From contig MKRV01000265.1 of NCBI GenBank assembly GCA_001897995.1, forward strand, positions 47,804-111,803: a stretch of DNA of 64,000 nt. The letters are read 5' to 3'. The notes under the pieces are model-generated. The model had not been told where the DNA came from. It ran no database searches and was given only the letters and a program-made list of their open reading frames with translations. Source of the DNA: Alphaproteobacteria bacterium 65-37. GTDB taxonomy: Bacteria > Pseudomonadota > Alphaproteobacteria > Reyranellales > Reyranellaceae. Made by a program: the position numbers and the translations under genes. Of the stretch, positions 1 to 64,000 are shown in pieces (the first letter of the stretch is position 1; each line of letters opens with the position of its first letter).

Positions 1-1
1 G

Positions 2-1318
2 GAAACGCGCCACCAGCGTCAGGTCGAGCACAAGGTGAAGGACGCGATGCGCAACGATCGCGCCCGCATCCAGATCGGCCGCATCTCCGCCTTCGGCCTG
101 CTCGAGATGTCCCGCCAGCGGCTGCGGCCCAGCCTGCTCGAGCACTCCACCGAGATCTGCCCGCACTGCGCCGGCACCGGCCGCGTCCGCTCGATCGAAT
201 CCGCCGCCCTGCATGCGCTGCGGGCCATCGAGGAGGAAGGCGTGCGTCGGCGCGCCAGCGAGATCGTGGTCAGCGTGCCGCCGAACGTGGCGCTCTACCT
301 GCTCAATCAGAAGCGCCACACCCTCACCGAAATCGAAAGCCGCTACAGCTTCCACGTCACCGTCGAAGCCGACGACGAGCTCCATGCCGCGGACTGCGAG
401 ATCGAGCGCGTGCGGTCGCGCCGCGACGATCGCGGCGAACAACGCCCGAACCAGGAAACGGCCCGCGCCACTTACGAAGAGGTCTCCGCCGAAGCGGCGC
501 AGGCCGATCAGGACGAAGAAACGGAAAGCCGTGCCGATGGCGAGGACCGCAGCGAAGAGCGCGGCTCCGACGAGGACGGCGGTCGCGGCCGCCGTCGGCG
601 CCGGCGGCGGCGGCGTAGCCGTCGCGACGGCGAGGGCGAAGGCGAAGAGACCGACCGGCCACGCCTTGCAGACGGAGAAGGCGCTGTCGAGGAGTCGCGT
701 GGCGAGGCGGCCAATGACAGCGACGACGCCGATGCACCGGAAGGCGACGCCGATCAGGTCGATGCCGATCAGGCCGACGGCGAAAGCAACGGCGAGGCGC
801 ATGCCGATGATCGCGGCGCCGACGATCGGGGTGACGAGCGCGGCGACCGCCGCCGTCGTCGCGGCCGCCGCGGCGGCCGCCGCCGCCGTCGCGAGAACGG
901 CGAAGGCGAGCCGGGCGACTTCCCCGCCCACGAAGAGCAGGTCGGGGAGCAGGTCGGGCAACAGGCCACCGAAGGCGACGACGTTCCGCGACAGAACGAA
1001 GCCCCGGCGGAGTTCACGTCGGCCACTGCGCCGCACGAAGAGACCCACTTCGACCACGCGCACTTTGAGCGGCCTCACATCGAACGGGCCCCTATCGATC
1101 ATGCCCCGGTGGAACACACGCCCTACGACCCGGGTCCGCCGGTAAACCTCGAAGCTGCGGAACCGCCGCCGCCGCCGCCTCCTCCGCCCCCGGCGATCGA
1201 GCCGGTCGCCGCCGCCGCCGTCGTTGCGATCGCGCCGCAACCGGAGCCGGCACCGCCAGCGGTACCGTCGATCGAGGCATCGCCGGAGAAGCCCAAGCGT
1301 GGCTGGTGGCGCCGCTGA
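2..1318 (+). CDS. rne: Ribonuclease E/G C-terminal part (5' truncated by window edge)
   Basis: RNDRARIQIGRISAFGLLEMSRQRLRPSLLEHSTEICPHCAGTGRVRS is the RNase E/G catalytic-core end with Zn-link CPHCAGTG; followed by Arg/acidic low-complexity tail and poly-Pro. Confidence 0.93.
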   Translation, partial: ETRHQRQVEHKVKDAMRNDRARIQIGRISAFGLLEMSRQRLRPSLLEHSTEICPHCAGTGRVRSIESAALHALRAIEEEGVRRRASEIVVSVPPNVALYLLNQKRHTLTEIESRYSFHVTVEADDELHAADCEIERVRSRRDDRGEQRPNQETARATYEEVSAEAAQADQDEETESRADGEDRSEERGSDEDGGRGRRRRRRRRRSRRDGEGEGEETDRPRLADGEGAVEESRGEAANDSDDADAPEGDADQVDADQADGESNGEAHADDRGADDRGDERGDRRRRRGRRGGRRRRRENGEGEPGDFPAHEEQVGEQVGQQATEGDDVPRQNEAPAEFTSATAPHEETHFDHAHFERPHIERAPIDHAPVEHTPYDPGPPVNLEAAEPPPPPPPPPPAIEPVAAAAVVAIAPQPEPAPPAVPSIEASPEKPKRGWWRR

Positions 1319-1396
1319 AGCGGCGCCATCGACAGAACGCCCGCACTGAGAAACGTCCCGCTGGAGTTGCCGGCATGAGGCGACGACAATCTTCGG

Positions 1397-2362
1397 ATGA
1401 TCGATCGTCGCCGTCTTCTCCTTGCCAGTGTGGCCGCATTGCCGTTCGGCAGCGCGGCGAAGGCCGATAATTTTCCCAGCGGACCATTCCGGATCCTCGT
1501 GCCTTTCGGCCCAGGGTCGGCAACCGACCAGAGCGCACGCAACATCGCCGAGGGGCTCAATCGTACGTTCGGTGTAGCCGCCGTCGTCGAAAACAAGCCC
1601 GGCGCCAACGGCGCGATCGCCGCCGAGGTTGCAGCGAAGGCCAAACCCGACGGGCAGACGATTTTCGTCTGCTCCAACACCGCGGCGGCTTCCAACGTCG
1701 CGATGATGAAGTCCCTGCCCTACGATCCGCTGAAGGATTTCGAGGCCGTCACTTTGATTGGCCGCGCACCCGTCTTCATGATCGTGAACGATAAGGTCGA
1801 GGCCCGTACTGCGGCGGAGTTCGTGGCGCTTTGCAAGCGCCAACCGGGCAAGATCAATTTCGGCTCGGGAAGCGCCTCGACACGCATCTCCGGTGAGCTC
1901 CTGAAGGCTAAGGCCGGCATCGACATGATGCACGTCCCGTACAAGAGCACACCCGCTGCGCTGCAGGACCTGATGGCTGGGCATGTGCAGATGTGTTTCG
2001 CCGATCCGGTGACCAGCCTGCCGCAGGTCAAGGCCGGCACTGTCCGCTGTCTCGGCGTCGGCAGCCGTGGACGCTACAAGCTCACCCCCGACATCCCGAC
2101 CTTGATCGAACAAGGCATCCCGGATTTCGAGTTGATGACCTGGACCGGCGTGTTGCTCCCCCGAGGTGTGCCGGCGCCCGTCCGGGCAAAGCTGCGCGAC
2201 GCCGTGCTCAAGACCATCACGGATCCGGTCTATGTCGAACGCCAGGCGCAGGGCGGCTCGGAAATCTCCCCGTCGAGCCCCGAGGAGATGCAGCAGATCA
2301 TGGTGGCCGAGATCGCGCTCTATCGGGAGATGATGCGGATTGCGGGGATCGAGCCGGAGTAG
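1397..2362 (+). CDS. Bug/TctC-family tripartite tricarboxylate transporter substrate-binding protein
   Basis: Signal peptide then PFRILVPFGPGSATDQSARNIAEGL...VVENKPGANGAIAAE, DPLKDFEAVTLIGRAP, typical Bug motifs. Confidence 0.9.
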   Translation: MIDRRRLLLASVAALPFGSAAKADNFPSGPFRILVPFGPGSATDQSARNIAEGLNRTFGVAAVVENKPGANGAIAAEVAAKAKPDGQTIFVCSNTAAASNVAMMKSLPYDPLKDFEAVTLIGRAPVFMIVNDKVEARTAAEFVALCKRQPGKINFGSGSASTRISGELLKAKAGIDMMHVPYKSTPAALQDLMAGHVQMCFADPVTSLPQVKAGTVRCLGVGSRGRYKLTPDIPTLIEQGIPDFELMTWTGVLLPRGVPAPVRAKLRDAVLKTITDPVYVERQAQGGSEISPSSPEEMQQIMVAEIALYREMMRIAGIEPE

Positions 2363-2532
2363 GCCCGGCGCGAAGGCGGTGCAGGAAAGAGCAAGCTGGG
2401 TCGTCCAGTTGAAGCCCGTTGCAAGCCCATACCGCCGGTTGCCGGTGGATTGCCTCTCCCGACAGGGCGTTCGCTCCAGAACGGATCAATCGCCCGCTGG
2501 CGGCGGGTTTTGTACCTGATAGGCAATAGCGC

Positions 2533-5500
2533 ATGACGACCGCTCCTCCGCCGTGCCATGCGTGGCCTGAGGTCGCCCGACTGGCGGCGCTGCGGCAGTA
2601 CGAAATTCTCGATACCCCGGCGGAAGCGACATTCGATGCCCTGGCCCGCCTCGCGGCCGGTATCTGCGGCACACCCATGGCGGCATTTGGCCTGGTGGAT
2701 CGCGAGCGCATTTGGTTCAAGGCAGAGGTCGGTCTCGGCATCACGGAGACGCCGCGCGCGTCCTCGTTCTGCGAGCGGACACTCGACGCTGGCGGGCTCC
2801 TGGTCGTGCGTGACGCCAGCCAGGATCCGTCGCTGCGCGATGATCCCCTGGTCGTCGGCCCCCAGCGCGTGCGGTTCTATGCCGGCATTCCCGTGCGCTG
2901 TGGGGACGGGTTGCCGATCGGTACCCTCTCGGTTTTCGACCATGGCCCGCGCACCCTCGAGCCCTTCCAGGCCGAAGCCTTGGCCGACCTCGCTCGACAG
3001 ATCACCGAGCTGCTGAAGCTTGCGCTGATCCGCCATGGACTTCGCGCAATGCGCGATCCTCCCGCGACGGGCGTGCTGACCGTGGACAGTAACCTCCGTC
3101 TGACCTTCATCAACAGCGGCGCTTCCCACCTACTGGCCGGTATTCGAGATACTCTTGCCGACACGACGCTTGCCGACGGCCTCTGCAAAGCGCTGTCGGG
3201 GGAGACCCTTCATCGCTTCGAAGTCTTCCACGAACCGGGCGACTGCTGGCTCGATGTCGCGGCCGAGCCGTCGGGCGACGGACTTACCGTTCAGATCGCC
3301 GATATCACTGACCGCAAACGCGAGGAATTGCTGCAGCGAACGACCGATCGGGTGCTGCGACTGATAGCACTCGGCGGTGCGCTGAATACGATCCTTCGCG
3401 CCTGTGCCCGATCCATCAGCGACGTCTCGCCTGGCCTGCGCGCCTCGATCCTGCTGGCCTCCGACGACAATGCCCGGCTGACCCTCGCCGCCGCCCCCTA
3501 TCTACCGCTGTCGTTCATATCGGCGCTCGACGGGCTCATCATCGGGCCGGAGTCCGCCTGCTGCGGTGTCGCCGCGCATCGCCGCGAGCTCACAGTCGCG
3601 TCCGATATCGGCACGAGCCCGCTTTGGGCATCTCTGTGCGACGTCGCAGAGCGTCACGGCCTTCGGGCCTGCTGGTCGCTTCCGCTTCGGCGTTCCGATG
3701 GTACCGTGGCGGCGACCTTTGCCGTGTATCGCGGAACGGCCAAGGGCCCCTCGGAAGCGGATCTCTCGCTGCTGGGCCATTTCGCCAAGCTTGCAGCGCT
3801 CGGCATCGAGCATGTTCGGCGGGAGGACGCGCTCCGCGAAAGCGAACGGCGCGCCCTGCAGCTTGCGGAGAATGTCGACGAGATCTTCTGGATCGCCAAC
3901 GTAGCCGACGGCCGCGTCCTCTACGTCAATGCCGCCTACGAAAAGATCACCGGCAGAAAGCGAGAGGATCTCTACCGCGACACGCACGCGTTGCTCGAGG
4001 CCGTGCATCCCGAGGATCGCGGCAAGGTCACGATAACGCCGACGCACTTTGTCGATGGCTCCCATCTCGACGAATACCGCATGCAACGGCCGGACGGCAC
4101 GGTGCGCTGGATCGAGGATCGCAGCTTCCCCGTCCATGACGGCGAGGGTCGCCTCATCAGGGTGGTCGGCGTCGCCAAGGACGTGACGGCTGCCAAGGAG
4201 GCCGAATTCAGGCTACGCGAAAGCGAAGAGCGTTTTCGTATCGTCGCGCAAACGACCACCGACGTCGTCTGGGACTGGAACCTGCGCGACGATACGATCC
4301 GTTGGAACGACGGGTTGAAGCTGCGTTTCGGCCACGAATTCGGGCCGGTGACGACATCGGCGATGTGGAGCGACCACATCCATATCGACGATCGGGAACG
4401 TGTCGTTGCCGGGATCCATGCCGTCATCGACGGCAAGACCAACGACTGGCAGGACGAGTATCGCTTCACGTGCGGCGACGGCTCCTCGGCGACGGTGATC
4501 GACCGCGGACGCGTCATTCGCGACGACGCCGGCCTGCCGCTGCGCATGGTCGGTGCGATGATCGACATCACCCAGCAGCGGCACCTCGAGGAACAGCTTC
4601 AGCAGTCGCAGCGGCTCGATGCAATCGGCAAGCTGACCGGCGGTGTCGCGCACGATTTCAACAACATCCTGATGATCATTGCCGCCAACGTCGAAGCCAT
4701 GCAGGAAGAGGTCGTCGACCGTGCCGCGGCCGAGCGCCTGGAACGCATCGGCGATGCCGCCCGTCGTGCCGCCGATCTCACCCGGCAGTTGCTCGCTTTC
4801 TCGCGTCGCCAGACGCTACGGCCGCAGATCACCGACCTGAACGAACTGATCTCCGTCACCGGCAGTCTCCTGCATCGCGCGCTCGGCGGCGAGATCGACA
4901 TCGACCTGAGACTGGCCGAGGGATTGGGCCGCACCAGCATCGATCGCAGCCAGTTCGAGACCGCGCTGGTCAATCTCTGCATCAATGCCCGTGACGCCAT
5001 GCCGGCCGGCGGACGCCTGGTGATCAAGACCGGCAATGTCACCCTCCCACAAGCAGAAGGCGAGATTGCCGCCGGCGACTATGTGATGCTGAGCGTGATC
5101 GACAGCGGCATCGGCATGGCCGCCGAGGTCGCATCGCGCGCCTTCGACCCCTTCTTCACCACCAAGGATGTCGGCAAAGGCAGTGGCCTCGGCCTCTCGA
5201 TGGTGCACGGCTTCGTCCATCAATCGAAAGGCCATGTCGATATCGAGTCGCAGGTCGGCTGGGGCACGACGGTCCGCATCTACTTCCCGCGTGTCGAGGG
5301 CGAGCCGGACAAGCTCGCAACCCTCGTCCAGGCCGCCCCCCGTGGCCGGGAACGCATCCTTTTGGTCGAAGACAACGAAGAGGTGCGCGAGCACGTCTCG
5401 GCGATGCTCTCCGGCCTTGGCTACGACGTTCTCTGTGCCTCAGGCGGCCAGGAAGCCCTGGAGCTGCTGGACCGTGCGGGCGAGATCGACCTTCTGTTCA

Positions 5501-5784
5501 CCGACGTAATGATGCCGGGCGGCATGAACGGCCGGGAAGTCGCGGTGGCCGCCCGCCGCACGCGGCCCGGTCTCAAGGTGCTGTTCACGTCCGGCTATGC
5601 CGAGGGCGCGTTGCAGCGCGACGGGCGGCTCGAACCGGGCGTGCTGCTGCTGGCCAAGCCGTTCCGCAAACGCGACCTCGCCCAGAAGGTCCGCGAGGCG
5701 CTGGCGACAGCCTCTCCTCAAACAGGCCTCCCCGCGCCAAGCCAGGAACCCGACGGGCGATCGCCGGCTGGCCAACCGGTGTGA
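2533..5784 (+). CDS. GAF/PAS hybrid sensor histidine kinase with C-terminal receiver domain
   Basis: GAF-like N-term, PAS/PAC repeats (YVNAAYEKITGRKRED), H-box GGVAHDFNNILMII, ATPase GSGLGLSMVHGFVHQSKGHV, receiver LLVEDNEEVREHV...DLLFTDVMMPGGMNG. Confidence 0.93.
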   Translation: MTTAPPPCHAWPEVARLAALRQYEILDTPAEATFDALARLAAGICGTPMAAFGLVDRERIWFKAEVGLGITETPRASSFCERTLDAGGLLVVRDASQDPSLRDDPLVVGPQRVRFYAGIPVRCGDGLPIGTLSVFDHGPRTLEPFQAEALADLARQITELLKLALIRHGLRAMRDPPATGVLTVDSNLRLTFINSGASHLLAGIRDTLADTTLADGLCKALSGETLHRFEVFHEPGDCWLDVAAEPSGDGLTVQIADITDRKREELLQRTTDRVLRLIALGGALNTILRACARSISDVSPGLRASILLASDDNARLTLAAAPYLPLSFISALDGLIIGPESACCGVAAHRRELTVASDIGTSPLWASLCDVAERHGLRACWSLPLRRSDGTVAATFAVYRGTAKGPSEADLSLLGHFAKLAALGIEHVRREDALRESERRALQLAENVDEIFWIANVADGRVLYVNAAYEKITGRKREDLYRDTHALLEAVHPEDRGKVTITPTHFVDGSHLDEYRMQRPDGTVRWIEDRSFPVHDGEGRLIRVVGVAKDVTAAKEAEFRLRESEERFRIVAQTTTDVVWDWNLRDDTIRWNDGLKLRFGHEFGPVTTSAMWSDHIHIDDRERVVAGIHAVIDGKTNDWQDEYRFTCGDGSSATVIDRGRVIRDDAGLPLRMVGAMIDITQQRHLEEQLQQSQRLDAIGKLTGGVAHDFNNILMIIAANVEAMQEEVVDRAAAERLERIGDAARRAADLTRQLLAFSRRQTLRPQITDLNELISVTGSLLHRALGGEIDIDLRLAEGLGRTSIDRSQFETALVNLCINARDAMPAGGRLVIKTGNVTLPQAEGEIAAGDYVMLSVIDSGIGMAAEVASRAFDPFFTTKDVGKGSGLGLSMVHGFVHQSKGHVDIESQVGWGTTVRIYFPRVEGEPDKLATLVQAAPRGRERILLVEDNEEVREHVSAMLSGLGYDVLCASGGQEALELLDRAGEIDLLFTDVMMPGGMNGREVAVAARRTRPGLKVLFTSGYAEGALQRDGRLEPGVLLLAKPFRKRDLAQKVREALATASPQTGLPAPSQEPDGRSPAGQPV

Positions 5785-5788
5785 TAGG

Positions 5789-5812
5789 CGTTATATCTTT
5801 ATGAGAATAACG
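5789..5812. promoter_or_regulatory. Candidate ModE-type operator (box 1), upstream of ArsR-like gene
   Basis: CGTTATATCTTTATGAGAATAACG, 24-bp interrupted palindrome (CGTTAT...ATAACG) 23 bp before the ORF at 5836. Confidence 0.65.
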
Positions 5813-5835
5813 ATCGGCCGTTCCTCGAGGCGACA

Positions 5836-6117
5836 TTGGATATCGCGACCGCCGCCGGACATTTGCAGGCACTTGGAAACCCAACCCGCCTGAGGATCTA
5901 CGAGATCCTGCTCCGCGCTGGAGAAGACGGCCTGACGGTCGGCCGCGTGCAGTCGATCCTGAAGATAAATGCGTCGACCCTCTCGCATCACCTCAAGACA
6001 TTGATCGCCGTCGGCCTCGTCACGCAGACACGCGATGCCACCAAGCTGATCTGTCGCGTCAACAACGAGGCCATGCAGGGCCTCCTCCATCGTCTGACGC
6101 GGCGGTTGGCCGCCTGA
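5836..6117 (+). CDS. ArsR-family winged-helix transcriptional regulator (TTG start)
   Basis: HLQALGNPTRLRIYEILLRAGEDGLTVGRVQSIL..STLSHHLKTLIAVGLV typical ArsR HTH; GAGG upstream of TTG. Confidence 0.85.
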   Translation: MDIATAAGHLQALGNPTRLRIYEILLRAGEDGLTVGRVQSILKINASTLSHHLKTLIAVGLVTQTRDATKLICRVNNEAMQGLLHRLTRRLAA

Positions 6118-6130
6118 AGCGGCTCCCGCT

Positions 6131-6544
6131 CTAATTGGCGACGGGAGCGCCCACCGCCGAAGCCCCCGTCAGTGTAAGGATGGTGCGACCCATTTCGGCC
6201 AGCGAGCTGCGCGGCAAGGAAAAGGACAGGATCGCGGCGCCGACCTCGATTGTCAGCACGCCTTGGGTCTCGTTCTCGACGCCCAGCGAGACGCCATGCA
6301 AAGGCAGCGGTTGGGTCTGGAAGGTTTCGCTGAAAGCGGCGAACCGCCCGTTGACCGCCGCTTTGCCGCCCAGCATCAGCAACAGCGTCACGAAATGCTG
6401 CAGGTCGACCGTCGGGAAGGACAGATCTATCGGCCCGTCCCCTTCCGTTTCGACGCGGAGAAGCACGGCACTGCCATCGGCAGTGACGTCGCCCGTGACA
6501 TAGGAAACCTGCCGCAACTCGCGAATCCCGACGGTTTTCGGCAT
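6131..6544 (-). CDS. Uncharacterised protein, member 1 of a local three-paralogue family
   Basis: ORF with start chosen at MPKTVGIREL; resembles the proteins at 13096 and 13487 (VLLRVE..IDLSFPTVDLQHFVTLLLMLGG ... LTIEVGAAILSFSLP). Confidence 0.7.
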   Translation of the reverse strand: MPKTVGIRELRQVSYVTGDVTADGSAVLLRVETEGDGPIDLSFPTVDLQHFVTLLLMLGGKAAVNGRFAAFSETFQTQPLPLHGVSLGVENETQGVLTIEVGAAILSFSLPRSSLAEMGRTILTLTGASAVGAPVAN

Positions 6545-6573
6545 CGATGCGCCTCGATCTGCTGGTTTTCCAA

Positions 6574-6597
6574 CGTTATATCCATATATATACAACG
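6574..6597. promoter_or_regulatory. Candidate ModE-type operator (box 2), between divergent genes
   Basis: CGTTATATCCATATATATACAACG; extended CAACGTT...AACGTTG arms span 6571-6600. Confidence 0.7.
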
Positions 6598-6633
6598 TTG
6601 AAGCAGAACCGCACCAGCTTTCCCGGAGGACCC

Positions 6634-8064
6634 ATGGCACACGAAAAACAGTTCTATATCGATGGCAGCTGGGTCGATCCGGTGGCACCGGCCTTTCTCG
6701 ACGTCATAGATCCCTCGACCGAAGAAGCTTACACGCAGATCGCGATCGGCGGTTCCGCCGACGTGGATCGCGCCGTCGCGGCTGCCCGCCGTGCCTTCGC
6801 CTCCTACGCCCGCACCTCGCGCAAGGAGCGGCTGGACCTGCTCCGCGCCGTCCTGGCGGAATACAACAAGCGGCGCAGCGACGTGGGCGACGCGATCTCC
6901 CGCGAGATGGGCGCCCCACTGCAGTTCGCCCGCGACATCCAGGCCGGCCGCGGCACGGCCCATCTCGAACGCATGATCTCGGTCCTCGAAACCTATCCGT
7001 TCGAGGCGGTCGAGGGCACGACCCTGATCGCTCGTGAGCCGATTGGCGTCTGCGGACTGATCACGCCCTGGAACTGGCCGACCAACCAGATCGCCTGCAA
7101 GGTCCTCCCTGCCCTGGCCGCCGGTTGCACCATGGTGCTGAAGCCGTCCGAGGAAGCGCCGATCGACGCCGTCATCTGGACCGAGATCATGCATGCCGCC
7201 GGCGTGCCCAAGGGCGTCTACAACATGATCCAGGGCACCGGTGCGGCGGTCGGCGAGGCCATGTCCTCCCACCCCGACATCGACATGATGTCCTTTACAG
7301 GCTCGACCCGGGCCGGCATCCGCGTGGCGCAGGCCGCCGCGCAGACGGTGAAGCGCGTCGCCCAGGAGCTGGGCGGCAAGTCGGCCAACATCCTGCTGCC
7401 GGACGTCGATTTCCAGACCGCCGTCACCAAGGGCATCAACAGCATGATGGTGAATTCGGGCCAGTCCTGCACCGCGCCCAGCCGCATGTTCGTGCCGCAG
7501 GACCGCCATGAGGAAGTGAAGAAGATCGCCAAGGCGGCGGCCGAGCGGTTCGTGGTCGGTGATCCACGCAATCCGGAGACCAGGCTGGGCCCGGTCGTGA
7601 ACAGCGCGCAGTTCGAGAAGATCCAGAAGCTGATCCAGGCCGGCATCGACGAAGGCGCCGAACTGGTGACGGGCGGTCCCGGTCGCCCTGAGCATCTGAA
7701 CAGAGGCTTCTACGTGCGGCCGACCGTGTTCGCCAACGTCACCAACGACATGACGATCGCCCGCGAGGAGATCTTCGGGCCGGTGATCACGATCCTGCCC
7801 TACAAGAGCGAAGAGGAAGTCATCCGCCTCGCCAACGATACGATCTACGGGCTTGCCGCCTATGTGCAAGGATCGGACCTCGACCGGGCCCGCAAGGTCG
7901 CCTCGCAGATGCGCGCCGGCAACGTCCACCTGAACTATCCGCTGGGCGACACCGCCGCGCCGTTCGGCGGCTACAAGCAGTCGGGCAACGGCCGCGAATA
8001 CGGCAAGTGGGGTCTCGAGGAGTTCCTCGAGACCAAGGCTGTGATCGGCTATCAGGCCGCCTGA
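6634..8064 (+). CDS. NAD(P)-dependent aldehyde dehydrogenase
   Basis: ITPWNWPTNQIACKVLPALAAGCTMVLKPSE, FTGSTRAG, VAQELGGKSANI, NSGQSCTAPSR catalytic Cys; GGAGG RBS before ATG 6634. Confidence 0.95.
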   Translation: MAHEKQFYIDGSWVDPVAPAFLDVIDPSTEEAYTQIAIGGSADVDRAVAAARRAFASYARTSRKERLDLLRAVLAEYNKRRSDVGDAISREMGAPLQFARDIQAGRGTAHLERMISVLETYPFEAVEGTTLIAREPIGVCGLITPWNWPTNQIACKVLPALAAGCTMVLKPSEEAPIDAVIWTEIMHAAGVPKGVYNMIQGTGAAVGEAMSSHPDIDMMSFTGSTRAGIRVAQAAAQTVKRVAQELGGKSANILLPDVDFQTAVTKGINSMMVNSGQSCTAPSRMFVPQDRHEEVKKIAKAAAERFVVGDPRNPETRLGPVVNSAQFEKIQKLIQAGIDEGAELVTGGPGRPEHLNRGFYVRPTVFANVTNDMTIAREEIFGPVITILPYKSEEEVIRLANDTIYGLAAYVQGSDLDRARKVASQMRAGNVHLNYPLGDTAAPFGGYKQSGNGREYGKWGLEEFLETKAVIGYQAA

Positions 8065-8099
8065 CGGTCTCGCCGCATCGACGACTGGCTGGCTCGGTC

Positions 8100-9281
8100 C
8101 TACTTGACCGGGCCAGCCTGCCAGGCCGCCAGCACGCGCAACGAATCGATGATGTGATAGAACGAGCTCGCCGGCGCGGGCTCGTCGATCCAGGTCCCCT
8201 CGCCGGTCAGCTTGTCGCGCCACAGGCCGGCCACCGGCATCTCGAAGAAGCGGAGCAGCGAACGGGCGCCCGCCGCCGCATCGGCGACATAGGCCTGCCG
8301 TACCGCTTCGTCCTTCTCCGATCGCGCCAGGATGATCGCGGCCTTCAGCCATTCGGCCTGCGCCCAGAGCCGCGCCTTGGAGTCGTTCACCGCCATCTCG
8401 TCGGTCAGCTCGAAAAGCGCGACGCCGCGTGTCGTGTCGATGCCGTGATCCGCGCCGATGCGATACAGACGGCGGGCGACCTTGCGCACGTCCTCGCGAC
8501 CGCGCTTCAGCGCCCAGCGCTCGAGCAGGCCCGCCCATTCGAACTGATGCCCCGGCCAGACCAGAGCCCCCATCGCACCGGCGGCCGGTGCCCAGGTGGC
8601 ATCGAAGTATTCCAGGAGGATGCCGCGGTCGCGGGTGATGAAACGGGCCAGGCATAGTTCCGCCACTTCGTCGGCCAGGCGCGCCCAATGTGGATCGGAA
8701 GACACCTCCTCCCAAGCCATCGCCGCCTCGAAGAGATGCATGTGCGGATCGGATTGATAGACCGCATCATCGACAAAGCCGGTGAAGCCGCCCGCCTGCC
8801 CGCGCCGTTCGGCGAGCAGCCGCTCGTGCAGCTGGTTCGCGATCGGCACCAGCTCGGGCGCCTGCTTCTTGGCCCCGTGCGCCGTCGCCATGGCCAGCAG
8901 GGCAAATGCCTGCTCGTAGAGATAGGGTGCGACGGGGAATGGCTTACCGTCGACGGCGAGGCCGTTGCTGAAGAAACCATCGGGCCGACGGTAACGCCCC
9001 AGGAAGTAATCCAGGCCATGTTGCATGGCCTGCTGCGACGGACCGGCCCAGCCCAGATCGCGCGCGACAGCATAGGTGAAGATCTGCCGAGCCTGCACCC
9101 GCGCCCGACGATCGGCGACGACCGGCTGGCCGGCGTGATCGAGCGCTTCGTGGAAACCGCCCCCCGCTTTGTCTGCGCCGACATCCCACCAGATCGGCAG
9201 CGCGTCCTTCATCAGCCAGTTGAGGAGGCGCTCCCGGAGGAGGCTGAGATCACCATCGACGTCGTTCATTCGCCCATCCAT
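8100..9281 (-). CDS. AGE-family epimerase/isomerase (N-acylglucosamine 2-epimerase-like)
   Basis: LPIWWDVGADKAGGGFHEALDHAGQPVVADRRARVQARQIFTYAVARDLGW; AGE-type alpha/alpha barrel motifs. Confidence 0.85.
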   Translation of the reverse strand: MDGRMNDVDGDLSLLRERLLNWLMKDALPIWWDVGADKAGGGFHEALDHAGQPVVADRRARVQARQIFTYAVARDLGWAGPSQQAMQHGLDYFLGRYRRPDGFFSNGLAVDGKPFPVAPYLYEQAFALLAMATAHGAKKQAPELVPIANQLHERLLAERRGQAGGFTGFVDDAVYQSDPHMHLFEAAMAWEEVSSDPHWARLADEVAELCLARFITRDRGILLEYFDATWAPAAGAMGALVWPGHQFEWAGLLERWALKRGREDVRKVARRLYRIGADHGIDTTRGVALFELTDEMAVNDSKARLWAQAEWLKAAIILARSEKDEAVRQAYVADAAAGARSLLRFFEMPVAGLWRDKLTGEGTWIDEPAPASSFYHIIDSLRVLAAWQAGPVK

Positions 9282-9434
9282 TTGCAGCCCAATGCTGCCA
9301 GCAGGACGGACTATGCCTCATGCCGATGACGATTGCAGGTTCGTGCTGCGCGTGATTTCACCACTGCTGCATGCTGCCTGCCGATTGGCAAGGGCGGGTG
9401 CCGCCCTCGCCTGTCGATCCTGAACCTGCCGCCT

Positions 9435-10937
9435 TCAGGCTGTCTTGATCCAGACGGCCTTGACGTTGAGGTACTCCTCGAGGTGCTGCTTGCCGCTTTC
9501 GCGACCATAGCCGCTCATCTTGTAGCCTCCGAAGGGAACCGCCGGATCCATCGCCTGGTAGCAGTTGATCCAGACCGAACCGGCACGGATCGCCTTGGCC
9601 AGCCGATGGGCCTTGCTGACGTCACGTGTCCACACGCCGCTGCCGAGGCCGAAGGTGGTCGCGTTGCCGCGCTGGATGACTTCGTCGATGTCGGTGAACG
9701 GGATCGCCGAGATCACCGGCCCGAAGATTTCCTCCTGGGCGATGCGCATGTCGTCACGGACGTCGGCGAAGACCGTCGGCGGCACGAAGTACCCCTTCTG
9801 GTAATCCCCGTCCGTCAGCCGCTCACCGCCACTCAGGCGCTTGGCGCCCTCCTGCCGGCCGATGCTGAGATAATCAGTGACGCGGTCGAGTTGCTCCGAG
9901 GAAACGAGCGGTCCCACCTGTGTCTCCGGATTCACGCCGTTGCCGACCTTCAGGTTCTTGGCGAAGCGCGCCACCTTGTCGGTAAACTCCTCGTAGACCT
10001 TCTTCTCCACGAAGAGCCGCGTGCCGGCACTGCAGATCTGCCCGGAATTGGCGAACACCGCCATGCTGGCTCCCGGCACGGCGGCATCGAGATCGGCATC
10101 GGCGAACACGATATCCGGCGACTTGCCGCCCAGCTCCAACGACACCCGCTTCAGGTTGCCCGCCGAAGCCTGGACGATCTTCTGGCCCGTGAGGTGAGAT
10201 CCCGTGAAAGCCACCTTGTCGACGTCGGGATGCGACGAGAGTGCAGCACCGGCCGTGTCGCCATAGCCCGGCACCACATTGACCACGCCCGGCGGCACCC
10301 CGGCTTCCAGACAGAGTTCGCCCAGCCTCAGCGAGGTCAATGGCGCCTCCTCGGCCGGCTTCAGGACCACGGTGCAGCCCGTGGCGAGGGCCGGCCCGAT
10401 CTTCCAGATGGTCGCGGTCAGCGGGCCATTCCAGGGAATGATGGCGCCGACCACGCCGACCGGCTCCTTCAAGGTGTAGGAGAAGATCTCGCCTCCCAGC
10501 GAGTTCTCGATCGTTTCACCGTGCAGGGATGTCGCCATGCCGGCGTAGTAGCGCAGCATGCCGACGGCCCGCTGCCGATTGTTGCGCGTTCGGCTGATGG
10601 GCGCTCCCATGTCGAACGTATCGAGGGCCGCCAGCTCCTCGATGTGCCGCTCCACGAGGTCGGCCAGCTTGAGCAACAACAGCTGCCGCTCCGCTGGCTT
10701 CCACTTGCTCCAGGGTCCGGTGAAGGCCTTGCGTGCGGCCGCCACGGCGCGATCGATATCCTCGCGATCGCCCTCCGCCACCTGCGCCAGCAGTTCGCCG
10801 GTCGCGGGATTGCGGCTTTCGAAGGTCTTGCCCGACGCGGCCGGCACCCAGCGGCCATCGATCAGCATCAGCTTGATCTTGCCATCGATGTAGGCCGGAC
10901 GCTGCGCTACGCCTTTCTCTACGACTGTCATCTTCAT
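9435..10937 (-). CDS. NAD(P)-dependent aldehyde dehydrogenase
   Basis: PVGVVGAIIPWNGPLTATIWKIGPALATGCTVVLKPAEEAPL, FANSGQICSAGTRLFVEKKVYEEF, VPFGGYKMSGYGRESG. Confidence 0.95.
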   Translation of the reverse strand: MKMTVVEKGVAQRPAYIDGKIKLMLIDGRWVPAASGKTFESRNPATGELLAQVAEGDREDIDRAVAAARKAFTGPWSKWKPAERQLLLLKLADLVERHIEELAALDTFDMGAPISRTRNNRQRAVGMLRYYAGMATSLHGETIENSLGGEIFSYTLKEPVGVVGAIIPWNGPLTATIWKIGPALATGCTVVLKPAEEAPLTSLRLGELCLEAGVPPGVVNVVPGYGDTAGAALSSHPDVDKVAFTGSHLTGQKIVQASAGNLKRVSLELGGKSPDIVFADADLDAAVPGASMAVFANSGQICSAGTRLFVEKKVYEEFTDKVARFAKNLKVGNGVNPETQVGPLVSSEQLDRVTDYLSIGRQEGAKRLSGGERLTDGDYQKGYFVPPTVFADVRDDMRIAQEEIFGPVISAIPFTDIDEVIQRGNATTFGLGSGVWTRDVSKAHRLAKAIRAGSVWINCYQAMDPAVPFGGYKMSGYGRESGKQHLEEYLNVKAVWIKTA

Positions 10938-10944
10938 TCTCCTC

Positions 10945-12441
10945 TCAGAGCATCGCGGCGACGGCTTTCACTTCGGTGTAGAGCTCGATCGCCTCGTAAC
11001 CCATTTCGCGGCCCCAGCCGGACTGCTTGTAACCACCGAACGGCAGGGCCACGTCGTTGAAGTTGTGAACGTTGATCCAGACCGAGCCGGCCTTGAGCCG
11101 ACGCGCGAGCTTGTGTGCAACGCCGATGTCGCGGGTCCAGATGCTCGCCGCCAAGCCATACTCGGTGGCATTGCCTTGGCGTGCGATCCGTTCGAGATCG
11201 TCGTCGTTGAACGGCATGGCGCAGACCACCGGCCCGAAGATCTCCTCGCGCACGACCTTCATGGCCGGCGTGGTCTTGGTCAGGACAGTCGGCTCGATGA
11301 AGTAGCCTTCGTTGCCGTGTCGCCGTCCACCGGTGATGGCCTCGGCGCCCTCGTCCTTGCCCGCGGTGAGGTAACCGGTCACGCGCTGGAACTGCTCCTC
11401 CGACACCAGCGGCCCGACGCGCGTGGTCGGATCGAGGCCCGGTCCGATCTTGAGCTTCTGCGCCTCGTCGGACAGCCCCGCCATCATCTTGTCGAACAGG
11501 CGCTCGTGCACGAAAAGGCGCGACCCCGCCGTGCAGCACTGCCCCATGTTGAAGAAGATGCCGGTGGCAGCGCCCGGGATGGCGACCGACAGGTCGGCAT
11601 CGGGGAAGACGAAGGACGGCGACTTGCCGCCGAGCTCCAGGCTCACTTTCTTGAGGTTTCCTGCCGCCGCCTGGACGATCAGCTTGCCGACTTCGGTCGA
11701 GCCGGTGAACGCCACCTTGTCGACGTCGGGATGAGCCGCTAGCGCCGCCCCGGGGGCACCATCGCCCGTCACGATGTTCACGACGCCCGGCGGAAAGCCC
11801 GCCTCCATGATCAGTTCACCGAGGCGAAGCGCAGACAGCGGCGTCTGCTCGGCCGGCTTCAGCACGATCGTGCAGCCTGCCGCCAGGGCCGGGGCGATCT
11901 TCCACACCGCCATCATCAAGGGAAAATTCCAGGGAATGATCTGACCGACCACGCCCACCGGCTCACGCGTCGAATAGGCATGCCATTCGCCGGGAGCCGA
12001 CAGCGGAATGCTCTGGCCGGTGATCTTGGTGGCCCAGCCGGCCATGTAGCGCAGCAATTCACAGGAGAACGGCAGGTCCACCATCTTGGCGTCGCTGATC
12101 GGCTTGCCGTTGTCGATGCTCTCGATCTCGGCCAGTTCGGTGGCGTGCTTCTCGAGGAGATCCGCCAGGCGCCAGACGATCTTGCCCCGCTCGGTCGGCT
12201 TGACCTTGCCCCAGGGCCCGTCTTCGAACGCCTTGCGCGCCGCCTTCACCGCAAGATCGATATCGGCGGCACCGCCTTCGGCGACGGCGGCGATCTGGCC
12301 ACCTGTGGCCGGGTCGAACACGGCAAAGGTCTTGCCGCTCTGCGGCGCGACCCATTTTCCGTCGATCAAGAGCTTATGCGGCTTGGAGATGAAGGCGGAA
12401 GCGGCGGCGCCCAGGCGCCCGACATTGACCGAAACGTCCAT
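10945..12441 (-). CDS. NAD-dependent aldehyde dehydrogenase (phenylacetaldehyde/betaine-aldehyde DH-like)
   Basis: Start MDVSVNVGRLG; REPVGVVGQIIPWNFPLMMAVWKIAPALAAGCTIVLKPAEQTPLSALRLGEL, FFNMGQCCTAGSRLFVHE; 7 bp from downstream ALDH, so probably an operon. Confidence 0.95.
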   Translation of the reverse strand: MDVSVNVGRLGAAASAFISKPHKLLIDGKWVAPQSGKTFAVFDPATGGQIAAVAEGGAADIDLAVKAARKAFEDGPWGKVKPTERGKIVWRLADLLEKHATELAEIESIDNGKPISDAKMVDLPFSCELLRYMAGWATKITGQSIPLSAPGEWHAYSTREPVGVVGQIIPWNFPLMMAVWKIAPALAAGCTIVLKPAEQTPLSALRLGELIMEAGFPPGVVNIVTGDGAPGAALAAHPDVDKVAFTGSTEVGKLIVQAAAGNLKKVSLELGGKSPSFVFPDADLSVAIPGAATGIFFNMGQCCTAGSRLFVHERLFDKMMAGLSDEAQKLKIGPGLDPTTRVGPLVSEEQFQRVTGYLTAGKDEGAEAITGGRRHGNEGYFIEPTVLTKTTPAMKVVREEIFGPVVCAMPFNDDDLERIARQGNATEYGLAASIWTRDIGVAHKLARRLKAGSVWINVHNFNDVALPFGGYKQSGWGREMGYEAIELYTEVKAVAAML

Positions 12442-12471
12442 GATTTCCTCCTGATTCGAGCAACTTGTCTT

Positions 12472-12495
12472 CGTTATATTTAATAGAATATAACG
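12472..12495. promoter_or_regulatory. Candidate ModE-type operator (box 3), perfect 9-bp arms
   Basis: CGTTATATT-TAATAG-AATATAACG between ALDH operon (-) and ModE-like HTH gene (+). Confidence 0.8.
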
Positions 12496-12603
12496 AGGCA
12501 GCTGACCTGCGTCACGAGCCAACTGGCCGGCCGCCCCGGCGGCCCGACCGCTGTCCACTTCGGCCATCTGGCCTCGCTCGCTGGCCTGTCGCATAATCGC
12601 GAC

Positions 12604-13002
12604 ATGGGACGCACGCCGACCAAGCCAGCCACCAAACCTGTCGACAAGACATCCCTGCACCTGCGCGTCGATTTCGGGGGCGAGCGGTCGATCGGGCCGG
12701 GCAAGATTCGCCTCCTCGAGCTGATCAACGAAACCGGCTCGATCTCTGCGGCCGGACGATCGCTGGCCATGTCCTACCGGCAGGCTTGGCTCCTCATCGA
12801 CGAACTCAACAAGATGTTCCGCGAGCCGGTCGTGGTCGCCCAGACCGGCGGCGGCGGCGGCGGCGGCGCCGTTGTCACGGAGACCGGCAACGATATCGTC
12901 CGCCTCTATCGGGAGATGGAGCGCCGCGCCTACGGCGTCTCGACCCCGGAAATGCGCTCCCTTGCCCGCCTGCTGACGCCGCCCGCGGAAAAACTCCACT
13001 GA
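12604..13002 (+). CDS. ModE-like N-terminal winged-helix regulator without C-terminal Mop/TOBE domains
   Basis: GPGKIRLLELINETGSISAAGRSLAMSYRQAWLLIDELNKMF.EPVVVAQTGGGGGGGAVVTETGNDIVRLYREME matches ModE HTH architecture; ORF ends at ~132 aa. Confidence 0.88.
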   Translation: MGRTPTKPATKPVDKTSLHLRVDFGGERSIGPGKIRLLELINETGSISAAGRSLAMSYRQAWLLIDELNKMFREPVVVAQTGGGGGGGAVVTETGNDIVRLYREMERRAYGVSTPEMRSLARLLTPPAEKLH

Positions 13003-13044
13003 CGTCGGGTTCGGCCGCCTTCCTCAGGCGCTTGCGTCGCCTTC

Positions 13045-13068
13045 CGTTATATCTTACTGAACATAGCG
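13045..13068. promoter_or_regulatory. Candidate ModE-type operator (box 4)
   Basis: CGTTATATCTTACTGAACATAGCG, 27 bp upstream of ATG 13096. Confidence 0.65.
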
Positions 13069-13095
13069 AGTTTCACCGATTGCAGGTGTCGTACC

Positions 13096-13476
13096 ATGGA
13101 AATCGTCGGCAAGGCCCTGACCACCTGCCAGATCGACCCCACCGGCGACTCGTTCCGCATCATCATGGAAGATGCCGAGGGCCGTCCCGCGTCGGTCGTG
13201 TTGCCGACGGAATGCCTTCGTTCCCTTCTGATGACCCTGCCGAACGTGATCGAGCAGGCCCTGAAGGCACGATATCGCGACGATACCTTGAAGGTCGTCT
13301 ATCCGATGGGGGGCTACACCCTGCACGCCGCGGCGGGCAGCGACAGCCGGATCCTGACGATGACGACGCCGGACGGTTTCAAGGTCTCCTTCGCCCTGTC
13401 GCCCGAGGATGCCGGCGGACTGGCCCTGTCCCTGGTCGATGTCGATGTCGACCAGCCTCGCGCCGCCTTCAACTAG
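13096..13476 (+). CDS. Uncharacterised protein, member 2 of local paralogue family
   Basis: ORF MEIVGKALTTCQIDPTGDSFRIIMEDAEGRPASVVLPTECLRSLLM...; same layout as 6131-6544 and 13487-13885. Confidence 0.7.
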   Translation: MEIVGKALTTCQIDPTGDSFRIIMEDAEGRPASVVLPTECLRSLLMTLPNVIEQALKARYRDDTLKVVYPMGGYTLHAAAGSDSRILTMTTPDGFKVSFALSPEDAGGLALSLVDVDVDQPRAAFN

Positions 13477-13486
13477 GCGTTCTTGC

Positions 13487-13885
13487 ATGGATGGCAGCGA
13501 GCAGCGGATCGATCTCGGCGACGCCGTCGAGGTCAGCGGAGAACTGCTGCCGCAGGCCAATGCCGTGCAGCTTTCGGTCGTACGGCGGAGTGGCGAACGG
13601 ACGACCCTCACCATCCCGGCGGCCGATCTGCAGCGTCTGGTCCCGCTCCTGCTCCTGCTGGGACGCGCCCTGCCTCAGGGTGGGTCCGATGCAAGCACCC
13701 AACTTTCGCTGGTGCCGACGGACTCTCTCAGCGTCGGCGAACTGCCGGGCGGCGAGACCTTGCTCGCCGTTGCCGTAGGCCCGGCAACGGTCGGTTTCTC
13801 CATGCCGGCCGCTGCCGCCGAGAAGCTGGGGCGGTCCCTGCTCCTGGCCGGCAGCGAACCGTCGACCGTCACTTCAGTACAGTGA
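13487..13885 (+). CDS. Uncharacterised protein, member 3 of local paralogue family
   Basis: MDGSEQRIDLGDAVEVSGELLPQANAVQLSVVRRSGERTTLTIPAADLQRLVPLLLLLG...; clear similarity to 6131-6544 product. Confidence 0.7.
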   Translation: MDGSEQRIDLGDAVEVSGELLPQANAVQLSVVRRSGERTTLTIPAADLQRLVPLLLLLGRALPQGGSDASTQLSLVPTDSLSVGELPGGETLLAVAVGPATVGFSMPAAAAEKLGRSLLLAGSEPSTVTSVQ

Positions 13886-14660
13886 AGCCCTGCTTGTCGA
13901 AGAACGGCTTGGCGGCCGGCGACTTGAGATAGTCGACAAAGGCCAGCGCGTCCGGGTTGGTCGACGTGGCAAGCAGCGCCATCGGATAGACGATCGGCGG
14001 ATGGCTGCCGTCCGGGAAGGCGCCGACGATGCGGACATTGGGATCGGACGCCGCGTCGGTCTTGTAGACGATGCCGAGGGGCGCCTCGCCGCGAGACACC
14101 AGCGTCAGCGCCATGCGCACATTCTCCGCCTGCGCCACCCGGTCGGCCACCGACGGCCACACGCCGAGCGATTCGAGGGCGGCTTTACCGTATTTGCCGG
14201 CCGGAACGGCGTCCACATTGCCCATGGCGAGGCGGCCGTCATTGCCCAACGCCGCCCGCAGGTTGAAGCCCTTCTCGACCTTGAGGTCGAGCTTGAAGTC
14301 CTTGGCGGCGATCAGCACGATCTGGTTGCCGAGGAAGTCGACGCGGCTCGGTGCCTTGATCAGCTTGCGCTCGGCGACGTAATCCATCCACGGAATGTCT
14401 GCTGAGATGAAGATGTCGGCGGGAATTCCGCTCTCGATCTGCTTGGCCAGCACCGAACTGGAGGCATAGGAGATCTTGGTCGACTTGCCGGTCTGCTTGT
14501 TCCAGGCAGCCGAGGCATCGTCGAGCGCGTTTTTCAGGCTGGCAGCCGCCAGAATGACGACGTCCTTGCTCTGGGCGTCGGCTGGACGCGTGCCGCTTAG
14601 CGCCATCACCAGTGCGGCCGCGGCCAGTGCCGCCCCGAAAACCCGACGAGATGCCCGCAT
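13869..14660 (-). CDS. modA: Molybdate ABC transporter periplasmic binding protein, ModA-like
   Basis: Signal peptide MRASRRVFGAALAAAALVMAL; VVILAAASLKNALDDASAAWNKQTGKSTKISYASSSVLAKQIESGIPADIFISADIPWMDYV typical ModA; GGGAGG RBS. Confidence 0.93.
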   Translation of the reverse strand: MRASRRVFGAALAAAALVMALSGTRPADAQSKDVVILAAASLKNALDDASAAWNKQTGKSTKISYASSSVLAKQIESGIPADIFISADIPWMDYVAERKLIKAPSRVDFLGNQIVLIAAKDFKLDLKVEKGFNLRAALGNDGRLAMGNVDAVPAGKYGKAALESLGVWPSVADRVAQAENVRMALTLVSRGEAPLGIVYKTDAASDPNVRIVGAFPDGSHPPIVYPMALLATSTNPDALAFVDYLKSPAAKPFFDKQGFTVLK

Positions 14661-14684
14661 GAAAACCTCCCACGTTCGCCTGGT

Positions 14685-14708
14685 CGATATATCAATTTGA
14701 ACATATCG
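14685..14708. promoter_or_regulatory. Candidate ModE-type operator (box 5) between modA (-) and mop operon (+)
   Basis: CGATATATCAATTTGAACATATCG, 24-bp palindrome, same length and layout as boxes 1-4. Confidence 0.65.
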
Positions 14709-14830
14709 ATAGCCAGAGGAATCGCAGATATTCTGCATTTTCCCTGCGCCGATTTCCGATGCGTTATCCCTCAATGGATATGCAACGATGGCCACCCTAT
14801 ACTCCCGGCCGTCAATCCAATGGAGGATTC

Positions 14831-15037
14831 ATGCGGATCAGCGCCAGAAACCGGTTGAAAGGCAAGATCGTCGAAGTGAAGAAGGGCCAGACGACCGCCC
14901 ATGTCCGGATCGACGTGAACGGCATCGTCGTGACCGCCGCCATCACCAACGATGCCGTCGACGAGCTTGCCCTCAAGGTCGGGCAGGATGCCTATGCGGT
15001 GATCAAGGCCTCCGACGTCATGGTCGGCCTGGACTGA
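14831..15037 (+). CDS. mop: Molbindin (Mop domain, TOBE) molybdate-binding protein
   Basis: MRISARNRLKGKIVEVKKGQTTAHVRIDVNGIVVTAAITNDAVDELALKVGQDAYAVIKASDVMVGLD; stand-alone 68-aa Mop. Confidence 0.95.
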   Translation: MRISARNRLKGKIVEVKKGQTTAHVRIDVNGIVVTAAITNDAVDELALKVGQDAYAVIKASDVMVGLD

Positions 15038-15046
15038 TCGCCCTCG

Positions 15047-15544
15047 ATGGTCCGGCTGAACGAGATCCGCCAGGGTGAACGCGCGGCCGATCTGCCGGAC
15101 CGCGACGACGCCTCGTTGCTGTTCATCGGGCGGATCCGGACCCCCTGGACCTCCCGCCTGGAGACGCCGCGGCAGGGCCGCCTCGACGGGCCGACCTGCC
15201 GTCTCGAACTGGAGGCTCCGTGGGACGAAGGCCTGCTGGGCATTGCCGAGTTCGAGCGGCTGGAGGTTCTCTACTGGCTGCATGAGTCGCGCCGCGACCT
15301 GGTGCATCAGAGCCCGCGCAACGACGGGCAGGCGCGCGGTGTCTTCTCCTTGCGCACACCGGTCCGCCCCAATCCGATCGGAACCTCGATCGTCCGGCTC
15401 GTGAAGATCGAGGGATCGGTGCTGTTCGTCCGCGGCATGGACTGCCTCGACGGTACCCCCCTGCTCGATGTGAAACCCGATCGAACCCTGTTCGAGCCGC
15501 TGGCGCCCGCCCAGGCAGGTGACTTCCAGGTCGGAGATCAGTGA
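15047..15544 (+). CDS. TsaA/TrmO-like (UPF0066) SAM-dependent methyltransferase family protein
   Basis: IGRIRTPWTSRLETPRQGR...LHESRRDLVHQSPRNDGQARGVFSLRTPVRPNPIGTSIVRLV...GMDCLDGTPLLDVKP; RxPxRPNPIG signature. Confidence 0.88.
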   Translation: MVRLNEIRQGERAADLPDRDDASLLFIGRIRTPWTSRLETPRQGRLDGPTCRLELEAPWDEGLLGIAEFERLEVLYWLHESRRDLVHQSPRNDGQARGVFSLRTPVRPNPIGTSIVRLVKIEGSVLFVRGMDCLDGTPLLDVKPDRTLFEPLAPAQAGDFQVGDQ

Positions 15545-16575
15545 AGCGCCGCGCTGCCCTTGCACTGCTCGGTGCCGGCCTGGTCGCCCGTCCGGCGCTT
15601 TCACAAGACAGGACCCTCGTCGACTCGGCGGGGCGAAAGATCGTCCTGCGGGCATCGATCCAGCGCCTGTTCGTCGCCGGTCCGCCGGCCTCGGTGCTGG
15701 CCTATGTGCTCGACCGCGACGCCATGGTGGGCTGGGTCCGCACACCGTCGCCCGCCGAAAAGGCATTTCTCACCGGCCCGGCGCGCGACCTGCCAGAAAC
15801 CGGCCGGCTGACCGGCCGCGGCGATACCGTCAGCCTGGAGCGCCTGATCGCTGCCAAGCCCGACCTGGTCCTCGACTTCGGGTCGGTGGCGCCGACCTAC
15901 GTTTCCCTGGCCGATCGGGTGCAAAGCCAGACCGGCATTCCCTATGTCCTGATCGATGGTCGGTTCGCCTCGACGGCGACGTCGTTGAAGCTGGCGGGCG
16001 ATGTGCTGGGCCGCGCCGAACGCGCTGCGGACCTTGCCGCCTATGCCGAGGCGAGCTTCGCCATGGTCGATGGCGTGCTGGCTCGTGTCCCGGCAGACAG
16101 GCGCCCCCGCGCCTACCTGGCGCGCGGACCGGAGGGGCTGGAAACCGGCAGCCGCGGCTCGATCAACACGGAGATCATCGAGCGCGTCGGGGCGGTCAAC
16201 GTGGCCGAAGGTGTCGCAGGCAGCGGCAACATGGCCAATGTCTCCCTGGAGCAGATCATCGCCTGGCAGCCAGACGTCATCGTCACCCTCGACCGGACCT
16301 TCTTCACCACCGTGAAAAGCAAACCCGGCTGGTCTCAGGTCCGCGCCGTCGCCGACAACCGCGTCTATCTCGCGCCCAGCCTGCCCTGGGGCTGGATCGA
16401 CGCACCGCCGTCGCTCAACCGGCTGATCGGCTTGCGCTGGCTGCTGTCCGTTTTCCATCCGGCCGAGGCCCGCATCGACCTGCGCAGCGAGACCCGCGAG
16501 TTCTACCGGTTGTTCTACGGTGTCGACCCGACCGACGATCAGCTGGCGCAATTGCTGGGCGGCGCGGCAAACTGA
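15541..16575 (+). CDS. BtuF/FecB/MolA-type ABC transporter substrate-binding protein
   Basis: Signal peptide; RTLVDSAGRKIVL...QRLFVAGPPASVLAYVL..., KPDLVLDFG, ERVGAVNVAEGVAG, WQPDVIVTLD. Confidence 0.88.
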   Translation: MKRRAALALLGAGLVARPALSQDRTLVDSAGRKIVLRASIQRLFVAGPPASVLAYVLDRDAMVGWVRTPSPAEKAFLTGPARDLPETGRLTGRGDTVSLERLIAAKPDLVLDFGSVAPTYVSLADRVQSQTGIPYVLIDGRFASTATSLKLAGDVLGRAERAADLAAYAEASFAMVDGVLARVPADRRPRAYLARGPEGLETGSRGSINTEIIERVGAVNVAEGVAGSGNMANVSLEQIIAWQPDVIVTLDRTFFTTVKSKPGWSQVRAVADNRVYLAPSLPWGWIDAPPSLNRLIGLRWLLSVFHPAEARIDLRSETREFYRLFYGVDPTDDQLAQLLGGAAN

Positions 16576-16582
16576 CGGCGCC

Positions 16583-17584
16583 ATGCGCGCCATCACCACC
16601 AATGGTCTTCTCGCCTTGGGCCTGCTGGCCGCCATGTTGCTCGGCTGCATGCTCGGCCCCTATCCGATTCCGGCGGACGAGGTCCTTCGTGCGCTCCTCG
16701 CTCGGCTGCAAGGCGAGGGCTATTCCCCGCAAATCGACACTGTCCTTTTCCAGATCCGCTGGCCTCGTGTTCTGTCGGCGGCCCTGGTCGGGGCCGCGCT
16801 GGCGGCAGCCGGCGCCAGTTTCCAGACATTGTTCCGCAATCCGCTGGTGTCGCCCGACATACTGGGCGTCTCTGCGGGGGCCGGGTTCGGCGCCGTCCTC
16901 GGCATCCTGCTTGCTCTGCCTGTTATCGCCATACAGGGCTTAGGTTTCGCGACGGGTCTCGCCACCGTCGCCATCGTCTACGCATTGGCGCGGGCACTGC
17001 GCAGCCAGAACGAGATCCTGGTCCTGGTGCTGGCCGGCATCGTCGTCGGTGCGCTCGCCGGCGCCGGAATTTCGCTGGTGAAGATTCTGGCCGATCCATA
17101 CAACCAGCTTCCCGCGATCACCTTCTGGCTGCTGGGAAGCCTGTCGGGCATCAAGGCCAGCGATGTCTGGAATATCGCCCCTGCCGTGGTCGTCGGACTC
17201 CTGCCTCTGATTTTGTTGCGCTGGCCGATCGGCGTCCTGTCGCTCGGCGACGACGAGGCTCGTTCGCTGGGCGTCAATGTCGCCTTCGTGCGCGGCGTCG
17301 TCATTGCGGCGGCAACCCTCGTCACGGCCGCTGCGGTTTCGGCCTCGGGCGTGATCGGCTGGGTGGGCCTCATGATCCCCCACATGGCACGCCCCTTGGT
17401 GGGGCCACGCTTCGATCGCCTGTTGCCGGCTTCGATTCTGATGGGTGCGGCATTCCTGGTGCTGGTCGATACGCTGGCTCGCACGGCTGCGCGCATCGAG
17501 ATCCCACTCGGCCTGCTGACCGCGCTGATCGGTGCGCCGATCTTCGTTTGGCTGCTGGCGCGTGGCCGACGAGTATGGAGCTAG
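16583..17584 (+). CDS. FecCD-family ABC transporter permease
   Basis: RWPRVLSAALVGAALAAAGASFQTLFRNPLVSPDILGVSAGAGFGAVLGIL, GWVGLMIPHMARPLVGPRFDRLLPASILMGAAFLVLVDTLAR. Confidence 0.95.
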   Translation: MRAITTNGLLALGLLAAMLLGCMLGPYPIPADEVLRALLARLQGEGYSPQIDTVLFQIRWPRVLSAALVGAALAAAGASFQTLFRNPLVSPDILGVSAGAGFGAVLGILLALPVIAIQGLGFATGLATVAIVYALARALRSQNEILVLVLAGIVVGALAGAGISLVKILADPYNQLPAITFWLLGSLSGIKASDVWNIAPAVVVGLLPLILLRWPIGVLSLGDDEARSLGVNVAFVRGVVIAAATLVTAAAVSASGVIGWVGLMIPHMARPLVGPRFDRLLPASILMGAAFLVLVDTLARTAARIEIPLGLLTALIGAPIFVWLLARGRRVWS

Positions 17585-17589
17585 TAGGG

Positions 17590-18357
17590 ATGCTCGAAAC
17601 CCGTCATCTGGCCATTGGCTACAGCGGCAAGCCTGTCGCAAGCGGGATAGACCTCGCCGTTGGCCGCGGCGAAGTGCTCTGCCTGCTGGGCCCCAACGGC
17701 GCCGGCAAGACGACGCTCTTCAAGACGCTGCTTGGTCTCATTCCGGTACTGGACGGCAGCGTGGCGATCGACGGCAAGCCCGTAGCCGGGCTTTCGCGGC
17801 GATCGCTCGCCCGCGCCATCGGCTACGTCCCCCAGGCGCAGACGATGGAGTTCGCCTACACGGTTTTCGACCTGGTGCTGATGGGGCGCACCGCCCATCT
17901 TGGCCCATTCGCCGCCCCGCGCGCGGCGGATCGCGAGCGGGCGTCGGCGGCGCTCGCCGATCTCGGCATCCTCGACCTCGCCGACCGTGAAGCCAATCGC
18001 CTGTCCGGTGGGCAGCGCCAGCTCTGTCTTGTCGCTCGGGCGCTGGCGCAGGATACCCCGCTGCTAGTGATGGACGAGCCGACCGCGAGCCTCGATCTCG
18101 GCAATCGCTTTCTGGTGCTCGACCAGGTCCGCGCCCTGCGCGATCGCGGCTTCGGCGTGATCTTCTCGACCCACGATCCCGATCAGGCCCGCGATCTTGC
18201 GACCCGGGTCGCCGTGATTTCCAACGGTGGCCTTGCCGCTTACGGCGCGCCCGACGAAACCCTGACCGCATCGGTGCTGAGCACGGTCTATGGCGTGCCC
18301 ATCGCGATCGAACGCACCGACAGCGGCCGGTCTGTCGTCACCTTCGCGCGAAGTTAA
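17590..18357 (+). CDS. ABC transporter ATP-binding protein (FecE/BtuD/MolC type)
   Basis: Walker A LLGPNGAGKTTLFKTLLG, signature RLSGGQRQLCLVARALAQDTPLLVMDEPTASLDLGNR. Confidence 0.96.
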   Translation: MLETRHLAIGYSGKPVASGIDLAVGRGEVLCLLGPNGAGKTTLFKTLLGLIPVLDGSVAIDGKPVAGLSRRSLARAIGYVPQAQTMEFAYTVFDLVLMGRTAHLGPFAAPRAADRERASAALADLGILDLADREANRLSGGQRQLCLVARALAQDTPLLVMDEPTASLDLGNRFLVLDQVRALRDRGFGVIFSTHDPDQARDLATRVAVISNGGLAAYGAPDETLTASVLSTVYGVPIAIERTDSGRSVVTFARS

Positions 18358-19763
18358 GCGGCCGCCAATGTCTTCGCCAGAGCGATGCACTGGCGGCGGA
18401 TGTCGGGTACGGCCGTCGTCTCCCAGAGCACGCCGCGGATGACCGGCCCGATGGCGAAAAGGCGAGCCGATGCCGCGCCGGCGCGGTCGATCACCCGGTA
18501 GTCATCGTCGACGTCGAGCCCGAGACAAAGCGGCCCTGGACGCACATGCCCGCCGGCAAAGAGCGACACCAGAAGCGGGTCGTCGATGCGGTTGTAGTCG
18601 AGCGCCGGCCCCGAGCAATTGACGACCCACCCACCGTCGACGATTTCGCGTGCAGCACTCCGCCGCCGGGCAATGCTCACGCGAACGCCTCCGGCATGCG
18701 CGGTAATATCATGGACCCTTCCCGCGACGACTTCCAACCGGCCAGCGCGCTGCAGCTCGGTCAGTTGCTCGGCCACCTGCGGCGCCAGCCTGTGGCGATG
18801 GATATCCCAGTAGGGCCTGACGTGGCGCATGAAACGACCACGTTCGGCGGTCGGCAGGCGCTTCCAGAGGGCCTGCGTATGCGGGCGAAGCGAATCGACG
18901 ATCGTCCGCCAGTCGCCGCCGCGGCTCTGCTCCTCGTCCGCGGCTGCGCGCAACACCCGGACCAGATTGGCCATGTCATTCGGCAGATGCTCGAGCGTGA
19001 ACGGTGCTCGAGCCGGTTGCGCCTTCTGGTGCGCCGACGGCAGCAAGCCTCGTCGCGACACGGCGACCACACGGCCCTGGTGACCTTTGGCGACAAGTTC
19101 GAGCACGACGTCGACCATGGTGAGGCTTGTGCCGATCAACACGACGGTGTCGTCGGGCTCCACCTCGGACAGCCTGCTCGAATGCCAGGGATCGGCGACA
19201 TAGTGGTCGATGCAGTGTTCGTCGATATGGTCGTCGACGGGCGATACCGGCGGGAAGTTGCCCATACAAAGCACGGCCTGGTCGACTTCCAGACTGCGCC
19301 CATCCGAAAGAGCCAGTGTAACGCCCGCGTCACCGAGCCCCAGGCCGCGGACATCGGCAGACACCGTCGAAACGTCGGGCGAGCGGCCGAGGATCTCCCG
19401 CAAATAGGCGCCATAAAGGCCTCGCGGCAGGAAGGCACTCTCCTCGACCTGCCTACCCTTCTCTTGCAACCATCCGAGGAAGTGCGCCGGCTCCTCGGCA
19501 TGGGCGCTCATGCTTGCAGCCGGTACGTTCAGCAGGTGACCGTCGATCTCGGTCGCATAAGCGACGCCTGTGCCGAAGGCCTTGTTGCGGTCGAGCAAAT
19601 AAATATCGATCGGACGCGGCGACTGCCGGGAAAGCCCAGCGGCCAGCATCGTTCCCGAGAAACCTGCTCCGACGATTCCAATGCGTTTGCGACGAGCGAT
19701 CAGCGGCGGGCTCCCTGGACCGTCGATGTATCCCGGACGACATATCGCCAGAGAAACCGCCAA
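18354..19763 (-). CDS. FAD/NAD(P)-binding protein (HI0933/YdhS-like FAD-NAD(P)-binding domain)
   Basis: RIGIVGAGFSGTMLAAGLSRQSPRPIDIYLLDRNKAFGTGVAYATEIDGHLLNVPAASMSAHAEEPAHFLGWL; stop codons overlap convergently with ABC ATPase (TTAA). Confidence 0.88.
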   Translation of the reverse strand: MAVSLAICRPGYIDGPGSPPLIARRKRIGIVGAGFSGTMLAAGLSRQSPRPIDIYLLDRNKAFGTGVAYATEIDGHLLNVPAASMSAHAEEPAHFLGWLQEKGRQVEESAFLPRGLYGAYLREILGRSPDVSTVSADVRGLGLGDAGVTLALSDGRSLEVDQAVLCMGNFPPVSPVDDHIDEHCIDHYVADPWHSSRLSEVEPDDTVVLIGTSLTMVDVVLELVAKGHQGRVVAVSRRGLLPSAHQKAQPARAPFTLEHLPNDMANLVRVLRAAADEEQSRGGDWRTIVDSLRPHTQALWKRLPTAERGRFMRHVRPYWDIHRHRLAPQVAEQLTELQRAGRLEVVAGRVHDITAHAGGVRVSIARRRSAAREIVDGGWVVNCSGPALDYNRIDDPLLVSLFAGGHVRPGPLCLGLDVDDDYRVIDRAGAASARLFAIGPVIRGVLWETTAVPDIRRQCIALAKTLAAA

Positions 19764-19780
19764 TACGCAAACGCCGCCCG

Positions 19781-20018
19781 TCAGCGCCGACGGGCGCCTC
19801 CGCGAGCTGGAACATTACGTTTCCGTTGCCGTGGCGACTTCGCTCCACTTTCGGAAGCCGCCTGGTCTCGATCGAAGCCAGGCTCTTCGCCGGCACGGGC
19901 GCCATACACGCCGTGAGAGCGTTGCTCGTCACGGCGTCGGTCATCTCCTTGATCGGTTCCGCTGTAGCGCCCGTAGGCGTTTCCGGACGGCTGCTGCGTC
20001 TTCGCCCTGCGCGGCATC
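19781..20018 (-). CDS. Small hydrophilic hypothetical protein
   Basis: MPRRAKTQQPSGNAYGRYSGTDQGDDRRRDEQRSHG...; GGAGG 5 nt before ATG; no recognised family. Confidence 0.45.
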
Positions 20019-20085
20019 TGGTCCTCCATTGCTCTCATCTGCAATGGAGGAAATGGCTGGCCAGAAGCTTGGTTCCCGCCTCAGG

Positions 20086-21147
20086 TCAGGCGGCGTAACG
20101 GCTTTCCGTCAGTGCCGGCCACATGGCATCGCCGCCCGCCTTGGCAAAGGCATGGCCGATCTTTTCGCCCCAGAAGGCCTCACTGCCGAAGTCGCGACGC
20201 CAAACCCAGAGACGGCGGGTGTAGTGGTGCAGGATGTGCTCGTGGGTGAAGCCCATCGCCCCCATCGACTGATGCGAGATGGCCGCGACCCGATGGGCAA
20301 AATCGGAGCACTGGGTCTTGGCCGCAGCGATCGAGAAGCTTCCGCCATTCTCGAGGCCGCCCTCGTCGGCATCGCGCGACGCCGTTTCGGCGGAAGCGAT
20401 CATCGCCGCGACGCAACTCGCCAGTTCCGCCAGCATGTGCTGGATGGCCTGGAAGTTCGAGATCGGGCGACCGAACTGGACCCTTTGCTTGCAATATTCG
20501 ACGGCCGTCGCCAGCACCTTGTCGGCCGCACCCGCCATCTGCATGGTGCGCATCAGTGCCGCAAGCTCGAGCGCCCGATCGGCGCTTACGGCTGACGGCG
20601 TTGCGAACTCGACGGGCGTGCCGTCGAAGATCACCGTGCCATGGGGCTCACCGGCGTGGCTTGGGTCCTCCTCGACCGACGCTTCATCCCGCGCGACCAC
20701 CACCAAGGTGGACTTTCCGGAAGCGGTCACTACGGCGACGAAACGATCGGCGACACTCGCGAATGGCACACGTGAAACCCTGCCCGTCAGGCGATTGCCC
20801 TGCAGGGACAGGCTGTCACCGCCCAGCGCGAGCGTCGAGGGACCGGACGCAGGCTTGCCGCCGGATGCGGCGATCAGCAGATTCGCGAGGGCCGTTTCGG
20901 CGAGCGGCGTCGGCACGGCGTGCTCGCCAGCCACCCGCAGGAGCGCCATCAGATCGGCCAAGGTCCCGCCGACGCCCTCCTGTGCTTCGGGCACGGCGAT
21001 CAGCGGCAGGCCCATCTCCTCGATCGCCTTCCACAGATCGGCCGGCCATACGCCCTTTTCCACGCCGTTGACGACTTCCTTGCCGCTGCGCTCGGTGAAA
21101 AAGCGGCCTGCGGTTTCCAGCAGCATATCGCGGGTTTCGCGGTCCAT
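20086..21147 (-). CDS. Acyl-CoA dehydrogenase
   Basis: MQMAGAADKVLATAVEYCKQRVQFGRPISNFQAIQHMLAELAS, QSMGAMGFTHEHILHHYTRRLW. Confidence 0.93.
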   Translation of the reverse strand: MDRETRDMLLETAGRFFTERSGKEVVNGVEKGVWPADLWKAIEEMGLPLIAVPEAQEGVGGTLADLMALLRVAGEHAVPTPLAETALANLLIAASGGKPASGPSTLALGGDSLSLQGNRLTGRVSRVPFASVADRFVAVVTASGKSTLVVVARDEASVEEDPSHAGEPHGTVIFDGTPVEFATPSAVSADRALELAALMRTMQMAGAADKVLATAVEYCKQRVQFGRPISNFQAIQHMLAELASCVAAMIASAETASRDADEGGLENGGSFSIAAAKTQCSDFAHRVAAISHQSMGAMGFTHEHILHHYTRRLWVWRRDFGSEAFWGEKIGHAFAKAGGDAMWPALTESRYAA

Positions 21148-21158
21148 CGTCGTTCTCC

Positions 21159-22322
21159 TCAACGCAGTCCGAGGCCGCGGGCAACGATGCCGCGCAGGAC
21201 CTGAGTGGTACCGCCCTGGATGGTGTAGCTGGGGGCCATCATGGTGGCGTACTGGGCGATATCGAGGAAGTCAGCGAGATCGTCCTCCGTCGTGGCATCG
21301 GATTCGGCCAGCGTCCGCGCGATCTCCGGCAAATCCTGCTCGTAGATCGTTCCGAGGTCCTTCACCAGGGACGCCTCGATCGCCGGCGACTTGCCGCCCT
21401 GCATCATCCCGGCCACGGCGGTCGACATCTGCCGCAAGGTCCACAGGCGCGCGATCAACCGGCCGACGATGGCGCTGGTCCGCTTGGCCGGTTGGCGGCC
21501 AAGAACGCGGATCAGCTCGCGCAGGACATAGACGTTCTGCATGAAGCGCTCAGGGCCCGAACGCTCGAAAGCGAGTTCGCTGGTCACCTGGAGCCAGCCG
21601 TCCCCCTCGTTGCCGATCAGGCAATCCTCGGGAACGAAAGCGTCCGAGAAGGTCACTTCGTTCCAGTCGTGGCGGCCGGCAAGATTGATGATCGGGCGGA
21701 TCGTCACGCCTGGCGTCTTGAGATCGACCAGAAGCTGGCTGAGCCCCTTATGGCGATCGCCATGCTGTCCCGACGTACGCACCAGGGTGATGCAGTAATG
21801 GTTGCGATGCGCGCCCGACGTCCACACCTTGGTCCCGTTGACGCGGAAGCCACCCGGCACCGGCTCGGCGCGGGTCCGCACCGAAGCGAGGTCGGAACCG
21901 GAGTCCGGCTCGCTCATGCCGATGCTGAAATAGCATTCGCCGCGGGTGATGCGCGGCAGGATCGCCTGTCGTTGCGCTTCGCTGCCGAACTTCAACAGCA
22001 ACGGGCCCGACTGCCGATCGGCCACCCAGTGTGACCCCGCCGGCGCACTGTTGCCGAGCAGTTCCTCGGTCACGACGTAGCGGTCGAGGAACGTGCGCTC
22101 GCCGCCACCGTACTTCTTCGGCCAGGTGATGCCGAGCCAGCCTTTGGCGCCCAGCGCCCGGCTGAATTCCGGCGAAGGTGTATTCCAGCTCGCAAAACGG
22201 TCTTCCGTTTTGAGGCCGGGCAGAATGCCCTTGAGGAAGGCGCGGACTTCGCCTCGCAGTGCCTCGGCCTCGTCAGGCAGATGGAATGGCGGAAATTCGA
22301 GCTTGGGGATCGACATTGTCAT
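21159..22322 (-). CDS. Acyl-CoA dehydrogenase
   Basis: WLGITWPKKYGGGERTFLDRYVVTEELL..., CYFSIGMSEPDSGSDLASVRTRA, IQGGTTQVLRGIVARGLGLR. Confidence 0.95.
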   Translation of the reverse strand: MTMSIPKLEFPPFHLPDEAEALRGEVRAFLKGILPGLKTEDRFASWNTPSPEFSRALGAKGWLGITWPKKYGGGERTFLDRYVVTEELLGNSAPAGSHWVADRQSGPLLLKFGSEAQRQAILPRITRGECYFSIGMSEPDSGSDLASVRTRAEPVPGGFRVNGTKVWTSGAHRNHYCITLVRTSGQHGDRHKGLSQLLVDLKTPGVTIRPIINLAGRHDWNEVTFSDAFVPEDCLIGNEGDGWLQVTSELAFERSGPERFMQNVYVLRELIRVLGRQPAKRTSAIVGRLIARLWTLRQMSTAVAGMMQGGKSPAIEASLVKDLGTIYEQDLPEIARTLAESDATTEDDLADFLDIAQYATMMAPSYTIQGGTTQVLRGIVARGLGLR

Positions 22323-22392
22323 CTCGGCGGTTGGATCGCTCTTCTCTGTCGGCTAATCCTGTGCGGCGCAACCCGGGAGTTTCGAGGGTCGA

Positions 22393-22869
22393 ATGCCTCG
22401 CCGTCCACCTCGCCTGCCGCCGTTCCTGGCGGAATTCGACGATGACGAACGCGACGCCGTCCTGGCGGCCAACCGGGCCTTCTATCGTGCCTTCAATGAT
22501 CGCGACGCCCAGGCCATGGACCAGATCTGGGCGCCGACAGGATCGGTGATCTGCCTTCATCCCGGACAGGCCGCCCTGCATGTCCGCGCAGAGATCATGG
22601 CGAGCTGGCGCGCCATCATGAAGCACCCGGAAGCGCCACGCGTCCGCTGCGCCGAGGAATGGGTGGTCGGCCGCCCGGGCCTCGCCCTTGTGATCTGCCG
22701 CGAAATCCTGCCCAACGGCCAACTCATGGCGAGCAACCTCTATGCGCGCAGCAACGATGGCTGGCACATGGTGAGCCATCATTCCGCGCCCGTTCCGCCG
22801 GTGGCCACCGAACGAGCTGCCGCCGCCAACGCGCCTGCCACTGCCCGGGACAAGCGCAAGCTGCACTGA
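22393..22869 (+). CDS. Nuclear transport factor 2 / SnoaL-like family protein
   Basis: AANRAFYRAFNDRDAQAMDQIWAPTGSVICLHPGQAALHVRAEIMASWRAIM...GWHMVSHHSAP. Confidence 0.8.
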   Translation: MPRRPPRLPPFLAEFDDDERDAVLAANRAFYRAFNDRDAQAMDQIWAPTGSVICLHPGQAALHVRAEIMASWRAIMKHPEAPRVRCAEEWVVGRPGLALVICREILPNGQLMASNLYARSNDGWHMVSHHSAPVPPVATERAAAANAPATARDKRKLH

Positions 22870-22876
22870 AAGCGAA

Positions 22877-23872
22877 TCAGAAGGCGAGTGGCGCGTCCGC
22901 CCGCAGATGCCGTCGCAGGCGTGCGTAGGGAATTTCGACGGTATACGGGCCAGCCGCGTAGGGGCCGACTTCATAGGCGTTGAAGTAGAGCTCGAGCTTG
23001 CCGGCCTGCCAGCAGTAGTGGCCGTTCTCGCGGAGCAACTTGGTGAGGCTCGCGGGCTTCAAAGCGTCGTCGAAGCCGGGGTTCTCGACGAACTGCTTCT
23101 TGAGATCGGCCGCCGTCAGGTTCACGAGTTCCCTCAGCCAATGTTCGTCGGCGAAGAGATGCTCGGGCGTGAGTGCCTTGCCGGTGCGCAGATCGACCAG
23201 CCTGCAGGTAACGGCTCCGTAGCCGTGGGCGCCGCCGGTGTAGCTCCAGAAATTCGAGGCAACGGTGACGGCGTCTGGTCCGGGTCGATAGAGCGTGTAA
23301 CTCCCCATGCCGGACCATTCCTGCTTGCGGTCGAGGCCCGCATCCGTCGTCGGTGTCGCTTCCCCAGCCGCCTTGGCCGCCGTCTCGGCATAGGACCGGT
23401 TGATCGCGCGGAAGTCCGCCGTGGTACCGACAAAGCGCGGATAGAGGATGTCGATCGAATAGCTGACCTTGCCGAGCGTGCCCTTCTTCTCGATCGTCTG
23501 CGCCTCGACAAAGGGATAGGGACCGCTGCCGGAGGCCTTGAGGTCGGCAATCCGCTCCTCGTATCGCTTCTTGAGACAATACGATGCCGCATCCGGTTCG
23601 CTGGCGCCGCAACTGCGGTTGCGGCTCACGATCCAGCTCAATTGGTTCTTTTCCAGATTCTCCTTGGCCGCCCCGTTCAGCCGACCGAGCAACGCCGCAT
23701 AGAGGCTCGCCATCTCGCGATCGACCTTGGCAAGCTCCGGCGTCTTGCAAATCGTACGCTCGATGGCGTTGGAGGCCTTGGCACAGTCGAAACTCGGTCC
23801 GCTCTGTGCCTGGGCACCGGCGGCCGCGGCCAGGGCACAGGCGAGAGAAATGGCAAAAAGGAGCTTCATCAC
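22877..23872 (-). CDS. Secreted protein with LprI-like (DUF1311) N-terminus and DUF3298-like C-terminus
   Basis: Signal peptide; SFDCAKASNAIERTICKTPELAKVDREMASLYAALLGRL...; C-terminal VASNFWSYTGGAHGYG. Confidence 0.8.
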   Translation of the reverse strand: MMKLLFAISLACALAAAAGAQAQSGPSFDCAKASNAIERTICKTPELAKVDREMASLYAALLGRLNGAAKENLEKNQLSWIVSRNRSCGASEPDAASYCLKKRYEERIADLKASGSGPYPFVEAQTIEKKGTLGKVSYSIDILYPRFVGTTADFRAINRSYAETAAKAAGEATPTTDAGLDRKQEWSGMGSYTLYRPGPDAVTVASNFWSYTGGAHGYGAVTCRLVDLRTGKALTPEHLFADEHWLRELVNLTAADLKKQFVENPGFDDALKPASLTKLLRENGHYCWQAGKLELYFNAYEVGPYAAGPYTVEIPYARLRRHLRADAPLAF

Positions 23873-23922
23873 ACTCTCCTCCCCAAGGGGAACCGCTGCC
23901 GACGAACGAGCGGCCTTTTACT

Positions 23923-25074
23923 TCACGCGCGGCGCCACGCCTTGAGCCGGCGTACCGCGTCCTCCATCTCGGCCATCGAGCCGGCGAAAGAGATGCGCAG
24001 TGTCCCCGCTCCCCGGGCCCGGTCGAAATCGACACCGGGCGTCGTGGCCACGCCCGCCTCGCGCAGCATGCGTCGGCAAAACTCGCGGCTGTCGTTGGTC
24101 AAGTGGGAGACGTCGGCGTAGAGGTAGAAGGCGCCCTGCGCCGGCGTCAGCCGATCGAGCCCGGCCGACGGCAGACCGGCCATCAGAAGATCGCGGTTGG
24201 CACGGTAACGGCGGACATGACCGTCGAGCTCATCGCGGCATTCGAAGGAAGCGAGCGCAGCATACTGGCTGAGCGTCGGCACCGAGATGAAGAAATTCTG
24301 GGTGAGCCGCTCGATCGGGCGGACCAGATCGGGCGGCACGACCAGCCAGCCGACACGCCAGCCGGTCATGGAAAAGTACTTGGAGAAGCTGTTCACGACG
24401 ATCGCATTGTCAGTGACTCCGACGGCCGATGCCGTTTCTCCCTCGTAGACGATGCCGTGATAGATCTCGTCCGAAATCAATCGCACGCCGCGACGATTGC
24501 ACCAATCAGCCAGGCTCCGGAGCTCGTCGTGACTGACCATGGTACCGGTCGGGTTGGACGGACTGGCGACGATCAACCCGTCGATCCGCCCTGCCTTTTC
24601 CAGCGCCTCGACCGTCGGCTGATAGCGGTCGGCCGCCGACGTCGGCAGGTCGACAGCCTCGAGATTCAACGCCGCCAGGATGTTGCGATAGGCAGGATAG
24701 CCTGGCGCCGCGAGCGCCACGCGGTCCCCGACATCGAAGCTCGCCAGGAAGGCCAGCGGAAAGCCGCCCGACGAGCCGGTCGTGACGACCACGCGGTCGG
24801 GCGAAACTTCGGTGCCGTAGGTTTCGCGATAGTGCTGCGCAATGCGCTCGCGCAGCGCCGGCACGCCGAGCGCCGCCGCGTAGCCGATGCGATCGGTGTC
24901 GAGTGCCGCGTGCGCCGCCGCCAGAGCGCCCTTGGGTGCCGGTGTGCTGGGCTGGCCGACTTCGAGATGGATAACCGTGTCGCCCGCGGCCTCCTTCTCA
25001 GCCGCCGCCGCCATCACGTCCATGACAATGAAAGGATCGACACCGCTCGCACGGCGCGACAGCTTGCCCGACAT
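23923..25074 (-). CDS. Class I/II pyridoxal-phosphate aminotransferase
   Basis: VIHLEVGQPSTPAPKGALAAAHAAL, SPSNPTGTMVSHDELRSL, NSFSKYFSMTGWRVGWLVVP. Confidence 0.95.
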   Translation of the reverse strand: MSGKLSRRASGVDPFIVMDVMAAAAEKEAAGDTVIHLEVGQPSTPAPKGALAAAHAALDTDRIGYAAALGVPALRERIAQHYRETYGTEVSPDRVVVTTGSSGGFPLAFLASFDVGDRVALAAPGYPAYRNILAALNLEAVDLPTSAADRYQPTVEALEKAGRIDGLIVASPSNPTGTMVSHDELRSLADWCNRRGVRLISDEIYHGIVYEGETASAVGVTDNAIVVNSFSKYFSMTGWRVGWLVVPPDLVRPIERLTQNFFISVPTLSQYAALASFECRDELDGHVRRYRANRDLLMAGLPSAGLDRLTPAQGAFYLYADVSHLTNDSREFCRRMLREAGVATTPGVDFDRARGAGTLRISFAGSMAEMEDAVRRLKAWRRA

Positions 25075-25086
25075 GAAAATCCCCGC

Positions 25087-26475
25087 CTACTGCGCGAATG
25101 AGGCGAGACCGGCACCGGCCGGGTCGGCAGCAGCCCGGCACTTGTCCGCACTGGCACGCAGCCCGGAGGGACAGGCGATCGCATTCACGAAGCCGCCGCG
25201 TCCACCTTGCTGCACCAGGACCGATGCCAGGGGTCTGTCGTCGTCGATGGTGCCGCGCGCGACGAAGCCAAGCGCCTGGGCGGCCGTGGCGGCCCCACCG
25301 CCGGCACCGGCGAAGGTGAACTCGCCGTTGCCTGGATTGGCGATGATCAGCGGACTGACCGAAGCAGCGTCGGCGGTCGGCGCCCCCAGCAGGATACCGG
25401 TATTGGGGACCATGACCCGGGAGCCAAGAAGCTGGCCCATCGAAAGCGCACAGGCCACCGCCCCGCCTTTGGAGTCGACGGCCGCCAGGCCCGCGAAGCC
25501 ACCCGAGTCGACCGGCACGCCACCGGCCGGGGCACTGCCCCGCCAGCCGGCAAGCGCTGCTGCACCGGCCATCGGCGAGGGTGCCACATAGACGCGGCTA
25601 CGATAGTGCGTCTCCATCATCGGCGCACTGGCCTGCGGTACGGCGTTGCGCAGAACATCGACCGGCATGCTGCCGCCTGCCGACGAAATCTGTTCGGAGA
25701 TCGTTCGCGCGAGCTGGCCCTGGAAGAATTCGCCGCCGCCGCGTTGCCTGATCGCGCCGAGCGTCGCGGCAAGCTCCGACTGGACCAGCGTGCTCCCCTC
25801 GCGGGCATTGCCCAGGATGCGACGGGCGTCGCCGTCCGCCAGCATGCCGGCGCCGGCCTGCATGTCGCGCGAGAGTGCTCGCGACACCGGAACACCGAAG
25901 CGCGCCAGCCGTTCGGCCGGCGCAACCACCTGCTCCCAACGCGACGCGCCGTGCCGGACGTGCATCAAGGTGATGGCTCGAACCCCGTTGGGTACGGAGA
26001 AAGATGAGCCCTTGATCGGTCCCGGCGCGGCGATCGGCGCGAAAACAAATGCCTCTGCCTGCTTGGTCTTGTCGTCGTGGACGATGCAGGCGCCGGAAGC
26101 GCCGAGGCTGGCGGCCGAAGGCAAGGTTACGGACAGTGCAAAATACATTGCCGCGGCGGCGTCCGTGGCATTGCCGCCATTGGCGAGGATGTCGCGGCCG
26201 ATTTCGGTCGCACGGCTTTCGTCGGACGTCGCTGCAGCGAAGCTCGACGTCGCCGTTACACGCGACAGTGGCGCCCGATTGGGCGGCATTCCGGCGGGAT
26301 TCGCTGCATTTGCCGCCCGATCCATCTCGCGGCTCGTCTCATTTGTGCCACAAGCCGACAGCAAGAAGGCGGCAGCCGTTGCCGCCGCGACGCTGTATAA
26401 TTGACGCGACCGCTGACCGTTTCTAGCCTTCCGCAGACCCGTGCCGCCCGTGTTCAGACGCATCATTACCCTCAT
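25087..26475 (-). CDS. Gamma-glutamyltransferase-like lipoprotein (start uncertain; overlaps divergent gene)
   Basis: FLLSACGTN lipobox; ILANGGNATDAAAAMYFALSVTLPSAASLGASGACIVHD typical GGT N-term. Confidence 0.8.
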   Translation of the reverse strand: MRVMMRLNTGGTGLRKARNGQRSRQLYSVAAATAAAFLLSACGTNETSREMDRAANAANPAGMPPNRAPLSRVTATSSFAAATSDESRATEIGRDILANGGNATDAAAAMYFALSVTLPSAASLGASGACIVHDDKTKQAEAFVFAPIAAPGPIKGSSFSVPNGVRAITLMHVRHGASRWEQVVAPAERLARFGVPVSRALSRDMQAGAGMLADGDARRILGNAREGSTLVQSELAATLGAIRQRGGGEFFQGQLARTISEQISSAGGSMPVDVLRNAVPQASAPMMETHYRSRVYVAPSPMAGAAALAGWRGSAPAGGVPVDSGGFAGLAAVDSKGGAVACALSMGQLLGSRVMVPNTGILLGAPTADAASVSPLIIANPGNGEFTFAGAGGGAATAAQALGFVARGTIDDDRPLASVLVQQGGRGGFVNAIACPSGLRASADKCRAAADPAGAGLASFAQ

Positions 26476-27829
26476 CTGTCTCGCGCTTGTGACGCTCGCG
26501 CCTTTTCGTGCCGCGACGGCACAGCAAGGTCAACGCCTCAATCTCATCCGTGACGCCGAGATCGAGTCCACGATTCGCACGTTCACGATACCGATCTGGC
26601 GAGCAGCCGGCCTCGACCCCAATGGCGTCGAGATCATGCTCGTCCAGGACAATTCGCTCAACGCCTTCGTTGCCGGCGGCCAGCGCATCTTCATCAATAC
26701 CGGCCTGATCATGCGAACGGAACGGCCGAACCAGCTGATCGGTGTCATGGCGCATGAAAGCGGCCATATCGCCGGCGGTCATCTGGCGCGCATGCAGGAG
26801 GAGTTGCGCAGCCTGTCGACCCTGCAGATCCTGGAGACCATCCTGGCCGGCGGTGCCATGGCGGGCGGTGCCCTGGGCGGTGGTAGCGGCGGCGTCGGAG
26901 GTCCGGCTGGATCCGGCGGCATGGGCGGCCGGACCGGTGCACCGGGGTCGCTGATGTCGTTTCTCAAATACACGCAGACCCAGGAGAGCGCCGCCGACCA
27001 GGCCGCCATCAGCTACCTGCAGCGGACCGGCCAATCGCCCTCCGGCACCGTCGAGTTCCTGCGGATTCTGCAGCGCGAAGAAAAGCTCGCCATCAACCGG
27101 CGTGACCCCTACCTCTCGACCCACCCGCTGACGCCCGAGCGCATCGCCGCCTTCGAGGAAGCCGCCCGGAATTCGCCGTACCTCAAGACGCCCGACACGC
27201 CACAGGCGCTGATGCTGCATCAGCGGATGGTGGCGAAGCTCTACGGCTTCGTCGCGCCTGATGTGGCGCTCTCGCGCTATGCCGAGGGCGATCGCAGCGT
27301 ACCGGCGCGCTACGCCCGGGCCATCGCGCTCTATCGCAAGGGCGCCCTGGGATCGGCACTGCTGACCATCGACGGGCTCCTGAAGGAGTACCCGAACGAC
27401 GGCTACTTCCACGAAGTCAAAGGGCAGATGCTCTACGAGAACGGCCGTGCCGGGGAATCGATCGCCTCGTACAAGCGTGCGGTACAGCTCCTGCCGTCGG
27501 CCGATATCATCAAGGTCGACTATGCCCGCGCTCTGCTCGACACCAACAATCCGGACAACGACCGCGAAGCGGTGCGCAATCTGGAGCTCGCCCGGCTTCA
27601 GGAATCGGGCAGCTTCGAATTGTGGCGCCTTACGGCCTCCGCCTATTCCAAGCTCAACAATCCGGGCATGACGTCGCTCGCTCGCGCCGAGATGGCGGCC
27701 CTTCGCGGCCAGCGTGCCGAAGCGCAGAGCCACGCTGAGGCGGCCGCTCGGCAGCTTCAGGCCGGGACACCCGCCTGGCAGCGCGCACAGGATCTCAAGG
27801 CATACATCAACAGTCGGCCGCGCCGATAG
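26441..27829 (+). CDS. M48-family metalloprotease with TPR repeats (BepA-like)
   Basis: IGVMAHESGHIAGGHLAR (HExxH), IRDAEIESTIRTFTIPIWRAAGL, C-terminal TPR-like helices. Confidence 0.92.
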   Translation: MPPVFRRIITLICLALVTLAPFRAATAQQGQRLNLIRDAEIESTIRTFTIPIWRAAGLDPNGVEIMLVQDNSLNAFVAGGQRIFINTGLIMRTERPNQLIGVMAHESGHIAGGHLARMQEELRSLSTLQILETILAGGAMAGGALGGGSGGVGGPAGSGGMGGRTGAPGSLMSFLKYTQTQESAADQAAISYLQRTGQSPSGTVEFLRILQREEKLAINRRDPYLSTHPLTPERIAAFEEAARNSPYLKTPDTPQALMLHQRMVAKLYGFVAPDVALSRYAEGDRSVPARYARAIALYRKGALGSALLTIDGLLKEYPNDGYFHEVKGQMLYENGRAGESIASYKRAVQLLPSADIIKVDYARALLDTNNPDNDREAVRNLELARLQESGSFELWRLTASAYSKLNNPGMTSLARAEMAALRGQRAEAQSHAEAAARQLQAGTPAWQRAQDLKAYINSRPRR

Positions 27830-27851
27830 CGCCGCCCCGGGAGACAAAGAA

Positions 27852-28631
27852 ATGCGTTCGTTCCTCCTCGCCCTCTCTCTCGGCCTGATCGCCGTCGGCG
27901 CATTGGTCGCTGGCCGCACCATCGCGCCCGGCCGCGAGGTCTCGCCTGCCGGCAGTGCCGCCAACATGTCGACGGTTCCTGCCGACCTTGGGCAAAACAT
28001 CCGAAACTACCTGCTGGCCAATCCTGAAGTCCTGGTCGAAGCCATGCAGGAACTCGAGCGGCGGCAGGACAACCAGCGCGACGCCGTGGCTCAGCAGGGG
28101 ATCACCCAGCATGACGCGACGTTGTTCGGCGATGGCGATAGCCCGATCGGCGGCAATCCGGGTGGCGATGTCGTGATGGTCGAGTTCAACGACTATCAAT
28201 GCCCCTACTGCAAACGTGCCCACCAGGCCGTGAAGTCGGTCACCGCGGCCGATGGCAAGGTCAAGATCATCTACAAGGACCTGCCGATCCTGGGCGAAGC
28301 GTCGCGTATCGCCGCACTGGCCGCCCTCGCCTCCGTCAAGCAGGGCAAGCATACGCAGCTGCACAACGCGCTCATGGAATACAACGGCAAGCTCGATCGC
28401 GACCGCATCATGGAGATCGCGGCGTCGACCGGCCTCGACGTCGCCCAGCTCCAGAAGGACATGGAAGATCCCAAGCTGAAGGAGATCATCGACCGCAACA
28501 TCGCGCTGGCCAATGCGCTGGGCGTCCGCGGCACGCCGGCGTTCGTCGTCGGCAAGCAGTTCGTGCCCGGTGCCATCGACGCGGCCACGCTCAAGCAGCT
28601 CATCGCAGACGCCCGCAAGAGCAAGAGCTAG
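27852..28631 (+). CDS. DsbA-family thiol:disulfide oxidoreductase
   Basis: Signal anchor; DVVMVEFNDYQCPYCKRAHQAVKSV, ANALGVRGTPAFVVGKQFVPGAIDAATL. Confidence 0.94.
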   Translation: MRSFLLALSLGLIAVGALVAGRTIAPGREVSPAGSAANMSTVPADLGQNIRNYLLANPEVLVEAMQELERRQDNQRDAVAQQGITQHDATLFGDGDSPIGGNPGGDVVMVEFNDYQCPYCKRAHQAVKSVTAADGKVKIIYKDLPILGEASRIAALAALASVKQGKHTQLHNALMEYNGKLDRDRIMEIAASTGLDVAQLQKDMEDPKLKEIIDRNIALANALGVRGTPAFVVGKQFVPGAIDAATLKQLIADARKSKS

Positions 28632-28635
28632 TGCT

Positions 28636-30108
28636 TTAGCGCGACAGCGTCGCCGTCAGCCCGAGCGCGTTGACGAGGTCGGCACCAGGCCGTCCAAGAT
28701 ATTCGAGCTTGTCCAGGCCAAGGGCAGGCTGAGGCGCAGCGTCGAGCGTCAAGGTACCTCCCTGCTCGACGAAGCGCGCGACGGTGTCGAGCAGCTTGGT
28801 CATGTCCTGGGTAATCAGCACGTCATGTGGCTGATGGCGCCGGATCTCCCCGGCCAGGTCGGCCCTTTCCTCGGCCGGCGACTTGCCGCCGAGCTTCGAT
28901 TTGGCCTGCAGGCTGCGGAGCAGCAGGCCCTTGTCGCCAACGACGAGCCTGGCCGCTGCAAGAGCTGCCTTGGAGCCGAGCAAGGCGTCGATATCGCCGA
29001 AATCGATCGCGTCCCAGAACTCCTCGTCCGTGTCCACGAACGTGGCAGTGAAGGACAGGTCGGCAAGATCCGGTGCCTTCAGCCGGCAATCCTCCACCCT
29101 CACCTCGTGGCGACCACGATCATCGACACCACTGCAGTCGAAATCGACACGCACCGCCTCGAGATTCATGGCTTGCAGGACAGCGCGTGTCGCCATGGCT
29201 TCGATGCTGCGCGTCGAAGGCGCCAGCACGAAACCCTCGACGCGCAACCTTGAGCGGCTGATGTCCCTGCTTTCCGACACGGTCTCCGTGGAAATCCTGT
29301 CGAGCGACAGGCCGTACTGAGTCATGAGACTTCCGCCAAAGCCCGAAACCTGTCCGGAAGCGACCGGAATGCGACCCACTGGAGCGCCGGGCTCCCAGTC
29401 GGCCGACGAAGTGAGATCGAGAGCACGCCGCAAATCGATCCCCGAGCCCCTGAGATCGCTCACCGTCAATTCCGGCCCCTGCTGCCGCCGACCGCCGGCC
29501 TTGATGTCTTCGGCTTCGAGCTTGCCGATCAGCCCCTGAGCATAGTCGGAAATAACCACCTTTCGGACCGACAGCAGCGTTTCCTCGAGGGTCGTGCGTA
29601 TGAATTCGGTCTGCTCAACCCGCTTGGCAGACAGTGCGCGCAACAACCGGGCCGTCAGCACTTCACCAGGAAACGACCCCTCATAGGTTGGATCGTAGCG
29701 CGGCAGGTCGATCTCCTCGGCGGTGACCTCCTTGATCGTCCAGGAGCCGTCTTCGTCCGGGTCGGAAACACTCACGTCCTCGAGATGGATGCGCGTGGCC
29801 TTGAGGGGCATTCCCCATCCAATTCCCGTGAACGGCAGACGCCCCTGCCTCAATTCGTCGAACGGCCACGCCAGCCCCTCGACCTTCCACGAACCAACCT
29901 TCACGTCGCCATTGGCGCTCGTCACCTTGTCGAGGGCGACGCTGCGCGCGAACAGGCTGACAGCGACCCTTTCGGCGCCGATACCGCCCTGCGCCAGCGA
30001 ATCCTTGATCTGACGGGCAAAGTACTTCTCGGCAAAAGGCATGCCGGCCAGCCCAACGACCAGCAGAACCGCAAGGAATGCTGCAACGACGACAACGGCT
30101 TTTTTCAC
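28636..30108 (-). CDS. Hypothetical membrane-anchored protein (~490 aa, GTG start)
   Basis: VKKAVVVVAAFLAVLLVVGLAG signal anchor then long ORF; AsmA/DUF-like appearance but no family recognised. Confidence 0.65.
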   Translation of the reverse strand: MKKAVVVVAAFLAVLLVVGLAGMPFAEKYFARQIKDSLAQGGIGAERVAVSLFARSVALDKVTSANGDVKVGSWKVEGLAWPFDELRQGRLPFTGIGWGMPLKATRIHLEDVSVSDPDEDGSWTIKEVTAEEIDLPRYDPTYEGSFPGEVLTARLLRALSAKRVEQTEFIRTTLEETLLSVRKVVISDYAQGLIGKLEAEDIKAGGRRQQGPELTVSDLRGSGIDLRRALDLTSSADWEPGAPVGRIPVASGQVSGFGGSLMTQYGLSLDRISTETVSESRDISRSRLRVEGFVLAPSTRSIEAMATRAVLQAMNLEAVRVDFDCSGVDDRGRHEVRVEDCRLKAPDLADLSFTATFVDTDEEFWDAIDFGDIDALLGSKAALAAARLVVGDKGLLLRSLQAKSKLGGKSPAEERADLAGEIRRHQPHDVLITQDMTKLLDTVARFVEQGGTLTLDAAPQPALGLDKLEYLGRPGADLVNALGLTATLSR

Positions 30109-30749
30109 GGTTCGGCATCCGGCTGCTTGGACGGTTGGGCGGCATCGAAGGCCGGATGTTTCATGCAGCCATCGTAGATTCGCTGAATGGTCGGGTAGCG
30201 CGCCATATCGACCTTGAAGCGGGCGGCGTTGAAGACCTGCGGCACCAGACACATGTCGGCCATGCTCGGCACGTTGCCATGGCTGAAGGCCCCGGTTCCC
30301 CGGTCCTTGGTCAGCATGGCTTCATAGGATTCGAATCCGGTTTCGATCCAATGGCGCGACCAGGCGAAGGCACTCTCTTCGGTCTGGCCGAACTTCGTGC
30401 GCAGGTACCCCATGACCCGGAGATTCTGGATGGGATGGACGTCAGCGCTAACGATCAATGACAGGGCCCGCACCCTCGCCCGCCCCACGGCATCGCGCGG
30501 CAGGATCGCAGGCTCGGGATGAGTCTCCTCGAGGTACTCCAGGATGGCCAACGATTGCGTGAGCACCGTACCGTCGTCGAGCACCAATGCCGGCACGAGT
30601 TTCTGCGGGTTCAAGGCAGCATAGTCGGGTGACGACTGCTCTCCTTTGCGCAGGTGCCGCGACGCATGTTCGACCTCGATGCCTTTGAGGTTGAGCGCAA
30701 TGCGAACGCGAAACGCCGCCGACGACCGGAAATAGCCGATAAGCTTCAT
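30105..30749 (-). CDS. maiA: Maleylacetoacetate isomerase (zeta GST)
   Basis: LIGYFRSSAAFRVRIALNLKGIEVE, LNPQKLVPALVLDDGTVLTQSLAILEYLEETHPEPAILP, SADVHPIQNLRV. Confidence 0.94.
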   Translation of the reverse strand: MKLIGYFRSSAAFRVRIALNLKGIEVEHASRHLRKGEQSSPDYAALNPQKLVPALVLDDGTVLTQSLAILEYLEETHPEPAILPRDAVGRARVRALSLIVSADVHPIQNLRVMGYLRTKFGQTEESAFAWSRHWIETGFESYEAMLTKDRGTGAFSHGNVPSMADMCLVPQVFNAARFKVDMARYPTIQRIYDGCMKHPAFDAAQPSKQPDAEP

Positions 30750-30829
30750 GACTGCCTCCAGCAGTCACTCTAGCACGGCCCTGCCGGCCGACAGCCAGTA
30801 CGCAACTTTCCGATTGGAAAAGAGCCGTC

Positions 30830-31921
30830 CTAGGCCTTCAGGACACCGCGGCGAATCTGATCGAGCTCGATCGATTCGAAAAGGGCGCGGAAGTTGCCTT
30901 CGCCGAAACCTTCGTTGCCGCGGCGCTGGATGATCTCGAAGAAGATCGGCCCGATGACGGTCTGGGTGAAGATCTGCAGCAGAAGTCCGCCGCCTTCGGT
31001 CGGGGCACCATCGATCAGGATGCGATTGCGTGCCAGGCGGTCGAGGTCCTCGCCGTGGCCAGGCAGTCGCTTGTCGATCTGCTCGTAGTAGGTGTCCGGC
31101 ACGGTCTGGAATGGCACCCCCTTCGTCCGCAGCGTCTCGACAGCCTCGTAAATTTCGTGGGTGCCGAGCGCGATGTGCTGGATGCCTTCGCCGTGATAGG
31201 CCGAGAGATATTCCTGGATCTGCGACTTGTCGTCGGTGCTCTCGTTGATCGGGATGCGGATCTTGCCGCAGGGGCTGGTCATTGCCTTGGACTTCAGTCC
31301 GGTCAGCTTGCCTTCGATATCGAAGTAACGGATCTCGCGGAAATTGAAGAGCCGTTGGTAGAAATCGGCCCACTCGTCCATTCGTCCGCGATGGACGTTG
31401 TGCGTCAGGTGATCGATGTAGGAGAGACCAACGCCCTTGGGGTTTCGGTCGACGCCAGGGAGATACTCGAAATCGACGTCGTAGATCGAGCCGCGTTCAC
31501 CGTAGCGGTCCACGAGGTAGAGCAGCGAATCGCCGATGCCCTTGATGGCGGGGATATTGAGCTCCATCGGGCCAACCTTGCCCTCGACCCCCCAGGCGCC
31601 GAGCGACAGTGCCCGCTTGTAGGCGAAGGCGGCATTCTTCACGCGCAGCGCGATGGCGCAGACGCTGGGCCCATGCACCCGCGCAAAGCCCTGGGCAAAG
31701 CTCTCCTTCTCCGCGTTGACGATGAAATTCACGTCACCCTGGCGGTACAGCGAGACGTCCTTCGAGCGGTGGCGCGCCACGCGTGTGAAGCCCATGCTTT
31801 CGAACAGGGCGCCCAGCGCCGCAGGATCGGGTGCGGTGTACTCGACGAACTCGAAGCCGTCCGTCCCCATCGGATTGACTTCATCGATCTCCAGGACGTT
31901 GCGATCGTCGATGCTCGCCAT
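30830..31921 (-). CDS. hppD: 4-hydroxyphenylpyruvate dioxygenase
   Basis: NPMGTDGFEFVEYTAPDP, GEGIQHIALGTHEIYEAVETLRTKGVPF, QIFTQTVIGPIFFEIIQRRGNEGFGEGNFRALFESIELDQIRRGVL. Confidence 0.97.
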   Translation of the reverse strand: MASIDDRNVLEIDEVNPMGTDGFEFVEYTAPDPAALGALFESMGFTRVARHRSKDVSLYRQGDVNFIVNAEKESFAQGFARVHGPSVCAIALRVKNAAFAYKRALSLGAWGVEGKVGPMELNIPAIKGIGDSLLYLVDRYGERGSIYDVDFEYLPGVDRNPKGVGLSYIDHLTHNVHRGRMDEWADFYQRLFNFREIRYFDIEGKLTGLKSKAMTSPCGKIRIPINESTDDKSQIQEYLSAYHGEGIQHIALGTHEIYEAVETLRTKGVPFQTVPDTYYEQIDKRLPGHGEDLDRLARNRILIDGAPTEGGGLLLQIFTQTVIGPIFFEIIQRRGNEGFGEGNFRALFESIELDQIRRGVLKA

Positions 31922-31954
31922 GATGACCTCCCGAGATTGACCGGTGTCGCAAAT

Positions 31955-31972
31955 TAGTTTCAAATGTAACTA
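31955..31972. promoter_or_regulatory. Candidate MarR-family operator between hppD and marR-like gene
   Basis: TAGTT-tcaaatgt-AACTA inverted repeat in the divergent intergenic region. Confidence 0.45.
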
Positions 31973-31974
31973 TT

Positions 31975-32436
31975 ATGCAGAACGCTTTGCAAGCCCTCGA
32001 TCTGGAGAAATTTCTCCCCTACCGCCTGTCCGTCCTGGCCCAGCTTGTGAGTGAATCCCTGCACGACCTTTACGCCGGGCCGTTCGGGTTGACCGTCACG
32101 CAGTGGCGGGTGATGGCCGCTCTCGGCCGCTTCGCCCCTCTCACTGCTTCTGAGGTGGGCCAGCGGATCGTCATGGACAAGGTGGCTGTCAGCCGGGCCG
32201 TCTCGGGGCTCATGAAGCGCGGGCTGGTGGAGCGCGCCGCTGATCCTTCCGACCGCCGCCGGGCTTCCCTGCGGCTAAGCGGCAAGGGCTTGACCATGCA
32301 TGATCGGATCGTCCCGATCGCCCTGAAGTACCAGGCTGACCTCTACGAAGCCCTGGCCCCGGCGGAACGGGAGACCCTCAACGGCTTGTGTGACCGGCTG
32401 TTCGCCCACGCCAAACTGTTGAGAAAGACGGCCTGA
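31975..32436 (+). CDS. MarR-family transcriptional regulator
   Basis: [73 protein letters not shown]. Confidence 0.94.
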
Positions 32437-32498
32437 GGCCGCCTTGTCGGCCCTATCGCCCATGCTATAACGCCGCCTCTTCTATCTGGGAGGCAGGT

Positions 32499-32969
32499 TT
32501 GGCCGCTAAGGCCGCCCGGCGCCCGCCGGCCGCCAAGCCGGTGCTGGTGCTCAACGGGCCCAATCTCAACATGCTGGGCAAGCGGCAGCCGGAAATCTAC
32601 GGCCGCGAGACGCTGGCCGACGTGGAAACGGCGTGCCGGGCCGAGGCGGAGCGGCTTGGCCTAGAGGTGGAATTTGCGCAGAGCAACCATGAAGGCGTGC
32701 TGGTCGATCTCATTCAGGCCGCGCGCGAAAAGAATGGCGGCATCGTCATCAATGCCGGCGCCTACACCCACACCTCGGTCGCCCTGCTCGACGCGCTGAA
32801 CGCCGCCGAACTGCCGGCCGTCGAGGTCCATCTGTCCAACATCTACAAGCGTGAGAGCTTCCGCCACCGTTCCTACATCAGCCCGGCTGCAGTCGGCGTG
32901 ATCGCGGGACTGGGCACTCAGGGGTATCTTCTCGCCCTCCAGGCGCTGGCGCGTCTGCTGTCACGCTGA
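32499..32969 (+). CDS. aroQ: Type II 3-dehydroquinate dehydratase
   Basis: [55 protein letters not shown]. Confidence 0.97.
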
Positions 32970-32991
32970 CCAACATCGGGAGCGCTTCTCC

Positions 32992-33453
32992 ATGGCAAAA
33001 TTCGAGATGGATACCGAGTTCGTCCGCAAGCTGGCGGAGATCCTGGAGGAGACCCATCTCGGTGAGATCGAGCTGGCCGACGGCGAGCGCCGGATCCGCG
33101 TTGCGCGGCCGACCGTGACCGTCGCCGCGGCTGCCGCTCCTGTCTCGATGGCGGCGCCCCTGCCCACGCCCGCGGCCTCCCCGGCCGGGCCGGCTGCCGG
33201 CGGCGATCTCGCCAAGCATCCCGGCGCCGTGAAATCGCCGATGGTCGGGACCGCCTACCTGGCGCCGGAACCCGGCAAGCCGAACTTCATCGCCGTCGGC
33301 GACAAAGTGGCCGTCGGTCAGACTCTCCTGATCATCGAAGCCATGAAGACCTTCAATCCGATCAAGGCGCCCAAGGCCGGCACCGTCACGCAGATCCTGG
33401 TCGAGAACGCCCAGCCGGTGGAGTTCGGCGAACCGCTGGCGATCGTCGAGTAA
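32992..33453 (+). CDS. accB: Acetyl-CoA carboxylase biotin carboxyl carrier protein
   Basis: [53 protein letters not shown]. Confidence 0.97.
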
Positions 33454-33467
33454 GGACGCCCCGGCGG

Positions 33468-34811
33468 ATGTTCGACAAGGTTCTAATCGCCAATCGCGGC
33501 GAGATCGCGCTCCGCATCCATCGCGCCTGCCGCGAGATGGGGATCCAGACGGTCGCCGTGCATTCGACGGCCGACAGCGACGCCATGCACGTCCGCCTGG
33601 CCGACGAGTCCGTCTGCATCGGCCCACCGCCTGCCCGGGAAAGCTATCTGAATATCCCGCAGATCCTGTCTGCCGCGACCATCGCCGGGGTCGATGCCAT
33701 TCATCCGGGCTACGGCTTCCTGTCGGAGAATGCCCGCTTTGCCGAAGCTGTCGAGGCGCACGGCTTCACCTTCATCGGCCCGACGCCCGAACATATCAGC
33801 ATGATGGGCGACAAGATCGTGGCCAAGCAGACGGCCAAGGATCTCGGCCTGCCGCTGGTGCCGGGCTCGCCCGGCCCGGTCGAGACGATCGAAGAGGTCG
33901 TGGAACTCGGCGAAAAGATCGGTTGGCCGGTCCTGATCAAGGCGGTGGCGGGCGGCGGCGGTCGCGGCATGAAGGTGGTCGACGGCCCCGAAGCCGCCGC
34001 GGAAGCTTTCTCGCTGGCGCGCGCCGAAGCCAAGGCAGCCTTCAACAATGATGCCGTCTACGTCGAGAAGTATCTCGGCCGTCCGCGTCACATCGAGATC
34101 CAGGTGCTGGGCGACGGCCTCGGCGCCGGCGTGCATCTCGGCGAGCGCGATTGCTCGCTGCAGCGCCGCCATCAGAAAGTCCTCGAAGAAGCCCCCTCCC
34201 CGGCGCTCAACGCCGAGCAGCGCAACCGGATCGGCGAGCTCGCCGCCGCCGCCGTGCGCAAGCTCAAGTATCGCGGCGCCGGGACGATGGAGTTTCTCTT
34301 CCAGGACGGCGAATTCTACTTCATCGAGATGAACACCCGACTGCAGGTCGAACATCCGATCACTGAGGCGGTGACCGGCATCGACCTGGTGCGCGAGCAG
34401 ATTCGCATCGCCGCCGGCGCACCGCTCGGCATGACCCAGAAGGACATCGTCTTTCAGGGCCACGCCATCGAGTGCCGGATCAATGCCGAGCATCCCGAGA
34501 CCTTCATTCCCTGTCCCGGCAGGATCGTCGACTACCACCCTCCCGGCGGGCTCGGCGTGCGCGTCGATTCCGGCCTCTATACCGGCTACGTCATGCCGCC
34601 TTACTACGATTCGATGGTGGCGAAGTTGATCGTCAACGGGGCCTCACGCAACGAATGCCTGATGCGCCTGCGTCGGTCGCTCGAGGAGTTCGTGATCGGC
34701 GGCATCGACACCACGATCCCGCTGCATCGCCGTATCATCAGCGAGCAGGCCTTCATCGACGGCGACTACGACATCCACTGGCTGGAGAAGCTGGTCGGCC
34801 TGAAGAAATAG
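33468..34811 (+). CDS. accC: Acetyl-CoA carboxylase biotin carboxylase subunit
   Basis: MFDKVLIANRGEIALRIHRACREMGI, HPGYGFLSENARFAE, AVAGGGGRGMKVV, FIEMNTRLQVEHPITEAVTGIDLV. Confidence 0.98.
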   Translation: MFDKVLIANRGEIALRIHRACREMGIQTVAVHSTADSDAMHVRLADESVCIGPPPARESYLNIPQILSAATIAGVDAIHPGYGFLSENARFAEAVEAHGFTFIGPTPEHISMMGDKIVAKQTAKDLGLPLVPGSPGPVETIEEVVELGEKIGWPVLIKAVAGGGGRGMKVVDGPEAAAEAFSLARAEAKAAFNNDAVYVEKYLGRPRHIEIQVLGDGLGAGVHLGERDCSLQRRHQKVLEEAPSPALNAEQRNRIGELAAAAVRKLKYRGAGTMEFLFQDGEFYFIEMNTRLQVEHPITEAVTGIDLVREQIRIAAGAPLGMTQKDIVFQGHAIECRINAEHPETFIPCPGRIVDYHPPGGLGVRVDSGLYTGYVMPPYYDSMVAKLIVNGASRNECLMRLRRSLEEFVIGGIDTTIPLHRRIISEQAFIDGDYDIHWLEKLVGLKK

Positions 34812-34819
34812 GCGCCGGC

Positions 34820-35470
34820 ATGCTGGAGATCACCCCCGACCTCCTGCTCCAGGCCTACCGTATCGGCGTCTTCCCCATGGGCGAGCGCCGGGACGATCCC
34901 AAGCTGTACTGGCTCGACCCGCGGCTGCGCGCTGTGCTGCCGCTCGACGGCTTCCATCTGCCCCATCGCCTCGCGCGCACTGTCCGTGCCGGCCGCTTCG
35001 AGGTCAGCGCAGACACCGCCTTCGCCGAGACGGTGCGGGCCTGTGCCGAGCCTCGCCCTGGCCATCCCGAGAGCTGGATCAACGAGCCGATCGTCGAACT
35101 CTATACCCAGCTTCATCAGCGCGGATACGCCCATAGCGTCGAGTGCCGGGCCGACGGCAAGCTGGTCGGGGGTCTCTACGGCGTCTCGGTGGGAGCGGCA
35201 TTCTTCGGCGAAAGCATGTTCTCCCGCGAGCGCGACGCCTCGAAGGTGGCTCTCGTTCACCTCGTGGCGCGCTTGATCTCGGGCGGTTTCCGGTTGCTCG
35301 ACTGCCAGTTCATGACGGAGCATTTGCGCAGCTTCGGCGCCGTCGAGATCCTGCGCGACGAATTCAAGGCACGGCTCGCCGAGGCGATCGACCAGACGGC
35401 GACCTTTCAGCGCGAGCTGGGAGACGTCGATCCCTGTGCCATCGTGCAGGAAAGGACGCGGACGTCGTAG
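34820..35470 (+). CDS. aat: Leucyl/phenylalanyl-tRNA--protein transferase
   Basis: LLLQAYRIGVFPMGERRDDPKLYWLDPRLRAVLPLDGFHLPHRLARTVR, GVSVGAAFFGESMFSRERDASKVALVHLVARL. Confidence 0.96.
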   Translation: MLEITPDLLLQAYRIGVFPMGERRDDPKLYWLDPRLRAVLPLDGFHLPHRLARTVRAGRFEVSADTAFAETVRACAEPRPGHPESWINEPIVELYTQLHQRGYAHSVECRADGKLVGGLYGVSVGAAFFGESMFSRERDASKVALVHLVARLISGGFRLLDCQFMTEHLRSFGAVEILRDEFKARLAEAIDQTATFQRELGDVDPCAIVQERTRTS

Positions 35471-35886
35471 ACGCCGTGGTCGAGCGCCGAAAGCGACGGC
35501 GTCGACGCGAACATCCAACCGGCGAACAGCTTCTCCTCCGCCTGCCCCGGCTTGTGGTCGGTGATTGCCAGATAGGCAACGGACTCAGGAGGGGCTTCCG
35601 GCACGTTGACGAGGCAATCCTCGACCTTGATTTCCAGCGTACCGAAGCGCGTCGCCTTGCCGACCGGCGCATAGAAGCGCTGTGTCCGTGCCGTCACCTT
35701 GTCGAGGCCCTGCAGCTCGGCCGAGGGGGTGCCCGGCCCTTCCGGGATCGGCCGCAGATTGGCATTCCCGGGACGTGGAGGCTGCGCTGACGCCGGAATC
35801 TGGCTCTGCTGCGCCAGGGACGCCGAAGCGATCGCCACGAAGGCGGCCGCCACAGCGGTGGCAGCCATGAAACCCCGCCCGCTCAC
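35407..35886 (-). CDS. DUF2155 domain-containing secreted protein (GTG start)
   Basis: KATRFGTLEIKVEDCLVNVPEAPPESVAYLAITDHKPGQAEEKLFAGWMFASTPSLSALDHGVYDVRVLSC; overlaps upstream stop (GTGA). Confidence 0.88.
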   Translation of the reverse strand: MSGRGFMAATAVAAAFVAIASASLAQQSQIPASAQPPRPGNANLRPIPEGPGTPSAELQGLDKVTARTQRFYAPVGKATRFGTLEIKVEDCLVNVPEAPPESVAYLAITDHKPGQAEEKLFAGWMFASTPSLSALDHGVYDVRVLSCTMAQGSTSPSSR

Positions 35887-36113
35887 GCTTTGGCGCGCGG
35901 CGGCACGAGGCTGTCGATCAACTCGTGGAGTGCCTGTTTGATCTGACTGGCGTCGCATCCCATCAAGACTCCGTCCTCCAGCGCGTCGGCGCAGAGGGTT
36001 TCGATCTCCTGGATGTTCTGGTTGAGGACTTTGATCTTTTCGAGGCACGAGACCGGCTTGCCGTCCGGCTGCCGCCATACCGGCGGCACTTTGGGGGCAG
36101 ATGCAGCCATCAT
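35883..36113 (-). CDS. Conserved hypothetical protein (76 aa)
   Basis: PVWRQPDGKPVSCLEKIKVLNQNIQEIETLCADALEDGVLMGCDASQIKQALHELIDSL; translational overlap with downstream gene. Confidence 0.75.
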   Translation of the reverse strand: MMAASAPKVPPVWRQPDGKPVSCLEKIKVLNQNIQEIETLCADALEDGVLMGCDASQIKQALHELIDSLVPPRAKA

Positions 36114-36122
36114 TCGCTCCCT

Positions 36123-36572
36123 CTACTTGCTCCCGGTGCTTCCGAACATGAACTTGGCAATCAGCTCGGTGAGCGGGATCGAATCCTGGGTATGAGCGAT
36201 CTCGCCGCCCGCCTTGATCATATTCCTGTCGCTGCCGGGTTCGAGCACGACGACCATGCCGCCCAGCAGCGATTCACTCAAGATCTTGGCATTGGTGTCG
36301 GCCGGCAGCTCGATGCCGGAGGACACCGCGAGTCGGACCACGGCCTGATAGGTCTTGGGATCGAGATGGAAGCCGGTGACGGTACCGACCTTGACTCCGC
36401 TCAAGGTCACGTCGGTCCCGCGCTTCAAGCCGTCGATGCGGCCGAAGCGCGCCGTGATCTCGTAGCCGTCCGGCCCGGTGCGATCGGATTTGGCAAACGC
36501 GTAGAAAACGAAAACGCCGGCCACCACCAGGACCAGCGCCCCCACGATCGTCTCGACTATGTTGCGCCCCAC
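36123..36572 (-). CDS. mlaD: Outer membrane lipid asymmetry protein MlaD
   Basis: ETIVGALVLVVAGVFVFYAF, GYEITARFGRIDGLKRGTDVTLSGVKVGTVTG, ILSESLLGGMVVVLEPGSD. Confidence 0.93.
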   Translation of the reverse strand: MGRNIVETIVGALVLVVAGVFVFYAFAKSDRTGPDGYEITARFGRIDGLKRGTDVTLSGVKVGTVTGFHLDPKTYQAVVRLAVSSGIELPADTNAKILSESLLGGMVVVLEPGSDRNMIKAGGEIAHTQDSIPLTELIAKFMFGSTGSK

Positions 36573-36599
36573 CCCGCGTCTCCTTCGCTGCAGTCTATG

Positions 36600-36950
36600 T
36601 CAGCCCGGGCGCCATGCCTCGTAGGACGGTTTTGGCTTCTCTCCGGTGGAGAGCGTGTGACCGGGCGGGCGGTAGGCGTGATCGGTCCCGGTGAGATTCG
36701 GCTGATGATCCTTCTGCCACGGCTGGCGCGGCAGGCCGCCGGCCGGCGGAATGGTGTCGACCGTATGGTGCAGCCAGCCATGCCAGTCGGCAGGAACGCG
36801 CGACGCTTCGGCGACGCCGTTGTAGATCACCCAGCGCTTGCGTCGCATGCCCGCGATGATGCGCTTGTCCTGGTAGTAGCGATTGCCCTCGCCGTCCGTT
36901 CCGACAAGTTCGCCGCGCATCTTGGTGAAGAGCCAGGTGCCGATCGTCAT
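36600..36950 (-). CDS. NADH:ubiquinone oxidoreductase subunit NDUFA12 family
   Basis: GTDGEGNRYYQDKRIIAGMRRKRWVIYNGVAEASRVPADWHGWLHHTVDTIPPAG. Confidence 0.95.
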   Translation of the reverse strand: MTIGTWLFTKMRGELVGTDGEGNRYYQDKRIIAGMRRKRWVIYNGVAEASRVPADWHGWLHHTVDTIPPAGGLPRQPWQKDHQPNLTGTDHAYRPPGHTLSTGEKPKPSYEAWRPG

Positions 36951-37117
36951 GTATCAACCACGTTGTCGTATGTGACCGCGCCGCTTGTACGCGGGCGATT
37001 GATCGTGCGCAACGCGACGTCAACGGCACGTGATTCACATCGTTCGTCGTCATGCGAATCACGCGATTCGAGCAACTGTTGCGCGCTTGCATCATCTAGT
37101 ACCATCAACATGGTGGT

Positions 37118-37152
37118 CTACAAAATATAGTTGCGCACACAAGATTTTGTAA
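37118..37152. promoter_or_regulatory. Possible tandem NrdR-box-like sequences upstream of nrdJ
   Basis: CTACAAAATATAGTTG (37118-37133) and ACACAAGATTTTGTAA (37137-37152); resemble NrdR consensus but spacing (19 bp centre to centre) is not the usual ~31. Confidence 0.3.
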
Positions 37153-37251
37153 TTTACTATCAGGACGTGCCCATATGTGCGTGTTCGAAAGTGATCGAAC
37201 ACTCCCCGCAAGAGACACGGAAATGACGGGAACGGGCACGGGGGATCGTCG

Positions 37252-40200
37252 ATGCGCTTTGAGCGTCGGTATACGCAAGCAGGAAAATCGCCATTCGAAG
37301 GGGTGGCGTTTCGTGCTGCCGATTCCGAAATCCGTAACCCCGACGGATCGCTCGTCTTCCAGTTGAAGGGTGTGGACGTCCCCGCCGAGTGGTCGCAGGT
37401 CGCCGCCGACGTTCTTGCCCAGAAGTACTTCCGTCGTGCCGGTGTGCCCGCGCGCACGATGCACGTCACCGAATTGGACGTGCCCGACTGGCTGTGGCGT
37501 TCGGTGCCCGACGAAGCCGCCCTCGCCCAATTGCCGGCGGCCGAGCGCTACGGCAGCGAAATGAGCGCGCGGCAAGTTTTCCATCGCATGGCCGGTGCCT
37601 GGACCTATTGGGGGTGGAAGGGCGGCTACTTCGACAGCGAAGCCGATGCGCGTTCGTTCTACGACGAGCATTGCTACATGCTGGCGGCGCAATTCTGCGC
37701 GCCCAATTCGCCGCAGTGGTTCAATACCGGACTGCATTGGGCTTACGGCATCGATGGCCCCGGCCAAGGTCACTGGTACGTCGACCATCGCGACGGCGTG
37801 GCCCGTCGCTCCGACTCCGCCTATGAGCGGCCGCAGCCGCATGCCTGCTTTATCCAGAGCGTCTCCGACGACTTGGTGAGCGACGGCGGGATCATGGACC
37901 TCTGGGTTCGTGAAGCACGCCTCTTCAAGTACGGCTCCGGCACCGGCTCCAACTTCTCCAAGGTGCGCGCGAACGGCGAACGGCTGTCGGGTGGCGGCAA
38001 GTCTTCCGGCTTGATGTCCTTCCTCAAGATCGGCGATCGCGCAGCCGGCGCCATCAAGTCCGGCGGCACCACGCGGCGCGCCGCCAAGATGGTGACGGTC
38101 GATATCGACCATCCCGATATCGAGGAATTCATCGCCTGGAAAATGCTCGAGGAGCAGAAGGTGGCCGCTCTGGTCGCCGGCTCCCGGCTGGCCAATCGGC
38201 ATCTCAATGCGGTCATGAAGGCCTGCCTCGACACCGGCATTGCCGGTGATGGTGCTTTCGACCCGAGGCAGAATGCCAAGCTGCGGCGCGAGATCGTCGC
38301 GGCCCGTCAGGCCGAGCTGCCGGAGAACTACATCCAGCGTGTCATCCAGTTCGCACGCCAAGGCTACCGCCATATCGACTTCCCGACCTTCGACGTCGAC
38401 TGGGAATCGGAGGCCTACACCTCTGTCTCGGGGCAGAACGCCAACAACTCGGTCCGGGTCACCGACGCTTTCCTTCAGGCCGTCGAAGCCGATCGGCAAT
38501 GGGCTCTGACCGAACGCACGACCGGCAAGGTAGCCCGCACTGTCGGTGCCCGCGCCTTGTGGGACCAGATCGCCGAAGCAGCCTGGCACTCCGCCGACCC
38601 CGGTCTGCAGTACGACACCACGATCAACGACTGGCACACCTGCCCCGAGTCGGGCCGCATCAATGCGTCGAATCCCTGCTCCGAGTACATGTTCCTCGAC
38701 GATACGGCGTGCAACCTCGCCTCGCTGAACCTGATGCGGTTCCGCCGGCAGGATGGCTCGATCGATGTCGGCTCTCTGGAGCATGCCAGCCGCCTGTGGA
38801 CGGTCGTGCTCGAGATTTCGGTGATGATGGCGCAGTACCCGTCGCGCCGGATCGCCGAACTCTCCTTCGAATACCGGACCCTGGGCCTGGGCTATGCCAA
38901 TCTCGGCGCCGTTCTGATGGCATCGGGCCTGGGTTACGACAGCGCCAAGGGCCGTGCCATCGCCGCGGCGCTGACGGCCATCATGACGGGGACGGCTTAC
39001 GCCACCTCGGCCGAGATGGCGGCCCTGATGGGCCCCTTCCCCGGCTTCGACGCCAATCGCGAGGCGATGCTGCGCGTCATCCGCAATCATCGCCGGGCGG
39101 CCGACGGCGCCCGCGGCGGTTACGAGAGCCTTTCAACCCTGCCCATCGCCCTGGACGCCGCCAACTGCCCCGACGAGCGCCTGGTCGCGGCCGCCCGCCA
39201 TGCCTGGGATCGCGCCCTGGAACTCGGTGAACGGCACGGTTTCCGCAATGCCCAGGTCTCGGTGATCGCTCCGACCGGCACGATCGGCCTGGTGATGGAC
39301 TGCGACACGACCGGCATCGAGCCGGATTTCTCGCTGGTGAAATTCAAGAAGCTGGCAGGCGGCGGCTATTTCAAGATCATCAATCAGACGGTGCCGCTGG
39401 CCTTGCGTACCCTGGGCTACAGCGACGCAGCCATCGACCGGATCGTCGCCCATGCCGTCGGTCATGGGTCACTGGCGACGGCACCGGGCATCAATCACGC
39501 GACCCTGGCGGCCCGCGGATTCGACGCGGCGGCGTTGCAGCGGGTCGACCAGGCCGTCGCCACTGCCTTCGACATCCGCTTCGCCTTCAACCGCTACACG
39601 CTGGGTGACGCCTTCTGCCGCGACGTCCTCGGCTTCGACGACGCAGCACTGGGCGATGCGAGCCTCGACATCCTCGCAAGCCTCGGCTTCTCCAAGAGCG
39701 ACATCGCTGCCGCCAACATCCACGCATGTGGAACGATGAGCATCGAAGGTGCTCGCGATCTTCGTCGAGAGCATCTCGCGGTGTTCGATTGTGCGAATCC
39801 CTGTGGACGAGATGGCAAGCGCTGCTTGTCTGCGGAGAGTCACATACGCATGATGGCTGCAGCCCAGCCGTTCGTATCGGGCGCCATCTCCAAGACCATC
39901 AACATGCCCAACGCAGCTACGGTCGAGGATTGCCGCAAGGCCTATGAGATGTCGTGGAAGCTTGGACTGAAAGCCAACGCGCTCTATCGCGATGGTTCCA
40001 AGCTCTCGCAGCCGTTGTCCGCCATGCTCCTCGGCGACGACCTTGCCGCCAACGACGATCTCGCCGACATGTCGCCGGCAGCGCGTGCGCCGGTCATCGC
40101 CGAACGGATCGTGGAACGCATCGTCGAGCGTGAAGTCCGCGCCGGCCGCGAGCGCCTGCCGCAGCGCCGCAAGGGCTACACCCAGAAAGCCATCGTCGGC

Positions 40201-40947
40201 GGACACAAGGTCTACCTGCGCACGGGCGAGTACGAGGACGGCCGGGTCGGCGAGATCTTCGTCGACATGCACAAGGAAGGCGCCGCCTTCCGCAGCCTGA
40301 TGAACAACTTCGCCATCGCGATCTCGATCGGCCTGCAGTACGGCGTGCCGCTCGAGGAGTTCGTCGAGGCCTATACTTTCACGCGCTTCGAGCCTTCGGG
40401 ACTGGTCGACGGCAACGACGCGATCAAGATGTCGACCTCGGTGCTCGACTACATCTTCCGCGAGCTCGCCATCTCCTATCTCGGACGCAACGACCTGTCG
40501 CATGTCGAGCAGGCCGACCTTCGGCCCGACGGCGTCGGTCGCGGCGAGGTGCAGGGCGAACTGCCCGCTCCCGGCACGGATGCCGCCGAAGCTGCGGCCG
40601 CCGCGGTGAGCCGCATCGCCAGCGTCGGTTACATGCGCAGCAACCTTTACGTATTGAATGGCCGGACGGCCGGCAATGTCGCGATCGCCAACGAAGCGAT
40701 CGCGGCCGGCCCCCTGCCCAACGGACTGACGGACGGCCCAGCCGTCGCTACGGCGCACATCGCCAAGGCGGCCGTCGTCGGCGTCGCGCGCGGAGAAGCA
40801 TCCTCCTCGCCCTCGGGTCTCGCCTTCGAGGCGAAGCTCAAAGGGTACGAAGGGGATGCCTGTCCGGAATGCGGCAACTTCACGATGGTCCGCAACGGGA
40901 CGTGCCTCAAATGCACGACCTGCGGCGGGACCACCGGATGCAGTTGA
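37252..40947 (+). CDS. nrdJ: Vitamin B12-dependent (class II) ribonucleotide reductase
   Basis: [71 protein letters not shown]-terminal [28 protein letters not shown]. Confidence 0.97.
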
Positions 40948-41025
40948 GCATGCGTGGCGTAGCGTACCAGCGTACCCCGGGGGCCTCACGGTTGGGGACC
41001 TCATAGCTAACCATAGGAGACAGTT

Positions 41026-41082
41026 ATGGCTGCTAAGAAGAAGGCTGCTAAGAAGAAGGCTGCTAAGAAGAAGAAGCAGTAA
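41026..41082 (+). CDS. 18-aa lysine-rich mini-protein MAAKKKAAKKKAAKKKKQ
   Basis: ATG preceded by ATAGGAGACAGTT (AGGAG RBS); histone H1/AlgP-like KKAA repeat; too short for ORF track. Confidence 0.6.
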   Translation: MAAKKKAAKKKAAKKKKQ

Positions 41083-41084
41083 AT

Positions 41085-41283
41085 AGGTAAGGGCGTAGGC
41101 CAAAGTTTACTTTGGCCCCTCTAACCAACGCCTTTCGGCTTCCGTGTGGGTGCCCCTCTCGGGCCCCACCGGAAGCCACCTTACAGAAGACGAGCAATAA
41201 GCCGATCCGACGCCTTGGTTCGCCGAGGCGGAAAGGCGAAACTAGATAAAGCGTCCGGCGACCCAGGTCTGCCGGACTTTTTT
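41085..41283 (+). ncRNA. Candidate structured RNA / long structured 3' region ending in intrinsic terminator
   Basis: GTAAGG/CCTTAC closing helix; GGCCAAAG-TTTA-CTTTGGCC hairpin; GGCTTCCG..CGGAAGCC ~17-bp hairpin; CGCCTTGG-TTCG-CCGAGGCG hairpin; terminator. Confidence 0.55.
41253..41283 (+). terminator. Rho-independent terminator
   Basis: GTCCGGC-gacccaggtct-GCCGGAC followed by TTTTTT. Confidence 0.9.
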
Positions 41284-41365
41284 CTTGTGCACTGGATCGC
41301 AGTGCGAGGGAAAACGCCGTCTCTATTCGCCCTTGTCCTGGCATGATTCGCGCTATGCTGTAGCC

Positions 41366-42541
41366 ATGCCGGACGACACCCCGACCATCGGCCTGCGTAT
41401 CATCGAGTCCCTGGCCGCCGTCGACGCCGCGCAGTGGGACGCGTGCGCGCTGGCGCCGGGCTCCGCCGGGAACCCTTTCCTCAGCCACCGCTTCCTGAAA
41501 GCGCTGGAGGATTCCAAGTCGGTTGGCCGGCGTACCGGCTGGCAACCGCAATACCTTCTCGCTGAGTCTGCCGACGGCACGCTGCAGGGCGCGGCCCCTC
41601 TCTACGTGAAGGGGCATTCGCAGGGTGAGTATGTGTTCGACCATGGCTGGGCGCAGGCCTTGGAGCGCGCCGGCGGGCGCTACTACCCCAAGCTTCAGGT
41701 CGCCGTTCCCTTCACGCCGGTTCCCGGCCCGCGGCTGTTTGCCCGACCCGGGCCGCTCGCCGAGGCGGTGCGCGACGCCATGATCGACATGCTGGCCAAG
41801 ATCGCCGGCGACAACAACATCAGCTCTGTCCATGCCACTTTCTGCACCGAAGCCGACTGGCGGCGCTTTGGTGCCCGCGGCTGGCTGCTGCGGCTCGGCC
41901 AGCAATATCACTGGCACAACAACGGCTACCGGACCTTCGACGATTTTCTGGCGGCGCTGGCGTCGCGCAAGCGCAAGGCGATCCGCAAGGAACGCGAGTC
42001 GGTGCGGCGCGACGGGCTGGTCGTGCGGGCCTTCTCCGGCGACGAGATCCGCCCCGAGCATTGGGACGCTTTCTTCGCCTTCTACATGGATACCGGCGGC
42101 CGCAAGTGGGGCTCACCCTATCTCACGCGCGCCTTCTTCGACATTCTGGGTAGCACCATGGCTGAGCAGGTCGTTCTGGTCATGGCAGAATCGGACGGCC
42201 AGGCCGTGGGCGGTGCGCTCAACCTCAAGGGCGACGACACGCTCTACGGTCGCTACTGGGGTTGCCTGGAGAGCCACGCCTTCCTGCATTTCGAGGCCTG
42301 CTACTATCAGGCGATCGACTACGCGATCGCCCATGGCCTCGCTCGCGTGGAAGCCGGCGCCCAAGGGGATCACAAAATCCAGCGCGGCTATCTGCCGGTG
42401 CCGACCTTCTCCGCCCACTGGATCGTCGATCCGGGTTTCCGACGCGCCATCGACGACTACCTGAAGCGCGAGCGCCCCGCCGTCGAGCAGGAGATCGAGG
42501 GTCTGATGCAATACTCGCCGTTCCGGAAGGACGGCGAGTGA
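41366..42541 (+). CDS. GNAT/peptidogalycan-biosynthesis-like protein (COG3146 family)
   Basis: NPFLSHRFLKALEDSKSVGRRTGWQPQYLLAES...AAPLYVKGHSQGEYVFDHGWAQALERAGGRYYPKLQVAVPFTPV. Confidence 0.88.
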   Translation: MPDDTPTIGLRIIESLAAVDAAQWDACALAPGSAGNPFLSHRFLKALEDSKSVGRRTGWQPQYLLAESADGTLQGAAPLYVKGHSQGEYVFDHGWAQALERAGGRYYPKLQVAVPFTPVPGPRLFARPGPLAEAVRDAMIDMLAKIAGDNNISSVHATFCTEADWRRFGARGWLLRLGQQYHWHNNGYRTFDDFLAALASRKRKAIRKERESVRRDGLVVRAFSGDEIRPEHWDAFFAFYMDTGGRKWGSPYLTRAFFDILGSTMAEQVVLVMAESDGQAVGGALNLKGDDTLYGRYWGCLESHAFLHFEACYYQAIDYAIAHGLARVEAGAQGDHKIQRGYLPVPTFSAHWIVDPGFRRAIDDYLKRERPAVEQEIEGLMQYSPFRKDGE

Positions 42542-42557
42542 CGCCCTCCGCCGACGG

Positions 42558-42733
42558 CTACTTGACCATCAATATCCCGAAAAAGAACACGACGAAGAAG
42601 ACCAGCGGCTCGGTCAGCGACGACAGGCCGTAGGGCACCTGCCAGCCGGTCTTGTCGACGATCGTCAGCAATGCCCAAAACACCGCGGCGGCAATCGCCG
42701 CGGCGCGAAAGGCAATCCAAAGAGGCCGCAACA

Positions 42734-42734
<1 letters not shown>
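42558..42734 (-). CDS. 58-aa membrane protein, start codon overlaps clpA stop (TAATG)
   Basis: Own translation: MLRPLWIAFRAAAIAAAVFWALLTIVDKTGWQVPYGLSSLTEPLVFFVVFFFGILMVK; below ORF-track cutoff. Confidence 0.55.
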
Positions 42735-45058
<2,324 letters not shown>

Positions 45059-45097
45059 CGAACCACCTCGACAGAAAAACGAACTACTCTCTGGCCG

Positions 45098-45517
45098 CTA
45101 CTCTTTCTCCAACGTGCACTGGAGAGGGTGCTGATTCTTGCGGGCGTAATCCACCGTCTGAGTCACCTTGGTCTCGGCGATCTCGTAGGTGTAGACGCCG
45201 CATACGCCCACCCCCTTCTGGTGAACGTGAAGCATGATCTGAGTGGCTTCATCCCGGTTCTTCTGAAAAATGTTCTGCAGGACATCGACGACGAACTCCA
45301 TCGGTGTGTAGTCGTCATTCAACATCAAGACCTTGTACATCGACGGCTTCTTGGTGCGCGTACGCGTCAGGGTCAGGGCGCCGGTACGACCTTCGTCGCC
45401 GCCACCTTCCCTGTCTTCCCGGCGCGGCGGTTGTTGGGGCGGCCCCCCAGGTGATCCACCGGGCGGCTCGCTCGGGTCTCCCAGCCGCCATTCGCCGGCA
45501 CTACGCACAAAGTCCAT
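45098..45517 (-). CDS. clpS: ATP-dependent Clp protease adaptor ClpS (start uncertain)
   Basis: [80 protein letters not shown]. Confidence 0.95.
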
Positions 45518-45581
45518 CGTTCCGATCAAACTCCAAATCGAAGCCACACAGTGAATTATATAGGTAGCGCCGTCGTTTCCG

Positions 45582-46301
45582 CTACCTCGGCCGCAATCCG
45601 TCCTTCCCCACCACCAGCATCCAGCGATCTGCACGAGCCCGGCTGATCGGCGCATTCATGTCGCGACGCAATTCGGCGGGTTCCAGTTTGCGGGGCGGAT
45701 TGACCGGTATCGGCACGTTGTCCCACGAGAAAAGCCTCGCGGCGAATTTCACGTTGGCAAAACCGTCCGTCGGGTAATGGTAGGCCTGAAAACCCCAGAC
45801 GCCGTTCCGGCAGGAGGCCACCGTCCACCAGAAGTCGTTATCCGGCAGCCGCAACCCGTCCGGCGGCGGACCAAAGCCGCGGCTCGCCTCGAGCAGCCCA
45901 ACCAGTTCCCGGGTCTCGCCGGCATTCAGCAGCCGCTGCCCCCGCTTCATGCTCCAGGGCCCGAACACATCGGAGGGTTCGGAGATCAGCATGTTGGTGA
46001 TGCCGGTGGTTACCGTCCCCTGCCCGGTCAGGACGCCGATATTCAGACCGGCTGTCCCGTCGGGCTGCAGGTAAATCTCGTAGGCCCGTACCTGTTCTTC
46101 CCACAGGGCGTTGTAGATCAGCCTCAGTCGATTGCGGCCGCCTGGAGTGCACTGCTCCTGAATATCTCTGGCCGCCACGTAGTCGAACCAGTTAAAGCTG
46201 CGGACAATGGGCTTGTCGACATTGCGGTCCGCCCGTTGCGCCCACGCCGACGGCGCTCCAACGAGGGTCAGGGCCGCCAACGCCAACAAAAAAGCCTTCA
46301 T
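45582..46301 (-). CDS. Secreted hypothetical protein
   Basis: Signal peptide [21 protein letters not shown]; no family recognised. Confidence 0.7.
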
Positions 46302-46394
46302 CGTCGCCTCCTGATGCGATTGGGTAGTTTCCGGGGCAACTTTGGCGCCACCGCGGCAGCGGCGGCGTTGCGTAGGCGCCCAATCTTTAGTAAT

Positions 46395-46415
46395 CTTATA
46401 GAAATTGCCTATAAG
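46395..46415. promoter_or_regulatory. Perfect inverted repeat in dacA-like upstream region
   Basis: CTTATAG-aaattgc-CTATAAG. Confidence 0.35.
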
Positions 46416-46463
46416 CTATTGGCCGGGCACACAAATCCAATTTGAGCGTATGGCGTATTCGCG

Positions 46464-47927
46464 ATGACCTTCCCCTTCAGGCAAATCGCGGTCAGCCTCT
46501 CCTGGCTAGCCGTGAGTGTGGTTTTTCTCGGCGCCTCGGTGGCGCCGTTGCCTGTTGAGGCCCAGACGACGTCGGTCAAACGGGCCGGCTCGCCGGTCAA
46601 GGTCAAGTCCCGCGCCAAGAGTCGCGCCGCGCCGGCTGTCTCCTCCTGGGTTCCCAATCCTGCTGTCAGCGGCCGCGATGCCTACCTCATCGTCGATGCG
46701 CAGAGCGGTCGCGAATTGATGGCCGATCGGGCCGACGAACTCCGTCATCCGGCGTCGCTGACCAAGCTGATGACCATCTACCTCACCTTCTCGGCGCTCG
46801 ATTCGGGCCGCCTGTCCTTGGGTGATCAAATTCCCGTGTCGGTCAATGCGCTCAATGCGCCGCCGACCAAGATGGGCATGACACCGGGCGGCAAGATCAA
46901 TGTGCGCGATGCCGTGATGGCACTGGTGACGCGGTCGGCCAACGACGCCGCCGTCCTCCTCGCCGAAGGCATGGCCGGCAGCGAAGAAGCCTTCGCCCAG
47001 GTCATGACCCAGAAAGCCCGCCAGCTCGGCATGACTTCTACGGTATTTCGCAATGCGTCGGGCTTGCCGAACCGTGAGCAGGTCACCACCGCTCGCGATC
47101 TCAGCCGCCTCGCCAACGCACTGCTGCGAGACTATCCGCATTACTATGGGATCTTCTCCGTCCAGAGCTATGCCTACCGCGGTCGATCACTGGAAAACCA
47201 CAACCGCATGCTCGGCTACTACGACGGTGCCGACGGCCTGAAGACCGGCTACACGAACGCGTCGGGCTTCAATCTGGTCATGTCGGCCGTGCGTGACAAT
47301 CGCCGCCTGATCGGCGTGGTGATGGGAGGCGACAGCGCCGGCCAGCGCGACCGGCAGATGGCAGCGCTCATGGATCGCGGCTTCAACATGGCTCAGTCGA
47401 TGCAGCTTTCCGCGTGGACAGCTCAGCGCAAGCCGCCGACTGCGCGTTACTCGGCCGCCCAGTTCGACCCCGGCGCCAGCTTCGCCGAAGCCTACCGGCC
47501 GCCGGCGACAGTCGCCAAGGCCGACGCACCCACCACCCAGAAGCCGGCCGTGACGCCGAAGTATGCGGGCTTCGTTGCCCCCGCACCGGCGACGCCAACG
47601 ACGGTGCCGGCCACTGCCGCCGTGCCGGTTCCCAACGACAATACGCCGAGCCTCGGCACCTGGGTGATCCAGGTCGGCTCGTTCAATGAGCCGCAAGCCG
47701 CGCAGATGGCGCTGCAGCGCGCCTCGTCCGCCCTGCCGGCAACGACATCGAAGTCCGCGTCCGTCACGGTCGACGAAGTGCAGATGGCCAACCGCACCTT
47801 CCACCGCGCCCGGCTGACCAACCTGTCACAAGAGCAGGCGGTCGATGGTTGCAAGCAGCTCGAGAAGAAGAAGATCTACTGCTCGGCGCTGCAGATCACG
47901 TCGTGGAACACGCCAAGCGCTCGTTGA
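46464..47927 (+). CDS. D-alanyl-D-alanine carboxypeptidase (S11) with SPOR domain
   Basis: RHPASLTKLMTIYLTFSAL (SxxK), SANDAAVLLAE (SxN), DGLKTGYTNASGFN (KTG); C-terminal WVIQVGSFNEPQAAQMALQRA SPOR. Confidence 0.95.
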   Translation: MTFPFRQIAVSLSWLAVSVVFLGASVAPLPVEAQTTSVKRAGSPVKVKSRAKSRAAPAVSSWVPNPAVSGRDAYLIVDAQSGRELMADRADELRHPASLTKLMTIYLTFSALDSGRLSLGDQIPVSVNALNAPPTKMGMTPGGKINVRDAVMALVTRSANDAAVLLAEGMAGSEEAFAQVMTQKARQLGMTSTVFRNASGLPNREQVTTARDLSRLANALLRDYPHYYGIFSVQSYAYRGRSLENHNRMLGYYDGADGLKTGYTNASGFNLVMSAVRDNRRLIGVVMGGDSAGQRDRQMAALMDRGFNMAQSMQLSAWTAQRKPPTARYSAAQFDPGASFAEAYRPPATVAKADAPTTQKPAVTPKYAGFVAPAPATPTTVPATAAVPVPNDNTPSLGTWVIQVGSFNEPQAAQMALQRASSALPATTSKSASVTVDEVQMANRTFHRARLTNLSQEQAVDGCKQLEKKKIYCSALQITSWNTPSAR

Positions 47928-48330
47928 GCGCCTTGCGGAGCCAACCGACGAACGGCCGCTTGTGACGACGCTGCCATAGCGCGAGGTCCCAAGCGTCCTC
48001 GCTGGGCTTCAGCCGCGCCTGGATCGGCTCGAACACCGACACGGTCGTCAGGATGCCGGCGACCTTCACGCGCAACGGCGCGATCCGGTAGCCAGGCCCT
48101 TCGTAACCGGCGAGCCGGGCGACGTCGCGACGGCTGAGGCCGCCGACGATCGCCCCCTCCACCTCCTCACAGGGATCCGGGATGACGACTGGATAGGTCG
48201 CGTCCTTGGCCCTGCGGCGGGCATGCCCCGGCAGGCTCGCCGCCTGATAGGCCTGCGGCGGCAAGCGACGTCCCAGGACGATCGCTGTGACGTCGCGATC
48301 GAGCAAGGTCCCGTAGAAGAAGAAGCGCAT
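47896..48330 (-). CDS. Gamma-glutamylcyclotransferase (AIG2/GGCT-like) family protein
   Basis: MRFFFYGTLLDRDVTAIVLGRRLPPQAYQAASLPGHARRRAKDATYPVVIPDPCEEVEGAIVGGL. Confidence 0.88.
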   Translation of the reverse strand: MRFFFYGTLLDRDVTAIVLGRRLPPQAYQAASLPGHARRRAKDATYPVVIPDPCEEVEGAIVGGLSRRDVARLAGYEGPGYRIAPLRVKVAGILTTVSVFEPIQARLKPSEDAWDLALWQRRHKRPFVGWLRKALNERLACSTT

Positions 48331-49739
48331 CAGTGATGCCCGGCACCGGCCTCCACGTCGTCGGGCAGCTCGACGCCGCTGGCCGCCAGGGCGCCCTTCA
48401 GCTCGGCCTTCAGCCGCTCGAGCCCGGCATCGTCTGCTGCCTCGCAGCGTGCCACGAGGACGGGCTGGGTGTTCGAGGCGCGCAGCAGCCACCATCCGTC
48501 CTTGGTGCTGACGCGCACACCGTCGATATCGGAGAATTTGGCCCCTTCCTTCTGCAGACGGGCCTTCACCTTCTCGACGACACCGAACTTCTGGTCGTCG
48601 GGGCAGTCGAAGCGCAGCTCCGGCGTATTGACCGGCTGCGGCAGGCCATCGCGCATCTCGGCCAGGCTCTCCTTGGCGTTGGCCACGACGTTGAGCAGGC
48701 GCAGCGCGCAATAGAGCGCATCGTCGAAGCCGTAGAAGGTATCGGCGAAGAACACATGGCCGCTCATCTCGCCAGCCAGCGGCGAGCCGATCTCCGCCAT
48801 CTTGCTCTTGATCAGCGAATGGCCGGTCTTGAACATCATCGGCACGCCGCCGGCCTTGGCGATCTCGTCGAACAGGACCTGGCTCGCCTTCACGTCGGCG
48901 ATGATCGTGGCCCCCGGCTTGCTCTTCAGCACGTCGCGCGCCCACAGAACCAGCAACTGGTCTCCCCACAGGATGCGGCCCTTGCCGTCGACCGCACCGA
49001 TGCGATCGCCGTCGCCGTCGAAAGCGATGCCGAGGTCGCATCCCCGGGCTTTCACCTCGGCAATGAGCTGTTCGAGATTCTTCGGCACGGTCGGATCGGG
49101 ATGGTGGGCCGGGAAGGTTCCATCGACCTTCTCGTTGAGCACAAAATGCTCGCCCTGCAGCTTGTCGACGACCGCACGGATCGAGACACCGACGGCGCCG
49201 TTGCCGATATCCCAGGCGACCTTGAGCTTGCGCCCGGGCTTCACGTCGCGCACCAGGCGGGCGGCATAGTCCGACAGGATGTCTTTCTTCTCGACCTTGC
49301 CCTGCCCGACCGCCCAGTCGCCCTTGCCGGCCATCGTCCCCAGCGTCTGGATATCGGCGCCGAAGAACGACTTCTTGCCCATCATCATCTTGAAGCCGTT
49401 GTAATCCGGCGGATTGTGCGAACCGGTGATCTGGATGCCGCCGTCGGCTTCCAGGTGATAAACGGCGTAGTAGAGCATCGGCGTCGCGGCGACCCCGATA
49501 TTGACGACGTCGACACCCGAGGCCGTAAGGCCTTCGATGCAGGCCGCAGCCAGTTCCGGCGAGCTCAGGCGGCCGTCGTAGCCGAGTGCCACCCGCTTGC
49601 CGCCCTTGCGCTTGACGATCGTGCCGAAGGTTCGGCCGATCGCACGGGCATCAGCGGCGTGGACCGTCGTGCCGACAACTCCGCGGATATCGTATTCGCG
49701 CAGGATGCTGGGATCGAATTTGTGCGCGGTCTGGCTCAT
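48330..49739 (-). CDS. Phosphomannomutase/phosphoglucomutase
   Basis: FDPSILREYDIRGVVG, VALGYDGRLSSPELA, QITGSHNPPDYNGFKMM, GIAFDGDGDRIGAVDGKG, LAGEMSGHVFF. Confidence 0.96.
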   Translation of the reverse strand: MSQTAHKFDPSILREYDIRGVVGTTVHAADARAIGRTFGTIVKRKGGKRVALGYDGRLSSPELAAACIEGLTASGVDVVNIGVAATPMLYYAVYHLEADGGIQITGSHNPPDYNGFKMMMGKKSFFGADIQTLGTMAGKGDWAVGQGKVEKKDILSDYAARLVRDVKPGRKLKVAWDIGNGAVGVSIRAVVDKLQGEHFVLNEKVDGTFPAHHPDPTVPKNLEQLIAEVKARGCDLGIAFDGDGDRIGAVDGKGRILWGDQLLVLWARDVLKSKPGATIIADVKASQVLFDEIAKAGGVPMMFKTGHSLIKSKMAEIGSPLAGEMSGHVFFADTFYGFDDALYCALRLLNVVANAKESLAEMRDGLPQPVNTPELRFDCPDDQKFGVVEKVKARLQKEGAKFSDIDGVRVSTKDGWWLLRASNTQPVLVARCEAADDAGLERLKAELKGALAASGVELPDDVEAGAGHH

Positions 49740-49769
49740 GAAAAGCACTCCGGATTGGCTCGTTGACAA

Positions 49770-51086
49770 TCAGCTGCGGGGGCCAGGGCGGCCTACACCT
49801 TCGTAGGCGAAGCCCATGCCCCGCATCTCCTCGGGATCAAAAGCATTGCGCAAATCGACAATACGCGGTTGGCGCATCAGTTCCTTCAGGCGGCGCGGAT
49901 CCAGGCCGCGGAATTCATGCCATTCGGTGATCAGCACCAGGACATCAGCGTCGGCCACCGCGTCGTACGCCGTCTTGGCGAATTCGATGTTCGTGAGCAG
50001 GCGGCCGGCCTCGGCCATGCCCTCGGGGTCGAATGCCACGATCCTGGCGCCAGCCGCCTGCAGCGCCGGGACGATGTCGAGTGACGGCGCATCGCGCATG
50101 TCGTCGGTATTGGGCTTGAAAGTAAGGCCCAGAACGCCGATGCGCAGCCCCTTCACGGAGCCGCCGCAGAAGGCGATGACCTTGTCGGCCATCCGCTTCT
50201 TGCGCGCATCGTTCACGGCGATCACCTGCTCGACGATCGTCTGTGGTGCATCGACCTCGCGTGCGGTGTAGGCGAGCGCCAGCGTATCCTTGGGAAAGCA
50301 CGACCCGCCGAAGCCCGGGCCGGGATGCAAGAACTTCCGGCCGATGCGCCCATCCAGGCCGATTCCCCGGGCAACATCGTGGACGTCCGCGCCGACCTTC
50401 TCGCAAAGATCGGCGATCTCGTTGATGAAGGTGATCTTGGTCGCCAGAAACGCGTTTCCGGCGTACTTCGTGACTTCGGCGGTTTCGATGTTGGTGAAGA
50501 CCATCGGCGTCTGGATCAGGTTCAACGGCCGATAGATGGCGGCCATCACCTCGCGGGCTCGTGTGCTCTCGACGCCGATCACGACGCGGTCGGGCTTCAT
50601 GAAATCCTCGATCGCCGCACCTTCGCGCAGGAACTCGGGATTGGAGGCCACGTCGAATTCGACTCCCGGCCGCGTCTCGCGAATGATACGCGCGACTTCA
50701 CGACCGGTGCCGACCGGCACCGTCGATTTGGTGACGACGACCGTATACTTGTCGAGCGCGCCCGCGACCTCCGCCGCAGCGGCATAAACGTAACTCAGAT
50801 CGGCATGGCCGTCGCCGCGCCGGGTCGGCGTTCCGACGGCGATGAAGACGGCATCGGCGTCGCCGACGGCATCCTGCAGACTGGTTCCAAAGGACAGCCG
50901 GCCGGCTCGCACATTGTCGGCCACCAGCTTGTCGAGACCAGGCTCATAGATCGGAATCTCGCCCTTGCGCAGCCGTTCGATCTTGGCCGCTTCCTTGTCC
51001 ACACAGACGACGTCGTGGCCGAATTGAGCAAAACAGGCGCCTGACACCAGCCCGACATAACCCGACCCGATCATCGCAATGCGCAT
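49770..51086 (-). CDS. ugd: UDP-glucose 6-dehydrogenase
   Basis: MRIAMIGSGYVGLVSGACFAQFGHDVVCVDK, SNPEFLREGAAIEDFMKPDRVVIG, HPGPGFGGSCFPKDTLAL. Confidence 0.97.
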   Translation of the reverse strand: MRIAMIGSGYVGLVSGACFAQFGHDVVCVDKEAAKIERLRKGEIPIYEPGLDKLVADNVRAGRLSFGTSLQDAVGDADAVFIAVGTPTRRGDGHADLSYVYAAAAEVAGALDKYTVVVTKSTVPVGTGREVARIIRETRPGVEFDVASNPEFLREGAAIEDFMKPDRVVIGVESTRAREVMAAIYRPLNLIQTPMVFTNIETAEVTKYAGNAFLATKITFINEIADLCEKVGADVHDVARGIGLDGRIGRKFLHPGPGFGGSCFPKDTLALAYTAREVDAPQTIVEQVIAVNDARKKRMADKVIAFCGGSVKGLRIGVLGLTFKPNTDDMRDAPSLDIVPALQAAGARIVAFDPEGMAEAGRLLTNIEFAKTAYDAVADADVLVLITEWHEFRGLDPRRLKELMRQPRIVDLRNAFDPEEMRGMGFAYEGVGRPGPRS

Positions 51087-51090
51087 GGCG

Positions 51091-51975
51091 TCAGCCCTTC
51101 ACCAGGCGTTCAATGAGGGCGCGACTCTCGGCCTTCGTATCTTCGCGGTCGAGGGAGATCGCCACATTGGCTTCGAGGAAGCCGAGACGGTTGCCGCAAT
51201 CGTAGCGCCTGCCGGTGTAGCGCAGCGCATGAAACGGCGTGTCGCCGATCATCTTCGCCATGGCATCGGTAAGCTGGATCTCTCCGCCGGCGCCGGTCTC
51301 GTGCTTGTCGAGATGGTCGAACACTTCCGGCAGCAATACGTAGCGTCCGATCAAGGCCAGAGTTGACGGTGCGTCCTCAGGCTTCGGCTTCTCGACCATT
51401 CCGGTGATCTCGGCGAGCCCGCCCTTCTCGTCCTTCACCGCCGCGATGCCGTAGCTCTTGGTCTGTTCGCGCGGGACATCCATCACCGCGACGACACTGC
51501 CGCCGGTCTTGTCGTGCGCCATGGCGAGCTGACCGATGCAGCTCGGTGTATCGAGTGTCAGCTCATCGGGCAGCAGCACGGCAAAAGGTTCGCGACCAAT
51601 CCAATGCCGGGCGCACCAGACCGCATGTCCGAGGCCGAGCGGCTTTTGCTGGCGTGTGAAGATGGCATTGCCGGGTTTGATGGTGGCAGCCTGCGTCTGC
51701 TTCAGCTCCGGCGCCTTCTTGCGCTGCTCGAGCGTCGCTTCCAGTTCGTAGGCATGGTCGAAATGGTCTTCGAGGGCGCCCTTGTTGCGGCCGGAAACGA
51801 AGACGAACTCGTCGATACCGGCCTGCAGACACTCCTCGACGGCGTACTGGATCAACGGCCGGTCGACCACGGTCAGCATTTCCTTCGGCATGGCCTTGGT
51901 GGCCGGCAGAAATCGGGTTCCCAGACCCGCGACGGGCAGAACGGCTTTACGGACACGCTGAACCATGCTTACCAA
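51091..51975 (-). CDS. galU: UTP--glucose-1-phosphate uridylyltransferase
   Basis: VRKAVLPVAGLGTRFLPATKAMPKEMLTVVDRPLIQYAVEECLQAGI, GLGHAVWCARHWIGREPFAVLLPDEL. Confidence 0.97.
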   Translation of the reverse strand: MVSMVQRVRKAVLPVAGLGTRFLPATKAMPKEMLTVVDRPLIQYAVEECLQAGIDEFVFVSGRNKGALEDHFDHAYELEATLEQRKKAPELKQTQAATIKPGNAIFTRQQKPLGLGHAVWCARHWIGREPFAVLLPDELTLDTPSCIGQLAMAHDKTGGSVVAVMDVPREQTKSYGIAAVKDEKGGLAEITGMVEKPKPEDAPSTLALIGRYVLLPEVFDHLDKHETGAGGEIQLTDAMAKMIGDTPFHALRYTGRRYDCGNRLGFLEANVAISLDREDTKAESRALIERLVKG

Positions 51976-52098
51976 CCTCGTTGAACGGGTGGATTATATT
52001 GGCAAATCAATGCTTTGATAGGGATTGCCGAGTGACAATCCGAGGGTCGGACCAAGGGCCGGGCTAGATGCCATGCCCGTGCAGGTCCCGCAAGCCGA

Positions 52099-52818
52099 TC
52101 AACCGCCAAGGAGAACGTCCTTGGCACGGTTGATCCGGGCCGCAAGGTCGGCCGAGCCGCCGACATCGGGATGCATGCGCTGAATGAGGCGGCGATAGGC
52201 GGCGCGAATCTCGTCGGCCGTCGCTCCCTCCTTCAGCCCCAGGACCGCATGCGCTTCCTCGCGCGTCATATCGGTGCGCGGTCCGCGCGGCCCCTGCTGA
52301 TGATACTGCTGTTGCTTGTTTCGCCAATCCGGACCGAGCCGCCGGTCGAGATAGGCCTCCATCACCCGCAACGAATCGGCGTCTGCCGCACATTCACTGC
52401 GCAGTTCCAGAAGATCGACTTCCGACAGCGCGTCGAGCGTACGTCCGGCGAAGCGTCCGGCCAGGACCGTTCCGCCGACGTCGCCACTGCCGTGATCGAT
52501 CCAGGCCTGCAGAAAGCTCGTGCGCACTTCCGTGCGCTGGCCGTGGCCCGGCGAACTGAAGCCACCGGATGGCCGGTGGCGCAAAGCCCGTGCGATCAAA
52601 CCAGTGACCAGCAGACCGGCCAGCCCAAGCAATTCGGGCAACAAGCCCGGAAGGAAGCGAAGGCCAAAGATCAGGAACGCGCCAATGCCCAGCCCTCCCA
52701 TCACGACCAGCGCGATGCGCAGGATCTTGGCCAAGGCCGAGGGCCTGGCCCGTAGTAACCAGGCGATCCCCAGCGCGAAGGCAACGAGTACGACCAGCGC
52801 CAGGAAAACGGCGGGCAT
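52099..52818 (-). CDS. Membrane-anchored DnaJ-domain protein
   Basis: N-term TM helices; C-term MTREEAHAVLGLKEGATADEIRAAYRRLIQRMHPDVGGSADLAARINRAKDVLL. Confidence 0.93.
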   Translation of the reverse strand: MPAVFLALVVLVAFALGIAWLLRARPSALAKILRIALVVMGGLGIGAFLIFGLRFLPGLLPELLGLAGLLVTGLIARALRHRPSGGFSSPGHGQRTEVRTSFLQAWIDHGSGDVGGTVLAGRFAGRTLDALSEVDLLELRSECAADADSLRVMEAYLDRRLGPDWRNKQQQYHQQGPRGPRTDMTREEAHAVLGLKEGATADEIRAAYRRLIQRMHPDVGGSADLAARINRAKDVLLGG

Positions 52819-52824
52819 GATGCC

Positions 52825-53883
52825 TTATCGCGCCGGCACCAGCACCGGCGGGATCGGCACCATGGGTGCAGGGCCTGGTGCCGGTGGTGTCTGCCCCTGA
52901 GCCTCTGCCCGTTCGCGCTGGATCTGCCGCCAGCGCTCGACATTGCGCTGATGCTCGTACAGCGTGAGCGCGAAGGCATGCCCTCCCTGCCCGTCCGCTA
53001 CAAAATAGATCGCACGGTCCCGCACCGGATTGGTTGCCGCCACGATGGAGGCTCGCCCAGGATTGCAGATCGGTCCGCGCGGCAGGCCCATGATCACATA
53101 GGTATTATAGGGTGTATTCGAGGTCAGATCGGCCCGCGTCAGCTCGCGATTGAACGGCACCTTGCCCAACGTCAGGCCGTAGATCGTCGTGGGATCGCTA
53201 TCGAGCTTCATGCGCCGGCGCAGTCGGTTGATGAAGACCGCCGCAATCCTGGTGCGCTCGGCTGGCACTGCCGTCTCCTTCTCGATCATCGAGGCGAGGA
53301 TCAGGGCATCGCGCTTGTTGGCGAGTGGCAGGCCGGCGGTCCGCTTCTTCCAGGCCTCGTCCAGCGTCTTCTCCATCGCCTCCTTCATGCGCATCAGCAG
53401 GCCGTCGCGGGTGTCGTCGCGCGAATAGAAGTAGGTTTCAGGCAGAAGGTCGCCTTCCTTGACGTCGATCGTGATCTCGCCCGTGAGGGCCTCCGTCTTG
53501 CGCAGCAGATCGAGCACTTCGGCCGTCGTCATGCCTTCCGGCACCGTCAGCCGGCGCTGCACGACCTTGCCCGACTGCAGCAGCTCGACCAGCGCCTGCA
53601 TGGACGTATGGGCCGGCACTTCGTACTCGCCGGCCTTGATCGGCTTGGGCGACGGATCGATCATCAGGGCGACGCGGAAGAGCCGCGGATGGGAGATGAC
53701 ACCCTCTTCCTGCAGCAGCTTCGACATGGTCGCAGGCCCTGCGCCACGCGGAATCACCACGTTCTTCGTCTTCTCGAGCGGGCCGGCCGCCGTGAGGATC
53801 GTGTGCCCAAGGTAGAGCGCACCGCCCATCAAGGTGACGAGCAGTGCGACGAAGAATAGAACCCAACGAAAATAGCTGAGCAA
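52825..53883 (-). CDS. mltG: Endolytic transglycosylase MltG
   Basis: LILASMIEKETAVPAERTRIAAVFINRLRRRMKLDSDPTTIYG, YNTYVIMGLPRGPICNPGRASIVAATNP. Confidence 0.96.
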   Translation of the reverse strand: MLSYFRWVLFFVALLVTLMGGALYLGHTILTAAGPLEKTKNVVIPRGAGPATMSKLLQEEGVISHPRLFRVALMIDPSPKPIKAGEYEVPAHTSMQALVELLQSGKVVQRRLTVPEGMTTAEVLDLLRKTEALTGEITIDVKEGDLLPETYFYSRDDTRDGLLMRMKEAMEKTLDEAWKKRTAGLPLANKRDALILASMIEKETAVPAERTRIAAVFINRLRRRMKLDSDPTTIYGLTLGKVPFNRELTRADLTSNTPYNTYVIMGLPRGPICNPGRASIVAATNPVRDRAIYFVADGQGGHAFALTLYEHQRNVERWRQIQRERAEAQGQTPPAPGPAPMVPIPPVLVPAR

Positions 53884-53899
53884 ACTCAGCTCCCGGCGG

Positions 53900-55156
53900 T
53901 CAAACGGCGCCGACGATCAGCGAGGCGTTGGTGCCGCCAAATCCGAAAGAGTTGCTGAGCGCATAACGGACTTTGCGCTGCTTGGCTTGCTTGGGCACCA
54001 GGTCGATATCACACCCTTCGTCCGGCTCGTCGAGGTTGAGCGTGGGCGGAACGGCCTGGTCGATGATCGACTTGATCGCGTAGATCGCCTCGATCGCCCC
54101 GGCCGCGCCCAGGAGATGGCCCGTCGCCGACTTAGTCGACGACATGGAAAGCTTATAGGCATCCTGGCCGAATGCCCTCTTCACAGCACCAAGCTCGATG
54201 ACATCGGCCATCGTCGAGGTACCGTGCGCATTCACATAATCGATCTGGTCGGTGCCGAGCTTGGCGCGCTTCAGCGCCGCCTTCATGGCACGCATCGCGC
54301 CGTCGCCATCCTCGGATGGTGCAGTGATGTGGTGGGCATCACCCGACAGGCCGTAACCAATGATCTCAGCGTAGATCTTCGCACCACGCTTCTTGGCGTG
54401 CTCATATTCTTCGAGCACCACGCAGCCCGCACCCTCGCCCATGACGAAGCCGTCGCGCCGCTTGTCCCATGGCCGCGAGGCCAGGGTCGGCGTATCGTTG
54501 AAATCCGTCGATAGCGCCTTGCAGGCATTGAAACCTGCCATGCCGATACGACAGATCGCAGCTTCGGCCCCACCGGCCACCATGACGTCGGCATCCTCGA
54601 GCTGGATCAACCGAGCCGCATCGCCCAAAGCATGGGCGCCGGTGGCGCAAGCCGTGACCACAGAATGGTTCGGCCCCTTGAAGCCGTACTTGATCGAAAC
54701 CTGGCCGGAGACGAGGTTGATCAGTGCGGAAGGAATGAAGAACGGGCTGACGCGCCGCGGTCCACGCTCCTTCAACACCAACGACGTCTCGTAGATCGTC
54801 TGCAAGCCGCCGATGCCGGAGCCGATCATGACGCCGGTTCGGGTCATGCCCTCCTCGTCCTGTGGCTTCCAGCCGGAGTCCTCGACGGCTTGTTCAGCAG
54901 CGGCGAGACCGAAGACGATGAAGCGATCAAGCTTTCGCTGGTCCTTGGGGGCGATATAGGCATCGGCATTGAAATGGCCGTTCGCCTTGTCACCCAGCGG
55001 CACCTCACCCGCGATCTTGGTCGCAAGATCGGAAGTATCAAACGCCTGGATGGCCCGGATGCCGGACTCCGCCGCCATCAGGCGACGCCAGTTGGTGTCG
55101 ACGCCGTCTCCCAACGGCGTCACCATCCCCATCCCCGTTACGACAACTCGCCTCAT
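53900..55156 (-). CDS. fabF: Beta-ketoacyl-ACP synthase II
   Basis: MRRVVVTGMGMVTPLGDGVDTNWRRLMAAESGI, VVTACATGAHALGDAARLIQ, VNAHGTSTMADVIEL, FGFGGTNASLI. Confidence 0.98.
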   Translation of the reverse strand: MRRVVVTGMGMVTPLGDGVDTNWRRLMAAESGIRAIQAFDTSDLATKIAGEVPLGDKANGHFNADAYIAPKDQRKLDRFIVFGLAAAEQAVEDSGWKPQDEEGMTRTGVMIGSGIGGLQTIYETSLVLKERGPRRVSPFFIPSALINLVSGQVSIKYGFKGPNHSVVTACATGAHALGDAARLIQLEDADVMVAGGAEAAICRIGMAGFNACKALSTDFNDTPTLASRPWDKRRDGFVMGEGAGCVVLEEYEHAKKRGAKIYAEIIGYGLSGDAHHITAPSEDGDGAMRAMKAALKRAKLGTDQIDYVNAHGTSTMADVIELGAVKRAFGQDAYKLSMSSTKSATGHLLGAAGAIEAIYAIKSIIDQAVPPTLNLDEPDEGCDIDLVPKQAKQRKVRYALSNSFGFGGTNASLIVGAV

Positions 55157-55190
55157 CTTTCGCCTTCCTAACTGCAGGAACTGGCGAAGA

Positions 55191-55430
55191 TCAGGACTTC
55201 GCGTTGCTCTTGATGAAGCCGATCGCGTCACCGACGGTCTGGATCTTCTCAGCCGCGTCGTCGGGAATCTCGATGCCGAATTCCTCTTCGAACGCCATGA
55301 CCAGCTCGACCGTGTCGAGGCTGTCCGCGCCGAGATCGTCGATGAACTTGGCGTCTTCCTTGACCTGCGCGGCCTCGACGCCGAGATGCTCGACAACGAT
55401 CTTCTTAACGCGCTCGGCAATATCGCTCAT
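55191..55430 (-). CDS. acpP: Acyl carrier protein
   Basis: [63 protein letters not shown]. Confidence 0.99.
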
Positions 55431-55576
55431 TTTCTTGTCCTTCCGTCTATTCCCAAAATCCCGGTCGCCGAAGGGGTTGGCGAAGTCCGGGCTCTTAACA
55501 TAGCTCCCCGGCCATTGGCTAGAACCGAAAAGCCCACAGAATCAGGCACTTGAAGGGTCGTGGTGGAGGCCGACCC

Positions 55577-56314
55577 TCAGATCATCGCCATCCCGCCATT
55601 GATGTGCAGGGTCTGGCCGGTCACGTACCCTGCCTCGTCACTGGCGAGATAGACGACACCGGCCGCAATTTCGTCGGGCGTTCCCAGGCGATCGGCCGGC
55701 ACGCGGCCGAGAATCCCCTTCTTCTGGTCGTCGGTCAGCACATCGGTCATCGGCGTCGCGATGAAGCCCGGCGCCAGGCAGTTCACGGTGATCCCGCGCG
55801 ATGCCAGTTCCTGCGCCAGCGACTTGGACATGCCGATCAGGCCCGCCTTGGCCGCCGCGTAGTTCGCCTGGCCCGGATTGCCGGTGACGCCCACGATCGA
55901 GGTGATGTTGATCACGCGCCCGAAGCGGCGCTTCATCATGCCGCGCATGGCAGCGCGGGTCAGCCGGAAGGTGCCGGTGAGGTTCACCTGCAGCACTTTC
56001 TCCCACTCCTCGTCCTTCATGCGCATCGAGATGTTGTCGCGGGTGATCCCGGCATTGTTCACCAGGATGTCGAGCTTGCCCATCGCCGCCTCGGCGTCCT
56101 TGGCCAGCCGGTCGATGTCGGCAGGATCGTCCATCTTCGCCGTCACGACATGCGCGCGCTCGCCCAGTGCCGCCTTGAGCTGCTCCAGGGCCTCGGCCCG
56201 AGTGCCCGACAGGGTGACGGTCGCACCCTGCTTGTGCAGGGCCCGGGCGATCGCCCCACCGATGCCGCCGGACGCGCCGGTGACGAGAGCCGCTTTGCCG
56301 CCGAGATCGAACAT
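55577..56314 (-). CDS. fabG: 3-oxoacyl-ACP reductase
   Basis: MFDLGGKAALVTGASGGIGGAIARALHKQGATV, NYAAAKAGLIGMSKSLAQELASRGITVNCLAPGFIATPMTDVL. Confidence 0.97.
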   Translation of the reverse strand: MFDLGGKAALVTGASGGIGGAIARALHKQGATVTLSGTRAEALEQLKAALGERAHVVTAKMDDPADIDRLAKDAEAAMGKLDILVNNAGITRDNISMRMKDEEWEKVLQVNLTGTFRLTRAAMRGMMKRRFGRVINITSIVGVTGNPGQANYAAAKAGLIGMSKSLAQELASRGITVNCLAPGFIATPMTDVLTDDQKKGILGRVPADRLGTPDEIAAGVVYLASDEAGYVTGQTLHINGGMAMI

Positions 56315-56328
56315 GATGGGGCTACTCC

Positions 56329-57270
56329 TCAGGCGGTCTTGAGAAAGGCTTCGATGTCGGCCGGCGTGTTCAGCGCGACACCGGTCATTTCCTTGTCGAT
56401 GCGCTTGACCAGGCCCGACAGGACCTTGCCGGAGCCGCACTCGACCAGCGTGCCGACACCGTGCGTCCTCATATACTGCACGCCTTCCCGCCACCGCACC
56501 AAGCCGGTCACCTGCTCCACGAGACGCTGCTTGATCGCGCCCGGGTCGCTGATCTCGGCCGCGAGCACATTGGCCACGAGCGGCACGCGAGGCGGCGCCA
56601 GTGCAACCGCTTCGAGGGCGGCCTGCATCGCATCGGCGGCGGGCTGCATCAACGGGCAATGGAAAGGCGCGCTTACCGGCAGCATCATGCCGCGCTTGCA
56701 GCCCTTGGCTTTGGCGACCTCGATCGCACGCTCCACGGCCTCCTTGTGGCCGCTGACCACGACCTGGCCGCCGCCATTGTCGTTGGCCACGGCGACCACC
56801 TGGCCCTGCGCGGCTTCCTTGCAGGCCTCCTGGGCGGGCTCCAGCTCGATGCCCAGCAGTGCGGCCATGGCGCCGACGCCGACCGGCACGGCCTTTTGCA
56901 TGGACTGCCCCCTGAGCTTCAGAAGACGGGCCGTGTCGGCCAGTTTCAGCGCACCTGCTGCAGCAAGGGCAGAGTACTCACCCAACGAATGACCTGCCAC
57001 GTAGGTGGCCAGTGACGGTAGCGCCTTACCCCCATCCTTCTCCAGGATTCGGACAACTGCGACACTCACGGCCATCAGGGCGGGCTGTGCGTTCTCGGTC
57101 AGGGTGAGATCGCCTTCCGGCCCTTCCCTCATCAGCTTCGACAGATTCTGGCTCAGCGCCTCATCGACTTCGCCGAACACGTCGCGAGCGGTGGCAAAAG
57201 CCCCTGCCAGGTCGACGCCCATGCCCACCGCCTGAGATCCCTGCCCCGGGAAGACGAAAGCCCGACTCAT
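56329..57270 (-). CDS. fabD: ACP S-malonyltransferase
   Basis: [55 protein letters not shown]. Confidence 0.98.
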
Positions 57271-57390
57271 ACGCGTTTTCCCCCTTTGTTCGACGCGAAT
57301 TGCGCGCAGTCATACCGGCGCCTTCGACGCAGTCAAGCGACGGCCGGATGGCTTGATTTCGGACGGCGGGCCTGTATAACCGCCGCTCTT

Positions 57391-57463
57391 CGGGGCCTAA
57401 ATCGGCCCCGATCTCCTTGCCGGCTCGGGCATCGTACCTTTTTCGGACGATGCGGGAGCCGGC
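57391..57463 (+). promoter_or_regulatory. Structured rpsF 5' leader (two hairpins), possible r-protein autoregulatory leader
   Basis: GGGGCC-taaatc-GGCCCC hairpin (57391-57410) and GCCGGCTC-gg-GCATCGT-acctttttcgg-ACGATGC-gg-GAGCCGGC (57419-57463). Confidence 0.6.
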
Positions 57464-57522
57464 TAGATCCGGCCGGTTCCCTGAACTCCGGGTCGTTAAC
57501 AGCCATAAGGAGCCGAAACGAC

Positions 57523-57972
57523 ATGGCACTTTACGAGAACGTCTTCATTGCGCGTCAGGATGTCCCGACGACGCAGGTGGAGACATTGACGAACCAGTTC
57601 GCGGAGCTGGTCACCAACCTGGGCGGCACCGTCTCCAAGAAGGAGTACTGGGGCCTGCGCTCGTTGACCTACCGCATCAAGAAGAACCGCAAGGGCCACT
57701 ACACCCTGCTCAACATCGACGCCCCGTCGGCGGCGGTGAAGGAGCTGGAGCGCACGATGTCGATCAACGAAGACATCATCCGCTTCATCACGGTTCGCGT
57801 CGACGAGCTCGAGGAAGGTCCCTCGGCCGTCATGCAGCGCAGCGCCGAGAAGTCGGACCGTCCGGGCGGCGATCGTGGCGATCGCTGGGGCGACCGTCCG
57901 CCGCGCCGCGAGCGTCCGCGCTTCGGTGACGAAGGCGCAGCACCCGTCGCCACCCAAGGAGAAGAAGAATGA
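57523..57972 (+). CDS. rpsF: 30S ribosomal protein S6
   Basis: [26 protein letters not shown]...[63 protein letters not shown]. Confidence 0.98.
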
Positions 57973-58202
57973 GCGCGCAACGCCGCCCCTTCACCCGTCG
58001 CCGCAAGAGCTGCCCGTTCTCGGGAGCCAACGCGCCGAAGATCGACTACAAGGATGTGCGCCTTCTGCAGCGTTTCATCTCCGAACGCGGCAAGATCGTT
58101 CCCAGCCGCATCTCGGCGGTTTCGTCCAAGAAGCAGCGTGAACTCGCTCAGGCGATCAAGCGCGCCCGCTTCCTGGCGCTCCTGCCCTACGTCATCGCCT
58201 AA
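57969..58202 (+). CDS. rpsR: 30S ribosomal protein S18
   Basis: [68 protein letters not shown]. Confidence 0.99.
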
Positions 58203-58217
58203 CCAGGAGACGCGATC

Positions 58218-58859
58218 ATGCCGATGAACGTCATCCTGCTGGAGCGCGTGCCGAAGCTCGGTCAGATGGGCGATGTTGTGAAGGTGAAGCCCGGCTTCGC
58301 CCGCAACTTCCTCCTGCCGCAGAAGAAGGCCCTGCGCGCCACCAAGGACAACATCACCTACTTCGAATCGCAGCGTAAGACGCTCGAGGCCCAGAACCTG
58401 GAGCGTCGCGGCGAAGCCGAAGCCGTTGGCGCGAAGATCAAGGACTTCAAGGTCACCTTGATCCGCCAGGCCTCGGAAGCCTTGCAGCTCTACGGTTCGG
58501 TCACTTCCCGTGACATCGCCGACGCTGCTGGTGCCGAGGGCGTCAAGCTGCAGCGCAGCCAGATCGAGCTCGACAAGCCGATCAAGACCCTGGGCGCACA
58601 CAAGATCAAGGTGCATCTCCACCCGGAGGTCACGGTCGAGATCGTCGCGATCATCGCCCGCTCGCCGGACGAGGCCGAGTTCTTGGGCAAGGGCGGCACC
58701 CTGGTCGCCGAGACCGAGCGCGCCGCAATGGAAGCGGCCGAAGCCGCTCAGCGGGCGGCCGAGCAGGCCGCTGCGCTGTTCGAAGCCAAGGCCGCTGCCG
58801 AAGGCGAAGCTGCCGAGGTTCCGACCGAGGCCGAGGAAGCGCCGGCCGACCAGAAGTAG
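58218..58859 (+). CDS. rplI: 50S ribosomal protein L9 (with Ala/Glu-rich C-terminal extension)
   Basis: MNVILLERVPKLGQMGDVVKVKPGFARNFLLPQKKALRAT... Confidence 0.98.
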   Translation: MPMNVILLERVPKLGQMGDVVKVKPGFARNFLLPQKKALRATKDNITYFESQRKTLEAQNLERRGEAEAVGAKIKDFKVTLIRQASEALQLYGSVTSRDIADAAGAEGVKLQRSQIELDKPIKTLGAHKIKVHLHPEVTVEIVAIIARSPDEAEFLGKGGTLVAETERAAMEAAEAAQRAAEQAAALFEAKAAAEGEAAEVPTEAEEAPADQK

Positions 58860-58893
58860 CCCGCGTGCCCCCGGGCACCGTGCATGTCTTCGA

Positions 58894-58931
58894 ACGCATG
58901 CCATCGCACCGCGATGGCATGCGTTTTCTTT
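58894..58931 (+). terminator. Rho-independent terminator after rplI
   Basis: ACGCATGCCATCGC-acc-GCGATGGCATGCGT followed by TTTCTTTT. Confidence 0.92.
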
Positions 58932-58959
58932 TGTGGCGCCTGAAGATCGGGGTTCTGCC

Positions 58960-60609
58960 GTGATCTGGCGATTGGGCGCCCTCCTCGTCGCGGCCCTCGT
59001 GGCGATGCCCCTGCTCGGCATCGCTTCCAGCTTGTTCACCTGGCAAGGCGATCTCTGGAAGCATCTGGCAGCGACCCAGCTTTCCGACATCATCGGCAAC
59101 ACGATCGTCCTGCTCCTGGGTGTCGGCGTCGGCACCGTTGCCATCGGCACCGGCACGGCCTGGCTCGTCACCATGTGCCGCTTTCCCGGCAGCGCCGTCC
59201 TGCAATGGGCGCTGCTTCTGCCGCTGGTCCTGCCGACCTACATCATCGGCTATGCTTATGCCGACCTGCTCGCCTTTGCCGGTCCGGTGCAGACCGCGCT
59301 CCGTCAAGCGACAGGCTGGGCGCGCGCCGACTACTGGTTCCCCGACCTGGGATCGGCCAGCGGCGTGGCCTTCCTTTTCACGCTGGTCCTCTACCCCTAC
59401 GTCTACCTCGCCGCCCGCACGGCTTTCCTGGCGCAATCGCCGTCGCTCCTCGAGGCAAGCCGCATCCTGGGCCACGGGCCGTGGCGGACCTTCCTGCGCA
59501 TCGGGCTGCCGCTCGCCCGACCTGCGGTGGCGGCCGGAGCTGCACTGGCGCTGCTCGAGGCGCTCGCCGACTTCGGCACGGTTCAGTATTACGGCGTCCA
59601 CACCTTCACGACGGCGATCTATCGGACCTGGTACGGCATGGGCAACCGCGAGGGCGCCGCGCAGATCTCGCTGGCCCTGATCGCCATTGCAGCCTTCCTG
59701 ATCCTGCTCGAGCGCCGCTCGCGGGGCCGGGCGCGCTTCAGCATCGCGTCGAACCTGCGCCATCATGCCGAACCGGCAGTCCTGCCGACCGGTGCCGGCG
59801 TGCTGGCGCTGTTCGCCTGCGCCCTGCCCATCCTTCTCGGCTTCATCCTGCCAACGCTGCATCTCGCGAACCTTGCTCTGGCGTCGGGCGTCACGGTCAC
59901 CGACGCGCGTTTCATCGGTGATGCGATCAACAGCTTCCTGCTGGCCACCCTGGCCGCCGTCATCGTCGTCGGGCTGGCGCTGTTCCTGAGCTATGCCGGC
60001 CGCCTGGTGCGCCGGCGCATGCTCAACCGCACCATCGAGTTCGCCTCGCTGGGCTACGCGATCCCCGGCGCCGTCATCGCCGTCGGCGTGCTGCTGCCGC
60101 TTGCTGCCGCCGATCATGGTATCGACCGCCTGGCACGCAATCTCTTCGGCCTGCCCGTCGGTCTGCTGCTGAGCGGCACGGCATTTGCGCTGCTGACGGC
60201 CTACACCGTGCGTTTCCTCGCGGTCGGCCTCGCCAATGTCGCACCGGGCTTGGCGGCGATCGATCCGGCAATGGATGCCAGCGCCCGCGTGCTCGGTGCC
60301 CGTCCGCGCGAGGTCCTGCGCTTCATTCACATGCCCATGCTGCGCGGACCGCTGCTCACGGCGGCAATTGTCGTTTTCGTCGAGGTCTTGAAGGAACTCC
60401 CGGCAACACTGCTGATCCGGCCGTTCAACTTCGACACCCTGGCGGTCGGTGTCTTCCGATTTGCCTCCGACGAGCGACTGGCTCAGGCGGCGGTCGGCTC
60501 GATCCTGATCGTCACTGTGTCGCTGGTGCCGGTGATCCTGCTCAGCCGCGCCGTCGCGGCCAGCCGATCACCGGCACGGCCGGTTACTTCCAGCCTGCGC
60601 GATCCATGA
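58960..60609 (+). CDS. ABC transporter permease, Fe3+ (FbpB/AfuB) type (GTG start)
   Basis: Two BPD-type permease halves: LLEASRILGHGPWRTFLRIGLPLARPAVAAGAALALLEALADFGTVQYYGV and ASARVLGARPREVLRFIHMPMLRGPLLTAAIVVFVEVLKELPATLLIRPF. Confidence 0.94.
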   Translation: MIWRLGALLVAALVAMPLLGIASSLFTWQGDLWKHLAATQLSDIIGNTIVLLLGVGVGTVAIGTGTAWLVTMCRFPGSAVLQWALLLPLVLPTYIIGYAYADLLAFAGPVQTALRQATGWARADYWFPDLGSASGVAFLFTLVLYPYVYLAARTAFLAQSPSLLEASRILGHGPWRTFLRIGLPLARPAVAAGAALALLEALADFGTVQYYGVHTFTTAIYRTWYGMGNREGAAQISLALIAIAAFLILLERRSRGRARFSIASNLRHHAEPAVLPTGAGVLALFACALPILLGFILPTLHLANLALASGVTVTDARFIGDAINSFLLATLAAVIVVGLALFLSYAGRLVRRRMLNRTIEFASLGYAIPGAVIAVGVLLPLAAADHGIDRLARNLFGLPVGLLLSGTAFALLTAYTVRFLAVGLANVAPGLAAIDPAMDASARVLGARPREVLRFIHMPMLRGPLLTAAIVVFVEVLKELPATLLIRPFNFDTLAVGVFRFASDERLAQAAVGSILIVTVSLVPVILLSRAVAASRSPARPVTSSLRDP

Positions 60610-61618
60610 TCTTGAGGGCTTCGGCATTGTTCTGCGCGAAGACGCGGGCGTTGAGCTGGTCTTCCTTGTAGGTGCCCAGCGATTTCAGTTCGGGCGACAG
60701 CTCGACGCCGGCCACCACGGGGTACTCGGAATTGCCCTCGGCGAAATAGCGCTGGGCCTGCGGTGAAACCAGGTATTCCAGGAACTTCACTGCGGCTTCC
60801 TTGTTCGGCGCGTACTTGGCGACGGCGCCGCCGCTGATGTTCACGTGCGTGCCACGGTTCGCCTGATTGGGGAAGACGACCCCGACCTTGGCGGCGATCT
60901 CACGGTCCTCCGGCTTCTTCGAGCGCAGAAGGTTCACATAGTAGTAGGTATTGGCGACCGCGATTTCCGCTTCGCCTGCCGCAACGCCCTTGATCTGGTC
61001 GGTATCGCCGCCGCGCGGCGGCCGGGCCAGATTGGCGGCGACTGCCTTGGCCCAGGCTTCGGTCTTCTCCGCACCGTCGGCAGCGAGGATCGAGCCGACC
61101 AAGGACTGGTTGTAGATGTGGCCAGAGGGGCGGATCAGGATCTTGCCCTTCCACTTGGCGGCCGCGAGATCTTCGTAGGTCTTGGGGGCATCGGCCGCGC
61201 TGACCTTTTCCTTGTTGTAGAAGATCACGCGGGCCCGCTTGGAAAAGCCGAACCAGGAATTGTCCGGGTCGCGCAGATGCGCCGGCACCGCCTTGGCGAG
61301 GACGGCCGAATTCACCGGCTGCAGAAGCCCCATCTCCCGGGCGCGCTCGATCCGGCCGGCATCCGTCGTGATCAGGATATCGCAGGGGCTCTTGTCCCCT
61401 TCGGCCTTGAGGCGCTGCACGAGCGGGTCCGGCTCGGCGTCGACACGGTTGATCTTGATGCCGGTCAGATCTGCAAAATTGCCGTAGAGGGCTTCGTCGG
61501 TGTTGTAGTGACGAGCCGAATAGAGGTTCAGAGTTCCGCTTTGCGCATCGGACCGCCGGGCAACGAGCAGGCCGGCACCCAGGGCAAAACCAGTCTTCAC
61601 CAATGCGCGTCGCTTCAC
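60584..61618 (-). CDS. Fe3+ ABC transporter substrate-binding protein (FbpA/AfuA type)
   Basis: LNLYSARHYNTDEALYGNFADLTGIKINRVDAEPDPLVQRLKAEGDKSPCDILITTDAGRIERAREMGLLQPV. Confidence 0.94.
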   Translation of the reverse strand: MKRRALVKTGFALGAGLLVARRSDAQSGTLNLYSARHYNTDEALYGNFADLTGIKINRVDAEPDPLVQRLKAEGDKSPCDILITTDAGRIERAREMGLLQPVNSAVLAKAVPAHLRDPDNSWFGFSKRARVIFYNKEKVSAADAPKTYEDLAAAKWKGKILIRPSGHIYNQSLVGSILAADGAEKTEAWAKAVAANLARPPRGGDTDQIKGVAAGEAEIAVANTYYYVNLLRSKKPEDREIAAKVGVVFPNQANRGTHVNISGGAVAKYAPNKEAAVKFLEYLVSPQAQRYFAEGNSEYPVVAGVELSPELKSLGTYKEDQLNARVFAQNNAEALKIMDRAGWK

Positions 61619-61632
61619 GAATGTCCTCCACT

Positions 61633-61662
61633 GCGAGTGAATATCATTTCGATATCACTCGC
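61633..61662. promoter_or_regulatory. Palindromic candidate operator upstream of iron-binding protein gene
   Basis: GCGAGTGA-atatcatttcgata-TCACTCGC, 15 bp upstream of the start at 61618. Confidence 0.45.
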
Positions 61663-61835
61663 TGTGCACGACTGCAAATCAATTGCAGGTTAGCCATAGA
61701 GGACCTTGGGGTATTTTTGCATCACCCCCTTTGCCTTGAAAAAGCCATTCGGATTAACATTTCAGCCAACAACAACGTGGAGTTACGGGACGAGCTTGCG
61801 GTCGCCCCACAGCTCGTTGCCCCAGGGGAACGACG

Positions 61836-63074
61836 ATGCTGCTTGCCAGGGTCCTTGCCCGCGTCGTGGGTGAAGGCCAGTTGACCATCATCGATGAGGC
61901 CGGTCGGCCCCATCGCCTCAAGGGGGCAAAACCTGGCCCCTCCGTCACGTTGCGCGTCCACGACCAGTGGACGGGCATCCGCATTGCCCTTCGGCCTCGC
62001 CTTGCGCTGGGCGAAGCCTACATGGATGGTACCCTCACGGTAGAGGAAGGTAGTCTCTACGACCTCTTGGACCTGCTCGGTCGCAACATCGCCTCCCTCG
62101 AAGCGACTCCGATGGTGCGCTGGTCGTACGCCCTGCAACGCTGGCTACGCGCGCTCGAACAGTACAATCCCATCGGCAGGGCGCAGAAGAACGTCGCTCA
62201 TCACTACGATCTCAAGGACGAGCTCTACGACTTCTTCCTCGATCGCGACCGGCAGTATTCCTGCGCCTACTTCAAGACCGGCCGCGAGCCGCTCGAGACG
62301 GCGCAGGCCGACAAGAAGCGGCACATCGCGGCCAAGCTGCTGCTGAAGCCCGGACAGCGCGTGCTCGACATCGGGTCCGGCTGGGGCGGCCTCGGGCTCT
62401 ACCTCGCCGGGGAATACGGCGTCGACGTCACCGGCGTCACCTTGTCGACGGAACAGCACACCGTATCGAGCCGGCGGGCCCTCGAAGGCGGAATAGCCGA
62501 CCGGGTCCGGTTCAAGCTGATCGACTACCGTCAGGAGCCCGACCGATACGACCGCATCGTTTCGGTCGGCATGTTCGAGCATGTCGGCGCCGCGCACTAC
62601 CTCGAATTCTTCGGCAAGATGAAGGAGCTGCTGGCCGACGATGGCGTGATGGTATTGCATTCGATCGGCCGCATGGAGCGGCCGGGCGGTACGAACACCT
62701 GGCTGCGGAAGTACATCTTTCCAGGTGGCTACACGCCGGCGATGTCGGAGGTTCTCGCGGCCATAGAGAAAGTCGGACTCTGGGTCACCGACGTCGAAGT
62801 GCTGCGTCTGCACTATGCGGAAACCCTGCGCCACTGGCGCGAACGGTTCCTCGCCAATCGCGGCCAGATCAAGCAGCTTGCGGGTTACGACGACCGTTTC
62901 TGCCGTATGTGGGAGTTCTATCTGGCCGGCTGCGAAGTGGCTTTCCGCTACATGAACCAGATGGTCTTCCAGATGCAGATCACGCGCCGCCAGGACGCTA
63001 CACCGCTGACGCGCGACTACATGATCGACAACGAACGCGAAGGCGGCCAGGCGCGGTCGATCGCGGCGGAGTAG
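61836..63074 (+). CDS. cfa: Cyclopropane-fatty-acyl-phospholipid synthase
   Basis: NVAHHYDLKDELYDFFLDRDRQYSCAYFKTGREPLETAQADKKRHIAAKLLLKPGQRVLDIGSGWGGLGLYLA, SVGMFEHVGAAHYLEFF. Confidence 0.97.
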   Translation: MLLARVLARVVGEGQLTIIDEAGRPHRLKGAKPGPSVTLRVHDQWTGIRIALRPRLALGEAYMDGTLTVEEGSLYDLLDLLGRNIASLEATPMVRWSYALQRWLRALEQYNPIGRAQKNVAHHYDLKDELYDFFLDRDRQYSCAYFKTGREPLETAQADKKRHIAAKLLLKPGQRVLDIGSGWGGLGLYLAGEYGVDVTGVTLSTEQHTVSSRRALEGGIADRVRFKLIDYRQEPDRYDRIVSVGMFEHVGAAHYLEFFGKMKELLADDGVMVLHSIGRMERPGGTNTWLRKYIFPGGYTPAMSEVLAAIEKVGLWVTDVEVLRLHYAETLRHWRERFLANRGQIKQLAGYDDRFCRMWEFYLAGCEVAFRYMNQMVFQMQITRRQDATPLTRDYMIDNEREGGQARSIAAE

Positions 63075-63211
63075 CTCGGCGATGTGTCCTCGGCCGACTA
63101 CAGTCGAGGGCACAATGCTCTAGGGTTGTCCCCATCTTTCAGGCTATCCTGATGAGGCGACCACATTAGTGGTGGTCGCTGCCCCCTCTCGTCACTAACA
63201 AAGGCTCTGCC

Positions 63212-64000
63212 ATGGAGCCCCTGAAAGACACCTCGAACGTCACCCGCCTGCCTGGCGCCGAAGACATCCGGCTGCGCGAGCCGCCGCATAACTTCGAAGC
63301 GGAGCAGGCTCTGCTTGGCGCCATTCTGGTCAACAACGCCGCCTATCAGCGCGTTGCGGAGTTCCTGAAACCCGAGCACTTCGCCGACCCGCTGCACGGC
63401 AAGCTGTTCGATTCGCTCTCGCGCCTGATCGAGCGCGGCCAGGTGGTGAGTGCCGTCACGCTCAAGACCTACTTCGAGCAGGACGAGGCGATGAAGGAGG
63501 CTGGCGGCTCGGCCTATCTCGCCCGTCTCGCCGCGGCCTCCGTGCATGTCATCGATGCCGGCGCTTTCGGCCGCGTCGTGCACGACCTCTACCTGCGCCG
63601 GCAGCTCATCGACCTCGGTGAAAGCGTGGTCAACGGTGCCTTCTCCGGCGACGTCGAGGAGACCGCGCTGCAGCAGGTCGAAGCGGCCGAGAAGAAGCTC
63701 TACGACCTCGCGACCAGCGGCCAGACCGAGGGCGGCTTCAAGCCGTTCCGCGTGGCACTGACCGAAGCGACGGTCGCTGCCGAGGCCGCGTACCATCGCG
63801 TCGGCCAGCTCACCGGCGTGGCGACCGGCCTCTTCCAGCTCGACCAACTGCTGGGCGGCCTGCACAAGTCCGACCTGCTCATCCTGGCCGGCCGTCCCTC
63901 CATGGGCAAAACGGCGCTGGCGACCAACATCGCCTTCAACGCCGCCAAGGCCTACCGCGAAGAGATCGTCGACAATGCCCAGAAGGTGGTCGACGGCGCG
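63212..64000 (+). CDS. dnaB: Replicative DNA helicase DnaB, N-terminal part (3' truncated by window edge)
   Basis: Own translation from ATG 63212: MEPLKDTSNVTRLPGAEDIRLREPPHNFEAEQALLGAILVNNAAYQRVAEFLKPEHF...; later TGLFQLDQLLGGLHKSDLLILAGRPSMGKTALATNIAFNAAK. Confidence 0.96.
   Translation, partial: MEPLKDTSNVTRLPGAEDIRLREPPHNFEAEQALLGAILVNNAAYQRVAEFLKPEHFADPLHGKLFDSLSRLIERGQVVSAVTLKTYFEQDEAMKEAGGSAYLARLAAASVHVIDAGAFGRVVHDLYLRRQLIDLGESVVNGAFSGDVEETALQQVEAAEKKLYDLATSGQTEGGFKPFRVALTEATVAAEAAYHRVGQLTGVATGLFQLDQLLGGLHKSDLLILAGRPSMGKTALATNIAFNAAKAYREEIVDNAQKVVDGA

Follow-up and report, generated by a model that had tools for sequence, protein, structure and literature searches.

The window analysed here is a stretch of 64,000 nucleotides from Alphaproteobacteria bacterium 65-37, a member of the Reyranellaceae. 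It carries nrdJ, which encodes a class II ribonucleotide reductase, followed on the 3' side by a mini-ORF as the next feature and then by an RNA region (41080-41283) that starts about 130 nt past the nrdJ stop and ends in an intrinsic terminator. The features of the locus, all on the plus strand, are listed below.

37252-40947, plus strand: nrdJ, class II (vitamin B12-dependent) ribonucleotide reductase, 1231 aa (Pfam PF02867, PF08471, PF12637)
41015-41019, plus strand: Shine-Dalgarno sequence AGGAG of the mini-ORF, inside the near-invariant block CCATAGGAGACAGTYATGGCTGC (alignment of 35 relatives)
41026-41082, plus strand: mini-ORF encoding MAAKKKAAKKKAAKKKKQ, with codon-level constraint
41083-41283, plus strand: region of structured RNA, running from the stop of the mini-ORF to the T-run of the terminator (fold z, covariance-model matches, double changes)
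41089-41095, plus strand: AAGGGCG, 5' strand of a local helix with CGCCUUU (98% of cells pair in 24 relatives)
41098-41117, plus strand: hairpin 1, GGCCAAAG-UUUA-CUUUGGCC (compensatory changes, best covarying pairs)
41116-41125, plus strand: conserved loop or seed CCCCUCUAAC, complementary to a second RNA, kept across genera while the flanking stem is rebuilt
41129-41135, plus strand: CGCCUUU, strand common to two mutually exclusive helices (alignment, predicted ensemble)
41137-41177, plus strand: hairpin 2, GGCUUCCG...CGGAAGCC (double changes in 13 of 15 pairs)
41211-41230, plus strand: hairpin 3, UUCG-capped (double changes in 5 of 5 modelled pairs)
41232-41238, plus strand: AAAGGCG, 3' strand of a distal closing helix with 41129-41135 (predicted ensemble, most Reyranella sequences)
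41253-41283, plus strand: intrinsic terminator GTCCGGC...GCCGGAC with six Ts, kept in all aligned Reyranella sequences

An initial annotation of this DNA had described the upstream mini-ORF, hairpin 1 (GGCCAAAG-TTTA-CTTTGGCC), hairpin 2, the UUCG hairpin (CGCCTTGG-TTCG-CCGAGGCG) and the terminator with its six Ts, and each was recovered at the positions given above. The terminator is evident in the sequence and in the alignment; it went unflagged by a simple terminator scanner, probably because its loop is longer than the scanner's limit. A pattern scan with the E. coli-type consensus only found no sigma-70-like promoter between nrdJ and the mini-ORF, which weakly suggests that the mini-ORF and the RNA are co-transcribed with nrdJ. 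In the gap between the two genes (40948-41010) the motif GCGTA recurs alongside a GTACCC/CCCGGG block, recognisable in the family and in its sister family. Two long open frames on the minus strand opposite nrdJ (37105-39090, 661 aa; 39469-41103, 544 aa) are most likely shadow frames of GC-rich coding sequence. The gene after the RNA was TetR-like in 31 and FemAB-like in 21 of the 55 loci compared, and neither in the remaining 3 (strand calls in this count were automatic).

The mini-ORF and the structured RNA

The mini-ORF encodes a polycationic Lys/Ala repeat of 18 aa in Reyranella, and of 20-22 aa in most other genera and in the sister family. Parsimony reconstruction gave 29 synonymous and 10 nonsynonymous changes, where 22% synonymous would be expected under neutrality. 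Codon position 3 took 31 of the 39 changes, six of the 10 nonsynonymous changes fell at the last codon, and the pN/pS-like ratio was 0.10. By these comparisons the mini-ORF is a real coding gene under purifying selection and, given this constraint and the near-invariant Shine-Dalgarno block, it is very likely translated. The suggestion of a dual-function sRNA/peptide, made when the locus was first read, therefore has good grounds as far as sequence goes. One genus (locus L050, genome G061) carries a further Lys/Ala-rich ORF (MAAKKKAAKKAVKKAVKKVAAKAAP...) behind the first; its leader is similar and likewise rich in GCGTA, which suggests that it arose by duplication.

The predicted fold of 41060-41300 has a free energy of -110.9 kcal/mol, against -78.3 +/- 4.8 kcal/mol for shuffled sequences (z = -6.9), and none of 200 shuffles was as good. 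Compensatory changes in homologues, which had been proposed as a check, are abundant. Standard pairs fill 97.4% of the pair cells among 71 distinct sequences, and double changes occur in 32 of 41 pairs against 11.6 in shuffles, in an alignment that was fitted to the model and so favours the signal. Sliding the helix partners abolishes the pairing signal. Under a tree-based null 4 of the 41 pairs are significant, and pairs of the structure make up 10 of the 30 top covarying column pairs. The best covarying pairs lie in hairpin 1, with exchanges of the kinds C-G/U-A/G-C and A-U/G-C, and the hairpin 2 sequence GCUUCC..GGAAGC is common to Reyranella and other genera.

No Rfam 15 family matched the window at its gathering score; the best sub-threshold matches (E = 0.23 and 2.6) were both on the opposite strand, and homologues in other genera gave no Rfam match either. 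Known RNA families are thereby ruled out for 41080-41283, in agreement with the earlier judgement that it does not resemble RNase P RNA, tmRNA, 6S or SRP RNA. With its compensatory changes and family-wide occurrence, the proposal of a novel structured RNA of about 200 nt stands.

One element of the proposed layout did not hold up. For the closing helix GTAAGG/CCTTAC (41087-41092 with 41179-41184), 84% of cells pair in 24 relatives, there are no double changes and there is no excess over shuffles, so that it was discarded. The conserved closing element is instead CGCCUUU, which pairs either with the upstream AAGGGCG (local helix) or with the downstream AAAGGCG (distal helix). These two helices are mutually exclusive and both are nearly universal in Reyranella. 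The strands of the local helix are almost invariant among the 24 relatives, and energy models prefer the distal helix in most Reyranella sequences. In the other genera examined the local helix alone is evident, without the distal one; two of these genera have a local hairpin, GAUUGGC-CCCUCUAACUGAU-GCCAAUC, immediately before hairpin 2.

The loop core UUGGCCCCUCUAAC persists between genera while its stem partner switches side, being upstream of it in Reyranella but downstream of it in the other genera. We read this as selection acting on the loop sequence, as expected of a base-pairing seed. The seed is looped out in the other genera; for many Reyranella sequences the predicted ensemble of the monomer has part of CCUCU paired. 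By eye, the seed can also be paired with a block, GGTTGGGG, upstream of the mini-ORF in Reyranella and one more genus, but not in the others.

Distribution in the family and the class

By DNA similarity, the RNA element was found in 36 of 36 relatives of the same genus, 76-95% identical, and it follows nrdJ wherever the flank could be read. It is single-copy in the Reyranella relatives apart from two partial or fragmented cases, one at a contig break (G027) and one fused to nrdJ (G033). At the latter (L051, G033:C51 ~50950-51110) the end of nrdJ runs straight into the middle part of the RNA, and the mini-ORF and hairpin 1 are lacking; this is a true deletion or else a join made by the assembly at a short repeat. 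Among named records, the leader block occurs in Reyranella, in Enhydrobacter aerosaccus and in metagenome bins under various labels.

A covariance model (R1) was built from 32 sequences. In 45-kb searches it matched at the corresponding place in the family's other genera with 21-34 bits (E <= 2e-4), and with 86 bits in one genus. In a class-wide scan it detected the RNA in 4 of 289 genomes, all of them Reyranellaceae, and in none of the 285 sampled genomes outside the family, with filters strict enough that weak relatives can be lost. The C-terminal domain of nrdJ was detected in 76 of 76 genomes of the order. In the sister family (L040) the mini-ORF is retained after nrdJ and the RNA part is different; no mini-ORF was seen after nrdJ in 28 other alphaproteobacterial loci.

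The nrdJ 3' regions of the class show a separate regularity. Many unrelated alphaproteobacteria carry UCCUCCCUG(A)ACUUGGGG immediately before the post-nrdJ terminator, within the first ~100 nt after the nrdJ stop (L069, L070, L072, L073, L080, L085, L086, L160, L161, L165 and L176). TCCTCC is present in 16 of 66 nrdJ 3' regions; shuffled sequences gave 3.2 and the opposite strand 2. The 20 scanned nrdJ 3' loci gave no Rfam match. The motif resembles the core UUUCCUCCCU of the alphaR8 RNAs considered below, and may mark a class-wide sRNA of the nrdJ 3' UTR.

A complementary locus between ymdB and yebC

Three Reyranella genomes were searched for the loop complement GTTAGAGGGG, and each contains it 2-4 times with the element itself counted. 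The sole other site common to all three lies just before a terminator in the gap between ymdB and yebC, genes named here from reading their ORFs and not from a profile search. No mRNA target with the full complement is shared: beyond the ymdB-yebC gap there were two sites, in one of the three genomes. The locus lies outside the window:

L198 1610-1440 (minus strand); G000:C158 ~24190-24410: second sRNA-like locus, between ymdB and yebC, structured and family-wide

It comprises a conserved TTGACG box, a hairpin, GGUUAGAGGGGG and a terminator, with two terminators in tandem. Within the order, 73 of 76 genomes show conservation of the ymdB-yebC gap; it folds with z = -6.0 and has no Rfam match. 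The segment GTTAGAGGGGG before the terminator is invariant in 51 aligned family sequences, even though between genera the locus has diverged in its 5' half. In the class-wide sample, the genomes with a 19-nt core of this locus are the very 4 of 289 in which the nrdJ-linked RNA was detected.

The predicted duplex places the seed CCCCUCUAAC opposite GUUAGAGGGG of the ymdB-yebC RNA. It spans 10-13 bp in 37 of 38 genomes, and its predicted energy beats all 2280 background segments. The nrdJ-linked RNA accordingly combines a conserved seed with a conserved complement elsewhere, as looked for in a trans-acting sRNA. Since the ymdB-yebC site is invariant, there is almost no two-sided covariation across the duplex, the one instance being a change from C-G to U-A at a flanking position; the loop changes in G001, G002, G005, G028, G096, G098 and G090 cost at least one duplex pair. 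We count the complementary site as real evidence because it was predicted from the loop before being inspected, and not as proof because the partner hardly varies.

Interpretation and comparison with known systems

The explanation we favour, at somewhat better than even chances, is that nrdJ is linked to a transcript of the 3'-UTR type which would act as both sRNA and peptide message, and whose conserved sRNA partner would be its sponge or its target through base pairing at CCCCUCUAAC. The 3' end of this Reyranellaceae transcript encodes the Lys/Ala peptide of 18-22 aa, as its codon-level constraint shows, and finishes as the structured, terminated RNA of ~200 nt, as conservation and compensatory changes show. 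As a 3'-UTR-type or independent sRNA, this RNA most likely pairs through its loop with the sRNA-like transcript upstream of yebC, in which GGUUAGAGGGGG before the terminator provides the perfect complement. The two RNAs would then titrate or destabilise each other as a sponge-type pair, so that regulation would run by titration or joint decay. More speculatively, the peptide may be an RNA-binding one, with its own transcript among the RNAs bound. An extension of this idea, in which the peptide binds its own 3' RNA, shifts it between the local and distal folds, hides or exposes CCCCUCUAAC and so tunes the sponge pairing, coupling B12-dependent nucleotide reduction to a second regulon, strikes us as unlikely.

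The main rival is a structured 3' UTR and terminator of an nrdJ-mini-ORF mRNA, serving exonuclease protection and termination, with the peptide as the sole relevant product and no action in trans. Function could indeed reside in the conserved leader and the Lys/Ala ORF, with the RNA as no more than a 3' end that gives stability; the lack of an E. coli-type sigma-70 promoter in the gap, the strong coding constraint and the survival of the mini-ORF beside a different RNA in the sister family (L040) all fit this. A plain stabiliser, however, needs neither a loop conserved independently of the stems that present it nor an invariant complement of that loop in another conserved locus of equally narrow distribution, and we regard this rival as possible and distinctly less probable than a pairing RNA. 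The roles might also be reversed, the yebC-side RNA being the active regulator and the nrdJ-mini-ORF transcript its mRNA target, so that GGUUAGAGGGGG would bind the 3' UTR of the mini-ORF and control expression of nrdJ or the peptide. The same pairing evidence (invariance of GTTAGAGGGGG, duplex span and duplex energy) serves this arrangement equally, and the yebC-side locus has the anatomy of an sRNA, with its TTGACG box, hairpin, GGUUAGAGGGGG and terminator. Sequence cannot tell the direction of regulation, but the nrdJ-linked RNA is structured and terminated beyond the needs of a simple target site, and such a reversal appears improbable.

We also doubt, a little more strongly, that the locus acts in cis on the next gene, with the mini-ORF as an attenuator leader peptide or the RNA as a riboswitch. 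A peptide ORF and a terminator are both there, and AAGGGCG, CGCCUUU and AAAGGCG permit two exclusive helices, each in nearly all Reyranella sequences, that could form the switch. Against this, the next gene is not fixed but TetR-like or FemAB-like, the other genera examined show the local helix alone, the strands of that helix hardly vary so that its pairing is little tested, and there is no overlap between the terminator stem and the alternative helices. Lastly, CCCCTCTAAC/GTTAGAGGGG could be an element of the DNA, for instance a site bound by a protein, that stands in opposite orientation at the two loci by chance. The motif is rare and conserved at both, but it lies in each case within a transcript-like structured region before a terminator, and the loop variants CUGAC, UCCCUCU and CCUUUUAAC retain RNA pairing via G-U while the other locus is unchanged, which makes this reading very improbable.

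The family thus has two uncatalogued RNAs whose conserved segments complement each other perfectly, along with a coding mini-gene for a polycation of 18-22 aa. A literature search found no sRNA study of Reyranellaceae. If the pairing is real, a pairing RNA at nrdJ would represent a second alphaproteobacterial sRNA-sponge system, independent of alphaR8/CrfA and tied to a class II ribonucleotide reductase gene.

In Caulobacter, CrfA sponges SisA-D (alphaR8) via their UUUCCUCCCU core, and alphaR8 usually adjoins the gene of FGase, N-formyl glutamate amidohydrolase (PMC12559287). The pair described here is similar in being two alphaproteobacterial ncRNAs with a C/U-rich seed facing a complementary G/A-rich stretch, and in its intrinsic terminator (PMC12559287). 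It differs in its seed, CCCCUCUAAC, in its nrdJ linkage, mini-ORF and one-family distribution, and in that the interaction is predicted from sequence. The alphaR8 core UUUCCUCCCU is absent from the nrdJ-linked RNA, whose conserved core is UUGGCCCCUCUAAC, and no FGase gene adjoins it, its neighbours being nrdJ upstream and a FemAB-like or TetR-like gene downstream. At the CIN1 locus of Rhodobacter, CcaF1, a 71-aa DUF1127 RNA-binding protein, is co-transcribed with four CcsR sRNAs, RNase E processing being a further mark of that locus (PMC10253847), and the order of a small protein gene, then sRNA and Rho-independent terminator is shared (PMC10253847). Here, however, an 18-22 aa Lys/Ala peptide precedes one RNA, and the ORF upstream of it is an 18-aa Lys/Ala repeat and not a DUF1127 protein. 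Membership of alphaR8 and of CIN1 was rejected on the defining core, location or protein.

Further parallels are more distant. SmelA075 and SmelA099 of Rhizobiales are multi-hairpin anti-SD sRNAs that repeat CCUCCUCCC in three or four loops (PMC3927594); in them too a C/U loop motif is conserved while the sequences of its stems have diverged (PMC3927594), but the nrdJ-linked RNA has a single CCCCUCUAAC. SR1/SR1P of Bacillus is a dual-function sRNA, which acts by base pairing and at the same time encodes a small protein (PMC8501984); it is unrelated in sequence, structure and host, and for our locus the dual function is one that we infer. On the best reading of these comparisons, the nrdJ-linked transcript would work like CrfA-SisA and CcaF1-CcsR while being a member of neither.
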